From Collinsella sp. An7 (lineage in GTDB: Bacteria > Actinomycetota > Coriobacteriia > Coriobacteriales > Coriobacteriaceae): a stretch of DNA of 64,000 bases. This document shows, in pieces, positions 1 through 64,000 of the stretch. Within the stretch, counting starts at the first letter, position 1. Every line of letters begins with the position of its first letter. The position numbers were made by a program, and so were the translations under genes. The notes under the pieces are model-generated. The model did no database searches, had not been told where the DNA came from, and saw nothing but the letters and a program-made list of their open reading frames with translations. The DNA is taken from the NCBI RefSeq assembly GCF_002159335.1, contig NZ_NFHP01000001.1:124001-188000 (forward strand), given 5' to 3'.

Positions 1-187
1 TGCCGCTAAAGTCGTGTGCGGCCATGCGGCGGTAGCGGCCGTAGATGAGGCCCTGGTAGCCGTTCTCAAAGCCGTAGATCTCCACGGGCTCCGGGCTCCG
101 GTTGATGAGGGTCTTGACGATGCCGCGCATGGTGGCGTTGAGCGCCTGGCAGTCGCCGCCGCTCGTGAGCAGGCCGATTCTGAGCAT
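1..187 (-). CDS. pfkA: 6-phosphofructokinase, N-terminal part (runs off the window)
   Basis: Encodes the first 62 residues of a phosphofructokinase, the enzyme that phosphorylates fructose 6-phosphate in glycolysis. The N-terminus reads MLRIGLLTSGGDCQALNA, which carries the GGD nucleotide-binding loop of the PfkA fold, followed by a GFENGYQGL stretch typical of the second strand-loop of the family. The start is the ATG whose complement is at 185-187, preceded by AAAGGAG about six bases upstream. The gene is divergent from rph. The GGDCQALNA form resembles non-classical PFKs, so whether the phosphate donor is ATP or PPi cannot be told from this fragment. Confidence 0.88.
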   Translation of the reverse strand, partial: MLRIGLLTSGGDCQALNATMRGIVKTLINRSPEPVEIYGFENGYQGLIYGRYRRMAAHDFSG

Positions 188-238
188 GATGACTCCTTTG
201 GGACGGGCACCTTGAGGGCGCAAGGCCGTAACGGCCAA

Positions 239-244
239 AGTATA
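239..244 (-). promoter_or_regulatory. Candidate -10 box of pfkA
   Basis: TATACT on the minus strand, 52 bases upstream of the pfkA start in the 379-base divergent intergenic region 188-566. No convincing -35 box is seen. Confidence 0.4.
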
Positions 245-502
245 GTCCTCATGCTTGGGGGCGGTGCCGCGCAAGCGGTGGGCGGCCAAAAGAGGCGGCA
301 GATTGGTTGGGGATGTTACAGTTTTGGTGCTTCGGCGCGGGCCGTGACGCTTTGGGCTCGCGAACAGCTCACCCTGCGGGCTCCACCGTCCCGCGTCGCC
401 CGCGCCGCCACCGGTCCGGCCGTCCCGCGTCCACGGCCGGTCCGCCTCGCACCCGCGTCGTCCTGTGGGCTCACCTGGTCTCATGCCGCCGCCAAACCCT
501 CT

Positions 503-511
503 TGCTATACT
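503..511 (+). promoter_or_regulatory. Candidate extended -10 promoter of rph
   Basis: TGCTATACT, an extended -10 (TG one base before TATACT), lies 55 bases upstream of the rph start. There is no clear -35 box. Apart from this and the pfkA -10 box, region 188-566 holds no gene I can support. Confidence 0.4.
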
Positions 512-566
512 GGTGCGCTGATCACGGGCGCCAGCTCCGCGCGGCGCCGCATCTGAGGAGGAACCC

Positions 567-1307
567 ATGGACATCATCCCCGTCAACCGCGCCGGCGGCC
601 GTGCCGCCATCGAGATGCGCCCCGTCAAGCTCACACGCGAGGTGCTCAAGAACGCACTCGGCTCGTGCTACGTTGAGTTTGGTGACACCAAGGTGCTCTG
701 CGCCGCGACCATTGAGGAGGGGCTGCCCGCGTGGCGGCGCGCGAGCCGTCAGGGCTGGGTCACCGCCGAGTATGCGATGCTCCCCGCCTCGACGGGCCGC
801 CGCACCAAGCGCGAGACCGGCCAGCGCAAGGGCCGCTCGATGGAGATCGAGCGCCTCATCGGCCGGAGCCTGCGCACCGTCACCAACATGCGCCTGCTCG
901 GCGAGTTTACCGTCACCGTGGACTGCGATGTTATCCAGGCCGACGGCGGCACCCGCACCGCGAGCATCACCGGCGCCTGGGTGGCGCTCCACGACGCGCT
1001 CATGACCTGGGTCGAGGCGGGCAAGATCGCGCGCCTGCCGCTGACCGGGCAGGTCGCGGCCGTGTCGATGGGCGTGGTGGACGGCGCCGAGCTGCTCGAC
1101 CTCGACTACCGCGAGGATAGCCACGCCGAGGTGGACATGAACCTCGTTGCCACCGACACCGGCGAGATTGTAGAGATCCAGGGCACGGGCGAGCAGACGC
1201 CCTTTAGCCGTGAGCGTCTGGGCCGGCTCCTCGATCTGGGCGATGCTGGCATCCGCAAACTCATCGCCCTGCAGAACGAGGTCACGGCCTTCCGCGACGA
1301 GGAATAG
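567..1307 (+). CDS. rph: Ribonuclease PH
   Basis: Phosphorolytic 3'-5' exoribonuclease that trims the 3' ends of tRNA precursors, acting as a cytoplasmic hexamer. At 246 residues it has the usual family length. The signature SGRRTKRETGQRKGRS region lies around residues 76-91, and the phosphate-binding DVIQADGGTRTASITGA block is at 121-137. The ATG at 567 follows GAGGAGG at 555-561. Rph is commonly next to rdgB in bacteria; here the two are separated by an inserted opposite-strand mupG-like gene and a palindromic element. Confidence 0.96.
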   Translation: MDIIPVNRAGGRAAIEMRPVKLTREVLKNALGSCYVEFGDTKVLCAATIEEGLPAWRRASRQGWVTAEYAMLPASTGRRTKRETGQRKGRSMEIERLIGRSLRTVTNMRLLGEFTVTVDCDVIQADGGTRTASITGAWVALHDALMTWVEAGKIARLPLTGQVAAVSMGVVDGAELLDLDYREDSHAEVDMNLVATDTGEIVEIQGTGEQTPFSRERLGRLLDLGDAGIRKLIALQNEVTAFRDEE

Positions 1308-1353
1308 CTTCGGCTGCGTGGCACCGCGCCCCATAACACCCGTACACAAGCAA

Positions 1354-1394
1354 CGCCCCGACCTGCGCAGCTCGGTACTGCATAGGTCGGGGCG
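1354..1394. terminator. Hairpin terminator after rph
   Basis: Perfect 11-bp stem, CGCCCCGACCT pairing with AGGTCGGGGCG, lying between the convergent ends of rph and the mupG-like gene. It probably works in both directions. Confidence 0.6.
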
Positions 1395-1444
1395 ATTGCG
1401 TGCGTGGCGGGGCACTGCCAGGCTTCCGCTCCCGTCACAAAGAT

Positions 1445-1477
1445 CGGTGCGGGCCGGACGCCTGCGGGCCCGCACCG
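1445..1477 (-). terminator. Hairpin terminator of the mupG-like gene
   Basis: Perfect 10-bp GC-rich stem (CGGTGCGGGC with GCCCGCACCG) just downstream of the minus-strand stop codon at 1487, followed on that strand by ATCTTTG. Confidence 0.55.
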
Positions 1478-1486
1478 GCGTGCGGC

Positions 1487-2575
1487 CTACTCCGTCACAA
1501 ATCCAAACGGGTTTTCCGGGCGCACGTAGTCGATGAGGAAGAGCTCCTCGGCCGGCACGCGGCCCACGAGGTTGCGGGTGCCGTCGTTGGGCATATCGCG
1601 CTTGGCCACGTGCAGCTCGCCGCGGTAGTGCGCCATGTTGTCGTTCACCACAAGCACGTCGCCCCTGTGGAAGGTGTCGGTGCCGGCGTCGCGTGCGGGG
1701 ACGGACTTGTCGCGGTAGATAAAGCGCGGCATGCTCGAGCGCAGCAGGTAGGCCGAGCAATCGGGGCGCTCGGTGTGGGAGAGGGCGACGATCTGGCGCT
1801 CCTCCTCGGTCACGCCGTCGGCAAAGTCGATGCGCATGGTGGTGCGCGTCAGGTCAACGGCGGCCATCGCGGCGAGCTCCTCCTCGCTCGCGTAGGCGTT
1901 GCCGATGATGATGTCGTCCACGAGCCCGGTGCCAATAAGGTGGCGAACCTGCAGGTCGATGGGGCGACGACGGTCGTCCTCGCAGGTGGGCAGGCCCGCA
2001 AAGACCGGCCAGGGGCCAAAGGTCTTGGGCTCTTGGCTCGAGACAAACGCCGCCGTCTGGAAGCCCTCGTTGTGGTACATGGCGGTGAGCTCCACAAAGC
2101 GCTCCTCGCTCATGCCCGTCCACGGCTCGGGGAAGAAGTTCGCGCAGGTCACCATGTTGCGCTTGTCGGCGCCGCGCTCGGCCAGCATGGCGATGGGCAG
2201 CATGCCGGAGCCGTTGAACTCGATCTTGATGCCCGAGGAGTTGCGGGTGAGCATGATGTCGCCGTAGTCGCCAAAGTGTCCGTCGAGGCGGATGATGTCA
2301 ACGCCGAGCTTCTCAAAGGGGGTGAGGTCGGTGGGGGAGGCGCCAAGGCGCTCAAAGACGTGCTCGTTGGTGTCCACCGCTACCTCAAAGCCGAGGTCGT
2401 GGGCGTGCTTCATAAAGTCGGCAAACTCGGCGATGGTCTCGTCGGCGCCCTTGTCGACGGAAAGCAGGCAGGTAAAGATGCGGGTAAAGCCGTATTTGGC
2501 AGCGAGCTCCATGTAGGCGTAGTCGCGCTCGGGGGTCGTGTGCTCGGGGTAGAGCGAGATTCCCAGACGGTGCAT
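1487..2575 (-). CDS. DUF871 / MupG-family protein (putative 6-phospho-N-acetylmuramidase)
   Basis: A 362-residue protein of the DUF871 family, whose characterised member MupG cleaves MurNAc-6-phosphate-GlcNAc disaccharide in peptidoglycan recycling. The N-terminus LGISLYPEH with the following YGFTRIFTCLL segment is a TIM-barrel start typical of the family. The C-terminal third, about residues 240-360, is the cyclophilin-like beta domain (HYRGELHVAKRDMP). The chosen start is the ATG at 2573-2575, with GAGAAGGGA upstream, rather than an upstream in-frame codon giving a 24-residue low-complexity extension. No PTS or murQ gene is adjacent, so the substrate is inferred from family only. Confidence 0.8.
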   Translation of the reverse strand: MHRLGISLYPEHTTPERDYAYMELAAKYGFTRIFTCLLSVDKGADETIAEFADFMKHAHDLGFEVAVDTNEHVFERLGASPTDLTPFEKLGVDIIRLDGHFGDYGDIMLTRNSSGIKIEFNGSGMLPIAMLAERGADKRNMVTCANFFPEPWTGMSEERFVELTAMYHNEGFQTAAFVSSQEPKTFGPWPVFAGLPTCEDDRRRPIDLQVRHLIGTGLVDDIIIGNAYASEEELAAMAAVDLTRTTMRIDFADGVTEEERQIVALSHTERPDCSAYLLRSSMPRFIYRDKSVPARDAGTDTFHRGDVLVVNDNMAHYRGELHVAKRDMPNDGTRNLVGRVPAEELFLIDYVRPENPFGFVTE

Positions 2576-2689
2576 GAACAGTCCCTTCTCTTGGGCGGTT
2601 GGGGTGGCCGCGGGCGCGCGGGGTGCGCCGGCTGACCGTGCTGACACCGCCTATGCTATCCGCGCGGTCCGGCAGCGGCAACGGGGATA

Positions 2690-2960
2690 GGCGGCGAGCG
2701 GCGGACGCCGTTTCGCGGACGGTGGGTTGTTGGAGAGGGCGGCGGGGTGCAACGGTGTGGCGCGCCGCAGGCGACGGTGCGGCGCGGCGGGCTGCGGACG
2801 GCGGTGCGGCGAGTTGCGGGCGACGGGTGATGACGTGCGGCGCGGCGGTCGGTGGCGCGGCGAGCTGCGAATGGCGCGGTGGGCATCTGGCGGGGTGCGG
2901 GCGGCGACGTGCGGCAGACGGCGACGTGCGGCCCGGCTGCTGGAGCGGCAGTGGGTGGCA
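2690..2960. other. G-skewed low-complexity intergenic tract
   Basis: Non-coding stretch between the mupG-like gene and rdgB. The plus strand is very rich in G and built of imperfect GTGCGGCG, GGCGAGTTGCGG and GACGTGCGGC units. Open frames exist on both strands but translate to Arg/Ala/Gly repeats with no family resemblance. Confidence 0.5.
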
Positions 2961-3028
2961 CGCGGGGTGGTTCGGCAACGTTGGGCCGGCGCGGGCCCCG
3001 CGTCGGCGCCGGAAGAGACCCCAAGCCA

Positions 3029-3168
3029 AGTTTGAGTCGCAAGTGCGACCCTCATTTTTGAAATGCCGAGTAGCCCGATGTTTTGGCTCCGTGCGACCTG
3101 CGCTTTTGTTGGAAAAACGGGGTGTGTACTCAGCAGTCTGCCAAGTTGGGTCACAATAGCGACTCGAA
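3029..3168. repeat. Long-armed palindromic element, copy 1
   Basis: Imperfect inverted arms at 3029-3051 and 3147-3168 share the GAGTCGC and GACCC blocks. The interior carries CCGAGTAG at 3066-3073, 14 bases inside the left arm, the box also seen in copies 2 and 6. It lies directly upstream of rdgB and is the most degraded of the nine copies. Confidence 0.5.
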
Positions 3169-3194
3169 CGTACATCAAAGGCGAGGAGGAACGC

Positions 3195-3836
3195 ATGGCG
3201 CTCGAGAAAATCGACCCGTCGACGCTCGATCCGGCGGCGACGATCGTGGTGGCCACGGGCAACGCCCACAAGCTGGTGGAGATCGAGGCGATCTTGAGCG
3301 AGGCGCTGCCGGGTACGCGCTTTGTGGCGCTCGGGCAGCTCGGCGACTTTGACGACCCCGAGGAGACGGGAACCACGTTTGCAGAAAACGCGCTCATCAA
3401 GGCGCACGCCGCCGTGGCCGAGACGGGCCTTGCGGCGGTGGCGGACGACTCGGGCCTTGTGGTGGACGCACTCGACGGCGCTCCAGGGGTCTACTCGGCG
3501 CGCTACGCCGGCGTACACGGAGACGATGCGGCCAACAACGCCAAGCTAATGTGCGAGCTCGCGGACGTGCCCGAGGCCGAGCGCACGGCGCGCTTTATGA
3601 GCGTGGTGGCGCTGGTGCGCGCCGACGGCACCGAGCTCACGGGCACGGGGGCCTGCGAGGGGCACGTGGGTTTTGAGGGCCGCGGCGAGTACGGGTTCGG
3701 TTACGACCCGTTCTTTCTGCCCAACGACACGCCGGGCAAGACGATGGCTGAGCTCACCCCCGAGGAGAAGAACGCCATCAGCCACCGCTCCCACGCGCTC
3801 AAAGACCTGTGTTCTAAGCTGGCCGACGAGGCATAG
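3195..3836 (+). CDS. rdgB: XTP/dITP pyrophosphatase (RdgB/HAM1 family)
   Basis: House-cleaning enzyme that hydrolyses non-canonical purine triphosphates (dITP, XTP) to monophosphates and so keeps them out of DNA and RNA. At 213 residues it has normal family length. Substrate-binding TGNAHKLVE is at 21-29, the catalytic [20 protein letters not shown] segment begins at 83, and GYDPFF plus a terminal SHR motif are present. The ATG at 3195 has GAGGAGGAA just upstream; an earlier in-frame start would read through the palindromic element and is rejected. Confidence 0.95.
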
Positions 3837-3985
3837 GCGAGCGGCAGAGAGGTGATTGGGTGGCACCTGCTTGGCCGGGTGGCGCCTGCTTGATCGGGGG
3901 CGTCCGCCGACGTGCGGGCAACAAGCGTGCCGGTAGACGGGTGGCAGCCGCGTCGCCGGGGCGGCAAGGAAGAAGGGGGAGGTCC

Positions 3986-4435
3986 ATGAGGGCGGTCATT
4001 CAGCGTGTGACGCAGGCGAGCGTCTCGGTTGAGGGCGAGGTTGTGGGCGCAATCGGGCAGGGCTACCTGATCTTGCTCGGTGTGGGCGAGGGCGACACGC
4101 GCGCCGAGGCCGAACGCCTGTGGGCCAAGATCGCGAACCTCCGCATCTGCGAGGACGAGGCGGGCAAGACCAACCTGTCGCTTTTGCAGACGGGCGGCGC
4201 GCTGCTCGTGGTGTCGCAGTTTACCCTTTATGCCGATTGCCGCCGCGGGCGGCGCCCCTCGTTCAGCGCGGCCGCCGCTCCCGCGTTGGCAACGGAGCTC
4301 TACGAGCATTTTGTCGAGCTCGCTCGCGCCGATGTCGCCGAGGTCGCGACGGGCGTCTTTGGCGCAAACATGCAGGTCGAGCTCGTCAACGACGGACCCT
4401 TTACCATCGTGCTCGACACGGCCGACCTCGCCTAG
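3986..4435 (+). CDS. dtd: D-aminoacyl-tRNA deacylase
   Basis: Hydrolyses D-amino acids (and mischarged glycine or alanine) from tRNA, a proofreading step in translation. The 149 residues match the family length. The catalytic SQFTLYAD motif is at 77-84, and the Gly-cis-Pro motif region NDGPFT is at 135-140. The start is the ATG at 3986, in GGGGGAGGTCCATG context. It follows rdgB in the same direction after a 149-base gap. Confidence 0.95.
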
Positions 4436-4436
4436 C

Positions 4437-4466
4437 TGTCACAGGGGGACGGGTGCGAATGTGACA
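4437..4466. repeat. GGGGACG-type short palindrome, partial copy
   Basis: TGTCACA and TGTGACA ends flank GGGGGACGGGTGCG. The element starts immediately behind the dtd stop codon. The core GGGGACGGGTGCG is shared with the palindrome at 30850-30950. Confidence 0.5.
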
Positions 4467-4694
4467 TGTAAAACGCTTGGCCAAGGCCCGCCGCGCCTCG
4501 CGTCGACACGCCCGCCATACCGCGCAGCAGCTTGCGCACGCTCCTCAATATTCCCTAACAAATCCTTGCGCCAGCCCACCGCAAGCGGTTGAACGTGCAC
4601 GTTCTAGCCTCTTCTGCTAAACTTAATCTGTTTGTCTATCTTGGGGTTATGCTATCGATTTGCCCTATGCCCTATTGCTTGCAGGAGGCCGTTG

Positions 4695-4991
4695 ATGGAA
4701 GAGATGCCGGTCAATCACGTTGACGAGATCAAAGAGAAGCTTGCCGATATGGTGGGCGAGCGCGTGCGCGTTAAGGCCAACATGGGCCGGACGCGCGTGG
4801 TCGAGCGCGTGGGCACCATCAAGACCGTGCACCCGTCGGTCTTCGTGGTGGAGTCGACCGAGCGCCGCGGCCGCACGTCGCGTCAGTCGTACCAGTACGT
4901 CGACGTGCTGACCGGCACCGTGGAGCTCTTTGACCCGGAGTCGGGCGAGCAGGTCTTCACGCCGCTCGACAACCAGCTCGATGAGCACTAG
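4695..4991 (+). CDS. veg: Veg family protein
   Basis: Small protein (98 residues) of the Veg family, which in Bacillus subtilis is an abundant factor that stimulates biofilm matrix genes. The conserved KANMGRTRVVERVG segment lies around residues 31-44. The start at ATG 4695 has GGAGG at 4684-4688; a second in-frame ATG at 4704 would also fit. The last codons overlap the start of ispE, a veg-ispE order also found in Firmicutes, so the two are likely cotranscribed. Confidence 0.88.
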   Translation: MEEMPVNHVDEIKEKLADMVGERVRVKANMGRTRVVERVGTIKTVHPSVFVVESTERRGRTSRQSYQYVDVLTGTVELFDPESGEQVFTPLDNQLDEH

Positions 4992-5892
4992 CGCGCACCG
5001 CGAGCCGGGCAGGTTCCTCCTCATCTCGGCTCCGGCAAAAATCAACCTGTACTTGGGTGTCCACAACGAGAAGGACGAGCGGGGCTACCATCGCGTCGAC
5101 TCGGTGATGACCACGCTCGACCTTGCCGACGTTATTGCGATCGGGCCGGCCGACGAGCTTTCGGTGCATACGGTCCCGCCATCGGATTTTCCCATGGACC
5201 AGAACTCCGCCTATCGGGCGGCGCGCGCCATGGGGGAGGCGTTTGGCCGCGACGCCAACTTTGCGATCCTGATTGACAAGCGCATCCCGCAGCAGGCGGG
5301 CCTCGGTGGCCCTTCCACCGACGCCGCCGCCACCATTCTGGGCATCGCGACGTACTGGGGGGTCGACGCGCGTGACCCCAGGCTCGACGAGGTCGCCCGT
5401 TCCATCGGTGCCGACGTGCCGTTTTTCCTCTACGGGCCACCCGCGTTCTGCGACGGTGCCGGCGACCGGGTGCGTGAGCTCTTCCGGCCGCTCACGGGCA
5501 CGCCGGTGGCACTCGTGCGGGCCGATGGCCCCGGTGTCTCCACGGTCGAGGCCTACCGGCGTTTTGACGAGAACCCGCCCGCGCTGCCGCCGCTCGAGCC
5601 CCTGCTCGATGCGTTGCGCCTGCATGACGAGACGCAGATTTTCGCCCACGTGGCCAACAACCTGGCTCCGGCGAGCTGCGAGCTCAACCCGCAGATGGCC
5701 GAGGCCCTCGCGTGGATTCGCGAGCAGCCGGAGGTGCGCGCTGCCAACGTGGCAGGCTCGGGCTCTACGGTGTTTGCCGTCTGCACCACGCAGATGGCGG
5801 CGGAGGCCATTGCCCTTGCAGCGCAGGAGCGTGGCTGGTGGGGTTACGCGGCTCGGATGGAGAAGTCGGGGCCGTTTGTCGCTGCGGGGTGA
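4981..5892 (+). CDS. ispE: 4-diphosphocytidyl-2-C-methyl-D-erythritol kinase
   Basis: GHMP-family kinase that phosphorylates CDP-methylerythritol with ATP in the MEP route to isoprenoids. It is 303 residues long. APAKINLYL at 18-26 and the ATP-binding glycine loop AGLGGPSTDAAA at 106-117 identify it; the loop has GGPSTDA where most homologues have GGGSSDA. The ATG at 4981 overlaps the veg stop by 11 bases, pointing to translational coupling. IspD and IspF of the same pathway lie about 30 kb away. Confidence 0.94.
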   Translation: MSTSAHREPGRFLLISAPAKINLYLGVHNEKDERGYHRVDSVMTTLDLADVIAIGPADELSVHTVPPSDFPMDQNSAYRAARAMGEAFGRDANFAILIDKRIPQQAGLGGPSTDAAATILGIATYWGVDARDPRLDEVARSIGADVPFFLYGPPAFCDGAGDRVRELFRPLTGTPVALVRADGPGVSTVEAYRRFDENPPALPPLEPLLDALRLHDETQIFAHVANNLAPASCELNPQMAEALAWIREQPEVRAANVAGSGSTVFAVCTTQMAAEAIALAAQERGWWGYAARMEKSGPFVAAG

Positions 5893-6034
5893 CGCGCGCC
5901 GGTGTAGGTGCCGGGTTTTGCCCGGTGGCCGGCGGTGGCTCGGCTGGGGCGGTGCGACCACCCCTGACGGGGTCGCTTGGCTTGACGCGCGCCTTCTCTC
6001 CTGAATTTTGGGCTAGCATTTGCGTCAGGCTTTG

Positions 6035-6043
6035 TGCTATCAT
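6035..6043 (+). promoter_or_regulatory. Candidate extended -10 promoter of tRNA-Pro
   Basis: TGcTATCAT lies 11 bases upstream of the first base of the mature tRNA, a plausible -10 with a start point close to the tRNA 5' end. The -35 region is weak. Confidence 0.4.
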
Positions 6044-6054
6044 GTCCAACACTT

Positions 6055-6131
6055 CGGGTTGTGGCTCAGTTTGGTAGAGCACCGCGTTCGGGACGCGGGG
6101 GTCGCTGGTTCAAATCCAGTCAACCCGACCA
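6055..6131 (+). tRNA. tRNA-Pro (anticodon CGG)
   Basis: A 77-base cloverleaf. The acceptor arms CGGGTTG (6055-6061) and CAACCCG (6121-6127) pair perfectly, followed by discriminator A and an encoded CCA. The anticodon stem CCGCG/CGCGG closes the loop TTCGGGA, giving anticodon CGG. The T arm is CTGGTTCAAATCCAG. Confidence 0.96.
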
Positions 6132-6144
6132 TTGCAAAGATGCA

Positions 6145-6176
6145 GGTCAGAGTGGGTATCCGCTCTGGCCTGTTTT
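6145..6176 (+). terminator. Terminator after tRNA-Pro
   Basis: Stem GGTCAGAGTGG / CCGCTCTGGCC with two G-U pairs, followed by TGTTTTGC. Confidence 0.65.
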
Positions 6177-6291
6177 GCTATCTCGGCTGCGCGTGGCCGG
6201 CAGGTCGGGACGCTCTATGAGTGGCGATGTCCTCAAGAGCCGGTCCGTTTGGGCGTTATTATCGATAACCCCCTGAAAATAGGGGGTGATT

Positions 6292-6442
6292 ATAAAAACC
6301 TCGCGCCAATGTAAGGATGGAATCGGAGTTTCTGAAGTAGACCAGATTTGCCCAACTCGTTTACCTGCGGGTTTGTTTCTGTGTTTTGCCTCTCTACTCG
6401 GCAAGGGACAATTCCATCCTTACATTGGCGCGAAGTTTTTAT
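6292..6442. repeat. Long-armed palindromic element, copy 2
   Basis: Arms of 32 bases at 6292-6323 and 6411-6442 are complementary with a single mismatch. Similarity continues weakly outwards into GGGGGT / ACCCCC. On the minus strand the interior reads CCGAGTAG, 17 bases, ACAAACCCGCAGG, 22 bases, TCTACT. Exactly the same blocks and spacings occur in copy 6 at 34021-34167. No open frame of note. The element sits between the tRNA terminator and the recombinase remnant. Confidence 0.8.
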
Positions 6443-6571
6443 TCTGACCCCCTGTTGATGCCCAAAGCTGGCCGTCGCCGTCACTTCAAGCACGGGCAAA
6501 GCCTCCTTGGCGGGACTTCCGGGCATGCTGCAAGCGTTGGATTGCGACAGCATGCAGGTAAGGGAGGACCC

Positions 6572-7095
6572 ATGGCAACATACGGCTACGCGCGCGTCTC
6601 GACCAAAGACCAAAACGTCAACCGTCAGCTCGATGCGCTGGAGCGGTTTCCGCTCGAGCGGTCGAGCATCTACATCGACTACTACACGGGTGCGGATTTT
6701 GAGCGTCCTGAGTATCAGCGGCTCGTGCGACGTCTCGAGCAGGGGGATGTGCTGGTGGTAAAGAGCATCGACCGCCTCGGCCGCAACTACAGCGAGATCC
6801 TGGCACAGTGGGACCGCCTCACGCGCTCGCAGGGCGTGCAGGTGGTGGTGCCCGATATGCCCCTGCTCGACACGCGCCAGACCGCGCGCGACCTCACCGG
6901 CACGTTCATCGCCGATGTGGTGCTGCAGCTGTTGAGCTACGTCGCGCAGGTTGAGCGCGAGAACATCCGTCAGCGTCAGGCGGAGGGCATCGCGGCGGCC
7001 AAGGCGCGCGGCGTGCGCTTCGGCCGGCCGGAGAAGGCACGGCCGCAGGAATACGCCGATGTTCGGAACCTTGTGGCGATGGGCGAGCTTTCTAA
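6572..7095 (+). pseudogene. Serine recombinase (resolvase/invertase family), C-terminally truncated
   Basis: The first 173 or so residues are a normal small serine recombinase. The nucleophile serine is S10 in YARVSTKDQN, followed by DRLGRNYSEI, an LSYVAQVERENIRQRQ helix and FGRPEK at the start of the DNA-binding arm. After residue ~173 (VAMGEL) similarity ends: the HTH of about 25 residues is missing and the frame runs into sequence that, in another frame, encodes a surface protein, stopping at 7282. The ATG at 6572 follows AGGGAGG at 6561-6567. The protein probably cannot bind its site. The junction lies at about 7088-7098. Confidence 0.8.
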
Positions 7096-8217
7096 AAGAC
7101 GAAGAAAATCTATCAGCAATTTGCAACTAGTCCCGACTTTGCACTTTATGAGTCGGCAACGGGCTACGCTGAGCTTGTTAAGCAGTTCGACAATAGCTTT
7201 GCTTTTGCAGCGCCTGAGGCCAAATCCGACGGTAGCGATAACACCTCAAACTGGGATTGGTATCCCTGGGGTAAAGATTTGATGCTGTATCTCGCCGGCC
7301 TTAGCACCAACGGTTCAGATAAGGCTGAGATTTCCAATGCCGATGCGGCTGAAGTGTTTAGCAGCATCGAGAACGTTATTCGCTACGAGTTCCAGTCCGG
7401 AACTGTGACCGATGTGATCGGCAGCGACTTTGACCTGACCGATGGCGGGAACATCACGGCCGACACATTTACGCTGACGGTTGGCGGGCAGGAGTATGCC
7501 GGTACCGTCGATGCCGAGAACCCCAACAAGGTGTACTTCGATAGCGGTGCCTATTCCGTGGAGTACCAGGTCTCGGGCGATACCGAGACGCTCGTCTGGT
7601 CCATCAACAGGCCGGTCGAGTCCGCGGCGGGCGTGACGCTCTCCTACAACCTCACGCTTGTGAACAAGTCGACCGAGCCGGGCGACCACACCGCCAAGAT
7701 CAACGAGAAGGCCACGGTCACCTACAAGCCCACGACGGGCGGGGACGTGACCGAGACCTTCCCGGTGCCTCAGGTGACCTATAACGTGCCCGAGCCCACG
7801 CCCGAGCCTGCACAGGATGCTCTCCGCTTTGAGCCCAACGCCGAGGGCGCGACGGGTGCAACGCCGTCTGTCACGGACGACGAGTACGCCACGGTGACCG
7901 TCTCCGAGAACGGCTTTGCGCTCGACGGTTATGAGTTCGCGGGTTGGAACACCGCCGCCGACGGCTCAGGCACCGCGTATGCCCCGGGCGACCCCTACAC
8001 CCTCACCGACGCCGATGACGTGCTCTACGCCCAGTGGAAGAAGGTCGAGGAGCCGACCAAGCCCGTCGAGGAGAAGCCGGCGGACACGACCGAGCAGAAG
8101 GATGGCGACTCCACCCTGCCGAGCACGGGCGATATCGCCGGCATGACGGCGGGCGCCGTGGCGTTTGCGGGCGCTGCTGCCGCCGGTATCGGCGCGACCC
8201 TCAAGCGCCGCCGCTAG
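7096..8217 (+). pseudogene. LPXTG cell-wall-anchored surface protein, 5' part missing
   Basis: An open frame starting behind TAA at 7093-7095 encodes about 373 residues without a signal peptide. The first part (YQQFATSPDF, then WDWYPWGKDLM) looks like the end of a VWA-type domain. Beta-rich repeats follow, then a Listeria-Bacteroides type repeat (FAGWNTAADGSGTAYAPGD). A Pro/Glu linker leads to the sortase signal LPSTG at 8116, a hydrophobic helix and KRRR. TTG 7279 or ATG 7282 could start translation, but without an export signal the product would not be anchored. The 5' portion was evidently lost in the event that fused it to the recombinase. Confidence 0.78.
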
Positions 8218-8275
8218 GCAAGCAGGTTGCCGGTCGAGGGCTAGCGGCTCGATTCTGGCAAGGACGCCGTTGTTC

Positions 8276-8312
8276 GCGGCCCGTCTGGAGCGCATCCGGG
8301 CGGGCCGCTTGC
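8276..8312 (+). terminator. Hairpin after the LPXTG remnant
   Basis: Stem GCGGCCCGTC / GGGCGGGCCGC with a short loop. It lacks a T run, so termination is uncertain. Confidence 0.35.
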
Positions 8313-8332
8313 CATAGAGAGAAGGGGGTACG

Positions 8333-8608
8333 ATGATCGACCTCGAGGGCGTGAGCGCCCGCCGTGGAGATCGGCACACCTTTGTGTACGAGCGCGTGCT
8401 CGAACTCGTCGAGCGCGACACCACGCGCAACGGCGTGTCGTGCTTTACCAAGCGGGACCTCGCCGATGCGCTTGGGTGCAGCATCCGTTCCGTCGACCGG
8501 GCCATCAGGCGCCTGAGGAGCGAAGGGGCGATCGAGTCCGTGCCGCGCTACGGCAACTCGGGCGCTCAGCTCGCCAACGCCTACCGCGCCACCAAGGGCG
8601 GCCGGTAG
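8333..8608 (+). CDS. Winged-helix DNA-binding protein, function unknown
   Basis: A 91-residue protein. Residues ~36-65 (FTKRDLADALGCSIRSVDRAIRRLR) form a helix-turn-helix of the type that reads 'new site, next subunit', followed by a wing-like SEGAIESVPRYG. The ATG at 8333 has AAGGGGG upstream. It stands alone between the surface-protein remnant and a palindromic element. It may have regulated the lost surface gene, which is only a guess from position. Confidence 0.65.
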   Translation: MIDLEGVSARRGDRHTFVYERVLELVERDTTRNGVSCFTKRDLADALGCSIRSVDRAIRRLRSEGAIESVPRYGNSGAQLANAYRATKGGR

Positions 8609-8813
8609 GGACGATTGCCTCTTGGTCTTGGGCACGGCCTCGGCGTCGGCTCTCGATGGGGCTATTTTGCGGCGGGCGAATTGGGTGCTAAAGGGTTACG
8701 CGTAGTTGCGCTTGTATGTTCACCTATCCGCCGCATGCGGCTGGGGCGCGCCCAGCAGACGAAGAGCTTGTCGGATTCGTTCACGCTCGATACCCGCATC
8801 GTCCGTGCATTAT

Positions 8814-8952
8814 TGCGTGCAATGAACCCGATAATGCGTAATTCGGGTTCCCTGCAAGCGTCGGGTTCACAACGTGGCTTAACGTACGCCCCGTTACCTG
8901 CCCTTTTGTCGAGGGTGCACAAATGGGTTCATTACCGGGTTCATTGCACGCA
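8814..8952. repeat. Long-armed palindromic element, copy 3
   Basis: Arms at 8814-8836 and 8930-8952 match in 22 of 23 positions (TGCGTGCAATGAACCCG type). The interior shares TGCGTAA, TCGGGTTCACA, CTTTTG and GAGGGT blocks in the same order with copy 9 near 55.9 kb. It represents a second arm subfamily. Confidence 0.75.
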
Positions 8953-8978
8953 AAAACGCACGGGGGTGGCGGCCGCAC

Positions 8979-9039
8979 GCCCGCCGGTGTCAAAGCAGGG
9001 GCGGTGGCCGCCCGCCCGTCGGCGACAAAGCAGGGGCGG
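8979..9039 (+). repeat. Two tandem 26-base direct repeats
   Basis: 8979-9004 and 9014-9039 are the same 26-base unit (core CAAAGCAGGGGCGG) with three mismatches and a 35-base period. They lie in non-coding DNA between a palindromic element and tatA; nothing else is seen from 9040 to 9240. Confidence 0.6.
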
Positions 9040-9270
9040 AGTGAAGCGAAGCCCGCAAGCGAGTCCCGTCCCGGATGTGGACTCGGGCAACACCCCGTCC
9101 CGAGCGTGGCCCCAGGCGGCACCTCGCCCCAAGCAGACGCTGAGCTTACCGAATCCTTGCACGCCCGCAGCACGCCGCCTCACGCCCACGCGCGCTTCGA
9201 CGCGCGGTTTGCAGAGCTACCGGGCTCTATTGCCGTCGCGTTGCCGGCTCGCGTGTAAAATGTGGCGAGG

Positions 9271-9299
9271 TTGTTCCGCCCCATTGGGCGCGGTATACT
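9271..9299 (+). promoter_or_regulatory. Promoter of tatA
   Basis: TTGTTC (9271-9276), a 17-base spacer and TATACT (9294-9299), 40 bases upstream of the tatA start. It is among the clearest sigma-70-type promoters in the window. Confidence 0.6.
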
Positions 9300-9338
9300 C
9301 TTGCGAGTTGTTTCGACTGAATGTTCTGGAGGGAAAAC

Positions 9339-9605
9339 ATGGGTTTTCTGCCAAAGGGTACCGAGTGGATCATCATTCTCATCATCGTCCTGGTCATCTT
9401 TGGGCCTAAGAACCTCCCGAAGCTCGGTGCTTCGCTTGGCAAGACCGTGAAGAACCTTCGCGAGGGCATGGAGGGCGACGACGCCTCCAAGGGCTCCGAC
9501 GAGGCTCCGGCCGAGGAGGAGAGCGAGGAAGACGCCAAGATCCGCGAGCTCGAGGCTCAGCTCGCCGAGGCCAAGAAGAAGAAAGAGGAGCAGGACGCTG
9601 AGTAG
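9339..9605 (+). CDS. tatA: Twin-arginine translocase subunit TatA
   Basis: Forms the protein-conducting part of the Tat system that exports folded proteins. The 88 residues have the expected build: a short N-terminal membrane helix ([13 protein letters not shown]), the [10 protein letters not shown] hinge, an amphipathic helix, and an acidic then lysine-rich tail. The ATG at 9339 is preceded by GGAGGG. No tatC is nearby. Confidence 0.9.
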
Positions 9606-9640
9606 TCCCGCTCTTACGTGGAGCGTGTGGCGGCCGGCAT

Positions 9641-9667
9641 CCGACCAGGTGCCCGGTCGCCTTTTTA
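9641..9667 (+). terminator. Terminator after tatA
   Basis: Short stem CGACC / GGTCG followed by CCTTTTTAT. Confidence 0.5.
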
Positions 9668-9716
9668 TCTGACGCGCCCCGGGCGCGCCGCGAGACCAAG
9701 GAGCAAGGAGCACAAC

Positions 9717-10190
9717 ATGGCAGCAAGCGAGATCGTACTTACCGCTGAGGGCCGCCAGAAGCTCGTGGATGAGCTTGCCTGGCGCGAGGGCGACCTCACC
9801 AAGCAGATCGTCGAGCGCATCAAGGTCGCGCGCGACTTTGGCGACCTCTCGGAGAACTCCGAGTACGACGACGCCAAGGAGGAGCAGGCCAAAAACGCCG
9901 CCCGCATCGCCGAGATCCAGTCCATCCTCGCCAACGCCAAGGACGCCGAGGCCGTCGACCACGTGCTCTCCGTCTCCATCGGCTGCACTGTTGAGCTCGT
10001 GGACGTCGACGGCGTGGCCATGGAGGTCACCCTCGTGGGTACCACCGAGACCAACTCGCTCGAGCACAAGATCTCCAACGAGTCGCCGGTCGGCCGCGCG
10101 ATCATCGGCCATGGCGAGGGCGAGACCGTTGAGGTTGTGACGCCCTCCGGCAAGAGCCGCGTCTACACCATCACCAAGATCTCGCGCTAA
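9717..10190 (+). CDS. greA: Transcription elongation factor GreA
   Basis: Stimulates RNA polymerase to cleave backtracked transcripts. At 157 residues it has normal length. The N-terminal coiled coil carries the acidic tip region ARDFGDLSENSEYDDAKEEQ (about residues 38-57). The C-terminal FKBP-like domain ends GEGETVEVVTPSGKSRVYTI. The ATG at 9717 follows AAGGAGCAAGGAG. An earlier in-frame start would overlap the tatA terminator. Confidence 0.95.
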   Translation: MAASEIVLTAEGRQKLVDELAWREGDLTKQIVERIKVARDFGDLSENSEYDDAKEEQAKNAARIAEIQSILANAKDAEAVDHVLSVSIGCTVELVDVDGVAMEVTLVGTTETNSLEHKISNESPVGRAIIGHGEGETVEVVTPSGKSRVYTITKISR

Positions 10191-10219
10191 GGCCGCCGGC
10201 CCCGCGCACGGATGCGAAC

Positions 10220-10256
10220 GCTCCTCGGGGTCACGCGGCCTCGGGGAGCTTTTTTG
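10220..10256 (+). terminator. Rho-independent terminator after greA
   Basis: An 11-bp stem with two wobble pairs (GCTCCTCGGGG with CCTCGGGGAGC), an 8-base loop and TTTTTT directly behind. Confidence 0.85.
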
Positions 10257-10279
10257 TTGAGAGTTGAGGAGCTAGATCC

Positions 10280-12289
10280 ATGACCGATATCGAGAACGAG
10301 CAGACCGCCGCGGCCGCGCCCGCCGCTGCGCCCGACACGCTAAACAATGAGCGCGCCCACCGCTTGGCCAAGCGCGCCGCCCTGATCGAGGCGGGGCGCG
10401 ACCCCTATCCGGAGCACTGCGAGGTAACCGACCACGCGGCCGATATTGAGGCCCGCTATGCCGAGCTCGCTGCCGGCGAGGACACCACCGATGTGGTAAA
10501 GGTTGCCGGGCGCGTGGTGGCCAAGCGCGGCCAGGGCAAGATCATGTTCGTGGTGCTGCGCGACCCCTCGGGCGACCTCCAACTCTTCTGCCGCATCAAC
10601 GACATGCCCGAGGACGCCTGGCAGCTCCTGGGCGAGCTCGACCTTGGCGACATCGTTGCGGCCGAGGGCGTTGTGGTGCGTACCCGCCGCGGCCAGCTCT
10701 CGGTGGCGCCCCGCGCGCTCACCCTGCTCTCTAAGGCGGTGCGCCCGCTGCCCGAGAAGTTCCACGGCCTCTCCGACAAGGAGACCCGCTATCGCCAGCG
10801 CTACGTCGACCTCATCGTAAACGAGGACGTGCGCGAGACCTTCCGCAAGCGCTCCGCCATCATCTCGACCTTCCGCCGCTACATGGAGGAGACCGGCTAC
10901 ATGGAGGTCGAGACCCCCATCCTGCAGACCATCCAGGGCGGCGCCACCGCGAAGCCGTTCATCACGCACTTCAACGCGCTCAACCAGGAGTGCTACCTGC
11001 GCATCGCCACCGAGCTGCACTTGAAGCGCCTGCTGGTGGGCGGCTTTGAGCGCGTGTTCGAGATCGGTCGCATCTTCCGCAACGAGGGCATGGACCTCAC
11101 CCACAATCCCGAGTTCACCACCATGGAGGCGTATCGCGCCTACTCCGACCTCGAGGGCATGAAGGAGCTCGCTGAGGGCGTAATCAAGGCCGCCAACGCC
11201 GCGATCGGCAACCCCGAGGTCATTGAGTACCAGGGTGCGCAGATTGACCTGTCGGGCACGTGGCCGAGCCGCCCCATGACCGAGATCGTCTCGGACGCGC
11301 TTGGGCGCGAGGTTACGCTCGATACGCCGGTGGAGGAGCTCGCCGCCGCCGCGCGCGAGGCCGGCATTGAGGTCAAGCCCGAGTGGACGGCCGGCAAGCT
11401 CATCGCCGAGCTCTACGACGAGATCGGCGAGCCCTCGATTGTGAACCCCACCTTTGTGTGCGACTACCCGGTGGAGGTGTCGCCCCTCGCCAAGCGCTTT
11501 GAGGACGATCCGCGGCTCACCCACCGCTTTGAGCTCGTCATTGCCGGGCACGAGTACGCCAACGCCTTTAGCGAGCTCAACGACCCCGTTGACCAGGCCG
11601 AGCGCTTCCGCAAGCAGATGGAGGAGAAGGCCGGCGGCGACGACGAGGCCATGGAGTACGACGAGGACTACGTGCGTGCGCTCGAGTACGGTATGCCCCC
11701 GGCGGGCGGCATCGGTATCGGCATCGACCGCGTGGTGATGCTGCTCACCGACTCGGCGAGCATCCGCGACGTGCTGCTCTTCCCGCACATGAAGCCCGAG
11801 AAGGGCTCGGGCGCGGGTGCCGCGGCTGCCCGGGCTGCACAGGAGGGCGCCGCGGGTGCGGGCGCCGCCGCTAGCTACGTCCCCAACAAGGTGCCCACGA
11901 TCGACTACAGCAAGGTGGCCGTGGAGCCGCTCTTTGCCGACTATGTCGACTTTGAGACCTTTAGCAAGAGCGACTTCCGCGTGGTGAAGGTCAAGGCCTG
12001 CGAGGCGGTCAAGAAGAGCAAGAAGCTTCTGCGGTTCACGCTCGATGACGGCTCGGGCACCGACCGCACCATCCTCTCCGGTATCCACGCGTTCTACGAG
12101 CCGGAGGATCTGATGGGCAAGACGTGCGTCGCCATCGTGAATCTCCCGCCGCGCAAGATGATGGGCATCGACTCCTGCGGCATGCTCATTTCTGCCGTGC
12201 ACGCAGAGGGCGAGGGCGAAGAGGCCGAGGAGCGCCTGAACCTCCTTATGCTCGACGATCGCATCCCCGCGGGCGCCAAGCTCTGCTAG
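10280..12289 (+). CDS. lysS: Lysine--tRNA ligase (class II) with C-terminal tRNA-binding domain
   Basis: Charges tRNA-Lys with lysine. The 669 residues are about 150-170 longer than a typical bacterial LysRS. An Ala-rich N-terminus is followed by the OB anticodon domain (~75-150). Class II motif 2, FRNEGMDLTHNPEFTTMEAY, is at 266-285, and motif 3, GIGIGIDRVVMLL, at about 475. A Gly/Ala linker (~510-535) then leads to a Trbp111/EMAP-like OB fold from ~545 (DFRVVKVKACEAVKKSKKLL, later PRKMMGIDSCGMLIS), as at the C-terminus of MetRS. The fusion is in frame and continuous. Confidence 0.95.
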   Translation: MTDIENEQTAAAAPAAAPDTLNNERAHRLAKRAALIEAGRDPYPEHCEVTDHAADIEARYAELAAGEDTTDVVKVAGRVVAKRGQGKIMFVVLRDPSGDLQLFCRINDMPEDAWQLLGELDLGDIVAAEGVVVRTRRGQLSVAPRALTLLSKAVRPLPEKFHGLSDKETRYRQRYVDLIVNEDVRETFRKRSAIISTFRRYMEETGYMEVETPILQTIQGGATAKPFITHFNALNQECYLRIATELHLKRLLVGGFERVFEIGRIFRNEGMDLTHNPEFTTMEAYRAYSDLEGMKELAEGVIKAANAAIGNPEVIEYQGAQIDLSGTWPSRPMTEIVSDALGREVTLDTPVEELAAAAREAGIEVKPEWTAGKLIAELYDEIGEPSIVNPTFVCDYPVEVSPLAKRFEDDPRLTHRFELVIAGHEYANAFSELNDPVDQAERFRKQMEEKAGGDDEAMEYDEDYVRALEYGMPPAGGIGIGIDRVVMLLTDSASIRDVLLFPHMKPEKGSGAGAAAARAAQEGAAGAGAAASYVPNKVPTIDYSKVAVEPLFADYVDFETFSKSDFRVVKVKACEAVKKSKKLLRFTLDDGSGTDRTILSGIHAFYEPEDLMGKTCVAIVNLPPRKMMGIDSCGMLISAVHAEGEGEEAEERLNLLMLDDRIPAGAKLC

Positions 12290-12340
12290 CACAACGAGCG
12301 GCGTAGCGTGGCCGCTGGCAAGCGATTCTTTTGTAACGAG

Positions 12341-12381
12341 GGCGGGTCCTGGGGATTTACCCCGGGGCCCGTCGTGTTTTT
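12341..12381 (+). terminator. Rho-independent terminator after lysS
   Basis: Stem GGCGGGTCCTGGGG / CCCCGGGGCCCGTC with two wobble pairs, loop ATTTA, then GTGTTTTTGG. Confidence 0.75.
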
Positions 12382-12421
12382 GGCGCGGATTGCGGTCCTG
12401 CCCCGTTTTCGAGCACAGCTA

Positions 12422-12586
12422 GCGCCGAAATTGTGTATAGCGAAACATTGTGTATACCGAAACTGAAGCACACGTCGAAGGTCGTTATACATTTCTGCAG
12501 GTCACTGGCCCAAGGCGCCTTTTACATACACTTCGCAGCAAAGTTTCAGTACACACAATTTATTTCGCTATACACAATCTCGCGCC
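12422..12586. repeat. Long-armed palindromic element, copy 4
   Basis: The longest arms of the set: 12422-12469 and 12535-12586, about 50 bases with a few mismatches and small gaps. They are built around ATTGTGTATAGCGAAA and TGTGTA(T/C)ACCGAAACT. The loop of about 65 bases has no obvious gene. The AT-rich arms contrast with the local GC level. Confidence 0.72.
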
Positions 12587-12683
12587 GTTTGTGATTTCTT
12601 GTACCGTCGAGCTGCTTGCGCGACGGCGGCTATGCTTACGTCCCTGTATGTCTCCGGGTCGGTGGCGTGTAGCAGCAAAGACT

Positions 12684-13832
12684 TTAGAGCCGTTTCGGCA
12701 CCCCTGCGACGGAAAGCGCTCTTTCGAGCTTCAGGTCATCCGTTGCTTCCCTATAGGACAGGCGAACGACCGTTGCCTCCGTAAGATTGAGATGCGATTC
12801 GCGTCAGCGTTCATCAGCGAGAACCTGCTGCGTCTCGTCGAGTGTGAGCGCGTTGCCGCGGTCGTCCCGCTGGTACTTCTGTAACCCATCGAGCTCCAAA
12901 ATGATGATTCTGCCATCGGGAAGTCGCCAATAGTAATCGACGGTGATGGTGACGTTAGGATTGAGAGGGTCGGGGACCTCAACCTGAAGTTCAGGTATGA
13001 CGAATCCAAGTTCGATGATTCCAGAGCGAACGACCGACTCGCCTCCGTTGGCGCTTCGTCCGTCCGCATAGCGAAGCGCACGCCAGACCTTGGCGGCTCC
13101 GTGCCGGTATCTCCCGTTTTCTTCGGCGTATGCCTGGAGCTTTTCAACAGTTGTCAGTTGATGGTGCAGCGACGAATCGACAATGGCGAGCCCCTGTCGG
13201 AATGTCGTATGGCACAGGCAATCGAAGACCGTTGCTTCGAGGGGAGTGACGCGTATGCCATTGACGGTGGTCGATGCTAGGCACGGTAGGGCATGGTAGG
13301 CATAGCAAGACGATACCGACCGCCGATTGCGCGGCTGGGTGACGCCGACATGTGCCTTAGTGAGCAGTGCAAAGGGGACCTGGAGGCCGTGAACGACTGC
13401 TGCCGAGTACAGACAGAATGTCCAAGAGGGGTGGCGGTGGGCGAGCGTGCGGATCAAGTGATACATTTCACCTCGCGGTGAGAGCGATTCAAGATAGGTC
13501 GCGCGGGCATAGTGGCCCGGGTAGGCTTCTCCGAGAATGCCGTTCATGGAAAGTTGTTTTGCCTGCTGGAGTATGTGCCCCGAGCGGGGAAAGACGAATC
13601 TTTGGTTGCTCTCAGCCTCCTCGAGTGCATGCTCGAGGGCCTGTCGGGCCTTCTCATCTTGAGCTGAGAGGTCGGACGCTCGCGACATCTCGGCGTCGCT
13701 CGCATGCCGTACCTGCGACGTATCCACGACTGCCTCATCTCCCTTCGGCTTTATCGGGCGGACTCGTAACGCTAGCAGACGGTTCAAACGGCTTTCCGCG
13801 CATCTCTCGCACCAATCTGACACGGCGGGCAC
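12684..13832 (-). pseudogene. DUF559-like / AbiEi-like protein interrupted by an in-frame TGA
   Basis: The open part, 12804-13832, encodes 342 residues. Residues ~50-120 are helical; ~135-230 resemble the AbiEi-type fold (YSAAVVHGLQVP, TPLEATVFDCLC). A DUF559-like nuclease-fold segment (VDYYWRLPDGRIIILELDG) ends abruptly at VLADER-TGA. Directly after the TGA, in the same frame, 39 more sense codons follow (RESHLNLTEATVVRLSYREA and on) to TAA at 12684-12686, and they look like the expected end of the domain. I infer a recent nonsense mutation. The start (GTG 13832) is uncertain; ATG 13688 is possible. Confidence 0.62.
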
Positions 13833-14070
13833 AGGCGTCTAACCGGGCAGCTAGGGAGGGGCGTTCCTGCCGTTCCGGTATGGGAGCGCATTCAGCGAAC
13901 GGCGGAAGTATTCGGTGAGCGGTAAGACGGGCGGCTCGTAGGTGGTGCGACGGGGGCAGGGCGGAGGGCTGGGCGGGGAGAAGGGCGCCAATCATGCTGG
14001 TTTTGTTTTTGCGCCCGACGTCTTGTGGATCAGATACGATTACAGGACTGCCCCGATGGCGGAGGTGCCC

Positions 14071-14532
14071 ATGATCCGACTTGTCCAAGGTGATCGAAAG
14101 CGGTATATGCCCTTGCTGTTGCTGGCGGATGAGCAGCCGGAGATGGTCGCTCGCTACATCGACCGGGGCGATATGTGGGTGCTCACGTCGAAGGATGCGT
14201 CAAAGGACGGCGTGCCGGCCGTTGCGGAGTGTCTTGTTACCGACGAGGGTGCGGGCGTGCTTGAGATGAAGAGCCTCGCGGTGGCGCCGGCGCATCAGGG
14301 ACGGGGCTACGGGCGCGCGCTCATCGAGCACGTCGCGCGTACGTATGCAGGGCGCTATCGCGTGCTGCGGGTGGGGACCGGCGACAGCCCGCTTACCGTT
14401 CCCTTTTACGAACGCTGCGGCTTCAAGCGCTCGCACGTGGTGTCCCATTTCTTCACCGACAACTACGACCACCCCATTTATGAGGCGGGCGTGCAGCTTG
14501 TCGACATGGTGTATCTCGTGCGCGAGTTGTAG
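14071..14532 (+). CDS. GNAT family N-acetyltransferase
   Basis: A 153-residue acetyltransferase using acetyl-CoA; the substrate is unknown. Motif A is clear at 69-87: LAVAPAHQGRGYGRALIEH, containing the pyrophosphate-binding QGRGYG. FYERCGF near residue 112 is motif B. GGAGGTG just upstream decides the ATG at 14071. Upstream in-frame starts lack an RBS. Confidence 0.85.
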   Translation: MIRLVQGDRKRYMPLLLLADEQPEMVARYIDRGDMWVLTSKDASKDGVPAVAECLVTDEGAGVLEMKSLAVAPAHQGRGYGRALIEHVARTYAGRYRVLRVGTGDSPLTVPFYERCGFKRSHVVSHFFTDNYDHPIYEAGVQLVDMVYLVREL

Positions 14533-14598
14533 CGGGTCGCCTCCATAAACTTTTCGCTTACGAAGACGCGCGTTTTCCGACAGGGTAGACAAGCGCCC

Positions 14599-14628
14599 GT
14601 GAACGGTAGAAAAACGCCGGTGAACGGT
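14599..14628. promoter_or_regulatory. Tandem operator-like repeat upstream of DUF2798 gene A (LytTR-type spacing)
   Basis: GTGAACGGT occurs at 14599-14607 and 14620-14628, a 21-base period. On the minus strand this reads ACCGTTCAC, 12 bases, ACCGTTCAC. Two 9-base direct repeats with 12 bases between are the binding-site layout of LytTR regulators. The same pair at the same spacing precedes the paralogous gene at 19786. Confidence 0.6.
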
Positions 14629-14696
14629 ATCTAGGCTGTGAGCCACCCGCGTCGCTCGCTCCGGAGGCGCCCGTCTACGTCGAGAAAGGTCCCTTC

Positions 14697-15200
14697 ATGC
14701 CCACCAACAAGCGCGAGAGTCTTATCTTCACCGTCATCATGTGCTTTTGCATGGTGCTCTTCATGTCGCTCTACAACGTGATGCGCGTCCACGGATGGCG
14801 GCTCAACCTCGGCATCGTGGCCGAGGCATGGGTCGGGTTTCCGCCCGCCTACATCGTTGCTATGCTGCTCGATGTGTTTGTGGCCAGCCGTTTTGCCAAG
14901 TGGTTTGCGTTTCGCTTCCTGGTGACCCCGGGCAAGAGCTCGCCGCGCGCCATCACGCTCGCCATCAGCACCATGATGGTTTTCCCAATGGTGCTCTTTA
15001 TGTCGCTCTACGGAGCCATCGAGGCGTTCACGCATGTGGGCGTTCCTGCTGCCATTCCGGGCATGTGGCTTGCTAACATCCCCTTTAACTTTGTGGCGGC
15101 GTTGCCGTGGAACCTTTTGGTCGCCGGCCCGTTCTCGCGTTGGCTGTTCCGCCGAGCGTTCCCCGTGGGCACCGTGCTCGAGGAGCCTGCCGCCGCATAG
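14697..15200 (+). CDS. DUF2798-like four-helix membrane protein, paralogue A
   Basis: A 167-residue integral membrane protein of unknown function. Hydrophobic helices fall at ~10-27, 45-63, 90-108 and 130-150. Conserved PTNKRES at the start and FAKWFAFRF in the middle match the paralogue at 19786-20298 almost residue for residue. The two halves look like a repeated two-helix unit, since VIMCFCMVLFMSLY and STMMVFPMVLFMSLY resemble each other. The ATG at 14697 has GAGAAAGG upstream. The tandem operator site upstream suggests regulated expression. Confidence 0.75.
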   Translation: MPTNKRESLIFTVIMCFCMVLFMSLYNVMRVHGWRLNLGIVAEAWVGFPPAYIVAMLLDVFVASRFAKWFAFRFLVTPGKSSPRAITLAISTMMVFPMVLFMSLYGAIEAFTHVGVPAAIPGMWLANIPFNFVAALPWNLLVAGPFSRWLFRRAFPVGTVLEEPAAA

Positions 15201-15335
15201 CGGTTGCCAACGTGAGAGCTCCGGCCTTTGCATTGCCGTTGCGCCGCGGTGCCTAGCAGCTCGTACCTGTTCCTCCAGCGTCCGCCGCGTCGATTGCCTC
15301 CGCGCATCCCTATAATGGTGCGCGGAGGTTTTCGT

Positions 15336-16667
15336 ATGCAGCGCACCAACACCTCGCGGCTCTCTGCCGCGCAGATACACACCGTCGTTACCTTGGGATT
15401 CTGCGGGCTGGTGTCTGCGGCCGACAACTGGTTTGTCTCGCCGGCGCTGCCGGCCATCGCGCAGACGCTCGCGGTGGCGCCCACGGCCGCGATGGTTATC
15501 CTCACCGCCTACATGCTGCCCTATGGAGCACTCCAGCCGGTGTGCGGCGCGATCGGCGACGCCGTCGGCCGCCTGCGCCTGCTGCGGGTGATCGTGCTCG
15601 GGCTCTGCGCGGGGACGCTTTTGTGCGCGGTGGCGCCGAGCCTTGCCGTACTGGTGCTCGCCCGCGTGGTGACGGGCTGTTTTGCTGCGGGAATCATCTC
15701 GGTCTCGCAGGCGTTTGTGGGTGACGCCGTGGGGCCCGAGTGCCGCGCCGGTGCGGTGGGCATCCTCATGGGCATCACCTTTACCGGGCAAGGGCTCTCG
15801 GCGGGGCTCGGCGGGATCTTGACCGACCTCGTGGGCTGGCGAGCCGCCTTTGCCGCGTTTGGGGCGCTTGCGTTTGCGGCGTGGCTCGGACTCTCGACGC
15901 TCCGCGAGCCGGCGCTCGCCCCGGGAGCGGCGGCGTTCGGGCAGGCTGAATCGCCCGAGGCCGCTGAGGTTCCCAGCTCGGCTCCCGGCTCGGCTGCCCC
16001 TGGCGTCCCTGATGCGCCCAGCTCGGCGGCCTCCGCTGCCCCTGCCTCGTCGCAGCCTCTCCAGCCGGTAGCCCCGGCAGCCAATCCCGTCGTCGCGTTC
16101 TTTCGCAACGCGCTCGACATCTTCTTTGGTCCGCGGCGAGCGGTCTTTGTGCTGGCACTCGCAACGGGGATCCTCTTTTTGGGGACGTACGGGTTTATGG
16201 GGACGTTCCTCAGCGAGGTCTGCGGCCTGAGCTCAACGGCAGCCGGTCTTCTCATGATGTTCTATGGAGTGTTCTGTCTGGTAGGAGGCTCGCTCTCCGG
16301 CGCGCTCGGGGCGCGGCGCGGTCTGCCCGGCGTGATCGCAATCGGAGAGGTGTCGGGCATTGCGGCGGCGGTGCTTCTCGCCGTTGCCGCGGCAACGTCG
16401 TCGTGGCTTCCGGCCCTCGGTGCGGCCGCATGTCTGGGACTCGGCTACATCTTGGTGCAGCCGACGCTCGTCACTCTCTCCATGGAGGCGGACCCGGAGC
16501 GTGTTGGCCTCTGCACGGGGCTTATCGGCTTTGGCGTCTTTGCCGGCGGCGGCGTGGGGTCCATGCTGGGTGGTACGGTGCTCGCCGCGGGCGGCTACCT
16601 GGGGCTCTGGCTCGTTGTGGCGGCCCTTCTGCTGGTACAGCTCATCGTGAGCAAACGGGTGCTGTAG
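15336..16667 (+). CDS. MFS transporter (drug/metabolite efflux type)
   Basis: A 443-residue major facilitator protein with about 12 membrane helices. A helix-2/3 loop (GAIGDAVGRLRLLR) carries the MFS signature, and a helix-5-type GQGLSAGLGGILTDLVGWR segment points to the drug:H+ antiporter branch. Residues ~205-262 form an unusually long Ala/Pro/Ser linker between the halves. GCGGAGG at 15319-15325 supports the ATG at 15336. The substrate cannot be told. Confidence 0.85.
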   Translation: MQRTNTSRLSAAQIHTVVTLGFCGLVSAADNWFVSPALPAIAQTLAVAPTAAMVILTAYMLPYGALQPVCGAIGDAVGRLRLLRVIVLGLCAGTLLCAVAPSLAVLVLARVVTGCFAAGIISVSQAFVGDAVGPECRAGAVGILMGITFTGQGLSAGLGGILTDLVGWRAAFAAFGALAFAAWLGLSTLREPALAPGAAAFGQAESPEAAEVPSSAPGSAAPGVPDAPSSAASAAPASSQPLQPVAPAANPVVAFFRNALDIFFGPRRAVFVLALATGILFLGTYGFMGTFLSEVCGLSSTAAGLLMMFYGVFCLVGGSLSGALGARRGLPGVIAIGEVSGIAAAVLLAVAAATSSWLPALGAAACLGLGYILVQPTLVTLSMEADPERVGLCTGLIGFGVFAGGGVGSMLGGTVLAAGGYLGLWLVVAALLLVQLIVSKRVL

Positions 16668-16708
16668 GCGGGGCCAGAGCGGGGGAGCGCCCCGCCGCTC
16701 GCGCTCGC

Positions 16709-16743
16709 ATGGGTCACTTGGAGCACGTCCCCAAATGACTCAT
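16709..16743. repeat. GGGGACG-type short palindrome, contracted copy
   Basis: GGGTCA and TGACTCA ends surround a single GAGCACGTCCCC half. It is the short form of the palindromes at 18334 and 41098, lying 42 bases after the MFS stop. Confidence 0.5.
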
Positions 16744-16848
16744 GCAAAAGGACGGGTGCCGGCTGCGCGCCGGGTGTGCGGAAAGAAGGAGTAAGACACA
16801 CCCGGGTACGAGCCGGCACCGACGTTCCAGCGGTTTTGCTGCTGTCGT

Positions 16849-16997
16849 GGTCAAATTCCGGAGAAATCAGCGATTGGACGTCCGAGCAACCGTTGAATTC
16901 TCGAGAATTTGGCCAGCTTGACAAGAAAACCGCAGGAAAGCCTGAACGCTCAAAGCCGTGCAACGGAGGCAATCGCTGATTTCTCCGGATTTTGTCC
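16849..16997. repeat. Long-armed palindromic element, copy 5
   Basis: Arms 16849-16876 and 16970-16996 match in 26 of 28 positions (core TCCGGAGAAATCAGCGATTG). The interior has CCGAG at 16882-16886 and ACAAGAAAACCGCAGG at 16921-16936, variants of the boxes in copies 2 and 6. The right arm ends about 30 bases before a truncated GntR gene. Confidence 0.78.
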
Positions 16998-17027
16998 AGC
17001 GGAGGGCAAAACGCGCCGCTCCCACCG

Positions 17028-17204
17028 CATCATCCGCGGGTGGCGGCAACCGAGCAGGAGGCCGAGCGGCTGGACGTGGCGCCGGGCGATTCGTTGCTCG
17101 AGCTTGCGCAGGTGGAGTTCTTTGACGATGGCACGCCGTTTGAGTACTCTGTGTCGAGGAATGTCGGTACGCGCTACGAGCTCAAGGATGTGAACGTGCT
17201 CTAG
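17028..17204 (+). pseudogene. GntR-family regulator, C-terminal UTRA fragment
   Basis: About 58 codons matching only the end of a UTRA ligand-binding domain: VAATEQEAERLDVAPGDSLL, then FFDDGTPFEYSVSRNVGTRY. The DNA-binding part and most of the sensor domain are missing. The fragment begins right behind palindromic element copy 5, so the remainder was lost or replaced in an event near that element. It has no plausible start of its own. Confidence 0.75.
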
Positions 17205-17322
17205 CGCAGTGGGCGACCGGGCGGCCGGACCCGTGCGCAGCCCCATCGTCACGAGGGGCCGAGGCGGGCGCGTCCCCAGCCAACCCGTAATGGATACGCG
17301 ACCAACGGTTAGGAGTTTAACC

Positions 17323-18279
17323 ATGACGCAGCTCATCCACGTAAAACCGGTATTTCACAACAAGATCTGGGGCGGTCGCAAGCTCGAGACCGTCTATGGC
17401 TACGAGATTCCCGAGGGTCCGGTGGGGGAGTGCTGGGCCATCTCCGCGCACCCCAATGGAGACTGCCCGGTGCTCGACGCCGCCTACGAGGGCATGACCC
17501 TCTCTGAGCTGTGGGACGCGCATCCCGAGCTCTTTAGCGGGGTGGCGGGCGAGCCCGGTTCGGCCCCGGGCGGGGATCGCTTCCCGCTCCTCATCAAGAT
17601 TATCGACGCCGCGGGCGACCTCTCCATCCAGGTGCACCCCGACGATGCGTACGCGGCCGAGCACGAGAACGGCAGCCTCGGCAAGCGGGAGTGCTGGTAC
17701 GTGCTCGCGGCGGAGCCCGGCGCCACGATTGTGGTGGGGCAGCGCGCGGCAAACCGCGATGAGTTTGCCCAGATGGTCGAGGAGGGCCGCTGGGGTGAGC
17801 TCCTCAACGAGATTCCCATCCAGGCTGGGGACTTCTTCCAGATCGACCCGGGTACCGTTCACGCCATCAAGGCGGGGACGCTGATCTTGGAGACGCAGCA
17901 GTCCTCGGACATCACTTACCGTGTGTACGACTACGACCGCGTGGACGACTCCGGCCAGAAGCGCTCGCTCCACCTTGCGCAGTCGCTTGATGTAATCGAT
18001 TACGCGGCCGAGGCTCCTGCCTCCGGTGCGGTGACGGCGCCCGAGGTGGATGGCGTATGCACGCTCGAGCACAACGACGACTACACGGTGGAGCGCGTGC
18101 GCGTGGACGGCGAGCGCGTGCTCGCGCAGCCCTATCCCTTTATGTGCCTCTCGGTGATTGAGGGCGCCGGCACCATCGCCGGCGAGGAGGTCGCGCGCGG
18201 GACGCACCTGCTCGCGCCGTGCGGCTGCGGTGATTTGCTCCTCACGGGGGACATGACGCTCATCGTGAGCCATCTGTAA
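17323..18279 (+). CDS. manA: Mannose-6-phosphate isomerase, class I
   Basis: Zinc enzyme interconverting mannose 6-phosphate and fructose 6-phosphate. The 318 residues fit the short Bacillus-type ManA. Zinc and active-site segments are visible: IQVHPDD near residue 105, the KRECWYVL strand near 123 and GTVHAIKAGT near 182. The ATG at 17323 has AGGAG at 17311-17315. No mannose PTS gene is adjacent. Confidence 0.93.
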   Translation: MTQLIHVKPVFHNKIWGGRKLETVYGYEIPEGPVGECWAISAHPNGDCPVLDAAYEGMTLSELWDAHPELFSGVAGEPGSAPGGDRFPLLIKIIDAAGDLSIQVHPDDAYAAEHENGSLGKRECWYVLAAEPGATIVVGQRAANRDEFAQMVEEGRWGELLNEIPIQAGDFFQIDPGTVHAIKAGTLILETQQSSDITYRVYDYDRVDDSGQKRSLHLAQSLDVIDYAAEAPASGAVTAPEVDGVCTLEHNDDYTVERVRVDGERVLAQPYPFMCLSVIEGAGTIAGEEVARGTHLLAPCGCGDLLLTGDMTLIVSHL

Positions 18280-18333
18280 CGGCCTAGCTTGCTTCGCCGT
18301 GACCGACTCCTCCTACTAGAAGGAACGAGACAT

Positions 18334-18407
18334 GGGTCAGTTGGGGACGTGTTCCATCTGCCCCATTTTCAAAAATGGGGCAGATGGAACACGTCCCCAA
18401 CTGACCC
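18334..18407. repeat. GGGGACG-type short palindrome, full copy
   Basis: Perfect 36-base arms around a two-base loop: GGGTCAGTTGGGGACGTG..., through CCCCATTTT, then the mirror image. It lies 54 bases after the manA stop and 13 bases from the 3' end of the convergent EamA gene, so it could terminate both. Confidence 0.85.
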
Positions 18408-18420
18408 AATCAGAGTCTTC

Positions 18421-19500
18421 CTAGCGCAGCGCGCCCCGCTCGGGCCGGTTGACGATGATGATGCCGGCCACGATGAGCGCCAGGGCGCAGGCGGTCTGCT
18501 GCCAGGGGAGGGCGGCGGCCTCGCCAAGGAGCATGCTCGAGAGCACCACGCCAAAGACCGGGTTCATAAACCCATAGATCACCACGCGCGACGTGGGGTT
18601 GTGCTTAAGGAGAATCGACCAGAGCGAATAGGCGATGCCGGAGACAAAGGCAAGGTAGACGAGCATGGCGATGCCCGCCGGCGAGACCTCGGGCAGGCGT
18701 CCGCCGGCAAGCGCCCCCGCGCCGGCGAGGACGGCGCCGCCGAGCACAAACTGGTAGCCGCTCAGCGCCACAGGGTCCTCGCGCTGCGCATAGATGCGGA
18801 TCAGCGCAGAGGATGTGGCATAGGAGAGCGCCGCCACGAGGATAAAGCCCTCGCCGGTAAGGCTCATCGCTCCGCCGAGCCCGCTGCCGGTGAGATTGAC
18901 GAGCACCACACCCGCAAAGCCGATCGCGCAGCCCCAGATCTTGCGCGCGGTGAGCCGCTCCTGCCTAAAGACGAGCGCCGCCACGAGGATGGCGAGAAAG
19001 GTGCTCGACGCGTTGACGATGGATCCCTTAACGCCCGAGGCGTGCGACACGCCCACGTAGAAGAAGGCGTACTGCACAATCGTCTGGGCGAGCGCGAGCT
19101 TAACGACCATATGACCGTTGCCGCGCGCGATGCGCGGGATGCGGCGCTCGGTGAGGGCGGCAGCGGCAAGGGCGAGCACACCGGCGAGCATAAAGCGCAG
19201 GCCCGCAAAGACAAGCTCCGAGGGAACGTCGCTCGAGGCGATGCCCAGTAGGTCGTAGCCGATCTTGATGCAGGGGATGGCGCTGCCCCAGAGTGCGCAG
19301 CACACGAGGGCGAGCAGGCAGACGACCCAACCGCGGGTGAGCAGCGACCGCGAGGTGGTGGTGCTGGTAGTCGCAGGCCCGGCGGCGGTGCGGCCGGCAG
19401 CGGCGGGGCTAGCGTCGGCGGACGTGCTTTGGGTCGCGGCGCCTGCCGGTTCAGAAGCTGGTGCGTCTGCCATTGGCTGTTTAGGCGAGGGTGCGGTCAT
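18421..19500 (-). CDS. EamA/DMT family transporter
   Basis: A 359-residue exporter-type membrane protein with about ten helices in two EamA repeats. The first begins ALVCCALWGSAIPCIKIGY; the second runs from LVAALSYATSSALIRIY to the C-terminal helix ALIVAGIIIV. A 50-residue Ala/Ser/Thr-rich cytoplasmic tail precedes helix 1. The start used is ATG 19500; ATG 19473 is an alternative. The substrate is unknown. Longer in-frame extensions upstream are antisense to the DUF2798 gene and rejected. Confidence 0.85.
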   Translation of the reverse strand: MTAPSPKQPMADAPASEPAGAATQSTSADASPAAAGRTAAGPATTSTTTSRSLLTRGWVVCLLALVCCALWGSAIPCIKIGYDLLGIASSDVPSELVFAGLRFMLAGVLALAAAALTERRIPRIARGNGHMVVKLALAQTIVQYAFFYVGVSHASGVKGSIVNASSTFLAILVAALVFRQERLTARKIWGCAIGFAGVVLVNLTGSGLGGAMSLTGEGFILVAALSYATSSALIRIYAQREDPVALSGYQFVLGGAVLAGAGALAGGRLPEVSPAGIAMLVYLAFVSGIAYSLWSILLKHNPTSRVVIYGFMNPVFGVVLSSMLLGEAAALPWQQTACALALIVAGIIIVNRPERGALR

Positions 19501-19651
19501 GGGGCCTCGATCGGGTCGTAGGGGGTTCGGGCGCGAGCATTGTCCGTTGCGGTGTGTGCCCGCGCAACCGGGCCGCGCCGACCGCGGCGCGTCTTCACAA
19601 ACTCTTCGCTTACGAGAATTCGCACAATCCGTTAGGGTGGTTTTAGAACCC

Positions 19652-19681
19652 GTGAACGGTCGAATATCGCCGGTGAACGGT
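19652..19681. promoter_or_regulatory. Tandem operator-like repeat upstream of DUF2798 gene B (LytTR-type spacing)
   Basis: GTGAACGGT at 19652-19660 and 19673-19681, 21 bases apart. The copies are identical to the pair before gene A, although most of the surrounding sequence differs. Confidence 0.6.
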
Positions 19682-19785
19682 AGGTAGTGCTCAAATGATG
19701 CGCTGCTGCCGTGCGATATTCGCCGTTGCACGGCTTCGCCCGCGCCCCCGGAGGCGCCCGTCTTCGTCGAGAAAGGTACTCCTTT

Positions 19786-20298
19786 ATGCCCACAAACAAG
19801 CGCGAAAGCCTGCTCTTTACCGTCATCATGTGCTTCTGCATGGTGCTCGGGATGTCGATCTACAACGTGCTCCGCGTCCACGGTTGGGCCTTTAGCCCCA
19901 GCATTATCGTCGAGGCCTGGGTGGGCTTTCCGCCGGCCTACATCGTCGCGATGCTCCTCGATGTGCTGGTGGCCAGCCGTTTTGCCAAGTGGTTTGCGTT
20001 CCGCTTTATCGTGACCCCGGGCAAGAGCTCGCCGCGCGCCATTACGCTCGCCATCAGCACCACGATGGTCTTTCCCATGGTGTTCTTTATGTCGCTCTAC
20101 GGCGCGTTTGAGGCCGTGACCCACACGGGCGACCTCGCTGCCATCCCCTTCATCTGGCTCGGCAACATTCCGTTTAACTTTGTGGTGGCGCTCCCGTGGA
20201 ACCTGCTCGTGGCCGGCCCCTTCTCGCGCTGGGCGTTCCGCAAGCTGTTCCCGCTCGGCACGGTGCTCGAGGAGCCCGCGGCTGAGGTTGCGGCGTAA
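19786..20298 (+). CDS. DUF2798-like four-helix membrane protein, paralogue B
   Basis: A 170-residue membrane protein, a close paralogue of the gene at 14697-15200. Identical stretches include PTNKRES, FAKWFAFRF and VTPGKSSPRAITLAIST. The leader before the ATG (CCGGAGGCGCCCGTC, then CGTCGAGAAAGG) is also shared, so promoter region and gene were duplicated together. It ends before a strong terminator. Confidence 0.75.
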   Translation: MPTNKRESLLFTVIMCFCMVLGMSIYNVLRVHGWAFSPSIIVEAWVGFPPAYIVAMLLDVLVASRFAKWFAFRFIVTPGKSSPRAITLAISTTMVFPMVFFMSLYGAFEAVTHTGDLAAIPFIWLGNIPFNFVVALPWNLLVAGPFSRWAFRKLFPLGTVLEEPAAEVAA

Positions 20299-20374
20299 GG
20301 CAGCCGCGCATCTGCGCAACCACGGCTAGCCGTAGCTGGCCGCGCAAGGCGCAGCCAAAGCGCAAGGCACCACA

Positions 20375-20416
20375 AAGGAGGCCGCGCCCCCGGGTGCCCG
20401 GGGGCGCGGCCTCCTT
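20375..20416. terminator. Strong bidirectional terminator
   Basis: Perfect stem AAGGAGGCCGCGCCCCCGGG with its complement around a three-base loop, between the convergent ends of the DUF2798 gene B and accC. Short A/T tracts are at its bases. Confidence 0.8.
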
Positions 20417-20443
20417 CGTAAGCGCAGGGCTGCTGCCGCAGCG

Positions 20444-21799
20444 TTATGCCAGGTACTGCGGCATGTGCGTGGGGATGAAGTCGGTGTAGACGATACCCGC
20501 TGCGTAGTCGGGCTCGCGCACGATGGCGCGGTGGAACGGCAGCGTGGTCTTGATGCCCTCGATCTCAAACTCATCGAGCGCGCGGCGCGCACGGGCGAGC
20601 GCCTGCTCGCGCGTGGGGCCCCACACGATGAGCTTGGCCACGAGCGAGTCGTAGGTCGGAGGTATCGTGTAGCCCTCGTAGACGTGCGTGTCCACGCGCA
20701 CGCCGGGGCCGCCGGGCAGGCGCAGCTTGGTGATGGTGCCCGGGCACGGGCGGAAGGCGTGCTCCGGATCCTCGGCGTTGATGCGGAACTCAAACGCGTG
20801 GCCGTCTGGCGTGTCGATACCGCCGTCGGGGATGGTCATGGGCTCGCCCGAGGCGATGCGCAGCTGCTCGCACACCAAGTCGGTGCGGGTGATCTCCTCC
20901 GTTACGGGATGCTCCACCTGGATACGGGTGTTCATCTCCATAAAGTAGAAGCTGCCGTCCTCGTCGAGCAGAAACTCGATGGTGCCGGCATTGGTGTAGC
21001 CGGTAGCGCGCACGGCCTTAACGGCCGTCTCGCACATCTGGCGGCGGAGCTCCGGGGTGAGCGCAGGGCTCGGGGCCTCCTCGCAGAGCTTCTGGTGGCG
21101 GCGCTGCACCGAGCAGTCGCGCTCGCACACTGCGGCGGCATGGCCAAAGTTGTCGGCCATGACCTGGATCTCCACGTGGCGGGGACGCGTGATGAGCTTC
21201 TCGAGGTAGACCTCGTCGTTGCCAAAGGCCACACGCGCCTCGGAGCGCGCGGCGTTGTACTCGTGCTCGAGGTCGGCCGGGTCGTGCACCTCGCGCATGC
21301 CCTTGCCGCCGCCGCCCGCGCTCGCCTTGATGAGCACCGGGTAGCCAACCTCCTCGGCAAACTTGGCGGCCTCCTCAACCGACTCCACCGCGCCGTCGGA
21401 GCCGGGCACGGTGGGCACGCCCGCGGCCTTCATGGTCTGCTTGGCGTTGGACTTCTCGCCCATGCGGTCGATAACGTCGGGGTCGGGGCCGATAAAGGTG
21501 AGGCCGTTCTCGAGGCACTTGCGCGCAAACTCGGCGTTCTCGGAGAGAAAGCCGTAGCCGGGGTGCACGGCCTCGCATCCGCGCGAGACGGCGGCACCCA
21601 CGAGGCGCGCCATGTCGAGGTAGCTCTGGGCCGAGGGGGCCGGGCCGATGCACACGCGCTCGTCGGCCTCCTCAACGGCCGCGGTGTTGCGGTCGGCGGT
21701 GGAGTAGGCCACGCAGGCGGTCACGCCCATGTCCTTGCAGGCGCGCACCACGCGCAGGGCGATCTCGCCGCGGTTGGCGATCAGGATCTTCTTGAACAT
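20444..21799 (-). CDS. accC: Biotin carboxylase subunit
   Basis: ATP-dependent carboxylation of biotin on its carrier protein. 451 residues, normal AccC/PycA length. The N-terminus is KILIANRGEIALRV. The glycine-rich ATP loop KASAGGGGKGMR lies near 158-169, and ATP-grasp residues appear in EMNTRIQVEHPVTE near 298. The start is 15 bases behind the stop of the carboxyltransferase-BCCP gene, so they form an operon. Given that partner, the complex is more likely a two-subunit pyruvate carboxylase than acetyl-CoA carboxylase. Confidence 0.93.
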   Translation of the reverse strand: MFKKILIANRGEIALRVVRACKDMGVTACVAYSTADRNTAAVEEADERVCIGPAPSAQSYLDMARLVGAAVSRGCEAVHPGYGFLSENAEFARKCLENGLTFIGPDPDVIDRMGEKSNAKQTMKAAGVPTVPGSDGAVESVEEAAKFAEEVGYPVLIKASAGGGGKGMREVHDPADLEHEYNAARSEARVAFGNDEVYLEKLITRPRHVEIQVMADNFGHAAAVCERDCSVQRRHQKLCEEAPSPALTPELRRQMCETAVKAVRATGYTNAGTIEFLLDEDGSFYFMEMNTRIQVEHPVTEEITRTDLVCEQLRIASGEPMTIPDGGIDTPDGHAFEFRINAEDPEHAFRPCPGTITKLRLPGGPGVRVDTHVYEGYTIPPTYDSLVAKLIVWGPTREQALARARRALDEFEIEGIKTTLPFHRAIVREPDYAAGIVYTDFIPTHMPQYLA

Positions 21800-21814
21800 G
21801 TGGCTCGCCTGCCC

Positions 21815-23722
<1,908 letters not shown>

Positions 23723-23892
23723 AAGCCTCTGCCTCCTCTCGTCGTCGCGGTTTGCCGTATACGAGGGCGCGGAGGGCGCGCCCGGGTGACCGTGAGACAA
23801 CGCACTAGGTCCACTCTAGACCCGGGCGGCGGGGGCAGCGCTGAGAGTTTGGCGAACGGTAGGCGCCGGCGCGGGGGCGGGGCGGGGGCGCA

Positions 23893-23931
23893 AAATGGGT
23901 CAGATGGAACACGTCCCCAAATGACCCATTT
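23893..23931. repeat. GGGGACG-type short palindrome, contracted copy
   Basis: AAATGGGTCA and TGACCCATTT ends flank GATGGAACACGTCCCCAAA. It abuts the stop codon of the D,D-carboxypeptidase gene on the minus strand. Confidence 0.6.
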
Positions 23932-25573
23932 ACTTGCGGAAATGGGTGCCGCGGTTGGCGTCGGGGCCGGTCGGCCGGGGGCGGCTCGTGCCGCGCGCGG
24001 GCTGTTGCCCGGCCTGCGCGCCCGCGGGTCGGGGCCTTGCGGATGTGAGCTGCTTGCCGGCGGTCGCGGGCCGCGGGCGGCCGCCGGGCGTGGGCCGGCG
24101 CTTTGCGGGCGCGCTGCCGCGCGGTCGGGCGCCTGCCACGCTGCGCGGCCTGCCCGAGACCGGGGCGTGCGTCAGGTATTGGCCACGGCGCCGCGCCCGG
24201 CGCTGAGAGCGGCGGGCCGAGAACACGGCGAGCACCACGATGACCACCACAACGATCCAGGTGATGGGGCTCGTTACCACGGCGAGGACGATGTTGCGCA
24301 CCAGGGCGAGTGCGTCGAGCTGCACATCGTTACCCGCCACAAGCTCAACGGTGCCGAGCGTGCGGTCGCCGAGGGTAAAGGTTGCCGTACCCAGCTCGTC
24401 GCCCGCCTCAAAGGGTGCCACGAGCTCGTCGGGGAGATCGTAGGTCACCTGAATCTCGGCGGGGTCGGTGTCTACGGGCAGAAGCGCCTCGAGCCCGTCC
24501 GCCGCGGCGACCTCGAGCTGCTCACCTTGGTGCGCATCCACCACGTCAACGGTCTCGAGCACGTTCTGCGCGGCGGTTACCTCCTGCATCGACCACTCGG
24601 CGTAGGCCCACTCAAAGAGACGCTTGGTCTCGGTGATGCTCGTAGGGATGGCCGCATCTTCGCAGCCGAGTACCACAGAGTAGAGCGTCACGTCGTTCTG
24701 GCTCGCCGCGCCCACAAGGCAGCGCCCCGCCTCGGCGGTGTTGCCGGTCTTGACGCCGATCGCCGGCGCGTAATAGGCGCTCGAGTCGTCGTCGAGCAGC
24801 AGGTTGGAGTTGGTGAGGAGGCGCGCCCCCTGCTTATTGGTGGCTGGCAGCTCGTAGCTGGGGGTCGCCACGATTTTGGCAAACGTGGGGTTGTCCATGG
24901 CGGCGCGGGTGATGCGGTAGAGGTCGCGCGCGCAGGTGTAGTGATCGGGATCGTGCAGGCCGCAGGGGTTGGCAAAGTGCGTATCCGTGCAGCCGAGCTC
25001 GGCGGCGCGGTCGTTCATCATCTGCACAAAGGTCGGCACGTCGCCGCCCACGGCGCGCGCGAGGATGTACGAGGCGTCGTTGCCGCTGGGGAGGAGGAGC
25101 CCGTAGAGCAGCTGCTCGATGGTGAGGACCTCGCCGGCGCGGAACCCGGCAACCGAGCTATCCGACGTGACCTCGTCAAAGTCGCTCTGTTCGACGGTGA
25201 CCTGCGTGGAGAGGTCGGCGTTCTCGAGGGTGACGAGCGCGGTCATGATCTTGGTGGTGGAGGCGGGGTAGCGGGTTTCGTCGGCGTTGAGCTCGTAGAG
25301 GACGGTGTCCGTGGCGGGGTCTACGAGGAGGGCCGACTCCGCGGCGATGGCCGGGTCGGTGAGCGCGCGGGCGGCCGTGGGCGAGAGGAGCGCGAGCGCG
25401 GCGAGCAGGGTGAGGGCAACCGCGAGCGCGCGGGCGAGGCCGCGGGGCGTGCGGCGGGTGCCCGGGCGCCTCGGCGCCACGGTCTGCGCCGGGGTGATGG
25501 CGCACGGGGTATGGTGCGCTGAACGGGCATGTTGAGGGCGCAGGTTGGATGCGGTTGGGGTGCGGTATAGCAT
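23930..25573 (-). CDS. D-alanyl-D-alanine carboxypeptidase (PBP5/DacA type)
   Basis: Trims the terminal D-Ala of peptidoglycan stem peptides at the outer membrane-facing side. 547 residues. A long basic N-terminal leader precedes a signal helix (ALAVALTLLAALALL). The S11 peptidase motifs are in order: S-x-x-K in YPASTTKIM, SGN in LPSGNDAS, and KTG in GVKTGNTAEA. A beta domain follows, then a membrane helix (TWIVVVVIVVLAVF) and an Arg/Pro-rich cytoplasmic tail of about 100 residues, longer than usual. The ATG 25573 start gives a very long n-region; a shorter start is possible. Confidence 0.9.
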   Translation of the reverse strand: MLYRTPTASNLRPQHARSAHHTPCAITPAQTVAPRRPGTRRTPRGLARALAVALTLLAALALLSPTAARALTDPAIAAESALLVDPATDTVLYELNADETRYPASTTKIMTALVTLENADLSTQVTVEQSDFDEVTSDSSVAGFRAGEVLTIEQLLYGLLLPSGNDASYILARAVGGDVPTFVQMMNDRAAELGCTDTHFANPCGLHDPDHYTCARDLYRITRAAMDNPTFAKIVATPSYELPATNKQGARLLTNSNLLLDDDSSAYYAPAIGVKTGNTAEAGRCLVGAASQNDVTLYSVVLGCEDAAIPTSITETKRLFEWAYAEWSMQEVTAAQNVLETVDVVDAHQGEQLEVAAADGLEALLPVDTDPAEIQVTYDLPDELVAPFEAGDELGTATFTLGDRTLGTVELVAGNDVQLDALALVRNIVLAVVTSPITWIVVVVIVVLAVFSARRSQRRARRRGQYLTHAPVSGRPRSVAGARPRGSAPAKRRPTPGGRPRPATAGKQLTSARPRPAGAQAGQQPARGTSRPRPTGPDANRGTHFRK

Positions 25574-25968
25574 GGGGTCCTCTTCAGCCGGGCTATTGGT
25601 GAGCACCATTGTAGGCGAGCGGTGGCAAGATGCGCCGTGCTGCCCGGTGTCGTTTGCCGTCCGGTAACCGTGGGCCGGGCGTACCCCCCGCCGTTGCCGC
25701 GGATGGTCATACACGCAGCATATAGCGGGTGCCGAGGTACCGATTTGCGGCAATTCCGGCGAGGCTCAGGGGAATAAAAGACCCCGTGTGGCTATTGGTT
25801 AGGTACCATAGAAAATTCATGGTATCGGCCGCGGAGTCCTCCGGGGCGGTGTTTGCGTGTGTTACAACCGGGTAGAACAAGTGCCACATGGGGAGCAAAC
25901 AAGCCGGGCCCGCCTCGGGGGAGGTGAGGCCCGGTTGCATGCAGATAGTAGATATGCAGGTGCAGGGT

Positions 25969-28900
25969 ATGGCAGAGAAGAACGTTCCGCTGCGGGACGA
26001 ACGGTCCGATTTGGAGGGTGCCTCGGCGCACCCCGAGGCAACGGGGTCCACTGAGCCCACCGAGCCGGCTTCGGCGCCGGTGCCACGCGCGATCCGCGTG
26101 GGGCTCGACATCGGCTCGACCACCACCAAGGTCGTGGTGCTCGATGCCGACACGCACGAGGTCCTCTACTGGCGCTACAAGCGCCACGGGGCGCGGCAGG
26201 CGGCGAGTGCGGCCGAGGCGCTCGAAGAGGTTCAGCGGCGCTTTCCGGGTGTGCCGGCGCGCGTGGCGGTAACCGGCTCGGGCGCACGCGACATCGCCCG
26301 TGCCCTCGGGGCCGACTACGTGCAGGAGGTCGTGGCCAACGCCATCGCCATCTGCGAGCTCTATCCGCAGGTCCGCTGCGCCGTTGAGCTCGGCGGCCAA
26401 GATGCCAAGATGCTCTTCTTCCACGCCGAGGGCCCGGATGCCGAGCCGCAGGTCTCGGACATGCGCATGAACGGCAGCTGCGCGGGCGGTACCGGCGCCT
26501 TCATTGACGAGATGGCCAAGCTCCTTGGCGTCTCGCCCGAGGGGTTTGAGGAGCTTGCCGCCGCGGGCACGCGCGTGTACGAGGTCTCGGGCCGCTGCGG
26601 CGTGTACGCCAAGACCGATATCCAGCCCCTGCTCAACCAGGGAGTCTCGCGCGCCGATCTTGCGCTCTCGGCCCTGCACGCCGTGGCGCGCCAGACCATC
26701 GGCGGCCTGGCGCAGGGCATCGATATCGAGGCGCCCGTCATTTTTGAGGGCGGCACGCTCGCCTACCACCCCACGCTCGTGCGCGTGTTTACCGAGCAGC
26801 TGGAGCTTGCGCCCGGCGAGGTCGTGGTGCCCGCCGACCCGCAGGTGATCATCGCCCGGGGCGCGGCGCTCTCGCTCGACCGGCTCTTTGCCGAGCACGC
26901 AGGGGAGGGTGCCGAGGGGGCCGGCCAGGCGGCTGGCGACGCCGCCGGCGCGCAGGCTGGCGGCGGCGTCCGCGCAGAGGGCGAACAGTCCGCGCCTGCG
27001 ACGCCCGCTGCTTCGCCCGACGACGCGCCTGAGCAGTCCGCGGCTCACGCCGCTGCCATCGACCTCGCGGCGGGCATCGCGGCCCTGCGTGACCTGGCCG
27101 AGCATCCCGTAGACGACGGCTCGCCCGCCGTGCAGCCGTTCTTTGCCTCGGAGGAAGAGCGGGCCGACTTTGCGCGGCGCCATCCCGCCGAGGTGCCGGC
27201 ACCCGGCCCTGCCGCCTTCTCGCGCGGCGACACCGTCCACGCGATCCTGGGCATCGACTCCGGGTCGACCACCACCAAGTTTGCCCTCATCAACGCCGCG
27301 GGCGAGCTGCTCGACTCCTTCTATGCCTCTAACGAGGGCAAACCGCTCGACGTGGCCCGCGCGGGCCTTATGGACCTCAAGTGCCGCTGGGACGAGGCGG
27401 GCGTTGCGCTCGTCATCGACGCCGTGGGCACCACCGGCTACGGTGAGCAGCTCTTTGCGCGCGCGTTCCACGCCGACTACCACACGGTCGAGACGGTGGC
27501 GCATGCCCGTGCCGCGGCGATGTGCGTGCCCGATGCGACCTTTGTGCTCGATATCGGCGGCCAGGATATGAAGGCCATCTGGCTCGACCACGGTGTTCTG
27601 ACCGATATCGTGGTCAACGAGGCCTGCTCGGCCGGCTGCGGCTCCTTCTTGGAGGGCTTTGCGGCCAACCTCGGCGTGGCGGTGGAGGATATCGCCTCGG
27701 CGGCCTTCCGCTCGACCGACCCCGCCGCGCTCGGCAGCCGCTGCACCGTCTTCATGAACTCGAGCGTGGTCTCCGAGCAGCGTCGCGGCAAGGGCCCGGA
27801 CGACATCATGGCCGGCCTCTGCCGCTCGATCATCGAAAACGTCTTTACCAAGGTCATCCGCGTTGCCAACCTGGACGCGCTCGGCGAGCGCATCGTGGTG
27901 CAGGGTGGCACCTTTCGCAACGACGCGGTGCTGCGCGCCTTTGAGCAGTTTTTGGGCCGGAGCGTCACCCGCGCGCCGCACCCGGGTCTTATGGGCGCCA
28001 TCGGAGTGGCGCTCCTTGCACAGGAGCATGCCGAGGAGTCTGAGGAACGCCGCGGGGCCGAGGGGGCGTCGAGCTTTATCGGGCTCGATGCGCTCGAGGG
28101 CTTTGCGCACACCGAGTACGCGGGCGTGACCTGCCGTCGGTGCGGCAACCGCTGCGCGCGCTCCGTGGTGGCGTTTAGCGACGGCGCCCTCTACGTAACG
28201 GGCAACCGCTGCCCGCGCGGCGAGGAGATCAGCTGGATGGAGCTCATCCGCGAGGTGCCCGAGGCTGCCGCCGATGCGCCGGCCGGGGCGCTCGTGGGGG
28301 AGGGTGAGGGAACCGCCGGCGCTGGGCCCGCCGCCGATGCGCCCGTTGCCGCGGGGAGCGACGCCGCGGGCGCCGCCGCACCCGAGCTCGCCACGTCCGG
28401 GGGCGAGGCGCGCCCCGCTGCGAGCGTCCGTCCCTCCCCGTCCGCCCGCACGGCATCTGCCCGCGCCGACGGCGCCTCCGCCGCACCCACCGGCCCTGCC
28501 GTTGAGGAGCGCCGCCCCGAGCCCTCCGCCAACCTCTTTGACGAGCGCGAGCGGCTCCTCTTTAAAAACTGGCCGTGCGAGCCCGTGGCCCCGGCCCGCG
28601 GCGAGACCGTCGGCATCCCGCGCGTGCTCGAGTTCTGGGACCAGATGCCCTTCTGGTCGACGCTTTTCCGTTCGCTCGGCTTTACCGTGCGCATCTCGCG
28701 CCCGTCCACGCGCCGCACCTTCGAGCGGGGGCTCGCCCACGTCACGTCCGACACGGTGTGCTTTCCGGCAAAGCTCGTCCACGGGCACATCCGCGACCTT
28801 GCGGATGCACACGTCGACCGCATCTTCATGCCCATCATCACCACCGTCCCAACCGAGAACACGGCCAAGACCAGCGAGTGGATGTGCGCCGTGGTAAAGG

Positions 28901-30852
28901 GCTACCCCTACGTGCTCAAGAACTCCGATGACCCTGAGCGCCGCTTTGGCATTCCCTTTGATGCGCCGCTCTTCCACTGGTACACCGTGCGCGACCGCGA
29001 TCGCCAGCTCGGCGCGTACCTGAGCGAGACCTACGGTGTTACGACCGAGCAGGCGGCGGACGCCATCCGCCAGGCTGACGAGGCGCAGCGCGCCTTTACC
29101 GAGGCGCTCACCCACCGCGGCGAGGAGGTGCTCGCCGAGGTGCGCCGCCGCGGGAGCTACGCCGTCGTCATCGCGTCGCGGCCCTACCACAACGATCCGC
29201 TCGTCAACCACGGTGTTCCCAAGCTCTTCTCGAGCCAGGGCATCGCCGTGCTCACGCCCGATGCCCTGCCCGGCGTGCGCGAGCAGGACCTCTCCCGGAG
29301 CCGGCTCGACATCGTCAACAACTTCCACGCGCGCATGCTCTCCGCCGCGCTCATCACCGCAGCCACGCCCGAGCTGGAGTACGTGCAGCTCGTGAGCTTT
29401 GGCTGCGGGCACGACGCCTACCTCTCGGACGAGATTTCTCGCATGCTCCGCGAGACGAGCAACAAGGCGCCGCTCATCTTAAAGATCGATGAGTCCGATG
29501 CCACCGGTCCGCTCAAGATTCGCGTGCGCTCGTTTATCGAGACCACCGAGCGTCGGCGCCGCGCCGAGGCAGGCCGCCCCGCAGCGGCTCTCGGCCCGCG
29601 CCCGCTGCCCGACCCCTACGAGGTCAAGTACACGCGCGAGATGCGCCGGACCAAGGTGGTGCTCGTGCCCAACACGAGCCATGCGTTCTGCCGGCTCATG
29701 ACGGCGGCGCTCCGTCGCGAGGGCGTGCGGACCGAGCCCCTGCCCGTGGGGCACGAGGAGGCCATCCGCCTCGGCAAGCGCTACGTGCACAACGATATCT
29801 GCTTCCCCGCGCAGATTACCATCGGCGAGTCGCTCGAGGCGCTCACGAGCGGGCGCTACAATCCCGACGAGGTGGCCATCATCACGGGCAAGTACATCGG
29901 CGATTGCCGCCTTACGCACTACCTGCCGCTCTTGCGCAAGGCGCTCGACGACGCGGGCTTTCCGCAGGTGCCGGTCCTCGACAACGACGACGTGGACGCG
30001 CGCGGCGTGCACCCGGGCTTTACGCTCTCGCTTGCCGCGAGCATGGAGATCGCCTGGGGTCTGCCCATGATCGACGCGCTCGAGGCGCTGCTGCGGCGCA
30101 TCCGCCCTTACGAGCTCACACCCGGCTCGGCCGATCAGGCCTTTGAGCAGGCGCTCGACGAGGTGATGCACGGGATCGAGACACACGGCCTGCGCGGTGC
30201 CGAGGAGGGCTTCCGCCGGGCGATCAAGATCATGGGCGAGGTGCCCTACGACCGCTCACATCCGCGGCCGACGGTGCTCATTGTGGGCGAGTACCTGCTG
30301 AACTTTCACCCCGGCGCCAACCACGAAATCGAGCGCTACCTCGAGGCCAACGGCTTGGAGGTCATCGAGGCGCGCATGACCGACGTCATTCGCAAAAGCT
30401 ACTTCTACAAGCATGCCCAGGTGCGCGAGTACCACGTGGACCTGCCCCTCACCGAGCGCGTATGGTACGCCACGGTCGACCGGCTCTTTGACATCGCGCA
30501 CGACCGCTGCGACCGTATCGCCCACGCGCACCCGCTCTATGAGCCGCCCACGCGCATGCCCGAGCTCGTTAAGGCCTCGGACGACGTGCTCCACCACACC
30601 TTTGACGCGGGCGAGGGCGTGCTCATCCCCGCGGAGATTCTGGAGCACGCGGCGCGCGGCTGCCGGGCGTTTGTGATCTTGCAGCCCTTTGGTTGCCTGC
30701 CCAACCACGTGGTGGGCCGCGGCCTGGTGCGCGCGCTCAAGGAGCGCTACCCCGATGCGCAGATCCTGCCGCTCGACTACGATCCAGATGTGAGCTTTGC
30801 GAACGTGGAGAACCGCCTGCAGATGCTCATCATGAACACACGCCGCTCGTGA
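25969..30852 (+). CDS. Acyl-CoA dehydratase activase-related fusion protein (two BcrA/BadF ATPase domains plus DUF2229)
   Basis: A 1627-residue protein of the 2-hydroxyacyl-CoA dehydratase activator type. Domain 1 (~30-295) is an ASKHA ATPase: GLDIGSTTTKVVVLD, GGQDAKM, and CAGGTGAF with a possible cluster cysteine. Domain 2 (~420-700) repeats it: GIDSGSTTTKF, DIGGQDMK, NEACSAGCGSF. A CRRCGNRC...NRCPRG cysteine segment follows near 720. After an Ala/Pro linker, a DUF2229/HgdB-like part begins (PFWSTLFRSLGF, TVCFPAKLVHGH). Activators pass electrons to dehydratases at ATP cost, but no dehydratase is nearby, so its partner is unknown. The start chosen is ATG 25969. Confidence 0.85.
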   Translation: MAEKNVPLRDERSDLEGASAHPEATGSTEPTEPASAPVPRAIRVGLDIGSTTTKVVVLDADTHEVLYWRYKRHGARQAASAAEALEEVQRRFPGVPARVAVTGSGARDIARALGADYVQEVVANAIAICELYPQVRCAVELGGQDAKMLFFHAEGPDAEPQVSDMRMNGSCAGGTGAFIDEMAKLLGVSPEGFEELAAAGTRVYEVSGRCGVYAKTDIQPLLNQGVSRADLALSALHAVARQTIGGLAQGIDIEAPVIFEGGTLAYHPTLVRVFTEQLELAPGEVVVPADPQVIIARGAALSLDRLFAEHAGEGAEGAGQAAGDAAGAQAGGGVRAEGEQSAPATPAASPDDAPEQSAAHAAAIDLAAGIAALRDLAEHPVDDGSPAVQPFFASEEERADFARRHPAEVPAPGPAAFSRGDTVHAILGIDSGSTTTKFALINAAGELLDSFYASNEGKPLDVARAGLMDLKCRWDEAGVALVIDAVGTTGYGEQLFARAFHADYHTVETVAHARAAAMCVPDATFVLDIGGQDMKAIWLDHGVLTDIVVNEACSAGCGSFLEGFAANLGVAVEDIASAAFRSTDPAALGSRCTVFMNSSVVSEQRRGKGPDDIMAGLCRSIIENVFTKVIRVANLDALGERIVVQGGTFRNDAVLRAFEQFLGRSVTRAPHPGLMGAIGVALLAQEHAEESEERRGAEGASSFIGLDALEGFAHTEYAGVTCRRCGNRCARSVVAFSDGALYVTGNRCPRGEEISWMELIREVPEAAADAPAGALVGEGEGTAGAGPAADAPVAAGSDAAGAAAPELATSGGEARPAASVRPSPSARTASARADGASAAPTGPAVEERRPEPSANLFDERERLLFKNWPCEPVAPARGETVGIPRVLEFWDQMPFWSTLFRSLGFTVRISRPSTRRTFERGLAHVTSDTVCFPAKLVHGHIRDLADAHVDRIFMPIITTVPTENTAKTSEWMCAVVKGYPYVLKNSDDPERRFGIPFDAPLFHWYTVRDRDRQLGAYLSETYGVTTEQAADAIRQADEAQRAFTEALTHRGEEVLAEVRRRGSYAVVIASRPYHNDPLVNHGVPKLFSSQGIAVLTPDALPGVREQDLSRSRLDIVNNFHARMLSAALITAATPELEYVQLVSFGCGHDAYLSDEISRMLRETSNKAPLILKIDESDATGPLKIRVRSFIETTERRRRAEAGRPAAALGPRPLPDPYEVKYTREMRRTKVVLVPNTSHAFCRLMTAALRREGVRTEPLPVGHEEAIRLGKRYVHNDICFPAQITIGESLEALTSGRYNPDEVAIITGKYIGDCRLTHYLPLLRKALDDAGFPQVPVLDNDDVDARGVHPGFTLSLAASMEIAWGLPMIDALEALLRRIRPYELTPGSADQAFEQALDEVMHGIETHGLRGAEEGFRRAIKIMGEVPYDRSHPRPTVLIVGEYLLNFHPGANHEIERYLEANGLEVIEARMTDVIRKSYFYKHAQVREYHVDLPLTERVWYATVDRLFDIAHDRCDRIAHAHPLYEPPTRMPELVKASDDVLHHTFDAGEGVLIPAEILEHAARGCRAFVILQPFGCLPNHVVGRGLVRALKERYPDAQILPLDYDPDVSFANVENRLQMLIMNTRRS

Positions 30853-30950
30853 GAATATGGGGACGGGTGCGTTTTTCTCACTTTTGGGAATATGGCACCC
30901 GTCCCCATTTTCCCAAAAGTGAGAAAAACGCACCCGTCCCCATATTCTCA
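30850..30950. repeat. GGGGACG-type long palindrome overlapping a stop codon
   Basis: Arms of 41 bases (30850-30890 and 30910-30950), perfectly complementary, starting TGAGAATATGGGGACGGG. The loop of about 19 bases itself contains another GCACCCGTCCCC copy. Its first three bases are the TGA stop codon of the activase gene. Confidence 0.85.
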
Positions 30951-30973
30951 CGGCTCCAACCTCGGGGTTTGTG

Positions 30974-31003
30974 TTGCGTAATTGTGACGCGTTGGGTTAT
31001 GAT
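30974..31003 (+). promoter_or_regulatory. Candidate promoter of clpC
   Basis: TTGCGT (30974-30979), an 18-base spacer and TATGAT (30998-31003), about 100 bases upstream of the clpC start. No CtsR or HrcA operator is recognisable. Confidence 0.5.
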
Positions 31004-31100
31004 TCCACAACTCTGGGTACACAGCCTACGTTCAAGATACAACCGAGGCATGGGTGCCGCTCGCCTGTGCGGGCGGCTTGTGCACGTAAAAGAGGTACCT

Positions 31101-33893
31101 ATGTTGGATAGATTCACCGATCGCGCACGGCGCGTCATGGCGCTCGCCAAGCAGGAGGCGCTCGCGCTCTCCACCACCAAGGTGGGGACGGAGCATCTGC
31201 TGCTCGCGCTTGCCAAAGAAGAGGAGGGTATCGCAGCCGAGGCGCTGCGCGCCCTCGATATCAGCTACGACGAGATTCTCGAAGAGCTCAAGGACAGCGC
31301 GACCACCGTCGCCAGCGCCTCTACCGCGGCCCCCGCGGCTGCCGGGCCCGAGGCTGCCGAGCACGAGGGCGGCGTTTCGACGGTTGCCGACGAGGACGCT
31401 CCCGCCGCCGGCGACGCAACGCCCGAGGCCGCGCACGTCGCCGCTGAGCCCGGGCACGACGCTCCCGTCTCGGACGCTGCCCCCACCCAGGGCAAGCAGA
31501 AGCTCGCCTTTACCCCGCGCGTCATCTCCGTCATGGAGCGGGCCTTCCGCCTTGCGCGCGAGAACAACCAGACTTACGTCTCTACCGAGCACCTGCTCCT
31601 CGGCATCCTCGACGAGTCGCAGAGCCGCGGCCTCGACCTCCTCATGCGCCTTGGCGTTACGGCGGCGTCGGTGCGCCAGCAGGTGGAGCGCCTCACCGCC
31701 AAAGACAACGCTGGCAAGCGCCCCATGGCGGGCGCCGGTGCGGGCCGTCCCGGCGCGGGGCTTCCGTTCTTCTCGGGCATGGCGTCGACTGGCAAGGGCG
31801 ACGAGGAGACTTCGGCCCTCAAGCGCTACGCCACCAACCTCACCGAGAAGGCGCGCGCCGGCGAGCTCGACCCGGTTATCGGCCGCGAGCACGAGATCAG
31901 CCGCATGATGGAGATTCTCTCGCGCCGCACCAAGAACAACCCGCTCATCCTAGGCGACCCGGGCGTGGGCAAGACCGCGCTCGTGGAGGGCCTGGCGCAG
32001 GAGATCGCGGCCGGCAACGTGCCCGAGAACCTCATCAACCAGAATATCTGGTCGCTCGACCTGCCCGGCCTGGTGGCGGGCGCCAAGTACCGCGGCGAGT
32101 TTGAGGAGCGCTTGAAGGGCGTGATCCAGGAGGCCACCGAGGCAGACGACGCCATCCTCTTTATCGACGAGATGCACACACTCATCGGCGCGGGCTCGGC
32201 CGAGGGCTCCATCGACGCGAGCTCCATGCTCAAGCCCGTCCTCGCGCGCGGCGCCTTTCAGATTATCGGCGCCACCACGGCCGAGGAGTACCGCAAGTAC
32301 CTCACCAAGGACCCCGCGTTTGAGCGGCGCTTCCAGTCGATCGACGTGGCCGAGCCGAGCATCGACGACACCGTGCGGATCTTGGAGGCGCTCCAGCCGC
32401 GCTACGAGGAGCACCACCACGTGCGCTACACGCGTGCGGCCGTTGAGGCGGCGGTGACCCTCTCATCCCGCTACATCCAGGACCGTTACCTGCCCGACAA
32501 GGCCATCGACCTTATGGACGAGGCCGGGGCGCGGGCGCGCATCGCCAAGAACCGCGCGCCGGAGTCGGTGCGGGCGGCCGAGGCACACGTGGCCGAGCTT
32601 GCCGCGGCAGCCGAGGAGGCCACCGACGCCGACGACATGAACCGCGCCGCCGAGCTCAAGGAGCAGGAGAAGGCCGCCGAGATCGCGCTCTCGGAGGCTC
32701 GCGCTGCCTGGACCGCCGAGATGGACGCGAGCCCGCTCGTCATCGACGTGGCCGAGATCGCCGACATCGTCTCCGCCACCTCGGGCGTGCCCGTGAGCTC
32801 GCTCACCGAGGACGAGAGCCGCCGCCTTCTCAACTGCGAGAACGTGCTCAAGACGCGCATCATCGGCCAGGACGAGGCCGTGGCCGCCGTGGCCAAGGCC
32901 ATCCGCCGCTCGCGCTCGCCGCTCAAGGATCCGCGCCGTCCGGGTGGCTCGTTTATCTTCCTCGGCCCCACGGGCACGGGAAAGACCGAGCTCGCCAAGA
33001 CGCTCGCCGAGTACCTCTTTGGCAGCAAGGACGCGCTCATCAGCTTCGATATGTCCGAGTTCTCGAGCGAGTACGAGGTCTCCAAGCTCATCGGTTCGCC
33101 CCCGGGCTACGTGGGTCACGAGGAGGGCGGCCAGCTCACCAAGGCCGTGCGCCGGCACCCCTACTCGGTGGTGCTCTTTGACGAGATCGAGAAGGCGCAC
33201 CCCGACATCTTCAACATCCTGCTGCAGGTGCTCGACGAGGGTCGCCTGACCGACGGCCAGGGCAAGACCGTGGACTTCCGCAACACGGTGGTCATCATGA
33301 CCTCCAACGTGGGCGCCCGCGAGATCGCGCAGGACGCGAGCGTGGGCTTTGGCACCACGGGCGAGGCCGGCCTCACGGCGACCGAGATCAAGAGCCGCGC
33401 GATGGGCGAGCTCAAGCGGCTGTTCCGCCCGGAGTTCCTCAACCGCGTGGACGACATTGTGGTCTTCCAGAAGCTCACGGGCGACTCGCTCACCAAGATC
33501 GCCGAGCTCTTGGTTGACGACTTGCGTCAGCGGCTCATCACCAACGGCATGAACATCCGTCTTACCGACGCCGCCGTGGCCAAGATCGTGGCCGAGGGCA
33601 CCGACCTCACCAACGGCGCGCGCCCCTTGCGCCGCGCGATCCAGCGGCTCATCGAGGACCCGCTCTCGGAGGAGCTGCTCGCCGGCGAGTGGGGTGCGGG
33701 CGACACCGTGCTCTGCGACGTGGTGGACGGCGAGTTTGTCTTTAGCCACGGCACGGGCGAGATTCCCGCGCCGCGTGCGACCGGCACGCTCGGGGCGAGC
33801 TTTGAGCCCGCACCGCGGAATGGTGGCGGCGCACCTGCGCTCACCACGGGTGGCGCCGGCGGCATGGCCCAGACGGGCGTTGGCACGCGGTAA
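31101..33893 (+). CDS. clpC: ATP-dependent Clp protease ATP-binding subunit ClpC
   Basis: AAA+ unfoldase that feeds proteins to ClpP. 930 residues. The ClpN domain is split by an Ala/Pro/Glu-rich insertion at ~75-130 between its two repeats (both have TEHLLL). AAA1 has GDPGVGKT and FIDEMHTLIGAGS; the middle coiled coil is short; AAA2 has GPTGTGKTELAKTL and a GSPPGYVGHEEGG pore region. The C-terminal tail is Gly/Ala-rich. It heads the clpC-disA-ispD order known from Firmicutes, but without ctsR, mcsA/B or radA. Confidence 0.95.
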   Translation: MLDRFTDRARRVMALAKQEALALSTTKVGTEHLLLALAKEEEGIAAEALRALDISYDEILEELKDSATTVASASTAAPAAAGPEAAEHEGGVSTVADEDAPAAGDATPEAAHVAAEPGHDAPVSDAAPTQGKQKLAFTPRVISVMERAFRLARENNQTYVSTEHLLLGILDESQSRGLDLLMRLGVTAASVRQQVERLTAKDNAGKRPMAGAGAGRPGAGLPFFSGMASTGKGDEETSALKRYATNLTEKARAGELDPVIGREHEISRMMEILSRRTKNNPLILGDPGVGKTALVEGLAQEIAAGNVPENLINQNIWSLDLPGLVAGAKYRGEFEERLKGVIQEATEADDAILFIDEMHTLIGAGSAEGSIDASSMLKPVLARGAFQIIGATTAEEYRKYLTKDPAFERRFQSIDVAEPSIDDTVRILEALQPRYEEHHHVRYTRAAVEAAVTLSSRYIQDRYLPDKAIDLMDEAGARARIAKNRAPESVRAAEAHVAELAAAAEEATDADDMNRAAELKEQEKAAEIALSEARAAWTAEMDASPLVIDVAEIADIVSATSGVPVSSLTEDESRRLLNCENVLKTRIIGQDEAVAAVAKAIRRSRSPLKDPRRPGGSFIFLGPTGTGKTELAKTLAEYLFGSKDALISFDMSEFSSEYEVSKLIGSPPGYVGHEEGGQLTKAVRRHPYSVVLFDEIEKAHPDIFNILLQVLDEGRLTDGQGKTVDFRNTVVIMTSNVGAREIAQDASVGFGTTGEAGLTATEIKSRAMGELKRLFRPEFLNRVDDIVVFQKLTGDSLTKIAELLVDDLRQRLITNGMNIRLTDAAVAKIVAEGTDLTNGARPLRRAIQRLIEDPLSEELLAGEWGAGDTVLCDVVDGEFVFSHGTGEIPAPRATGTLGASFEPAPRNGGGAPALTTGGAGGMAQTGVGTR

Positions 33894-33966
33894 GCTACCG
33901 GGAGACGGGCACCGCGCCCTGATGGGCTTTTGGCTGCCGTGCCCTGGCAAACATGATTGAGTGACG

Positions 33967-34006
33967 GGCGGGCCGTCGCGGCACAGGCTGCGGCGGCCCG
34001 CCTCGC
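33967..34006 (+). terminator. Hairpin after clpC
   Basis: 12-bp stem GCGGGCCGTCGC / GCGGCGGCCCGC with one mismatch. No T run, so activity is uncertain. Confidence 0.4.
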
Positions 34007-34020
34007 TCAGGGTGCCCTGC

Positions 34021-34167
34021 GCAAAAGTACCGATTGCCCGTATCAAATTCGCGACTGCCCGAGTAGCAAGGGGTTATCCAATAACAAACCCGCAGGATTC
34101 TGAAGTCCAAAACGGGCGTCTACTCGGCCTTCCGCAGATGTGATACGGACAATCGGTTGTTTTTTGC
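34021..34167. repeat. Long-armed palindromic element, copy 6
   Basis: Arms 34021-34045 and 34141-34167 pair apart from a small indel and two mismatches (ACCGATTG, CCGTATCA). Interior boxes: CCGAGTAG 34059-34066, ACAAACCCGCAGG 34084-34096, TCTACT 34119-34124. Spacers of 17 and 22 bases are identical to those in copy 2, while the arms are unrelated to copy 2. It lies between clpC and disA. Confidence 0.82.
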
Positions 34168-34385
34168 AGGGCCCTGTACGCCCCGCCGACGATGCGCTGT
34201 GCCCGCCGAAATGGGCCAGCCCTTCACCTCGTCGCACCGTCGCCCCCGTGGGGGCGTTTTGTCAAAAGTGGACGCGCGCGCCGGATGAGGGCAGATTCGT
34301 GCGAAAATGAACCCGACTGTGACAAAGCGAGCTAAGCGCCGACGGTTGCCGCCCGGCGTGCTGACGTGTGAGATGGAGGAGCGCA

Positions 34386-35444
34386 TTGGATAAGGAAGAG
34401 TTGCAGAAACGTATGGACGCCGCGATCCGCCTGACCGCGCCCGGTCAGCCGATTCGCGCCGCGCTCGACATGATCATCGCCGGGCACCTCGGTGCCCTCA
34501 TCTGCGTGGGCGACGTTGAGCATGTGCTCGCCGCCGGCAACGACGGCTTCCCCCTCAACATCTCGTTTACCTCCAACCGCCTTTTTGAGCTCTCCAAGAT
34601 GGACGGCGCCATCGTCATCGACGACGACGTCACCCAGATCCTCCGCGCCAACTTTCACCTCAACCCCGACCCGTCGCTCGCCACGAGTGAGACGGGCATG
34701 CGCCATCGCACCGCCGCCCGCATGAGCGTGCTCACCGACGCCATCGTGCTGTCGGTTTCGGCGCGCCGCGCGGTGGTGAACGTCTACGTGCACGGCAAGA
34801 GTTACCAGATCCAGCCGGTCTCGGAGATCATGACGACGGTCAACCAGCTGGTCTCGACCCTACAGACCACGCGCACCCAGCTCGATCGCAAGCTGCTGCA
34901 CCTTACGGGCCTGGAGCTCGACGACTACGTGACCCTCGCCGACATCACCGACATCTTCTCGAGCTTCGAGATTCTCCAGCAGGCCAAAAGCGAGCTCAAG
35001 TTCTGCATCGTCAAGCTCGGCACGCAGGGCAAGCTCGTGCGCATGCAGCTCGAGCAACTGGCGGGCGAGGCCATTGACAGCGAGTACGACCTCATGATCC
35101 GCGACTACGCGCGCGACTCGTCGGAGGAGAACGCGCGGCGGATCCGCGCCAAGTTTGCCAAGATGACGCCGCAGGACCTCACCAACCCGCAGAAGGTGGC
35201 CGAGGCGCTGGGGTACGACGACCTCGACGAGGACTCCGTCATGACGCCGCTGGGCCTGCGCACGCTCTCGCAGGTCTCGGTCGTGCGCGACGGCGTGGCC
35301 GAGCGCATCGTGGACGAGTACGGATCGCTCCAGGACCTCATGGACGACATCCGCACCAACCCCGAGCGGCTCGTGGACATCGGCGTTAACAACCCGACCA
35401 TCCTGGCCGATTCGCTCTATCGCATCAAGGGCAAGCGGAGTTAG
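34386..35444 (+). CDS. disA: DNA integrity scanning diadenylate cyclase DisA
   Basis: Makes c-di-AMP from two ATP and stops when bound to branched DNA. 352 residues. The DAC domain at ~1-150 has DGAIVID and the RHRTAAR motif. A helical spine follows, and the C-terminal domain carries a RuvA-like HhH segment (LGLRTLSQVSVV...YGSLQDLM). A TTG start at 34386 with GGAGGAG at 34375-34381 is chosen; an in-frame GTG at 34368 has no RBS. ispD follows two bases after its stop codon. Confidence 0.94.
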   Translation: MDKEELQKRMDAAIRLTAPGQPIRAALDMIIAGHLGALICVGDVEHVLAAGNDGFPLNISFTSNRLFELSKMDGAIVIDDDVTQILRANFHLNPDPSLATSETGMRHRTAARMSVLTDAIVLSVSARRAVVNVYVHGKSYQIQPVSEIMTTVNQLVSTLQTTRTQLDRKLLHLTGLELDDYVTLADITDIFSSFEILQQAKSELKFCIVKLGTQGKLVRMQLEQLAGEAIDSEYDLMIRDYARDSSEENARRIRAKFAKMTPQDLTNPQKVAEALGYDDLDEDSVMTPLGLRTLSQVSVVRDGVAERIVDEYGSLQDLMDDIRTNPERLVDIGVNNPTILADSLYRIKGKRS

Positions 35445-35446
35445 CG

Positions 35447-36253
35447 ATGCGCGCGGATGAGCAGGTGCAGACGCGTGCCGGCTGCTGCTGTGCTGACGGG
35501 GCCGCGTGCGGTGATGTGGCGGATAGTGGCGCTAGCAGCAGTGGCCGCGCATGCGCGGTGATCGTGGCAGGCGGCGTGGGCCGGCGCTTTGGCAACCCCG
35601 GGGGGAAGCTCCTCGTACCGTGTGCGGGGCGCCCCCTTATGAGCTGGGCGCTTGCGGCGTTTGACGCCGCGGCGAGCGTGGGGCACATCGTGGTGGTGTG
35701 CCGGCCCGAGGTGCGCGACGAGATGCTCGCGCGAGCCATCGAGCCCCTGCACCTCGCAACCCCGCTCACCTTTGCCGATGCGGGGGCGGAGCGTCAGGAC
35801 TCCACGATATCGGGCCTTGCGGCGGTACCGGCTGCCTGCGACGTGGTGGCCGTGCACGATGCCGCCCGTCCGCTCGTTGAGCCCGCGACTATCGATGCGG
35901 CGGTGGCCGAGCTGCGCGCGGCGGGCCCCGAGGTGGCCGGCGTGGTTTGCGGTCAGCCCGCCATCGACACGCTCAAGCTCGTCGAGGTGGGGGAGCGCGG
36001 CACCCGCTTTACCGACACCCCCGACCGTGCGCGCTACTGGACCGTGCAGACCCCGCAGGTCTTTTGGACGGCGGAGCTCCGCCGCGCCTGCGAGGAGGCC
36101 CGCGCTGCCGGTTACCTTGGCACCGACGACGCCTCGCTCGTGGAGCACGCGGGCGGTACAGTGCTGGGATTTGAGGCGCCGCGCACCAATATCAAGGTGA
36201 CCGTTCCGGAGGATCTGCCGCTCGTGGAGGCGCTGCTGCGGGAGCGGCGGTAG
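35447..36253 (+). CDS. ispD: 2-C-methyl-D-erythritol 4-phosphate cytidylyltransferase
   Basis: Joins CTP to methylerythritol 4-phosphate in the MEP pathway. 268 residues, with about 30 extra, Cys- and Ala-rich residues at the N-terminus before AVIVAGGVGRRFG, the nucleotide-binding loop. The loop has GVGRRFG where GxGxR(M/L)G is usual. VHDAARPLV and TPQVFW are the other conserved blocks. The ATG lies two bases behind the disA stop, so the genes are probably coupled. ispF, the usual next gene, is on the opposite strand downstream. Confidence 0.93.
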   Translation: MRADEQVQTRAGCCCADGAACGDVADSGASSSGRACAVIVAGGVGRRFGNPGGKLLVPCAGRPLMSWALAAFDAAASVGHIVVVCRPEVRDEMLARAIEPLHLATPLTFADAGAERQDSTISGLAAVPAACDVVAVHDAARPLVEPATIDAAVAELRAAGPEVAGVVCGQPAIDTLKLVEVGERGTRFTDTPDRARYWTVQTPQVFWTAELRRACEEARAAGYLGTDDASLVEHAGGTVLGFEAPRTNIKVTVPEDLPLVEALLRERR

Positions 36254-36381
36254 CTGAGATTGCTGCGCTCGGCCGGGGCGACGCCCCGCGCGATCGTTAC
36301 AAGGGGACAGAGGCTTTGTGCCAGGGACGCCTGCGGCACCCTGGGAAGGGCCGCTATCCTTTGCTACGAGAGCCTCTGAAT

Positions 36382-36536
36382 AAACTTGACCCTTACGTGA
36401 GAGCCTCTTTTGGAGTCCGTTGAGTACGCTGCATCATGCTGAAGTGCTCAACTGGGCTTTTGCTGAGGTTTTAGGGCTGATTATGGCGGTCCACTTGCCG
36501 TTCCCCGAAAAGAGGCTCTCACTTAGGGGTCGAGTT
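36382..36536. repeat. Long-armed palindromic element, copy 7
   Basis: Arms 36382-36411 and 36507-36536 (GTGAGAGCCTCTTTT and complement). The interior TGAGTACGCT ... CTCAACTGGGCTTTTG is shared with copy 8. The arms differ from copy 8 at paired positions so that complementarity is kept. It lies between ispD and the convergent ispF. Confidence 0.82.
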
Positions 36537-36648
36537 TTCGCACGGGACGCTAAAGCCGATAATCAGCGCTTCCGAGGCTCCGCTCGGCCGAGTCAACGCG
36601 TCTAGCGTACGGCTCGTCCGGCGTTCTGTGCCAGGTTCCGCCCTGCTT

Positions 36649-37128
36649 CTACGCTCGCTCGAGCAGGCAGACGGCCCAGGCGCCGATGCCCCGGCCCTCG
36701 CCTTCCCAGCCGAGGCGCTCGGTCGTGGTGGCCTTAACGCCCACCTGCTCCACCGAGACGCCGAGCGCACGGCTCAGGTTCTCGCGCATCTGTTCGCGGT
36801 GCGGACCGAGCTTGGGCTCCTGTGCGGCCACGGTGCAGTCGGCGTCTACCAGCTCAAAGCCGCGCTCGCGGGCGTAGGCCATCACGCGGCCGAGCAACAC
36901 GAGCGAGTCGGCGTCTTCGTAGGCGGGGTCGTCGTCGGGGAAGAGCTTGCCGATATCCCCGCCGCGGCAGGCCCCGAGGATGGCGTCGGCCAGCGCGTGG
37001 GCGAGCACGTCGGCGTCGGAATGGCCGAGAAGCCCCTTGGTGTGCGGAATGTCCACGCCGCCGATGATGCAGCGCCGCCCCTCCACGAGCCGGTGAACGT
37101 CGTACCCATGACCGATATGCAGCGACAT
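36649..37128 (-). CDS. ispF: 2-C-methyl-D-erythritol 2,4-cyclodiphosphate synthase
   Basis: Cyclises CDP-methylerythritol phosphate in the MEP pathway. 159 residues, normal length. The metal-binding GHGYDVHRL is at 6-14, GVDIPHTKGLLGHSDADVLAHAL at ~24-46 and KATTTERLGWEGEG near the C-terminus. It is encoded on the strand opposite ispD, although the two are usually cotranscribed or fused. Confidence 0.95.
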   Translation of the reverse strand: MSLHIGHGYDVHRLVEGRRCIIGGVDIPHTKGLLGHSDADVLAHALADAILGACRGGDIGKLFPDDDPAYEDADSLVLLGRVMAYARERGFELVDADCTVAAQEPKLGPHREQMRENLSRALGVSVEQVGVKATTTERLGWEGEGRGIGAWAVCLLERA

Positions 37129-37236
37129 CGCGTTCCCTTTCTCTTTGACTGTCTGGCCGTGTTTCCACTCCATTGTGCCAGATGTTACGTTTTGCCCTGC
37201 GCCGATAAAACGCTCGCCAGATGCGTGCGGCAGGGC

Positions 37237-37242
37237 TATCAT
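37237..37242 (+). promoter_or_regulatory. Candidate -10 box of the thiamine operon
   Basis: TATCAT 13 bases upstream of the TPP aptamer, a sensible place for transcription to start. No good -35 box. Confidence 0.35.
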
Positions 37243-37254
37243 AGACGGCGGATG

Positions 37255-37358
37255 CAGGGGTACCCGCGTCTTTGCCGGAGCAGCTGCCGGCGCGACGCGA
37301 GTTGAGAGGGCGCATGCCCAACCCTTCGAACCTGTCAGTTAACACTGTCGTAGGGAGC
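37255..37358 (+). promoter_or_regulatory. TPP riboswitch (THI element)
   Basis: Contains the conserved aptamer pieces in order: GCAGGGGTACCCGCG at the 5' side, GTTGAGAGGGCGCATGCCCA, ACCCTTCGAACCTGTCAGTTAACACTG in spaced segments, and CGTAGGGAG closing the first stem. It stands 107 bases before thiM. High thiamine pyrophosphate should reduce expression of the three genes behind it. A GC-rich stretch before thiM could form the expression platform, but I cannot assign a terminator with confidence. Confidence 0.93.
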
Positions 37359-37464
37359 ATGAACCGAGTGCAGGCGCTTCTGACGGGTGCGCGGGGCTCG
37401 CACGAGCCACCCGCGTTGCCGCAGAAGCGTTTTTTTGTGCCCGGGCTCCGGAAAGGAAACCCTC

Positions 37465-38304
37465 ATGATCGAGAGAACCAAGCTTGCCGAGCAGGTCGAG
37501 CGCGCCGCCCGCGCCGTGCGCGAGACCAACCCCATGGCGCCGTCCATCACCAACACGGTGACCATCAACTTTGTCGCCAACGCGCAGATCGCCGTGGGCG
37601 GCTCGGCCGCGATGGTCTATCTGCCCGACGAGGGCGAGGCCATGGCCGCCGCGGGCCCTGCGCTCTACATCAACGTCGGCACGCTGCTGCCCATCTACGA
37701 GGAGACCCTGCCGCGCACCGCGCGCGCCCTCGCGGCGGCCGGCAAGCCCTGGGTGCTCGACCCGGTGGCCGTGGGCATCGGCGAGATGCGCACCAAGCTC
37801 CTCGCCGGTTTTAAGGAGCAGAAGCCCACGATCATCCGCGGCAACGCGTCCGAGGTCATCGCGCTTGCGAACCTCTGGGGCGTTGCGGGTGACGGCGGTG
37901 AGTCGCAGGTGCGCGGCGTCGACTCCACGCAGGCCGTGGACGAGGCGCGCGAGGCTGCGGTGGCGCTTGCGCGCTACACGGGCGGCGCCGTGGCGGTCTC
38001 GGGCGTGGTGGATCTGGTGACCGACGGCGAGACCGTGGTCAAGAGCCATGGCGGCTCGCACTTTATGGCCGAGATCACGGGCTCGGGTTGCAGTCTGGGT
38101 GGCGTCTGCGCGGTCTATGCCGCCTGTGCCGAGACCCCGCTCGCTGCGGCGCTCGCCGCCGTGAACGTCTACAACCTGGCCGGTGCGCGCGCCGAGGCCA
38201 AGGTAGGCGCGCCGGGGAGCTTCCAGGTGGCGTTCTTGGACGAGCTCTACCGCGCCACTCCCGAAGAGATTGCCGCCAACCCCTTTGACGTCGAGGAGGC
38301 GTAG
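37465..38304 (+). CDS. thiM: Hydroxyethylthiazole kinase
   Basis: Phosphorylates hydroxyethylthiazole for thiamine salvage. 279 residues. TNTVTINFVANAQIAVGGS matches the family N-terminus, DPVAVGIG the substrate site, GNASEVIALA the middle, and EITGSGCSLGG the catalytic anion hole with its cysteine. The ATG at 37465 follows GGAAAGGAAA. It is first in the riboswitch operon; the next ATG comes directly after its stop codon. Confidence 0.93.
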   Translation: MIERTKLAEQVERAARAVRETNPMAPSITNTVTINFVANAQIAVGGSAAMVYLPDEGEAMAAAGPALYINVGTLLPIYEETLPRTARALAAAGKPWVLDPVAVGIGEMRTKLLAGFKEQKPTIIRGNASEVIALANLWGVAGDGGESQVRGVDSTQAVDEAREAAVALARYTGGAVAVSGVVDLVTDGETVVKSHGGSHFMAEITGSGCSLGGVCAVYAACAETPLAAALAAVNVYNLAGARAEAKVGAPGSFQVAFLDELYRATPEEIAANPFDVEEA

Positions 38305-38664
38305 ATGAACACCCTAGTTGCGCTCGCCATCGCCCCCGTGGGCGTGGGCGATGAGCTCAAGGAGTACGTGGCGGAGGTTATCCGTGTGATCCGCGCGAGT
38401 GGCCTCTCGTGCCGCACCAACTCCATGTTCACCGAGATCGAGGGCGATTGGGACGACGTGATGCGCGTGGTGCGCGACGCGACGTTTGTGCTCGCCGAGC
38501 GCGGGATCCGCACGGAGGTCGTGCTCAAGGCCGATATCCGTCCCGGGTTTGAGAACATGATGGAGCGCAAGGTACGCGTAGTGGACGAGCTGCTGGAGGG
38601 TGCGGGGGAGGCCGAGGCCACGGGCGCCGAGGTCGAGCCCGCCGCCCCGAAGGGAGAGTGCTAG
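38305..38664 (+). CDS. Thiamine-binding protein (MTH1187/YkoF-like family)
   Basis: A 119-residue protein of the Thiamine_BP family: VALAIAPVGVGDELKEYVAEV at the start and NSMFTEIEGDWDDVM in the middle match the ferredoxin-like fold that binds thiamine or its hydroxymethylpyrimidine part. It is packed between thiM and thiE with no gap, so a role in thiamine or precursor binding is likely. A short acidic tail extends the C-terminus. Confidence 0.82.
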   Translation: MNTLVALAIAPVGVGDELKEYVAEVIRVIRASGLSCRTNSMFTEIEGDWDDVMRVVRDATFVLAERGIRTEVVLKADIRPGFENMMERKVRVVDELLEGAGEAEATGAEVEPAAPKGEC

Positions 38665-38666
38665 CC

Positions 38667-39368
38667 ATGAGCATCCGAGACAACCTCGATATCACCGCCT
38701 ACCTCGTCATCGGCCCCGAGAACACCCTTGGCCGCCCGGTGGCGGACGTGGTGGCGCAGGCGCTCGACGCCGGTTTTACCATCGTGCAGGTGCGTTCCAA
38801 GGTGGCCGGTGCCCGCGAGCTCATCGAGTGCACGCGGAGCGTTGCCGACGTAATCGCTGCGGCTGGCAAGGCTGACGAGGTGCCGCTCCTCATCGACGAT
38901 AGGCTCGACGCCGTGCTCGCGGCGCGCGATATGGGCATCAAGGTTGATGGCGTGCACGTGGGCCAGAGCGACATCCCCGTAGAGGTCTGCCGCCGCTATC
39001 TGGGCGAAGACTCGATCGTGGGTCTCTCGGCCGCCGCGCACGAGATGCGCGCCTACATCGAGACGGCCGACCTCTCGACGGTGGACTACCTGGGCGTGGG
39101 GCCGCTGCACGAGACGGCGACCAAGCCCGATTGCGGCAAGGACGACGACGGGCGCATCATCACCCGTAGCCTCGAGGAGCTCGCGGAACTGCGCCGCGTC
39201 TCGCCCAAGCCCATCGTGGTGGGCGGCGGCGTCAAGGCGGCGGACATCCCCGGGCTCGCGCGGACCGGGGTCGACGGGTTCTTTGTGGTATCTGCCGTTG
39301 CCGGTGCGCCCGATCCGTACGCCGCCGCGGCCGAGCTCGTCAACACCTGGCGCGCCAACCGCGCCTAG
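38667..39368 (+). CDS. thiE: Thiamine-phosphate synthase
   Basis: Couples HMP-PP with thiazole phosphate to thiamine phosphate. 233 residues forming a TIM barrel: IVQVRSK with the diphosphate-binding Arg/Lys, LIDDRLD, GVHVGQSD, LGVGPLHETATK and VGGGVKAADIP. ATG 38667 is used; another start codon nine bases upstream overlaps the preceding gene. No thiD or thiC is present, so the operon looks geared to salvage. Confidence 0.93.
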   Translation: MSIRDNLDITAYLVIGPENTLGRPVADVVAQALDAGFTIVQVRSKVAGARELIECTRSVADVIAAAGKADEVPLLIDDRLDAVLAARDMGIKVDGVHVGQSDIPVEVCRRYLGEDSIVGLSAAAHEMRAYIETADLSTVDYLGVGPLHETATKPDCGKDDDGRIITRSLEELAELRRVSPKPIVVGGGVKAADIPGLARTGVDGFFVVSAVAGAPDPYAAAAELVNTWRANRA

Positions 39369-39435
39369 GCCGAGTGCTCCAACCGCGCCCGGGTCGCGCC
39401 GAGCTTTCCGAGCAGCGAGCATTCTGTGATATGCA

Positions 39436-39469
39436 GCGCGCGCCTTCTTTGGGGAGGGCGCGCGCTTTT
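39436..39469 (+). terminator. Terminator of the thiamine operon
   Basis: Stem GCGCGCGCC / GGCGCGCGC with a 12-base loop, then TTTT. Confidence 0.7.
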
Positions 39470-39617
39470 GGTGCCGCGCTTTCCGCGGGTACGTCGGTCG
39501 AGTACCATTACCCGTATGGTTTGACGTGCTTGGAGGTTCGCCCGGCGCCGTGCACACCGTCTGCAGCCCTGCTGCTCGCTACGCCTGCCGCGCCCCAGCC
39601 TCCCGAGAGGACTTTGC

Positions 39618-41090
39618 ATGAAGATCTACAACAGCGCCACGCACCGCAAAGAGGAGTTTCGCCCCATCGAGGAGGGCAAGGTCCGCATGTACGTGTGCGG
39701 CCCGACCGTCTACGACAACATCCACATCGGCAACGCGCGCACGTTCATTTCGTTTGACGTGATCCGCCGGTGGCTCATCGCGAGCGGCTACGAGGTCACC
39801 TTTGCCCAGAACCTCACCGATGTGGACGACAAGATCATCAACCGCGCCAACGAGCAGGGCCGCACCGCGGCCGAGGTGGCGGGCGAGTTCTCCGAGAAGT
39901 TCATCTCCGTCATGCGCGCCGCCAACGTGATGGACCCCGATGTGCGCCCGCGCGCCACCAAAGAGATCGGTCCCATGATCGGCATGATTAAGACGCTCAT
40001 CGAGCAGGGTCACGCCTATGCGGCCGAGAACGGCGACGTCTACTTCTCGGTGCGGAGCGACCCCGCCTACGGCGAGGTCTCGGGCCGCAAGGTGGACGAG
40101 CTCATGGTGGGTGCGCGCATCGCGGCGGGCGAGGAGAAGCGCGACCCACTCGACTTTGCCCTGTGGAAGGCCGCCAAGCCCGGCGAGCCCAGCTGGAAGA
40201 GCCCGTGGGGCGAGGGGCGCCCGGGTTGGCACACCGAGTGCGCCGCGATGGTGCACCGCTACCTCGGCTGCCCCATCGACATCCACGGTGGCGGTTCCGA
40301 CCTGGCCTTTCCGCACCACGAGAACGAGTGCGCCCAGGCCGAGTGCGCCTGGCACGAGGGCTTTGCCAACACCTGGATGCACACGGGGATGCTCCTCGTG
40401 GACGGAGAGAAGATGAGCAAGTCGCTCGGCAACTTCTTTACGCTCGAGGAGGTGCTCGAGAAGCACTCGGCGGCGGCGCTGCGCCTGCTTATGCTGCAGA
40501 CGCTCTACCGCAGCCCGCTCGACTTCTCGTGGGAGCGCCTCGAGGGCGCCGAGAACTCGCTCGCGCGCATTGCGGGCACGGTCAAGAACCTCATGTGGGC
40601 GGCGAGCCACGCGGAGGGCGAGCCGGACGCCGCGCTCGCGGCGAAGCTCGACCGAGCGGTCATCGCCGCGCGCGACGAGTTCGAGCGCCAGATGGATGAC
40701 GACTTCAACACCGCCGGCGCGCTCGCCGCCTACTTCCAGCTGGTGACGGAGGCCAACACCTATCTCGACCAGGCGGGTTCCGCGGTGGACGCGGATGTGT
40801 GCGCCGGCTGCGCGGTGGGCATCGCGGGGGCGCTCACCATCTTGGGTATCGAGCTGCCCAAGGTCGAAGAGGAACTGCCCGTGGGGCTCTTGGGCGTCGC
40901 TGCGGGCCTTGTGGGCTACACGGGCGACGATGTGAACGAGGCGGCCGAGAAGATCCTCGCGGCTCGTGCCGAGGCCCGCGCCGCCCGGGACTGGGCCCGC
41001 GCCGATGCCATCCGCGACCAGCTGCGCGACATGGGCGTCGTCATCGAAGACACTTCTGCCGGTTCGAGACTGGTGGTCAAAGCCAGCTAA
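39618..41090 (+). CDS. cysS: Cysteine--tRNA ligase
   Basis: Class I synthetase charging tRNA-Cys. 490 residues. Zinc-site CGPTVYD near 27, HIGH-type HIGNAR at 36-41, [13 protein letters not shown] with the second zinc ligands, and KMSKSLGNF. The ATG at 39618 is preceded by GAGAGGA. Its position after disA-ispD-ispF recalls the Firmicutes order, with the thiamine operon inserted. Confidence 0.96.
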
Positions 41091-41097
41091 TAGCGAA

Positions 41098-41173
41098 TGG
41101 GTCATTTGGGGACGTGTTCCGTCTGCCCCATTTTCAAAAATGGGGCAGACGGAACACGTCCCCAAATGACCCA
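41098..41173. repeat. GGGGACG-type short palindrome, full copy
   Basis: About 37-base arms, TGGGTCATTTGGGGACGTG ... CCCCATTTT and mirror. It begins 7 bases after the cysS stop and ends 3 bases before the 3' end of the convergent carbonic anhydrase gene. Compared with 18334-18407 the arms differ at several positions, each time on both sides. Confidence 0.88.
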
Positions 41174-41176
41174 CTC

Positions 41177-41752
41177 TTAGACGGCGACGGGGGAGAGCTC
41201 GCCGGTCTTGATGTCGATGGTAAAGCCTGCGACCGCAACGCTGGCAGGCATGAGTGGGTGCTCGCGGATGGTCCGGACGCTCCGGGCAACCTCGTCCTCC
41301 AAGACGGCAAAACCGGTGAGCACGCGGTTTGCCTGGGACGAGCGGTTAAGCTCCTCCTCAATCGCCACGTGGGAGACACCGGTATCTACCAGCGCTTCCA
41401 TCAGGTGTTCCGGCTCCATGCCGCAGGTGCCGCAGTCGGTGTGGCCGATGACCATCACGTCGCGCACGCCGAGCTCGGCGACCGCCACAAGGAGCGAGCG
41501 CATCGCCTCGCCGTAGAGGTCCACGATGGTGGCGCCGGCTACCTGGATGATCGCGGCGTCGCCGTCCGCAAGGCCGAGCGCCTCGGGCAAAAGCCGCGTG
41601 AGCCGCGCGTCCATGCAGGTGACGATGGCGAGTCCGCGCGCCGGCCGGCCGGAGGCGGGGCGCGCCTCGCCGGCGCCGCGCGCAACAAAGGTTCGGTTGT
41701 GCGCGAGGATCTGCTGGACAGTTGGGCTCAGGGGTGCGGAGGCGGTGGGCAT
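41177..41752 (-). CDS. Beta-class carbonic anhydrase
   Basis: Reversible hydration of CO2 to bicarbonate. 191 residues. The first zinc ligand pair C-x-D-x-R is in VTCMDARLTRLL, and the His and second Cys in GHTDCGTCGM. The fold QVAGATIVD between them is typical. The start ATG 41752 is chosen because upstream in-frame codons overlap the divergent rsmJ region. Bicarbonate would be useful to the biotin carboxylase in this genome. Confidence 0.9.
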   Translation of the reverse strand: MPTASAPLSPTVQQILAHNRTFVARGAGEARPASGRPARGLAIVTCMDARLTRLLPEALGLADGDAAIIQVAGATIVDLYGEAMRSLLVAVAELGVRDVMVIGHTDCGTCGMEPEHLMEALVDTGVSHVAIEEELNRSSQANRVLTGFAVLEDEVARSVRTIREHPLMPASVAVAGFTIDIKTGELSPVAV

Positions 41753-41867
41753 GGCGGTCCTTTCTCGCGGCGGGCGCTTGCTCCGATTGTCACACAAGCG
41801 CGCTCCGGCTGCACATGGTATGGTGGGGCGGCGTATCTGACCGCCCGATTGCTCGTAAGGAGGCCCT

Positions 41868-42554
41868 ATGCACGATTGCCTGCCCACGCCACCCGCCGGC
41901 CTTGAGCTGATGCGCCGGCCCGAGGGGCTTACGCTTGTGGGCGAGGGCATGGAGCTCCGGGCGGACTTTTCTGAGCTGTTGCCGCGTCTCCGCGAGGGAG
42001 CGCTCGCGCGCGAGCTGCTTGTGCGGGCGGCGCGCATCAAGGGCATGCCGCGAGACGGGTCGCTCACGGTGCTCGATGCCACGGCGGGGCTCGGCGAAGA
42101 CTCGCTGCTCTTGGCGGCCGCCGGTTTTACGGTGGAGCTCTACGAGCTCGACAAGGTGATCGCGGCGCTGTTGTGCGATGCGCTCGAGCGTGCCCGTGCG
42201 GTACCCGAGCTGGAACCAATCGTCGCTCGCATGCGCGTAACGCAGGGCGACAGTCTTGTGGCGCTCCGCGAACGTGCAGAGGCGGGCAATGCGCCCGATG
42301 TGGTCTACCTCGACCCGATGTTTCCCGAGCGGCGCAAGCGCGCGGCGGTTAAGAAGAAGTTCCAGCTTCTGCACAACCTCGAGCACCCGTGCGGCAACGA
42401 GGCCGAGCTCATCGAGGCGGCACTCGGAGCTGGTCCGCGCAAGATTGTGGTCAAGCGCCCGATCAAGGGTCCGGTGCTCGCTGGTGTTAAGCCGAGTTAC
42501 GCCATTTTGGGGAAGGCCGTGCGCTACGACGTGATCGTGCCTCCGCGCAGCTAG
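41868..42554 (+). CDS. rsmJ: 16S rRNA (guanine-1516-N2) methyltransferase, RsmJ family
   Basis: SAM-dependent methyltransferase of the RsmJ (DUF548) family. 228 residues. The SAM loop DATAGLGEDSLLLAAAG lies at ~64-80, and the catalytic VVYLDPMFPERRKRAAVKKK at ~145-164 is the family signature. The ATG at 41868 follows AAGGAGG. It is divergent from the carbonic anhydrase gene. Confidence 0.88.
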   Translation: MHDCLPTPPAGLELMRRPEGLTLVGEGMELRADFSELLPRLREGALARELLVRAARIKGMPRDGSLTVLDATAGLGEDSLLLAAAGFTVELYELDKVIAALLCDALERARAVPELEPIVARMRVTQGDSLVALRERAEAGNAPDVVYLDPMFPERRKRAAVKKKFQLLHNLEHPCGNEAELIEAALGAGPRKIVVKRPIKGPVLAGVKPSYAILGKAVRYDVIVPPRS

Positions 42555-42640
42555 GTGGGCAGCGGCGCTCGATTTGGCATGCCCTGGGGTGCTCGTTCGG
42601 TTGTGGTGAACATACGGTTATATGGTGGTTGAGCGGCCCG

Positions 42641-42934
42641 TCAGTCGTGCCACGGGTGCGAGGTGAGGTGCCAGCCGCCGCAGTAGTCGCACTTGTAGCA
42701 GCTGAGCCCGCGCCGGCCGTGCGCGGCGCACTCGTCAATCACCGCAAGCGCCTCGGCGCGCGTGGCATAGCGGTTCTTAGAGGCGCAGGCCTTCTCATAG
42801 CGTGCCTGCTCGCGACGCTCGGCAACTTGATCGTGGCGCTTTTCCTCGCGCGCAAAGAGGTCGTCAAAGCCACCAAGCTCCGCCCGAAACGCCTCGACGC
42901 GCTTAGCGCGGGCAGAAGGTTTGCGGCTTGCCAT
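42641..42934 (-). CDS. Small basic protein with zinc-ribbon-like C-terminus, function unknown
   Basis: 97 residues. The N-terminal two thirds are charged and helical. The C-terminus reads CYKCDYCGGWHLTSHPW, a CxxCxxC/HxH cluster of the kind seen in small phage- or actinobacterial zinc-ribbon proteins. GAGAGGAG before the ATG at 42934 supports translation. No operon partner. Confidence 0.6.
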   Translation of the reverse strand: MASRKPSARAKRVEAFRAELGGFDDLFAREEKRHDQVAERREQARYEKACASKNRYATRAEALAVIDECAAHGRRGLSCYKCDYCGGWHLTSHPWHD

Positions 42935-43029
42935 GACGTGCTCCTCTCAACAACATTGCTAGCCCCATTGTGCCCCGAGCGAGGCTGAGGCGCCCGCTCC
43001 CAACCACACCAACCAATCCCTCCACATTT

Positions 43030-43106
43030 ATGGGTCAGTTGGGGACGTGTTCCGTCTGCCCCATTTTCAAAAATGGGGCAGACGGAACACGTCCCCAGCT
43101 GACCCA
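43030..43106. repeat. GGGGACG-type short palindrome, full copy
   Basis: Same layout as 41098-41173 but with TCAGTTGGGG / CCCCAGCTGA at the outer arms, leaving one mismatch. It is the only full copy not close behind a stop codon: it lies about 96 bases upstream of a minus-strand gene start. The rest of 43107-43486 is non-coding GC-rich DNA with nothing recognisable. Confidence 0.8.
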
Positions 43107-43486
43107 AAGTAACCATTACCTGATTGGGGTAGTATCAACCAAGTCCGCCTCCACTCGCCATGTGGGGGCGCGCCGAAGGCCAGCGCCTCCCCCGGTAACG
43201 CTCCGGCCCGCACCCTGCGCCCCAGGCACCGCAGCGCGGGCGGATGGGTCCTACCGGGGCGAGTCGCGAAGCGAGCCCGCAGGCCGTCGAGCCCCGGCAG
43301 GGCCCCATCCGCCCGCGCGGTGGGACCCGTCCTCGGCGGCGGCAGCGCAGGCCCGCGCCGGCAACGATTTCCAATCGCCCGAAAAACGTTTCGCCCGCCG
43401 ATGCACCCGCATCCGACCGCCCCCGCGGGGGTACCATGCACTCAGGCCCGCCTGCGGGGCGGGAGGCAGCGCGAAGGGAGCGGCAC

Positions 43487-45055
43487 ATGGGCACATGGCT
43501 CGATAACGGCGTCTTCTACGAGATCTATCCCCAGAGTTTCAACGATACCAACAACGACGGTATCGGCGACATTCCGGGCATCATCGAAAAGCTCGACTAC
43601 ATCCAGGAGCTCGGCTGCAACGCCCTGTGGCTGAACCCGTGCTTTGTCTCGCCGTTTGGCGATGCCGGCTACGACGTGGCCGACTACTGTCAGGTTGCAC
43701 CGCGCTACGGCACCAACGACGACCTTGTCCGCCTCTTTGACGCGTGCCACGAGCGCGGCATGCACGTGCTACTCGACCTGGTGCCCGGGCACACCTCCAT
43801 CGAGCACCCGTGGTTCAAGGAGTCGTGCAAGGCTGCGCCCAACGAGTGCACCGGCCGTTACGTGTGGAACGACAACGTCTGGGCGCCCATGGAGGTCAAG
43901 GGCATCTCGGGAGTGCTGCGCGGCATCTCGGAGCGCAACGGCGCGGTGGGCGTCAACTTCTTCTCGTTCCAGCCGGCGCTCAACTACGGTTTTGCCGAGA
44001 TCACCGAGCCCTGGCAGAGCGCGGTCGACAGCCCCGAGGCGCTCGCCACGCGTCAGGCTATGAAGGACGTCATGGCGTTTTGGCTCGAGCGCGGCGTCGA
44101 CGGCTTCCGTGTCGACATGGCGGGCTCGCTCGTTAAGAACGATCCCGGCCAGGAGGCCACGATCGCGCTCTGGCAGGACATGCGTGCCTTCCTCGACGAG
44201 AAGTACCCCGAGGCCGTGCTCATCTCGGAGTGGGGCGAGCCCGACAAGACCATCCGCGCGGGCTTTCACATGGACTTTCTGCTGCAGTTTGGCACGTCGC
44301 ACTACATGGACCTGTTCCGCCGCCCCGAGCACAGCACAGCCGAGCCGCACCCGTTCTTTAGCCGCGAGGGTAAGGGCGATGCGAGCGAGTTTGTGGCCAC
44401 CTATAAGCGCAACCTCGAGCTCACCAACGGCCGTGGACTCATGTGCATCCCCTCGGGCAACCACGACATGGAGCGCATGCGCCGCTACCTCGACCCGGAC
44501 GAGATGAAGATGGCCTTCGCCTTCATCATGTCGATGCCGGGCTGCCCGTTTGTGTACTACGGCGACGAGATCGGCATGCGCCACCTCGACGTTACCTCGG
44601 TGGAGGGCGGCTACATGCGCACGGGCGCGCGCTCGCCCATGCAGTGGGACGACTCTGCCAACCACGGCTTTTCGGGCGCGGCGGCAGACGACCTCTACAT
44701 CCCGGAAGACCCGGCGGCCGACGCCCCCACGGTGGCGGCCGAGATGGCCGACGAGCACTCGCTCTGGCACGAGGTTCAGAAGCTGATCGCGCTGCGTCAG
44801 GCCACGCCGGCGCTCGGCGTGACGGCCGGAATCGAGTTTGTCTACTGCGAGAAGGATGCCTATCCGCTCGTGTACCTGCGTACGGCGGGCGATGAGCGCG
44901 TGCTCGTGGCGCTCAACCCGGCGGGCCGGCCCGTCGAGATTCCGTGCGCCTTTGAGGCGAAGTCCGTGCTCTATACGCTCGGCGATGCGCCCGAGCTCGC
45001 GGGCGGGACGCTCCGCATGCCCCCGGCAAGCGCTGCGTTCTTTGCGGTTAAGTAG
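43487..45055 (+). CDS. Glycoside hydrolase family 13 protein (alpha-glucosidase / trehalose-synthase-like)
   Basis: 522 residues with the GH13 (beta/alpha)8 barrel and a C-terminal beta domain. GVFYEIYPQSFNDTNNDGIGD is the N-terminal signature. The nucleophile Asp lies in DGFRVDMAGS, the acid/base Glu in LISEWGEP, and the third carboxylate in SGNHDMERM. The substrate, an alpha-linked glucoside, is not determinable. No signal peptide is present, so the enzyme is cytoplasmic. The ATG at 43487 has GAAGGGAG upstream. No sugar transporter is next to it. Confidence 0.88.
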   Translation: MGTWLDNGVFYEIYPQSFNDTNNDGIGDIPGIIEKLDYIQELGCNALWLNPCFVSPFGDAGYDVADYCQVAPRYGTNDDLVRLFDACHERGMHVLLDLVPGHTSIEHPWFKESCKAAPNECTGRYVWNDNVWAPMEVKGISGVLRGISERNGAVGVNFFSFQPALNYGFAEITEPWQSAVDSPEALATRQAMKDVMAFWLERGVDGFRVDMAGSLVKNDPGQEATIALWQDMRAFLDEKYPEAVLISEWGEPDKTIRAGFHMDFLLQFGTSHYMDLFRRPEHSTAEPHPFFSREGKGDASEFVATYKRNLELTNGRGLMCIPSGNHDMERMRRYLDPDEMKMAFAFIMSMPGCPFVYYGDEIGMRHLDVTSVEGGYMRTGARSPMQWDDSANHGFSGAAADDLYIPEDPAADAPTVAAEMADEHSLWHEVQKLIALRQATPALGVTAGIEFVYCEKDAYPLVYLRTAGDERVLVALNPAGRPVEIPCAFEAKSVLYTLGDAPELAGGTLRMPPASAAFFAVK

Positions 45056-45087
45056 CGTCGGCGCGCGTTTTTGCGGGCGCGGAACAT

Positions 45088-45237
45088 CTCGACCCTTGAT
45101 GTGAGTGCATCTTTTGGGATCGGCGAGTAGCACTGTAGTACGCTAAAGCACTCAACTGGGCTTTTGAAGGCGGAATAGACCGAATATGGGTGGTCTATTC
45201 CGCCTTTTCTAAAGATGCACTCACATCGGGGGTCGAG
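45088..45237. repeat. Long-armed palindromic element, copy 8
   Basis: Arms 45088-45114 and 45211-45237 match in 25 of 27 positions. CGAGTAG at 45124-45130 and GTACGCT ... CTCAACTGGGCTTTTG are shared boxes. A second, perfect 15-bp hairpin (AAGGCGGAATAGACC and complement, 45167-45206) is nested at the right side. It lies just after the GH13 gene. Confidence 0.85.
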
Positions 45238-45415
45238 TTTTTTCGGCCGCAGATTTCGCCCCGGGAAATACCGATTTAAGACCGTTGCGCCCGGGGAGGT
45301 GGCGGCGCGGCGGATTGGCCTGAGGGCGGGAATCGGTGGCGCTGCGCCGATGCGGCCGGAGGCCTGAGACTCCGGCCGTGGTAGGTTGGAGCGCGGGGAG
45401 AATCGGTCTGTTTCT

Positions 45416-46129
45416 CTAGCGCCGCCGCGTGAACCAGTGGCGTGCCACACAGGGGATGCGGGTGCAAACGACCTCATCGGCGCTGGCGGAGCCGGTGCGC
45501 AGGGCGAGGATGAGCCGGTCGATGGCCTCGGAGACGGGGCGGCGGAACATGCCCATGCGAGGGCTGCGGGCGAGTGCGGGGAGGATGGCGGCATCGGCTA
45601 TGACGAGGGCGCCGTTCCAAGAAAGGCCGTGGGCCTGGCAAGTACTGCTGAGAGCGGGGGAGAGGTGGTCGAGCGAGCCGAGCTGGGCGGATGGGGTTAA
45701 GAGAAGGGCGTAAACCGGGGATCCTGACAAGAGCCCGCTGCCAAGGTGATCGAGGGTGCTGCTGAGTGCGGCGATGGGTGCGTCTGGATCGGGGAGGTCA
45801 AGCGCGAGCGCGACGACGAGCGCGTCGAACGGCTCGCTGTGGCCTGCGGAAGCGGGGGCGGAGCCAGCTCCAGCTCCGCCCTGGTACCCATCGCGAATCT
45901 CAAGCAGGTGGCAAGCGGGCGGCAGCTCGCTATCCACCTCGGGCGCACTGCCGTCCACGGCACCCATCCTTGTGTAGACGGTGTACGCTTCGGCGAGGTC
46001 GCTCAGCACAAACCGCGCGGTTGCATCCAACGATGCGGCACCATCGTGCTCGCTGACGCCCGCATCTCCCGCGCATGCCGTTCCACTTGCGGGTATGGCG
46101 CTCACCAGGGCAATCCGTCGCGGAATCAC
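45416..46129 (-). CDS. Hypothetical protein, possibly flavodoxin-like
   Basis: 237 residues, not recognised with certainty. It starts RRIALVSAIPASG and contains FDALVVALALDLPDPDAPI, YALLLTPSAQLG and a C-terminal RMGMFRRPVSEAIDRL helix. This alternation is compatible with a flavodoxin/NADPH-FMN-reductase fold, but no diagnostic motif is present. The GTG start at 46129 is supported by AAGGGGAG that overlaps the end of hisJ. It is 12 bases behind hisJ and surely cotranscribed with it. Confidence 0.6.
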   Translation of the reverse strand: MIPRRIALVSAIPASGTACAGDAGVSEHDGAASLDATARFVLSDLAEAYTVYTRMGAVDGSAPEVDSELPPACHLLEIRDGYQGGAGAGSAPASAGHSEPFDALVVALALDLPDPDAPIAALSSTLDHLGSGLLSGSPVYALLLTPSAQLGSLDHLSPALSSTCQAHGLSWNGALVIADAAILPALARSPRMGMFRRPVSEAIDRLILALRTGSASADEVVCTRIPCVARHWFTRRR

Positions 46130-46141
46130 GCTCGTCTCCCC

Positions 46142-46984
46142 TTACGCGTTCATCGGGTGGAAGACGGGTTCCCAGCCCTCAAAGGTGCACCAGGAGGTGT
46201 ACCCGAGTGCGGCGAGCCGTCGGCGCACGAGCGCGAGATAGGAGCCCAGGTGCTCGGGTTTATGCGAGTCGCTCCCGATCGTTACGATCGTCCCCCCGAG
46301 GTCGCGGTAGAGCGCGAGAATCTCGGTGCAGGGCTGCAGATCGGGCAGGCCGTAACGAAAGCTCGACGTGTTGACCTCGATACCCTTGCCGTCGGCGATT
46401 ACGCGCGTCAGGATCTCGGCGATAACGTCGCGGTTTTTCTCAAAGGGGTAGATGCCCGCCGGATCGTAGCGCTTGATGAGGTCGAGGTGGCCGAGCACGC
46501 TGTAGCCCGAGTAGTGCGAGACGACCTCGAGCAGCTCGTTGTAGTAGGCGTCGTTGTACTCCCGCTGCGTGCGCCCGCGCTGAAAGTCGCCCGTCCAAAA
46601 CTCGGCGTCATCCACCTGGTGGACGGAGAGGATCGCAAAGTCCATCTCGCCGCTCCAACGCTCGAGGAGCTGCTCGTAGCGGGGGATGGTGTGCCGTTGC
46701 ACGCCGAGCTCCAGCCCGCGCTTGAGGGTGAGGTCGGTGGCGTAGCGGTCGCGCGCCTCGGCGAGCGCGGGGAAGTAGCGCTCGTAATCGACGTTGAGCG
46801 CCGGCTCGCCCTCCACGATGGGCGCAAGCTCGGGATGGTCCACGTCGGGTTTGATGCCGTAATCCACGTGGTCGGTGATGCAGATTTCGTTGAGGTTGAG
46901 GCGGATGGCATCGCGGCAGACGTCATCGACGGCATAAACGGAGTCGTCGCTGAACTCGGTGTGCAGGTGGTAATCGGCGAGCAT
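46142..46984 (-). CDS. PHP-family phosphatase, histidinol-phosphatase HisJ/HisK type
   Basis: 280 residues of the PHP fold. The metal ligands stand in DYHLHTEFSDDS at the start, ITDHVDYG near 37, HQVDD near 122, GHLDLIKRY near 166 and GSDSHKPEHLG near the end. The family removes phosphate from histidinol phosphate, the penultimate part of histidine synthesis. No other his gene is close, so the substrate is inferred from family. It is cotranscribed with the unknown gene downstream. Confidence 0.87.
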   Translation of the reverse strand: MLADYHLHTEFSDDSVYAVDDVCRDAIRLNLNEICITDHVDYGIKPDVDHPELAPIVEGEPALNVDYERYFPALAEARDRYATDLTLKRGLELGVQRHTIPRYEQLLERWSGEMDFAILSVHQVDDAEFWTGDFQRGRTQREYNDAYYNELLEVVSHYSGYSVLGHLDLIKRYDPAGIYPFEKNRDVIAEILTRVIADGKGIEVNTSSFRYGLPDLQPCTEILALYRDLGGTIVTIGSDSHKPEHLGSYLALVRRRLAALGYTSWCTFEGWEPVFHPMNA

Positions 46985-47145
46985 GGGTCCTCCTCGGGGC
47001 TACGGACGCGTTGCCGCCATTATAGGGTGCGGCCGCGGGCGCCGGGGCACCCGCGGCCATCCTGACACCTTGGCGCCAGAAGCTGATAACTCGTCGCGCC
47101 TTTGCTGCCGCCCTGCTGCCCTGCGTCCCCGGGGGCTTCTCGCGA

Positions 47146-47182
47146 AATGGGTCGGTGGGGGACGTGTTCCAAGTGACCCATT
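47146..47182. repeat. GGGGACG-type short palindrome, contracted copy
   Basis: AATGGGTC and GACCCATT ends around GGTGGGGGACGTGTTCCAA. It lies 31 bases behind the stop codon of yhbY on the minus strand. Confidence 0.55.
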
Positions 47183-47212
47183 CTGGGGAGCAGAAGCCCT
47201 TGATCAGTGGTT

Positions 47213-47512
47213 CTAGTCGAGCTTGATGTGTTCCACGTTCTTGCGCGAACTCAGACGGTAGAGCGAGAAACGCCGCCCGATAACCTGCACGATCTCGGCG
47301 CCGCAGCGGTCGGCCAGCTCGTCGGCCGCCTCGCGAGCGGTGAGCATGGAGCTGTCGAGGACGGAGCACTTGATGAGCTCGTGGGCCTCGAGGTTGTCGT
47401 TGGCCTGTGCGACGATGCCGTCGTTGATGTCCGCCTTGCCGATCATGACGACGGGCTCGAGGTGGTGCGCAAGGCTGCGCAGCTGCCTGATCTGGCGTCC
47501 GGTGAGTGCCAT
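47213..47512 (-). CDS. yhbY: YhbY-type RNA-binding protein (CRM domain)
   Basis: 99 residues, a single CRM domain: LTGRQIRQLRSLAHHLEPVV, GKADINDGIV, then the C-terminal IVQVIGRRFSLYR. Homologues bind pre-50S ribosomal particles. It lies upstream of hisJ in the same direction but separated by 228 bases with a palindrome. Confidence 0.9.
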   Translation of the reverse strand: MALTGRQIRQLRSLAHHLEPVVMIGKADINDGIVAQANDNLEAHELIKCSVLDSSMLTAREAADELADRCGAEIVQVIGRRFSLYRLSSRKNVEHIKLD

Positions 47513-47717
47513 GTGGTCTCGCTTTCTGCGGCGCGGGGCGCCGATGGGGTGTGGTTTGGAGCGCTCCCACGATACCGCATCGTGCGGGCGCGGGCCAGCG
47601 CCGGCGCCGTCCGCCAGAATTCCGCCACGTTGCGCAGGTAGCGGGAGACGCTTTGGCTATGATGGTGGCACAATGAGCGGCGGTCCGTGGGGCCCGCCAT
47701 GTGGTGAAGGGGCCGAG

Positions 47718-49136
47718 ATGGACGAGCAAGAGAAGGCGAGCTGCAACCCGGACGAGCCGCGTCGGGCGGACGAGACGGGCGCGACCAGTGGGGCGGGTGC
47801 CCCTGGGGTGCCAACGTCGGACGACGTGACTGTCGGTGGGGTGTCGTCGGTAGCAGAGGAGCCTGCGGCTGTGGGCGAGGTGGCCGTTGCCGCCGATGCG
47901 TCGCCGACCGTGGATTGGGCTGACGCTGCTGATGAGCCGTCGGTTGCCGGCGAGACTGCCGCCGATAGCGCGCTGCCGGTTGCCGGCGAGCCTTCAGAGT
48001 CGGAGGGCGATGCGAGGGCAGTTGAGCCTGGGTCGGATGTGCCTGATGCGCCCGAGGCTGCGCCCTCTGCACCGGCTCTGTCTGCGGCGGACCTTGAGGT
48101 CTTCCCGGGTGCGTTTGAGCAGCCGGTCAAGCCCTCGCCGCAGGCGGAGCCGGCGCCTGCGGGCTCTGATACTGGCGGGGACGTGTCTGCACCGGTGGGG
48201 GAGGATGCTTCAGCTGCTGACGCTCCTGCTGCCGGTCACTCGGCCGCGGTTTCTGAGCCGGCCCGGCCATCCGCGGCGGCGCCCGACCGCAACCCTTGGA
48301 ACGACCCGCTGCCCGCTTCCTACGGCGGGGGCTCCGGCGTCACGCCGCCGGGTGCTCCCACCTCGGCTGCACCCACCGGCGGTTCTCGCCGCGGCATGCC
48401 CGGGTGGCTCGTCGCGGTTATCGCCGCAGTTGTGGTGATAGCCGCGGTGGCGATTGCCTTTGCAGGGCCGAGTCTGCTCGCTCCCGATTTGCCCGAGCCC
48501 GAACCGCAGTCTTTCGACCGCGGGCTCGACCCGCTCGACCATGACAACCCCCTCGACGATGAGGACATCCAAGGCTACCTTGACGATCTGGAAGATGCGG
48601 GAACCCCGGCCGGCGACCTCACCGCCGACGAGCAGGCCGTCTACGACGTGGTCGCAGCTCGGCTCGATGCGCTTGCCGCGGCCGATGCCTCCGAGACCGA
48701 GCTTATCGGTAGCCTCGTTTCGGAGGGCTTCTACGAGCAGATGGAGGTTGTGTCGCTCGAGATGTGCGGCGTCGACCCGCAGGAGTACGCGCGCACCATG
48801 CTCGACGGTCTCACCTACACGATCGATAGCGTCTACGTGAGTGCGGAGGGCGACACGGCGCTCGTCAGCGCTACCGTTACCTGCCGCGACGTCTTTGAGG
48901 TCATCGACGAGTTCAACGCCATGATGGAGGCCTACACCTCCTCTGAGGCATATGAGGTGTCGAGCCTTGCGGAGGATTACGAGCGCGTCGGCATCATGTT
49001 TATGGAGGCGGCGCGCACGGCGGGCATGAACGACGGCTACACGATGGACATCTACCTCGACCGCGACGGCGACACCTGGACGATCGACGAGACCATGTGG
49101 GAGATGGAGCTTGACTACCTCTTCGACGTGGCATGA
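47718..49136 (+). CDS. Membrane-anchored protein with long acidic Ala/Pro-rich N-terminus and extracytoplasmic domain
   Basis: 472 residues. Residues 1-~230 are low-complexity Ala/Glu/Pro/Ser. One membrane helix follows (WLVAVIAAVVVIAAVAIAFAG). The remaining ~210 residues form an acidic outer domain resembling DUF5105-like lipoprotein domains (LVSEGFYEQMEVVSLEMCGVD). Orientation is presumably N-in. The start ATG 47718 has AAGGGG six bases upstream; ATG 47673 is possible. Function unknown. Confidence 0.72.
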   Translation: MDEQEKASCNPDEPRRADETGATSGAGAPGVPTSDDVTVGGVSSVAEEPAAVGEVAVAADASPTVDWADAADEPSVAGETAADSALPVAGEPSESEGDARAVEPGSDVPDAPEAAPSAPALSAADLEVFPGAFEQPVKPSPQAEPAPAGSDTGGDVSAPVGEDASAADAPAAGHSAAVSEPARPSAAAPDRNPWNDPLPASYGGGSGVTPPGAPTSAAPTGGSRRGMPGWLVAVIAAVVVIAAVAIAFAGPSLLAPDLPEPEPQSFDRGLDPLDHDNPLDDEDIQGYLDDLEDAGTPAGDLTADEQAVYDVVAARLDALAAADASETELIGSLVSEGFYEQMEVVSLEMCGVDPQEYARTMLDGLTYTIDSVYVSAEGDTALVSATVTCRDVFEVIDEFNAMMEAYTSSEAYEVSSLAEDYERVGIMFMEAARTAGMNDGYTMDIYLDRDGDTWTIDETMWEMELDYLFDVA

Positions 49137-49152
49137 CGCGCTCGCGGTCATA

Positions 49153-49203
49153 CCCTAACGTCGGAATCGCCCCGGAAGGAGTCCAGGCACCCCGACGTTA
49201 GGG
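49153..49203. repeat. Perfect 12-bp inverted repeat
   Basis: CCCTAACGTCGG (49153-49164) and CCGACGTTAGGG (49192-49203) with a 27-base loop, 16 bases after a stop codon. It has no T run. Confidence 0.55.
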
Positions 49204-49392
49204 ATCCATGCCCGTTGCTCATAAGTCCGATGTGTCTTTAGTGATCTCGCACTCACGCAACGCCACGAATGCACAACATCTTGTGGGCCACTGCCTTGCG
49301 GGCGCGGCGCAAATCGGTGAACGGTCGGGGCGAACCTGCGGCGCTGTAAGCCCGAGAATCGCGCGCCATGTATAAGGGCAGCTTGTGGAGCC

Positions 49393-49439
49393 AATCTATA
49401 TCTAGTGTAGCCACTCGCCTATAACCCTATATATAGAGT
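49393..49439 (+). promoter_or_regulatory. Two NrdR boxes upstream of nrdJ
   Basis: Box 1 at 49393-49408 (AATCTATATCTAGTGT) matches 13 of 16 positions of the NrdR consensus ACACWATATATWGTGT. Box 2 at 49424-49439 (ACCCTATATATAGAGT) matches 14 of 16. Start-to-start distance is 31 bases, the helical spacing NrdR needs. They lie 157 bases before the ribonucleotide reductase gene. Confidence 0.85.
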
Positions 49440-49595
49440 GCATCAAGCATCCGAGGTTGGTAGAATCAAATCCGCTGCCCGCGTGCAGCCAGCCCGGCCC
49501 TCCGCGCACCGATTCTTTGTCCGCACGGTCTGACATGCTGTATCCATCATTAACGCGCCGCGCTCCCGCCCAGTGCTCAGAGAAAGCGAGGTCCC

Positions 49596-52500
49596 ATGGC
49601 AACCACCATCGAGGAACTCATCACCCGCCGCTTCACGTCCGCGCTCGACCTGCCCGAGAACGCCGGCAAGACCGTCTACGATCTCTTTGACTGGTCCACG
49701 CGCTCGGTCCACCTTGCCGATTACAAGACGGGCAAGACCCTCTGCGACATGGAGGGGCTTGAGTTTCCCGTGGGGTATTCGCAAAACGCGGTGGACATCA
49801 TCGCGTCTAAGTATTTTCGGCGTGCGGGCGTGCCCGGCGCGGGGAGCGAGACCTCGCTCAAGCAGGTGGCGCACCGCATGGTCGACTTCTGGGTCGCCGC
49901 TCTGGTGGACGAGGGGCTGGTAGAGGAGGGCGAGCAGGCGCAGATTCTCTACGACGAGCTCGTCTACATGATCTTGGACCAGCGCTTCGCCCCCAACTCG
50001 CCCCAGTGGTTCAACACCGGGCTCAAGCGCGCCTACGGCATCTCCGGCGAGCCGCAGGGCATGTATTACGTTGACCCGGAGTCCGGCCAGGTTGTGGAGT
50101 CGCCCGACCAGTACACCCGCACGCAGGCGAGCGCGTGCTTTATCGTGAGCGTTGAGGACAAGCTTCTGGGCGAGCACTCCATCTCGGACGAGTTTGTGAC
50201 CGAGACCAAGCTCTTTAAGGGCGGCTCGGGCACTGGCTCCAACTTCAGTGCGCTGCGCGCCGAGGGCGAGCGGCTCTCGGGCGGCGGTGTGTCGAGCGGG
50301 GTGATGAGCTTTCTCAAGGGGCTTGACCGCAACGCCGACGCCATCAAGAGCGGTGGCACCACGCGCCGCGCGGCAAAGATGGTCTGCCTCGACATCGACC
50401 ACCCCGATATCGAGCAGTTCATCACCTGGAAGGCGCGCGAGGAGGATAAGGCGCTCGCCCTTATGAAGATGGGCTACGACGGCGACATTAACGGCGAGGC
50501 CTATGCCACGGTTTCGGGACAGAACTCCAACAACAGCCTGCGCATCGATAACGAGTTCATGACCAAGGTCGCGAAGCTCGACGAGGACCCCGATGCTACC
50601 TACATGCTGCGCGGGCGCGTGGACAGCCGGCTCGACCGCGAGGTGAGCGTCGCGCGCATCTGGGACGAATTTAACGAGAGCGCCTGGCGCTGCGCCGACC
50701 CCGCGCCGCAGTTCTCGGACACCTTTAACGAATGGCACACCTGCCCGGGCGGCGAGGACGGCGTGGTGGGCGCGAGCTACAACCGCCTCAACTCGACGAA
50801 CCCCTGCGGCGAGTACGCCTTCTTGGACGACTCAAGCTGCAACCTCGCCTCCATCAACGTCTACCGCTTTTACGACCCGGCGACCGACCACTTTGACGTG
50901 GAGGGCTACGAGCACGCCATCGACCTGATCCAGCTCGCCCTCGAGGCCTCCATCGCGTGGGGGCAGTTCCCCACCAAAGACATTGCGCGCAAGACGTACC
51001 GCTTCCGCGCGACGGGCCTGGGCCTCTCCAACCTGGCGAGCCTGCTCATGGCCAAGGGCATGCCCTACGACTCGCCCGAAGCGCGGGCGCTGGCGTCGGC
51101 TCTGGTGGGCACGCTCACCGGGCGCAGCTACACGGCGTCGGCCATCATGGCGCGCAAGGTGGGACCGTTTGACTGCTACGCCATCAACAAGCGCCACATG
51201 GAGCGCGTGATCCGCAATCACGCACGCGTGGCGGGGGCGCGCAACGATGCCTTTGAGGAGCTTACCATCGAGCCGCCGATCGTGGATTTCGACCTGCTCG
51301 TGGCGGCGGGTGAGAGCGAGCTTGCCCAGGCGCTCATCGAGAGCTGGACCTTCGCCGAGGAGCTCGGCGAGCGCTACGGCTACCGCAACGCGCAGGTGAG
51401 CGTGCTCGCGCCGACGGGCACCATCTCGTTTGCGATGGACTGCGGGGCCACCTCCATTGAGCCGTTCTTTAGCCACATGATCTACAAGAAGCTCTCGGGC
51501 GGCGGCTTTATGGTAATTGCCAACCCCGTGATCGGCGACGCGCTGCGCCGGCTGGGCTATACCGACGACGAGATCACGGACATCGTCGAGTACGTGCAGG
51601 CGACCGACGATGCCGGCATGATCGTGGACGGCAAGATCGAGGGAGCGCCGCACCTGCGCCCCGAGCACCTGGCGGTGTTTGACACGGCCAATACCTGCGG
51701 CTCGGGCGAGCGCTACATCGACCCGCGCGGGCACGTGCTCATGGTGGCGGCGCTCACGCCGCTCGTCTCGGGCGCCATCTCCAAGACGGTCAACCTGCCG
51801 CACACGGCCACGGTGCAGGACTTTAAGGATGTGGTGATGCTCGCCTGGCAGACGGGCTGCAAGGGCATCACGCTCTACCGCGACGGCTCCAAGAACGCCC
51901 AGCCGCTCAACACCTCGCTCGAGGAGGACGGCCCGCGCGACCTGGGCGACCTCACGTACGCCGACCTTTTGGCCTATGCGCGCGACGCCGAGGCCAAGCT
52001 CGCGGCGGGAGCGCACCCGGCCGAGCGGCGGCGCATCGTGGGCGTGCGCAACGGCCGCACCCATCTGGCGCAGATCGACGGGGTGAAGATCTATACCACG
52101 GTCAACCGTAACGAGGCGGGCGAGATCGCCGAGCTCTTTGTGACGACCGACCGCGAGGGCACCACGATCATGGGGCTTCTGAACTCGCTCTCTAAGACTA
52201 TCTCGGTGATGCTGCAGTACGGCATTCCCGCCGAGCGCATCTCCAAGATGCTCCGCGGGCAGATGTACGAGCCCTACGGGTTTGTGCAGAGCCACCCCAA
52301 CATCAAGTACGTGACGAGCATCTCCGACCTGATTTCTAAGGTGATCGACATTGAGCTGGGCGACTACTCGCGCGTGCAGGTAAAGCCCGAGGGCTGGAGC
52401 CAGATTGCCGGGGCCACGCCGGCCGAGCCGGTGGCTGCGGTCGAGGCCGTGGCAGCGGTTGAGGAGCGCGTCTCTGCAGCGGGCGCGGCGGACGACGAGG

Positions 52501-52757
52501 AGCCCGTGGTTGCGCCCGAGGAGATGGACCGCCTGGTGGCGGCAAAAGAGGACGAGCTCCGCGAGGAGACGGGTAACGTGGACACGGGCGACTTCTACAC
52601 GGCGGCGTTTGTGAACGAGGCCGCCCGCAACGCCGCTCTCCACGGCGAGCGCCTCTACGACGGGAGCACCTGCCCTAACTGCGGCAGCTCGCGCATGGTG
52701 CAGAACGGGACGTGCAAGGTGTGCATGGACTGCGGCACCACGACCGGCTGCAGCTGA
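49596..52757 (+). CDS. nrdJ: Vitamin B12-dependent (class II) ribonucleotide reductase
   Basis: Reduces ribonucleotides to deoxyribonucleotides using adenosylcobalamin. 1053 residues. NSTNPCGEYAFL (~395-406) holds the active-site Cys and Glu, and SVLAPTGTISFAMDCGATS the phosphate-binding loop. A long acidic linker (~945-990) precedes the C-terminal CPNCGSSRMVQNGTCKVCMD segment, a zinc-ribbon/redox tail of this subgroup. The ATG at 49596 follows GAAAGCGAGG. Repression by NrdR is indicated by the two boxes upstream. Confidence 0.95.
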   Translation: MATTIEELITRRFTSALDLPENAGKTVYDLFDWSTRSVHLADYKTGKTLCDMEGLEFPVGYSQNAVDIIASKYFRRAGVPGAGSETSLKQVAHRMVDFWVAALVDEGLVEEGEQAQILYDELVYMILDQRFAPNSPQWFNTGLKRAYGISGEPQGMYYVDPESGQVVESPDQYTRTQASACFIVSVEDKLLGEHSISDEFVTETKLFKGGSGTGSNFSALRAEGERLSGGGVSSGVMSFLKGLDRNADAIKSGGTTRRAAKMVCLDIDHPDIEQFITWKAREEDKALALMKMGYDGDINGEAYATVSGQNSNNSLRIDNEFMTKVAKLDEDPDATYMLRGRVDSRLDREVSVARIWDEFNESAWRCADPAPQFSDTFNEWHTCPGGEDGVVGASYNRLNSTNPCGEYAFLDDSSCNLASINVYRFYDPATDHFDVEGYEHAIDLIQLALEASIAWGQFPTKDIARKTYRFRATGLGLSNLASLLMAKGMPYDSPEARALASALVGTLTGRSYTASAIMARKVGPFDCYAINKRHMERVIRNHARVAGARNDAFEELTIEPPIVDFDLLVAAGESELAQALIESWTFAEELGERYGYRNAQVSVLAPTGTISFAMDCGATSIEPFFSHMIYKKLSGGGFMVIANPVIGDALRRLGYTDDEITDIVEYVQATDDAGMIVDGKIEGAPHLRPEHLAVFDTANTCGSGERYIDPRGHVLMVAALTPLVSGAISKTVNLPHTATVQDFKDVVMLAWQTGCKGITLYRDGSKNAQPLNTSLEEDGPRDLGDLTYADLLAYARDAEAKLAAGAHPAERRRIVGVRNGRTHLAQIDGVKIYTTVNRNEAGEIAELFVTTDREGTTIMGLLNSLSKTISVMLQYGIPAERISKMLRGQMYEPYGFVQSHPNIKYVTSISDLISKVIDIELGDYSRVQVKPEGWSQIAGATPAEPVAAVEAVAAVEERVSAAGAADDEEPVVAPEEMDRLVAAKEDELREETGNVDTGDFYTAAFVNEAARNAALHGERLYDGSTCPNCGSSRMVQNGTCKVCMDCGTTTGCS

Positions 52758-52783
52758 TCCCGGCGGGCTGTAGCACGCCATCT

Positions 52784-52991
52784 TGCCGCTCGATCGTCGG
52801 TCGCCGCGCAAAGGCGTGCCCCCTCCTCTTTCGCGGCAATCTGGCGCACTACAGCCTACCGGGCATCCGGGATGGAGGTAGCCGTGTTGGTTGCCGCGGC
52901 TCTCGAGTTGCCCCTCAATCGTCGGGCATGGCGTTGAGGCCTATGCCCTCCTCTTTCAGGGCAACCTCGGGCACTGCGGCAACCCGGATGG
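52784..52991. repeat. Two diverged ~85-base direct repeats
   Basis: 52784-52874 and 52908-52991 share TTGCC(G/C)CTC(G/A)ATCGTCGG, then TGCCC(C)CTCCTCTTTC, GGCAA and GCACT in the same order. On the minus strand both read (V/I)A(L/A)KEEG, so they may be decayed copies of a short coding unit, but no intact gene is present. They lie between nrdJ and the CRISPR remnant. Confidence 0.5.
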
Positions 52992-53106
52992 CGGGTCGGG
53001 GCGGTGACGCTGCCCGCGTTTGCCGCCCTCTGCCCAGGCGACGCCTCGCCTTTGCACATCACTCACCTAAACGTACCCTGGGGAGCAAGAGCGCGAGCGG
53101 GAGCGC

Positions 53107-53272
53107 GTCGCACCCCTCGCGGGTGCGTGGATTGAAGTATGGAGATCGCGGAGGAAATCTAGAACTGAAAGAAGTCGCACCCCCTCGCGGGTACGCGGGT
53201 TGAAATTCGGTGCGCTCCATCTGCGCGGCATCGACCGTGTGCTGATTTCCTGCAGATACGCGGATTAGAGCT
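53107..53272 (+). CRISPR. Decayed orphan CRISPR remnant, type I-C-like repeats
   Basis: Repeat 1 (53107-53138, 32 bases) begins GTCGCACCCCTCGCGGGTGC and ends TGGATTGAAGT. Spacer 1 is 35 bases. Repeat 2 (53174-53206) is the same with one inserted C and three changes. A further 35 bases is followed by a badly decayed third repeat (ACGCGGATTAGAG) near 53241-53272. GTCGC...GGATTGAAA is the classical type I-C repeat form. No cas gene lies in the window. Confidence 0.72.
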
Positions 53273-53385
53273 TGGGGACAGCAGGGCGCCTTGTGATTTG
53301 CCTACAGGCTCAGGATTCGCATGCTCGACGCGCTCCCCGCGCATACCAAGATGGCCCCAAGCCTGATGCTGCCCATAGACGGCAA

Positions 53386-53415
53386 AAAGCCCCCTGGACA
53401 TACCCGGGGGCCTGG
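53386..53415 (-). terminator. Terminator of the small membrane protein gene
   Basis: On the minus strand GCCCCCGGG, a short loop and a GGGGGC arm followed by TTTTT, immediately behind the stop codon at 53419. Confidence 0.7.
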
Positions 53416-53418
53416 CCG

Positions 53419-53574
53419 TTAGCGTCGCTTCTTGTCCTTGCCGAAAATGGCCTCACGGATCTGTTTTTCCTTGTGCTTGAGCCACGCATAGCGCAGAAGT
53501 TGTACCACGGTAAAAAGCGGAAAGACCACCAGCACGAGCACCACGACGGCAATAATCATGTATCCAAGAACCAT
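53419..53574 (-). CDS. Small membrane protein, 51 residues
   Basis: Reads MVLGYMIIAVVVLVLVVFPL at the N-terminus, one membrane helix, then a basic cytoplasmic tail ending GKDKKRR. AAGGTGG lies six bases before the ATG (complement at 53572-53574), and a terminator with T run follows directly, so it is a real, independently transcribed gene. The function is unknown. The pattern (single helix, basic amphipathic tail) is that of small membrane regulatory peptides in general. Confidence 0.7.
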   Translation of the reverse strand: MVLGYMIIAVVVLVLVVFPLFTVVQLLRYAWLKHKEKQIREAIFGKDKKRR

Positions 53575-53723
53575 GCGACCACCTTACCGTTTCCGCCTGA
53601 GGTCGTTCTTATTGTTGGCGGAGCGATTGCTAAGTGCTCCGGCCGCGGCAGCGCACCAAGGTGCGAATACGGTCACTCGTGCCACGATAATCAGCTGCCG
53701 CCCTTCGACGCTCCGGCCAGCCC

Positions 53724-54536
53724 TTACTTCCCCGAGAGCTCCAGCGTATACACCCGCCCACCTTCCTCGGTGAGCTGCAGCTGGGAGCCCTCGAGCGCAA
53801 CATCCACGATCGTGCCTTCGCCGTCTGCGAGGTCGCTGGGGAGGGAGCCGTCGCCCGGCAGGTAGCTCTGGATGTAGTAGCTGCCCTCGCCATTGGACAT
53901 CACATAGATAAAGCCCTCGTACGTGGCCATGCCGGCTGGCGTGCCCGTTACGGTAAAGAGCGGCACGGGATCGGCGGTGGAGTCTGTAAGCTGACGAGCA
54001 AGGGTATACGTTCCGCCGTCCGCTGGCGCAAAGGTGTAATTGAAACCCATCACCTCAAGCGTGCCGTCGGCGTCGACTGCCTTCGGTGCTTCTTTGGCAT
54101 CGGCGTTCTCGAAATCCGTCACGATCACTTCGTCGGTCGTTCCGTCATCCATAAACGCGCGCAGCGCCGCTCCGCCCACAAACCAGATGAGCAGGCAGGC
54201 GAGTGCAATACCGACAATCGCCCCCGCAATCACAGGCCCATGGCTGCGCGGCCCCGTCTTGCCGAGGGCCTGAGCCCGCTCGCGCGAAACGCCGGCCGCC
54301 TCTTGCCGATACCGCACGGTCTCTCCGGGTGCGGCGTGCGCTGCCCGCTTGGCGGCCTGCGCGGCGTTGATGGGGGCGCGGGCTCCTGCAACGGTACTGC
54401 CGCTCGCGCGGCGCTGCCCGTTGGCGGCGTGAGCGGCATGTCGGCCAGGGGCGGCGGTATGCGACGCCGGTGCGGCATTCGACGTGGCTTGACGGTGGCG
54501 CGGGGTGGGCTGGGAGCTGTGCTGCGGTTGCGTCAT
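53724..54536 (-). CDS. Single-pass membrane protein with extracytoplasmic beta-rich domain, function unknown
   Basis: 270 residues. Residues 1-~98 are a basic, Ala/Gln/His-rich cytoplasmic segment. One helix follows (VIAGAIVGIALACLLIWFVGG), then ~145 residues of acidic, beta-strand-like sequence (GTLEVMGFNYTFAPADGGTY). No catalytic motif. The ATG at 54536 is used. It is next to the small membrane protein gene in the same direction but separated by about 150 bases. Confidence 0.65.
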   Translation of the reverse strand: MTQPQHSSQPTPRHRQATSNAAPASHTAAPGRHAAHAANGQRRASGSTVAGARAPINAAQAAKRAAHAAPGETVRYRQEAAGVSRERAQALGKTGPRSHGPVIAGAIVGIALACLLIWFVGGAALRAFMDDGTTDEVIVTDFENADAKEAPKAVDADGTLEVMGFNYTFAPADGGTYTLARQLTDSTADPVPLFTVTGTPAGMATYEGFIYVMSNGEGSYYIQSYLPGDGSLPSDLADGEGTIVDVALEGSQLQLTEEGGRVYTLELSGK

Positions 54537-54735
54537 GGTTGCTCCTCGAGTCGGCGGGCGCGGACGCGCCCATGGAGCACCCAGCGTACCATGCGTCGCA
54601 GCGCATCATGTGAATGCTTCGTGGGCTCCGGCGGACGGCTGGCGTGCTTGCCCGGCCGTCCCTCAGCTCGCTGGCCGCCGCGCCCGGGCGGCTCATATTG
54701 CCGTCCGGCCAACGGCCGCGCAGCCGGCCAACAGC

Positions 54736-55716
54736 CTACGCCGTGTCGCCGCCCTTCGGCTCCCATGCGATGAACGCCCAACGCACGATGCGTTCGTGGT
54801 CGAGCATGTAGCGGCCCTGTGGCTTGCCCTTCTGCCCCAGCTCGCCCGCGTGCGGGTTTTCGACCATGTGCTCGGCGAGATATGCCCGCAGCTCGCCCAC
54901 GCGCCCCTCATTGCCGCGCTCGAGCATGCGCGAGAAGTCCGCCACACCATCTTCTAGCGAGTCAAACGTGTCGCGCCGCGGCGAGGCGATGTAGCGCACC
55001 TCGGGGAGGCGCCCGAGCCCGACCAGGATGTTAAAGGCGTACACGTAATCGCGGCTCTCGGTCACGCTTGCGCCGATGGCGCCCATGATCTGCGGGTCCA
55101 CGCGCGGGCTCGCTCCCGTAACGAGCGTGATGCAGCAGCGTCGACGCGCCACGCGGTCGAGCTTCATAAGGGCGGCGGCGAGGTCGCGGGTGGCGATGGA
55201 ACGGCTGGCAAACGCAACGTCGACCATGTTTTCGCTCAAGCCCTCGGCCTCCCAGTCGTCATCCCAAGCGAGCCGCCGCGTCTCGATCATGCCCGGGGCA
55301 ACGGTGCCGTGTGCCTCTTCGTAGGCGATGCCCTCGCGCAGCACCTCGAGCATCCGCGGCGAAAAATCGCAGGCAAGGACCGGGTGCTCTGTCCGCGCGA
55401 GTGGGATGGCGAGCGTTCCCGCGCCGCAGCCCATGTCGAGCACGCGCTCGTCGGGCCGCAGCTCGGCGAGCTCAAGAAAGCCGCGGGCATAGGGGTGGGT
55501 CTCGCGCGGGCGAAAGTGCTTGGCCCGGCCGTCCCACCAGCTGGGGTTATCAGGCGAGCGGCGTGCCACCTGGAGCGCCTTCCACTCCTCGTTCCAGTCG
55601 GTGGTGAGAAGCGTTGCCGCAGGTGAGCCGTTGAGGTCGGGCTCGCAGGCGTCCGGCTGGGTGGCCGGGGGCGCTGCCGGCGCGAGGTGTTCTTGGGTCG
55701 GGGCGTGTTCGGTCAT
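54736..55716 (-). CDS. Class I SAM-dependent methyltransferase
   Basis: 326 residues. The SAM-binding motif I is VLDMGCGAGTLAIPLA near residue 92, with the acidic residue CDFSPRML after strand 2 and an adenine-site DVAFASRSIA later. The substrate is unknown. The C-terminal third (YIASPRRDTFDSLEDGVADF) is probably the substrate-recognition part. AAAGGAGGT ahead of the ATG at 55716 is one of the best ribosome sites in the window. The frame opens much further upstream, but only through non-coding DNA. Confidence 0.85.
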   Translation of the reverse strand: MTEHAPTQEHLAPAAPPATQPDACEPDLNGSPAATLLTTDWNEEWKALQVARRSPDNPSWWDGRAKHFRPRETHPYARGFLELAELRPDERVLDMGCGAGTLAIPLARTEHPVLACDFSPRMLEVLREGIAYEEAHGTVAPGMIETRRLAWDDDWEAEGLSENMVDVAFASRSIATRDLAAALMKLDRVARRRCCITLVTGASPRVDPQIMGAIGASVTESRDYVYAFNILVGLGRLPEVRYIASPRRDTFDSLEDGVADFSRMLERGNEGRVGELRAYLAEHMVENPHAGELGQKGKPQGRYMLDHERIVRWAFIAWEPKGGDTA

Positions 55717-55879
55717 GGGAACCTCCTTTGCTCCATTGTCCTCCTTTTGGCGCGGAGTCGGGCGATGGGCGCGTCCACGGCAGCCGACGGCGGCCCCTGT
55801 CTCCCGGCCGGCCTCTTGTTTGGTGCCCATCCGCCCGCTCGCTATCCGTCCGGTCTCCCAGCCGCGGTACATTTCTTTG

Positions 55880-56012
55880 CGCGATGAACCCGGAAGTGCG
55901 TAAACCGCGGCGCTTTGACACTTCGGGTTCACAGCGTGTGGAGATGTGACGTTATCTACCAGGTCTTTTGGTGAGGGTTCACCAACGGGTTCATTGCCGG
56001 GTTCACAGCGCG
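55880..56012. repeat. Long-armed palindromic element, copy 9
   Basis: Arms 55880-55898 and 55992-56012 (GATGAACCCGG type) pair imperfectly. The interior blocks TGCGTAA, TTCGGGTTCACA, CTTTTG, GAGGGTTCAC and GGGTTCATT follow the order of copy 3. It lies in the 584-base gap between the methyltransferase gene and the UPF0210 gene; the rest of that gap shows nothing else. Confidence 0.7.
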
Positions 56013-56300
56013 TGGATTTGCACGGGGTGTAGCCTTTGCGTCGCGCCCCTGGCAACCTGACCTCGCGCCGCCCGTCCGGCAGTCCGGTGGCCGTTCGCCC
56101 ACCCGGCAGCCCGCTACGCCATGCGTCTGCCTGGCCGCCCGACACCCGCCTCGCAACCCGTGTGAAACGCGCGAGCACCCCACCCCCGGCACCGCGGCGC
56201 GGGCGCGACAGGCTACAATAGCCAACAAGCAACGGGCCGCCACGAGCCGGCCCACCGACGGGCTGCCCCGGGCCGCCCACCCCGAGCGTTAGGAGCGCGC

Positions 56301-57665
56301 ATGGCCATCACGCCGGCAGAAATCGCCGAGACCCGCGGCATGGTCGCGGAGCAGAACCTCGACATCCGCACTATCACCATGGGCATCTCGCTCATGGGCT
56401 GCGCGGACGAGAACATCGACCGCATGTCGACCAAGATCTACGACCACGTGACCACTACGGCCGAGCATCTCGTCGAGACGGCCGAGGGCCTCGAGCGCGA
56501 GTACGGCATCCCCATCGTCAACAAGCGCGTCTCGGTAACGCCGGTCGCCCAGATCGCCGCCGCTTGTCCCGACGAGGACCTCACCCCGCTCGCGCACGCG
56601 CTCGACCGCGCAGCCGAGACGCTCGGTATCGACTACCTCGGCGGCTTCTCGGCGCTGGTACACAAGGGCACGGGCGACGCCGACCGTCGCCTCATGAACT
56701 GCATCCCCGAGGCGCTCGCCAACACCACGCGCGTATGCTCGAGCGTTAACGTGGCGAGCCTGCGTGCGGGCATCAACATGGACGCCGTGCTCAAGGTCGC
56801 CGAGGTTGTGCGCCGCTCGGCCGAGCTCACGGCCGACGAGGACTCGGTAGGCGCGTCCAAGTTTGTGGTCTTTGCCAACATGGTGGAGGACTCGCCCTTT
56901 ATGGCTGGTGCCGTCCACGGCTCCGGCGAGGCAGACGCGGTGATCAACGTGGGCGTCTCGGGCCCTGGCGTTATGGCTGCGGCGCTCGAGCAGCTGCCCG
57001 AGACGGCCGATATGATGGAGGTTGCCGAGCAGATCAAGCAGACGGCCTTTAAGATCACCCGCGCGGGCGAGCTCATGAGCCGCGAGGCAGCGCGCCGCCT
57101 GGGCGTGGCAAAGGGCATCGTCGACCTGTCGCTCGCCCCCACGCCCGCCATCGGCGACTCGGTGGCCCGCATTCTGGAGATCATCGGCGTGGGCACCTGC
57201 GGCGGTCCGGGGACCACGGCGGCGCTCGCCCTCCTCAACGACTGCGTCAAGAAGGGCGGTGTCATGGCGACGAGCTCGGTGGGCGGCCTCTCCGGCGCGT
57301 TCATCCCCGTCTCGGAGGACGCGGGCATGATCGCCGCGGCCGAGAAGGGCGCACTCACGCTCGAGAAGCTCGAGGCCATGACCTGCGTGTGCTCGGTGGG
57401 CCTCGACATGATCGCCATCCCCGGCGACACGAGCGTGGAGGCCATCGCGGGCATCATCGCCGACGAGATGGCGATCGGCGTCATCAACAACAAGACGACG
57501 GCGGTACGCATCATCCCCGCCATCGGCAAGGGCGTGGGCGACTCGGTGGAGTATGGCGGGCTTTTCGGCCGCGCGCCGATCATGCCGGTCAACCCGTACG
57601 CGGGCACGGTCTTTGCGCACCGTGGCGGACGCTTCCCCGCGCCGCTCAACTCGCTCAAGAACTAG
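56301..57665 (+). CDS. UPF0210 / DUF711 family protein (PFL-like)
   Basis: 454 residues, full family length. Conserved blocks: [15 protein letters not shown] near the start, [36 protein letters not shown] as spaced segments, and the C-terminal [19 protein letters not shown]. The family has a pyruvate-formate-lyase-like barrel, but its reaction is unknown. The usual partner, a small ACT-domain protein (UPF0237), is not found upstream. ATG 56301 has TAGGAGCGC ahead. Confidence 0.9.
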
Positions 57666-57984
57666 GGGAGTGCGGACTAGAGGGTCTTGCCTACTGCTTC
57701 CGCCACGTGTCTGAGCAATCAGCCTCGTCTTTTGCATTCGATGCACTTCGGGCCGCGATAGTGCCGAATTCGGTCTCATCGCGCCCCGACGTGCATCAAG
57801 TGTGTGGGGTGAGCGCGAGAAGCGGGGACGGGGCGGACGCAAGGCAAGGGGACGAGCGCCGCATGTGAGGGGGTTTGCCGGCCGCCCCTCACCCGACGCG
57901 TTCGTGTACCATAGCAGGGTGCATTTGCGCCGGCGCACCCGCCGGCTGCCGGCCGGGCCGGCTTGGTTTCAGGAGGGAATTCCC
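57666..57984. other. Intergenic region before ychF
   Basis: 319 bases. TACCAT near 57908 could be a -10 box. No gene, riboswitch or strong hairpin is apparent; the in-frame extension of ychF through here is low-complexity Arg-rich and rejected. Confidence 0.4.
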
Positions 57985-59061
57985 GTGTCGCTTTCCATCG
58001 GTATCGTGGGCCTGCCCAACGTGGGCAAGTCAACGCTCTTCACCGCGCTCACCAAAAAGGGCGGGCTTGCCGCCAACTATCCGTTTGCCACGATCGACCC
58101 CAACGTCGGAATCGTCAACGTGCCCGACGACCGTCTCCAGGCGCTCGCCGACATCGTTCACCCGGGGCGCATCGTGCCGGCCACGGTTGAGTTTGTCGAC
58201 ATCGCCGGTCTGGTAAAGGGCGCCAACGAGGGCGAGGGTCTCGGCAACCAGTTTCTCGCCAACATTCGCGAGACCGACGCCATCTGCGAGGTCGTGCGCT
58301 ACTTCAAAGACCCCAACGTGCTCCGCGAGGCAGGCCGTACGGGCGAGTTTGTAGACCCGGCGGGCGATGCCGAGACCATCATGACCGAGCTTATCCTGGC
58401 CGACCTGCAGACGCTTGAGAAGCAGCTCCCCAAGCTCGAGAAGGAGGCCAAGCGCGATCGCGAGCTCGCGCCCAAGCTGGAGGTTGCCCAGCGACTCGTG
58501 GCATGGCTGAATGACGGCAACCGCGCCGCCACGCTCGACATGACGCCCGAGGAGCGCGCCGCCGCCAAGGGGCTCTTCCTCCTCACCATGAAGCCGATTC
58601 TCTATGTTGCCAACGTGGACGAGGACATGCTCGGCGAGGAGCTCGAGCTTATCGACGGGGTGACGCCCATTCCCATCTGCGCCAAGGTTGAGGCCGAGCT
58701 CTCGGAGCTCGAGCCCGAGGAGGCGGCGGAGTACCTGGAGACGCTCGGGCTCGAACGCCCCGGCCTGGAGGTGCTCGCGCAGGCGGCCTACAAGCTACTC
58801 GGCCTGCAGTCGTTCTTTACCGCCGGCGAGATGGAGGTCAAGGCGTGGACGGTGCGCACCGGCGCCACCGCACCGCAGGCGGCCGGCGTGATTCACTCCG
58901 ACTTTGAGCGCGGCTTTATCAAGGCCGAGGTCATCGCCTACAACGACTACATCGAGCTCGGCGGCGAGCAGGGTGCCCGTGCGGCTGGCAAGCTCCGCAT
59001 GGAGGGCAAGGACTACGTCATGGCCGACGGCGACGTGGTGCACTTCCGCTTTAACGTGTAG
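57985..59061 (+). CDS. ychF: Redox-regulated ATPase YchF (Obg-like)
   Basis: P-loop NTPase of the Obg/OLA1 family that prefers ATP and associates with ribosomes. 358 residues. G1 is [12 protein letters not shown] near the start. [13 protein letters not shown] is switch I, and [20 protein letters not shown] spans G3. A coiled coil (~130-200) and the C-terminal TGS domain ([20 protein letters not shown]) follow. The start is GTG 57985 with AGGAGGG at 57971-57977. Confidence 0.95.
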
Positions 59062-59138
59062 CGCGCGGCGGCGACGGGCCCGGCGCCGGGCTGCTGCTGC
59101 GCCGCTGCCCGCCCATCGACCTGTGAGAGGACTTTGCA

Positions 59139-59516
59139 ATGTTTCGCTATGGAAAAGCCAACGGGTATATGGCGATTGCCCTCGCCGTGCTCTGCGTGGT
59201 GCCGCTGATCGAGACCATCGTGGTCTTTCCGCAGCTCTCGGACACCGTGGTGATCGGCTTTAACGCCGCGCAGGAGACGGCGCGCGAGGGGAGCCGCTGG
59301 TACTTGGCGCTTCTGCCGCTGCTTTCTCTTGCGCTCGGTGCGGCCTCGCTGCTGAGCGGCTTTAACCGGGCAGGCGGCAACGGTGAGTCTGCGGCCGTTG
59401 CGGCGCTCACCTTTAGGCGCTATGTGCGCAACGGGCTCGTGACCGTGGTGATCTTTAACTTTGCCAACATCTACCTGCTCTCGATGGCGCTCACCGGGCA
59501 GATCTTGCCGTTCTAG
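59139..59516 (+). CDS. Small three- to four-helix membrane protein, function unknown
   Basis: 125 residues with hydrophobic segments at ~10-28, 54-75 and 98-120. The N-terminal helix followed by FPQLSDTVVIGFNAAQE faintly recalls DUF1648, but this is not firm. GAGAGGA precedes ATG 59139. It follows ychF by 77 bases and may be cotranscribed with it. A bidirectional terminator follows. Confidence 0.65.
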   Translation: MFRYGKANGYMAIALAVLCVVPLIETIVVFPQLSDTVVIGFNAAQETAREGSRWYLALLPLLSLALGAASLLSGFNRAGGNGESAAVAALTFRRYVRNGLVTVVIFNFANIYLLSMALTGQILPF

Positions 59517-59543
59517 ACGCGCTACCAGATAGGGACGCATAGC

Positions 59544-59592
59544 AAGCGGGCGGGCTGCAACCATCATGTCGTGACTGCGGCCCGCCCGCTTT
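59544..59592. terminator. Bidirectional terminator
   Basis: Stem AAGCGGGCGGGCTGCA with CTGCGGCCCGCCCGCTT between the convergent ends of the membrane protein gene and the asparaginase gene. Confidence 0.75.
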
Positions 59593-59608
59593 GTGCGTTC
59601 GGTTTGCG

Positions 59609-60724
59609 TTAGATGCCCGCCGGGGTGCGGTCGTGGTTGACGACCCGGTAGAAGAGGCGGGCCACCTCATGCGGGTCGTGCGTCTGGCCGAGTACCCACA
59701 TGGTCTTGGCAACGAGCGCCTCGGTGGTCATGTCGTCGCCGCGGAGGATGCCCGGGTGGTCGGCATAGGCGCGTCCGACCTCGTACACGCCGAGGTCGAG
59801 GCCCTCTTCGGGCACCTGCGTGGTCATGACGGCGATGCGCCCGGAGTCGACCCAGTCATAGATCGCCTGCTTAAAAGAGGCCGCCCCCGGGCCGTAATCG
59901 GGGACGCCCCCAAGGCCGTACGTCTCGAGGATCACCGCGTCGTACTCGGGTTTGAGCAGCTCAAAGACGCGAGGGTTAAAGCCGGGCGTGAGCTTGAGCA
60001 CGGTCACGCGGCTGTTGAGCGTGCGGGTGCTCACGGGCGTCTGCTGCCGTGCGGCGCGGGCGGTGCGCAGGGCGTTGACGAGCATGCGCGCGCCGGCCTC
60101 GGTCTCGGTTGCCGCGGCCGCGGCCTCGAGCATGCGATCGTCGATGGTCCAGCCGGGGAGCGCCGCGCCGCCGCGGAGGATGCGATCGTGGCGGATGTAG
60201 GCGAGCGGCGGAAAGTTTACGCTGGTAAAGGCATTAGCGCTCATGGTGCGCTGCTTGCGCGCGCGGGTGCCGGCGATCACAAGGCCGCCAAAGACAATGG
60301 CGACGTCGCGCGCGCGGTCGTCAACCGCCCACAGCAGGCTCTGGTAGAGGTTGAGCTTGGCGTCGGTAAAGGGGCTCATCATGGGGCGCTGCGAACCGGT
60401 GAGGACGATGGGCTTGGGGCTCTGCTGAATGAGGTAGGAGAGCGCCGCTGCAGTGTAGGACATCGTGTCGGTACCGTGCAGGATGAGAAAGCCGTCGTGG
60501 TCGTCGTAGGCGTCCATGATGACGTCGCGGATGCGGAGCCAGTCGGCCGGACGCATGTTGGTGGAGTCGATGTTCATGGGCTGCACGACGGTGAGCTCGC
60601 AGAGGCCCTCGATCTCGGGCACGCAGGCGGCAAGCTCGGAGCCGGTGAGCGCGGGGGAGAGGCCGCTGCCCTCCTCCATGGAGGCGATGGTGCCGCCGGT
60701 GGCGATGAGCAGGATGCGTTTCAT
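59609..60724 (-). CDS. L-asparaginase (type I, cytoplasmic)
   Basis: Hydrolyses asparagine to aspartate and ammonia. 371 residues, no signal peptide. The first catalytic Thr is in LIATGGTIAS (residues 6-15), and the second motif is ILHGTDTMSYTAAALSY near 80. TGSQRPM follows as in the family. The C-terminal domain carries VILETYGLGGVPDYGPG. A slightly longer C-terminus than usual. The ATG complement is at 60722-60724. Confidence 0.92.
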   Translation of the reverse strand: MKRILLIATGGTIASMEEGSGLSPALTGSELAACVPEIEGLCELTVVQPMNIDSTNMRPADWLRIRDVIMDAYDDHDGFLILHGTDTMSYTAAALSYLIQQSPKPIVLTGSQRPMMSPFTDAKLNLYQSLLWAVDDRARDVAIVFGGLVIAGTRARKQRTMSANAFTSVNFPPLAYIRHDRILRGGAALPGWTIDDRMLEAAAAATETEAGARMLVNALRTARAARQQTPVSTRTLNSRVTVLKLTPGFNPRVFELLKPEYDAVILETYGLGGVPDYGPGAASFKQAIYDWVDSGRIAVMTTQVPEEGLDLGVYEVGRAYADHPGILRGDDMTTEALVAKTMWVLGQTHDPHEVARLFYRVVNHDRTPAGI

Positions 60725-60977
60725 GGGGCCTCTTTCGGTTAGTTGCGCGTGGTCCCTTATTGTAGGGGAGCGGTGCGGTGGAGTGAATCGGCGGGGCGGG
60801 GTGCGGCTGCGGCGCGGGGTCGCCCGCCGCGTCCGCCCTCGGATGGTTGTCTTGCGCCGATGCACCGGCAGGGCGCCTGGGCGTGTGGCCTCGTGTATGA
60901 TAGGGGCATCTGGACCGATGGCCTGGCCGCGGGGGATTGCGGTCGGCTGCATCGTTGAGTACGAGGAGAGGTATTCC

Positions 60978-62573
60978 ATGGCGCAGACCACCCAGAAGGT
61001 GCTCGTTTTCGACTTTGGCGCGCAGTACGGCCAGCTCATCGCCCGCCGCGTGCGCGATCTGCACGTATACTCCGAGATCGTCCCGTGCGACATCTCGGCC
61101 GACGAGGTCCGCGCGATGGAGCCGTCGGCGCTCATCCTCTCGGGCGGTCCGGCGAGCGTGTACGCCGAGGATGCGCCCTCCATCGACCCGGCGATCTTTG
61201 ACCTGGGGTTGCCGGTGCTCGGCTTTTGCTACGGACACCAGATCATGGCGGTCACGCTCGGCGGCGAGGTCGCGCACAGTGAGGTGGGCGAGTACGGCCC
61301 TGCAACGCTCGCCTGCGACAACGGCTCGGCGCTCTTTGAGGGCACGCCGATGGAGCAGACCGTGTGGATGAGCCACCGCGACGCCGTCGACCGCGTGCCC
61401 GAGGGCTTCCACGTTACGGCGCGGACCGAGGTCTGCCCGGTGGCGGCCATGGAGTGCCCGGAGCGTAAGCTCTACTCCACGCAGTTCCACCCCGAAGTGC
61501 GACACACCGAGTACGGCCAGCAGATCCTCAAGAACTTCCTCTTTGGCGTGTGCGGTCTTGCACAGGACTGGACCATGGACAACCTCGTTGAGACCATGAC
61601 CGCAGAGATCCGCGAGAAGGTCGGCGGCGACCGCGTGATCTTGGCGCTCTCGGGCGGCGTGGACTCGAGCGTGGTGGCGGCGCTGTGCTCGCGGGCCATC
61701 GGCAAGCAGCTGACCTGCGTGTTTGTGAACCACGGTTTGCTCCGCAAGGGCGAGCCCGAGCAGGTGGAGGAGGTCTTTACCAAGCAGTTCGACGTGGACT
61801 TTATCCATGTTCACGCCGAGGAGCGCTACGCCAAGCTGCTCGACGGGGTGACCGAGCCCGAGGAGAAGCGCCGCATTATCGGCACGCAGTTCTGGGAGGA
61901 GTTCTTTGCCGTGGCGCAGCAGCTCGAGGAGGGCGGGCGCCCGGTGACCTACCTCGCGCAGGGCACCATCTACCCCGATATCATCGAGAGCGGCGCGCGC
62001 AAGACGGGTGGCAAGACGGCTACGATCAAGAGCCATCACAACCTGATCCCGTTCCCCGAGGGCGTGCATTTCGACCTTATCGAGCCGCTCGACCATTTCT
62101 TTAAGGATGAGGTGCGCGAGCTGGGCCTGGCTCTGGGGTTGCCCGAGCACATCGTGTACCGTCAGCCGTTCCCGGGCCCGGGTCTGGCGATCCGCATCAT
62201 CGGCGCGGTGAGCCCCGAGAAGCTTGAGATCCTAAAGAACGCCGACGCCATCGTGCGCGAGGAGCTCGATGCGTACAACCAGCGGCTGTTTGAGGAGACC
62301 GGCGAGCGCAACAGCGAACACAGCTGCTGGCAGTACTTTGCGGTGCTGCCGGATATCAAGAGCGTGGGCGTGATGGGCGACGAGCGCACCTACGCGCGCC
62401 CGGTGATCCTGCGCGCGGTGGAGTCGAGCGACGCCATGACGGCGGACTGGGCGAAGCTGCCCTACGACGTGTTGGCGAAGATCTCGAGCCGCATCGTGGC
62501 AGAGGTCCCGGGCGTCAACCGCGTGGCGTACGACATTACGAGCAAGCCCCCCGCGACGATTGAGTGGGAGTAA
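60978..62573 (+). CDS. guaA: GMP synthase (glutamine-hydrolysing)
   Basis: Converts XMP to GMP with glutamine as nitrogen donor. 531 residues. The class I amidotransferase part has GFCYGHQIMA with the catalytic Cys, and FHPEV. The ATP-pyrophosphatase loop is LALSGGVDSSVV near 216. The C-terminal dimerisation domain ends with the family-typical KPPATIEWE. ATG 60978 follows GAGGAGAGG. The intact 3' end borders DNA of different codon usage. Confidence 0.96.
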   Translation: MAQTTQKVLVFDFGAQYGQLIARRVRDLHVYSEIVPCDISADEVRAMEPSALILSGGPASVYAEDAPSIDPAIFDLGLPVLGFCYGHQIMAVTLGGEVAHSEVGEYGPATLACDNGSALFEGTPMEQTVWMSHRDAVDRVPEGFHVTARTEVCPVAAMECPERKLYSTQFHPEVRHTEYGQQILKNFLFGVCGLAQDWTMDNLVETMTAEIREKVGGDRVILALSGGVDSSVVAALCSRAIGKQLTCVFVNHGLLRKGEPEQVEEVFTKQFDVDFIHVHAEERYAKLLDGVTEPEEKRRIIGTQFWEEFFAVAQQLEEGGRPVTYLAQGTIYPDIIESGARKTGGKTATIKSHHNLIPFPEGVHFDLIEPLDHFFKDEVRELGLALGLPEHIVYRQPFPGPGLAIRIIGAVSPEKLEILKNADAIVREELDAYNQRLFEETGERNSEHSCWQYFAVLPDIKSVGVMGDERTYARPVILRAVESSDAMTADWAKLPYDVLAKISSRIVAEVPGVNRVAYDITSKPPATIEWE

Positions 62574-62670
62574 ATCATCGTACAGATGTTCGTATTTTTG
62601 GACTGTCCGTATGATTAAAACTCGTACCATTCTGTATCATTCCGTCCACCGGTAACGAGCAAGCCACCGG
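62536..62670. repeat. Partial duplication of the guaA 3' end
   Basis: TTACGAGCAAGCCCCCCG inside guaA (62536-62553) recurs as TAACGAGCAAGCCACCGG at 62653-62670, with 15 of 18 positions equal and a 117-base shift. It lies where an element integrated at the guaA 3' end would leave a copy of its target. Confidence 0.5.
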
Positions 62671-62699
62671 CACATCGGAACTCAGAAAACCGCGGAGAA

Positions 62700-62732
62700 G
62701 GGCCTTCCATCAAGCGCGATGGAGGGCCCTTT
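62700..62732 (+). terminator. Terminator downstream of guaA
   Basis: 12-bp stem GGGCCTTCCATC / GATGGAGGGCCC with a six-base loop, then TTTGTCC. It lies just behind the partial copy of the guaA end. Confidence 0.7.
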
Positions 62733-62903
62733 GTCCTATATATGCGCTGGTAGAGCGCCAAATCAGAAGAAAACGACACGATACGCGGCGGCACGGGGCG
62801 CGACGCGGCGCGACGGCGCGGACGCCATGGGAGGGCTCCGGGACGCGCGGGACAACGTGCATTACCGAGCGGGCCGCGCGCGGGAGCTCTGGCGCGAGAG
62901 TTG

Positions 62904-62940
62904 GAACTCAATTTGAACTCAACGAGAAAAATGAACTCAA
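62904..62940 (+). repeat. Three GAACTCAA direct repeats
   Basis: GAACTCAA at 62904-62911, 62915-62922 and 62933-62940, in an AT-richer part of the non-coding region 62574-63201. They could be binding sites for a protein of the adjacent element. Confidence 0.5.
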
Positions 62941-63201
62941 ATCTCGCCATACACGCAGGTAAATAGTACAGACGATTATTCCCCGCCCCCATACAATCGA
63001 ATTCGGAGCTGACGCAGCCGGGTCACGCGCGCCCACGTGTCCGTTCGGTGAAACCTCGACCACCGGGGACTTGCCGTGACGCGTCGCGACGGCCTCGACC
63101 ACGCCCCTCCCCCCGAGCGGCATCATCTGGCACTAGGCGGCACGCCACGGCATCCGCGGTGACGTGGCGACACGGCCAGACGCCGCCGGGAAGGAGGACG
63201 C

Positions 63202-63465
63202 ATGGGCGAGATCGACGCAGGGGCCCGGTCCGAGAAGGTCTCAAGCGCTGACGAGCTGCTGCGGGTCCGAGACGTCCAGCGGGTGCTGGACGTCTCGAGG
63301 ACCATGGCGTACAAGCTCGTGAGCGATGGGGTCATCGCCTCGGTGAGGGTCGGAAGGCTCGTGCGCGTGAGGCGCTCGGCGCTGGACGACTACATAGCGG
63401 GCAGGTCCAAGAAGGCTGAGGGCGCGGAATCGCGCCGGGAGCGTTTCGGTGGCGCCGGGGAGTAA
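63202..63465 (+). CDS. Excisionase-type helix-turn-helix protein
   Basis: 87 residues. Residues ~20-65 (LLRVRDVQRVLDVSRTMAYK, then GVIASVRVGRLVRVRRSALD) match the MerR-like HTH of excisionases and related element-encoded DNA-binding proteins. AAGGAGG precedes ATG 63202. AGG arginine codons are frequent, unlike in guaA or ychF, pointing to transferred DNA. First of three closely spaced genes. Confidence 0.75.
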   Translation: MGEIDAGARSEKVSSADELLRVRDVQRVLDVSRTMAYKLVSDGVIASVRVGRLVRVRRSALDDYIAGRSKKAEGAESRRERFGGAGE

Positions 63466-63527
63466 CGAGGCACCTCTCGGGAGCCGTGGGGATTGCGCTT
63501 CGAATCGACTCGAAGGAGTTGCTCGAG

Positions 63528-63782
63528 ATGGCTGATTCGAACGCACGCATCGCACGCAGGGAGAAGGTTCCCATTCCGGTTCAGGACTACTACAGCGTCG
63601 ACGAGGTGGCCGCCCTGCTGAGGATCAGCAGAAACCGCGTGTACGACCTCGCGAAGGAGCGCGAGGACCCGCTGCCCCTTCGCTGCTTCCCGACCGGATG
63701 GAGAGGGTCGTTCGCCTCGCGCGAGGAGCTGCGCGAATGGGTGTCGCGCAACACGGTGCTCGTGAGGGAGCGCCGGGGATAG
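63528..63782 (+). CDS. Second excisionase-type helix-turn-helix protein
   Basis: 84 residues. YYSVDEVAALLRISRNRVYD is a clear HTH-17-type motif, followed by the wing CFPTGWRGSFASREELREW. The ATG at 63528 with GAAGGAG nine bases upstream is preferred to a GTG at 63486. It shares AGG-rich codon use with its neighbours and is 62 bases behind the first HTH gene. Confidence 0.75.
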   Translation: MADSNARIARREKVPIPVQDYYSVDEVAALLRISRNRVYDLAKEREDPLPLRCFPTGWRGSFASREELREWVSRNTVLVRERRG

Positions 63783-63800
63783 GGGAGAGGAGCTGGCGAG

Positions 63801-64000
63801 ATGGGGAAAGCCCCTGCCGATTCCTTCCTGGTCGTGCATCGCTTCATGTGGGGACGGCTGGGGCTCTCGGGGACGACCCTTCTCGTCTTCGCCCGCATCT
63901 ACGGGTTCTGCTCCGGGGGAGGCGAGTTCTACGAGAGCAAGCCAAACACCGCCGCCTTCCTCGGCATCAGCGAGAGGACGGTGTTCAGGGCGATCTCTGA
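63801..64000 (+). CDS. Element-encoded protein with N-terminal HTH (runs off the window)
   Basis: 66 residues visible: LVVHRFMWGRLGLSGTTLLV then AAFLGISERTVFRAIS, a helix-turn-helix of the kind that opens replication or regulatory proteins of integrated elements and plasmids in Coriobacteria and Firmicutes. ATG 63801 has AGAGGAG upstream. 18 bases behind the preceding gene, so one operon. A replication role is only a guess. Confidence 0.55.
   Translation, partial: MGKAPADSFLVVHRFMWGRLGLSGTTLLVFARIYGFCSGGGEFYESKPNTAAFLGISERTVFRAIS

Follow-up and report, generated by a model that had tools for sequence, protein, structure and literature searches.

Palindromic elements with a common core and family-specific arms in Coriobacteriia, and a Vsr/DUF559-like nuclease as their candidate partner

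What kind of DNA element keeps one interior sequence between arms that are unrelated from copy to copy is the question raised by two palindromes, copies 2 and 6, in a 64-kb stretch of the genome of Collinsella sp. An7 (the whole stretch is referred to below as the window). An initial annotation had drawn attention to the string CCGAGTAG-N17-ACAAACCCGCAGG-N22-TCTACT inside both of them, and this string indeed occurs exactly twice in the 2.37-Mb genome. Copy 2 carries it on the minus strand at window positions 6336-6401, with 0 mismatches relative to copy 6, and the runner-up place in the window, with 8 mismatches, is copy 6 itself read on the opposite strand. Even with tolerance in the spacing, the exact-letter pattern was found at no third place in the An7 genome and was absent from 60 of 60 relatives. 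Searches for exact letters are too strict, and a profile of the core was used instead; in the window it matched three elements, copies 2 and 6 among them (Table 1). Some details of the annotation were corrected: in copy 6, TCTACT extends to TCTACTCGG, which is the inverted partner of CCGAGTAG, the consensus of the central box is AAAnCCGCAGGTAGA, and the arms of copies 2 and 6 recur elsewhere in the genome, i.e. they are not unique. Copies 2 and 6 exemplify, in its most literal form, a large family of core-bearing elements.

Table 1. Palindromic elements of the window and the parts of copy 6 (window positions).
Feature	Position	Strand	Remarks
Copy 6, whole palindromic element	34021-34172	+	Core 34047-34139, 48.4 bits; core orientation +
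Copy 6 left arm, family E (GTACCGATTGCCCGTATCAAATTCG)	34027-34051	+	Second family copy at C1:90924-91058
Copy 6 core box L, CCGAGTAG	34059-34066	+	
Copy 6 core box C, ACAAACCCGCAGG	34084-34096	+	
Copy 6 core box R, TCTACTCGG, inverted partner of L	34119-34127 (TCTACT 34119-34124)	+	
Copy 6 right arm, left arm inverted	34138-34160	+	
Copy 2, arm family A (arm CTTCGCGCCAATGTAAGGATGGAAT)	6278-6456	-	Core 6320-6414, 60.8 bits; at least 13 family copies in the genome
Third strong core element, arm family X (GTTCGAGTCGC..GTGACCC)	3022-3172	-	43.9 bits
Arm family G element (AATGAACCCGG)	8794-8972		Related arms flank nuclease gene C1:341041-341928
Palindromic element, arm family F (GATTGTGTATAGCGAAA)	12426-12585		
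Arm family C element (GGTCAAAATCnGGAGAAATCAACGATT), degenerate core with AAAACCGCAGG	16848-16998	+	
Arm family D element (CTCGACCCnTAAGTGAGAGCCTCTTTT)	36382-36537	-	
Arm family B element (CTCGACCCCCGATGTGAGTGYATCTTTT)	45080-45245	-	
Family G element, diverged	55867-56027		

Several other features lie in the window. A resolvase-like serine recombinase (MATYGYARVSTKDQNVNRQL, 6573-7282), its family membership judged by eye, adjoins copy 2 and a tRNA gene, and a gene segment beside the family D element (36649-37242) has, in most congeners though not in relative G006, the opposite orientation to its neighbours. Short-loop hairpins with GGGGACGTGTTCC or GGGGACGGGTGCG (18333-18408, 41095-41176, 43031-43106 and 30848-30952) are separate repeats. 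GGGGAC hairpins similar to these border several of the long Y1/RAYT-like genes of relatives and resemble the GGGGWSAS TIRs of TIRYT loci (PMC3733652).

Empty sites in related strains had been suggested as a check, and for copy 6 the comparison yielded no clean one: the element is missing from the orthologous gap of four relatives (G003, G004, G005 and G006), where the An7 sequence differs by more than the element, so that the absence lies inside a larger length difference. The orthologous site of G001 holds a different palindrome, and no palindrome was found at that of G008. In G007, about 2.9 kb of extra sequence (C10:4348-7246, locus L188) lies between the same two genes.

Each element runs from an arm over a spacer (about 7-13 bp) to a core of 69 bp that holds three boxes, and from there over a spacer of equal length to the inverted arm. 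The boxes, L (GAGTAG), C (AAAnCCGCAGGTAGA) and R (CTACTC), are about 30 bp apart, L and R being inverted relative to each other. Twenty-seven cores from An7 and from other genera align almost gap-free over 97 nt, with GAGTAG, AAAnCCGCAGGTAGA and GGnCTACTCGG conserved at this distance, which supports the earlier suggestion that the boxes act as a single unit with fixed spacing. With the central box setting the orientation, a left gap of 17-19 and a right gap of 22 are found in at least nine elements, copy 2 included, which represent five arm families. The sequence-only core profile gave 31 matches in the An7 genome and, with the spacing unchanged, matches in 65 of the 67 genomes of the bacterial family (up to 51 in one genome); there was no match in the other two, G003 and G011. 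In an order-wide sample, 45 of 101 genomes had core matches, which outside families f1 and f5 were single and mostly near the threshold. The annotation had also considered that the two matching cores might reflect chance or one recent copy event, should further copies with this box spacing be lacking; such copies are found, by the profile rather than by exact letters.

These elements are palindromes of 120-180 bp, present by the dozens in Collinsella-family bacteria. Among the inverted repeats in 836 kb of the An7 genome, loops of 80-100 nt form a peak, with 21 repeats of score at least 18 against 0 in a mirror-image control. None of the 37 candidate places listed in this genome lies inside a predicted gene, as called by a simple codon-usage script rather than a full annotation. 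Their preferred places in this genome are 3' ends and convergent junctions: of the 37, 11 are convergent and 4 divergent, whereas among all 309 intergenic gaps longer than 150 bp the numbers are 47 and 62, respectively. At loci L061, L150, L154 and L147, elements lie close together in tandem, two at a time, their arms being alike or different. A role as an invertible promoter was considered and found no support; the single orthologous pair compared keeps its orientation.

A scan with the core alone made no use of arm sequence; of its 93 distinct matches, 89 carry inverted arms of score at least 11. The median arm score is 23.2, whereas shuffled flanks reach at most 9.4 and mirror flanks at most 9.0. 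That one core is common to elements with unrelated yet complementary arms was borne out. The arms had further been described as freely varying; they are complementary, and unrelated between families, but inside a family they are strongly conserved, and they are linked with lineages and with a nuclease gene. At least ten arm families occur in An7, including A (at least 13 copies), B, C, D, G and H, and two copies of family E are known, copy 6 being one of them (Table 1). Arms of family A are 93% identical between copies, compared with 40% for the core sequence between the boxes; the corresponding values are 87% and 53% in G015, 93% and 81% in G009 (a recent burst), and 64% and 36% in G117, where subfamilies were mixed. 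Two arm classes were distinguished in G009 and four subfamilies in G117. In G015, the arm reads CCCCGTTTA-nnnnn-CGGTTTT, and the five variable bases usually agree between both arms of one element. Covariation of the arms within elements exceeds that expected when partners are shuffled (the observed value was reached by 35, 2, 0 and 0 of 2000 shuffles), although subfamily ancestry could also give it. Across genera, replacement affects the arms and spares the core. In G005, the orthologue of the An7 element at C12:206339 has decayed arms, and the nuclease gene carries a changed arm (GGTAAGGAATTC); both are consistent with turnover.

From the structure of the copies, the elements appear to be mobile. 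Homology between two G077 copies runs exactly from arm end to arm end with unrelated flanks, and identity outside the arms of dispersed copies is 26-37% in G117 and G015. One G077 copy sits in a 511-bp polymorphic segment with other repeats. No consistent target-site duplication was seen: the mean flanking direct repeat was 1.24, compared with 0.97 by chance (sd 0.13), and had no consistent length. In G009 (L117-L136), a longer, MITE-like unit encloses the element burst; as read by eye, it ends in GGAAAACGCTGA and is flanked by 4-bp repeats of YTAG-like sequence. These repeats belong to the outer composite unit and occur only there, and the composite suggests that a second mobile element carries the core element along.

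When the genes neighbouring the elements were clustered, DUF559-like proteins alone stood out as neither orthologous nor common, and no other recurrent gene was found beyond apparent orthologues or common gene families. Proteins of this type are present in 66 of the 67 family genomes; G011 lacks both core and nuclease. An element lies within 650 bp of 38 of 56 distinct nuclease genes, and on both sides of 11, compared with 56 (14%, any side) and 2 (0.5%, both sides) of 393 An7 genes of at least 250 aa, for which slightly less strict criteria were used; the seed nucleases are not independent, since they were found through adjacency to elements. The non-seed nucleases came from protein similarity, and some loci across the two sets are close relatives. 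Among 15 loci from the protein search (Collinsella, Candidatus Coprousia, other Coriobacteriaceae and a Slackia-labelled bin), 13 have an element within 700 bp and seven of them are flanked on both sides, to be set against the same 56 and 2 of 393 An7 genes. The upstream and downstream arms of all 11 doubly flanked genes are alike (score 10-25.8), each pair scoring above the 95th percentile of between-loci comparisons (7.2; median 4).

The arms at nuclease genes are also those of dispersed elements in seven genomes (An7, G003, G009, G117, G034, G013 and G077). In An7, the nuclease gene C6:11027-12202 is flanked by family A arms and C1:341041-341928 by arms related to family G, with similar arms beside a G003 gene. 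The flank arms in G009 match dispersed class 2, and two nuclease genes of G117 match two dispersed arm subfamilies. For its at least ten arm families, An7 has three nuclease genes that were found, linked to A, to G and to nothing, respectively; no partner nuclease was identified in this genome for family E, that of copy 6, or for most of the other arm families. G003 has nucleases with flanking palindromes, yet no core recognizable by the profile. Eighteen of the 56 nucleases have no nearby element, many of these being shorter paralogues, and beyond close orthologues the similarity of nucleases did not predict that of arms (r = 0.035). Overall, several arm types recur on both sides of a nuclease gene, which points to an undescribed enzyme-and-repeat system.

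The nuclease has about 350-395 residues and a C-terminal Vsr/DUF559-like domain with invariant D300, E311, H318 and R330, residues of the kind also invariant in the nuclease domains of EDxHD homing endonucleases such as I-Bth0305I and of Vsr/DUF559 proteins (PF04480). DUF559 itself was detected above the Pfam cut-off in P0001 and below it in the other members tested. The structure was predicted with confidence (pLDDT 86.6, pTM 0.90). A fold search of this model against the PDB gave no match at E <=0.001, weak matches including 3hrl, a putative Neisseria endonuclease, and I-Bth0305I (Foldseek rank 17, E 1.2). By sequence profile, I-Bth0305I (3r3p) was the best solved relative (E 5.8e-4); it is described as dimerizing on a target of nearly 60 bp (PMC3943268), and a possible dimer on a long target would be a trait in common. 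Unlike EDxHD and Vsr proteins, the nuclease here is matched to a dispersed family of inverted repeats, which also flank its gene, and no sign of an intron or intein context was noticed in passing.

In the reading that we favour, with a probability of roughly 60%, copies 2 and 6 are members of a class of non-autonomous palindromic elements that is widespread in Coriobacteriia and is maintained by a cognate trans-acting nuclease. The core is common across genera, and the arms form lineage-specific families, some of which flank a nuclease gene, sometimes on both sides. The nuclease would act on the arms, and in trans on a whole arm family, as the cognate enzyme of that family. A nuclease that recognizes the arms, and perhaps the core, would explain why arms are conserved and paired, why the core is shared, why replacement of the arms follows lineages and why the gene has its own substrates at its sides. 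Its fast-evolving part may bind the arms and a conserved part the core; on the palindrome it would probably act as a dimer. It may cut DNA or hairpins, after which repair or replication would spread or maintain the elements, much as RAYT is thought to do for REPINs, and a change of nuclease specificity would let a new arm family grow while the old one decays. We would put at even odds the fuller proposal that each genome holds several Vsr-like nucleases, each disseminating and policing its own palindromes, with arms that mirror specificity and a core that serves as a common assembly site, i.e. a REPtron-like arrangement in which a restriction-type nuclease replaces the HUH transposase.

The nuclease and its flanking elements could instead form a selfish or defence locus, the elements being operators or protected sites and the dispersed copies regulatory or decoy. 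The upstream elements, where present, do lie mostly 50-320 bp before the nuclease start, but PADLOC returned no match, the preference for 3' ends and convergent junctions is not one for promoters, and a fixed core common to unrelated arm families would be unexpected of an operator. This alternative is considered unlikely.

About equally unlikely is a REPIN/RAYT-type system or an ordinary MITE, moved by a HUH (Y1) RAYT or a known IS transposase, with the nuclease linkage incidental. Y1_Tnp proteins are present in 55 of the 67 family genomes, and a subset of the G009 elements lies inside the longer unit with GGAAAACGCTGA ends. However, none of 20 long Y1/RAYT loci has a core match, nor was one found in the 60 kb around the Y1 locus of An7; several such loci carry GGGGAC hairpins in place of core elements, and genomes without a Y1 match are still element-rich (e.g. 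G072, with 41 cores). Strong arm matches in the 836 kb searched occur almost only as pairs 120-240 bp apart and never as ends of a transposase unit, and no transposase-bearing autonomous relative that shares these ends was seen there or, for family A, genome-wide. A RAYT/Y1 transposase was rejected as the partner, the linkage being absent at the loci examined. MITEs and Correia/NEMIS-type elements are, as here, dispersed intergenic sequences of 120-180 bp with terminal inverted repeats. Unlike MITEs, the present elements combine many unrelated arm families with a single core; no consistent target-site duplication was seen, and no autonomous IS with these ends was found for the arms searched. 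In integron attC sites, as here, variable but complementary arms go with conserved boxes, whereas the boxes here lie inside the arms and the arm sequence is conserved within families.

The likeness to REPINs and REPtrons with their RAYT (TnpA-REP), and to TIRYT and TIRtrons, is nevertheless considerable: inverted conserved arms enclose a variable middle, the elements are intergenic, often between convergent genes, with several families per genome, and a chromosomal enzyme gene is flanked by the same repeats (PMC3116915, PMC3733652). The REPIN doublet, two inverted repeats in extragenic space, is found here, whereas the other hallmark, a RAYT (Y1/HUH) gene with these repeats on its flanks, was not seen at the loci examined. 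In contrast to REPIN-RAYT systems, the enzyme here is a Vsr/DUF559-like nuclease and not a HUH tyrosine transposase, and the middle is a conserved, fixed-length, three-box core across many arm families. REP arms are short palindromes (20-40 bp) with an unpaired GTAG or CGTC foot; on reading, the arms here, e.g. CTAAGTGAGCGGGCAAA, have neither.

A homing-like system, in which the nuclease cuts element-free sites and repair copies the element in, would suit the relationship to I-Bth0305I, an EDxHD homing endonuclease and the closest solved relative by profile; homing requires flank homology, however, and the unrelated flanks of the dispersed copies in G117 and G015 make it very doubtful. Finally, a structured RNA or a bidirectional terminator with a covarying stem is highly improbable, and the RNA role raised in the initial annotation found no support: the two arms of an element are complementary and covary, and many elements lie at 3' ends, but the core has no conserved pairs and no Rfam match, arm mismatches (60 GT/TG against 77 AC/CA) show no G-U bias, arm sequence is conserved within families as pairing alone would not require, and subfamily structure also accounts for the covariation.

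The annotation had stated that no element of this design was described; none was found in the literature open to search, and the pairing of element and nuclease is new against that literature only, subscription literature being outside its scope. To our knowledge, the principal example of a bacterial enzyme that has palindromes of its own is that of REPINs and RAYTs. If the nuclease reading is true, common gut bacteria would hold a second, unrelated solution, and the arrangement of enzyme and palindromes would be a general one. It would also give a candidate role to the DUF559-type nuclease family, and would provide natural matched pairs of nuclease and target whose specificity has shifted repeatedly around a constant core.

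Follow-up and report, generated by a model that had tools for sequence, protein, structure and literature searches.

A widespread repeat superfamily of the Coriobacteriaceae with a conserved interior and matched, variable arms

Two long hairpins of Collinsella sp. An7, numbered copies 7 and 8 in the initial annotation of this DNA, belong to a widespread and real superfamily of repeats, of which no description was found in the searches made. Whole elements are approximately 120-180 bp in length and have complementary arms of approximately 17-45 bp at both ends, an inner inverted pair GAGTAG...CTACTC, and a central motif ACC(T/A)GC..TTTTG, which reads CTCAACTGGNCTTTTG in fam1. Both copies are members of fam1, one arm type of the larger superfamily. 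With about even confidence, copies 7 and 8 are read as a putative non-autonomous, MITE-like mobile DNA element of the Coriobacteriaceae, the arms of which would be set together at copying.

In the window, the whole 64,000-nucleotide stretch of An7 that was analysed, copy 7 lies on the plus strand with a 5' arm of the fam1 subtype GAGAGCCTC at 36382-36411 and a 3' arm at 36508-36537, both placed by arm pairing, and the conserved core motif CTCAACTGGGCTTTTG at 36447-36462. Copy 8, also on the plus strand, has a 5' arm of the subtype GAGTGCATC at 45080-45114 (arm pairing and family alignment) and a 3' arm at 45211-45245 (arm pairing). Between these are the inner GAGTAG that is kept across families (45125-45130), the core motif CTCAACTGGGCTTTTG (45151-45166, from the family alignment), and CTATTC at 45195-45200 as the counterpart of the inner CTACTC. 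The positions and long complementary arms given by the initial annotation were borne out, with 27 of 30 arm positions paired in copy 7, 30 of 35 paired in copy 8, and 96 nt between the arms in each. The same was true of the differences it described on both arms, GAGAGCCTC/GAGGCTCTC in copy 7 and GAGTGCATC/GATGCACTC in copy 8, and of a perfect 15-bp hairpin nested in copy 8 (plus strand, 45167-45206, with arms at 45167-45181 and 45192-45206), which sits in a segment that is usually variable among fam1 copies in the family alignment. As for the interior motifs thought to be shared, CTCAACTGGGCTTTTG (starting at 36447 and 45151) is homologous and is the family core motif; GTACGCT, found at 36424 and 45138, falls in different columns of the family alignment, and its match is therefore a coincidence.

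Searches by blastn, with copy 7 and another copy as queries, yielded approximately 30 fam1 copies in the An7 genome (2.37 Mb in 18 contigs), of which 6 carry the GAGAGCCTC arm subtype and 24 the GAGTGCATC subtype. The copies are intergenic, a called open reading frame being overlapped by 2 of 29. Two near-identical copies (L028 and L031) located about 8 kb apart on contig C11 have in common the element and approximately 92 bp of right flank with a terminator-like hairpin, and differ in the left flank. The second fam1 query matched nothing by blastn in 39 relatives at E 0.001. Because the fam1 arm pattern likewise had no match in genome_contigs, a collection that may omit An7 itself, the search for further members was based upon interiors.

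A sequence-only model of interiors (R1) matched fam1, two further families of the An7 genome (fam2 and fam4), single elements of the same genome, and places in seven of eight other genomes of the genus; most of these places have complementary arms of a different sequence. Fifteen copies of fam2 were collected from An7, with arms quite unlike those of fam1 and an interior organised in the same way. GAGTAG lies approximately 10 nt in from one arm and CTACTC approximately 10 nt in from the other, and the stretch separating the two holds the motif CC(T/A)G(C/G)..TTTTG common to fam1 and fam2. The third family, fam4, has six copies. Members with other arms also occur in the window, namely a fam2 element at 6278-6456 (plus strand; arms 6278-6323 and 6411-6456; R1 match at E 1.1e-10), an element with its own arm type at 34014-34172 (minus strand according to the core; arms 34014-34053 and 34133-34172, 32 of 40 positions paired), and another with its own arm type at 3030-3169 (plus strand; arms 3030-3051 and 3148-3169, 18 of 22 paired; interior containing GAGTAG and ACCTGCGCTTTTG). 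The R1 matches of the latter two were weak (E 0.016 and 0.24, respectively), and their arms and core motifs were read directly. Comparison of the fam1 and fam2 interior profiles gave a best E of 0.11, with some shuffled decoys scoring alike; as the profile comparison alone is weak, the common origin of the two families is drawn from the placed GAGTAG/CTACTC and ACC.GC..TTTT motifs. Three hairpins at 8803-8963, 12426-12582, and 16848-16998, with long arms, approximately 90-120 nt between them, and a single copy each by blastn, had no match to the interior model and were kept out of the superfamily. The loops of those at 8803 and 16848 hold CCTGC..TTTT.

Two wider interior models without arms, constructed once the first relatives were known, matched 56 (R2) and 19 (R3) of 59 Coriobacteriaceae genomes, with up to 35 R2 matches per genome. 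Complementary arms, which the models had never seen, straddled the interior at a score of at least 10 in 43 of 50 loci compared to 8 of 500 control positions taken within these loci (sample: 50 of loci L197-L255, L218-L226 left out), and were present in 31 of 36 loci from other genera. Many of the arms in relatives are perfect over 22-28 bp and mutually unlike; the arm sequence varies between species and the core does not. The fam3 arm type was found in records named Collinsella sp. An307, Collinsella sp. An268, uncultured Collinsella, and uncultured Coriobacteriaceae bacterium. No Rfam family matched these elements, and a literature search covering few subscription journals returned no account of such repeats in Collinsella or Coriobacteria. 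Phage or plasmid cargo was rejected, as one fam2 element searched against plasmids and copy 8 searched against phages gave no match at E 0.01 and the fam1 arm pattern had no match in viral_contigs.

Near-exact spacing and conserved columns indicate that the interior is not neutral filler. In genome G015, every one of 22 arm pairs spans 127 bp; three longer pairings (286, 364, and 397 bp) link arms of adjacent elements, and under the exact pattern 7 of 53 arm matches were left without a partner. The interiors of 17 equal-length copies in this genome differ on average at 40% of positions, with AGTAG, ACC.GC..TT, and TAC.CG as conserved columns. Arm spans of fam2 in An7 are 113 bp (13 copies) or 114 bp (2 copies), and those of fam1 mostly 124 or 125 bp (25 anchor pairs, counted from a short anchor with chance matches included). 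An origin by insertion of the core into palindromes already present was rejected, since no opposed arms among the 53 arm matches of G015 lie closer than the element spacing.

Covariation over many copies, the check proposed for the paired differences of copies 7 and 8, was found in part. Cells changed on both sides numbered 29 across 23 fam1 copies compared to 10.9 in shuffles that keep relatedness in (0 of 500 as high), which is beyond chance; these double changes mostly represent one historical split of fam1 into its two arm subtypes (6 and 24 copies). Within subtypes, arms of the same fam1 copy had 2.63 differences and arms of different copies 2.96 (stratified P 0.034), the corresponding values for fam2 were 1.00 and 0.97 (stratified P 0.75), and arm coupling in fam4 had a P of 0.76. 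Coupling was apparent without stratification in fam2 (P 0.0006) and in fam3 (P 0.001, orthologues included). Among copies of one arm type, each arm accumulates changes almost independently of the other.

G015 contains three main arm types in one genome and 35 R2 matches, 18 elements of which were used for an arm-type test. Arms matched within copies (0.56 vs 2.08 differences, 0 of 20,000 permutations), and the nearest core relative had the same arm type in 7 of 18 cases vs 5.1 expected (P 0.23). As the arms match within a copy and are not tied to core relatedness, both ends change together as one block. One copy has mixed arms, beside an unmixed sister copy.

These patterns are consistent with a model in which an enzyme supplied in trans would handle a complex consisting of two matched arms at a fixed distance and the core. 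As such a complex would need two matched arms at a set distance, both arms of a new copy would be of one type, and the arm type would switch as a block. After insertion each arm would drift separately, so that the 'compensatory' differences between copies 7 and 8 would mark arm subtypes and not base-by-base repair of a fold. A tentative and rather unlikely extension is a class of mobile element recognised by its inner core, exact spacing, and mere matching of the arms (as a DNA hairpin or cruciform), with arm sequence free and a new arm type placed at both ends in a single round of copying by fold-back synthesis; were this true, the arms would turn over between species and the core would persist.

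The one colinear relative aligned (G006) lacks copy 7 at the orthologous intergenic site, and four of four relatives aligned (G003, G005, G006, and G007) lack copy 8 at its orthologous site, absences that could reflect loss. The gene beside copy 7 (window approximately 36260-37200; query 1350-1817) has its An7 orientation in G006 and is inverted in G002, G003, G005, and G007. No target-site duplication was detected in 27 fam1 copies, with no excess over shuffled flanks, and TA is present at both ends in 11 of 17 G015 copies; a target-site duplication or palindromic target was rejected as without signal in the fam1 flanks and G015 ends. Unpaired arms frame no transposase in the loci examined, the An7 assembly being a draft of 18 contigs from which insertion sequence copies may be lost. 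RAYT, the sole transposase type tested, was rejected as the mobiliser because it is not linked to the elements. Across 29 RAYT loci scanned the best core-motif score was 14.8 vs mostly more than 20 for elements; GGGGAC repeats frame several RAYT genes in relatives, and the GGGGAC motif flanks the only RAYT gene found in An7 (L084). Furthermore, a Y1_Tnp match is absent in 4 of 21 genomes searched, all four of which have R2 matches.

Other repeats were observed alongside. Two near-perfect hairpin families of the GGGGACGTGTTCC and GGGGACGGGTGC types are multicopy in the An7 genome (window 18333-18408, 41098-41173, 43031-43106, and 30848-30952), and the same GGGGAC motif flanks the RAYT gene L084. 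A 300-bp stretch preceded by short GTGAACGGTA repeats occurs at 14575-15000 and again at 19649-20080 with 85% identity.

Across nine sets of orthologous copies (17 pairs, not independent of one another), differences were counted at 25 of 776 arm positions, 168 of 1765 interior positions, and 400 of 3400 flanking positions, corresponding to 3.2% in arms vs 9.5% in interiors, a comparison biased to conserved arms in that five of the nine sets were found via arms; the four remaining sets gave 17 of 294 for arms vs 84 of 612 for interiors. Since arms change more slowly than interiors, which is partly ascertainment, they are probably constrained where they sit, suggesting some local function. Changed arm pairs in orthologues were one-sided in 17 cases and both-sided in 4.

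Change in place bears on quasi-palindrome correction, in which template-switch conversion from arm to arm during replication would keep the arms matched without selection and sometimes flip the spacer. Both outcomes, arm homogenisation and spacer inversion, have published precedent (PMC8604942 and PMC8794818). Single events among the repeats agree with it. In one orthologous pair (L174 in G007 and L089 in G002), one copy has an inner hairpin with 19 bp of perfect pairing and the other an imperfect counterpart, with divergence of 20 of 105 interior positions vs 8 of 200 flanking positions; this inner hairpin is a probable template-switch conversion. Two fam2 copies (L079 and L080) have a common tRNA-bearing right flank, approximately 30 bp in common on the left, and inverted interiors between these flanks, and fit spacer inversion by template switching. 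The nested hairpin of copy 8, lying in a usually variable segment, points in the same direction. However, frequent in-place conversion would erase one-sided changes, and the little or no copy-level coupling within arm types of fam1, fam2, and fam4 counts against it, as does the presence in G015 of dissimilar cores with arm type c, which is not a product of within-copy conversion. Conversion holds for single events and is doubtful as the source of matched arms in general.

The initial annotation had attributed the paired differences to selection for a long hairpin or to conversion between arms, as in a folded RNA or a hairpin DNA substrate. The second alternative does better, given the block change in G015 and the inner-hairpin difference of the orthologous pair L174/L089. 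The first corresponds to an RNA selected for its fold (bidirectional terminator, RNase III target, or small RNA), its stem kept by compensatory change. Predicted folds of copies 7 and 8 as single-stranded RNA are indeed very stable (-81.6 and -86.6 kcal/mol; z of -11.0 and -9.1 against dinucleotide shuffles, none of 200 shuffles folding as well). In simple codon-based gene calls, which identified both neighbours of 27 fam1 copies, the flanking genes are convergent at 14 copies and divergent at 2, compared to 6 convergent pairs among the 37 adjacent gene pairs of the window. The termini of fam1 are A- and T-runs, and the slower change of arms than interiors between orthologues is likewise in keeping with a selected stem. 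In sense orientation, however, mismatches in the arms comprised 67 G·T vs 74 A·C (112 distinct elements oriented by core, 3147 arm pairs, arms of at least 16 bp only), despite an arm finder that favoured G·T. RNAalifold gave no consensus structure for the interior, no Rfam family was matched, and T-runs are missing in several other arm types. With neither an excess of G·T nor an interior consensus fold, a selected RNA fold is unsupported: covariation was seen at the level of arm subtypes, and the G-U tolerance of a structured RNA used from one strand was not seen, although use of both strands would equally give G·T equal to A·C. Selection on a folded RNA is thus considered improbable. A TPP riboswitch-like match at approximately 37246-37373 of the window scored 48.4 bits, below the Rfam gathering score of 54.3.

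Near-invariant arm spacing would also be expected of a chromosomal protein-binding site, the arms being paired operators at a fixed distance that spread by duplication. Short dyads are often present in arms (GCTCA-N9-TGAGC in fam3), and a solo fam3 arm, identical in two species (L171 on contig C22 of G007 and L175 on contig C27 of G002), is located approximately 20 bp upstream of the start of a putative LysR-type gene, a label read from the protein alone. Operators of this kind are difficult to reconcile with arms that vary by species around a constant core, and the solo arm represents one site only, in two species; a binding site is regarded as unlikely.

The superfamily provides a repeat family that can be searched for in bacteria common in gut communities, and it is present in nearly all genomes tested of their family. 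Double changes in a hairpin are not in themselves proof of selection on RNA; in this case they distinguish arm types that switch as a unit. With varied arm types on similar cores and orthologues in multiple species, the way in which matched inverted repeats originate can be tested directly.

Several known systems invite comparison. Integron attC sites are long imperfect palindromes of species-specific sequence, to which the elements are likened by description; the elements described here are dispersed and not in cassette arrays. The bcr1-type repeats of the B. cereus group, approximately 155 bp in length and found in one bacterial group, have strong secondary structure. By description only, they are alike in size and fold, and they belong to a different phylum; we know of no bcr repeats with several arm types on one core. 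REP/BIME sequences (GTAG- or CGTC-tagged palindromes) are similarly palindromic and dispersed, but consist of 20-40 bp palindromes with a GTAG or CGTC tag at the foot, compared to approximately 120-180 bp for the elements here, and flank a RAYT gene, whereas GGGGAC repeats accompany the RAYT genes of the genomes studied. Long terminal inverted repeats enclose some RAYT genes (PMC3733652). Bacterial MITEs (Correia/NEMIS, ERIC, RUP, RPE, and QMITE) are described in PMC2229807 and PMC10969869 as less than approximately 200 bp, dispersed, and intergenic, with terminal inverted repeats and predicted long stem-loop transcripts. The elements of the Coriobacteriaceae resemble MITEs so described in being short, non-coding, dispersed, and multicopy with terminal inverted repeats. 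They differ from that description in having no detected target-site duplication or parent insertion sequence, and in that core and spacing are kept despite turnover of the terminal repeats from species to species.
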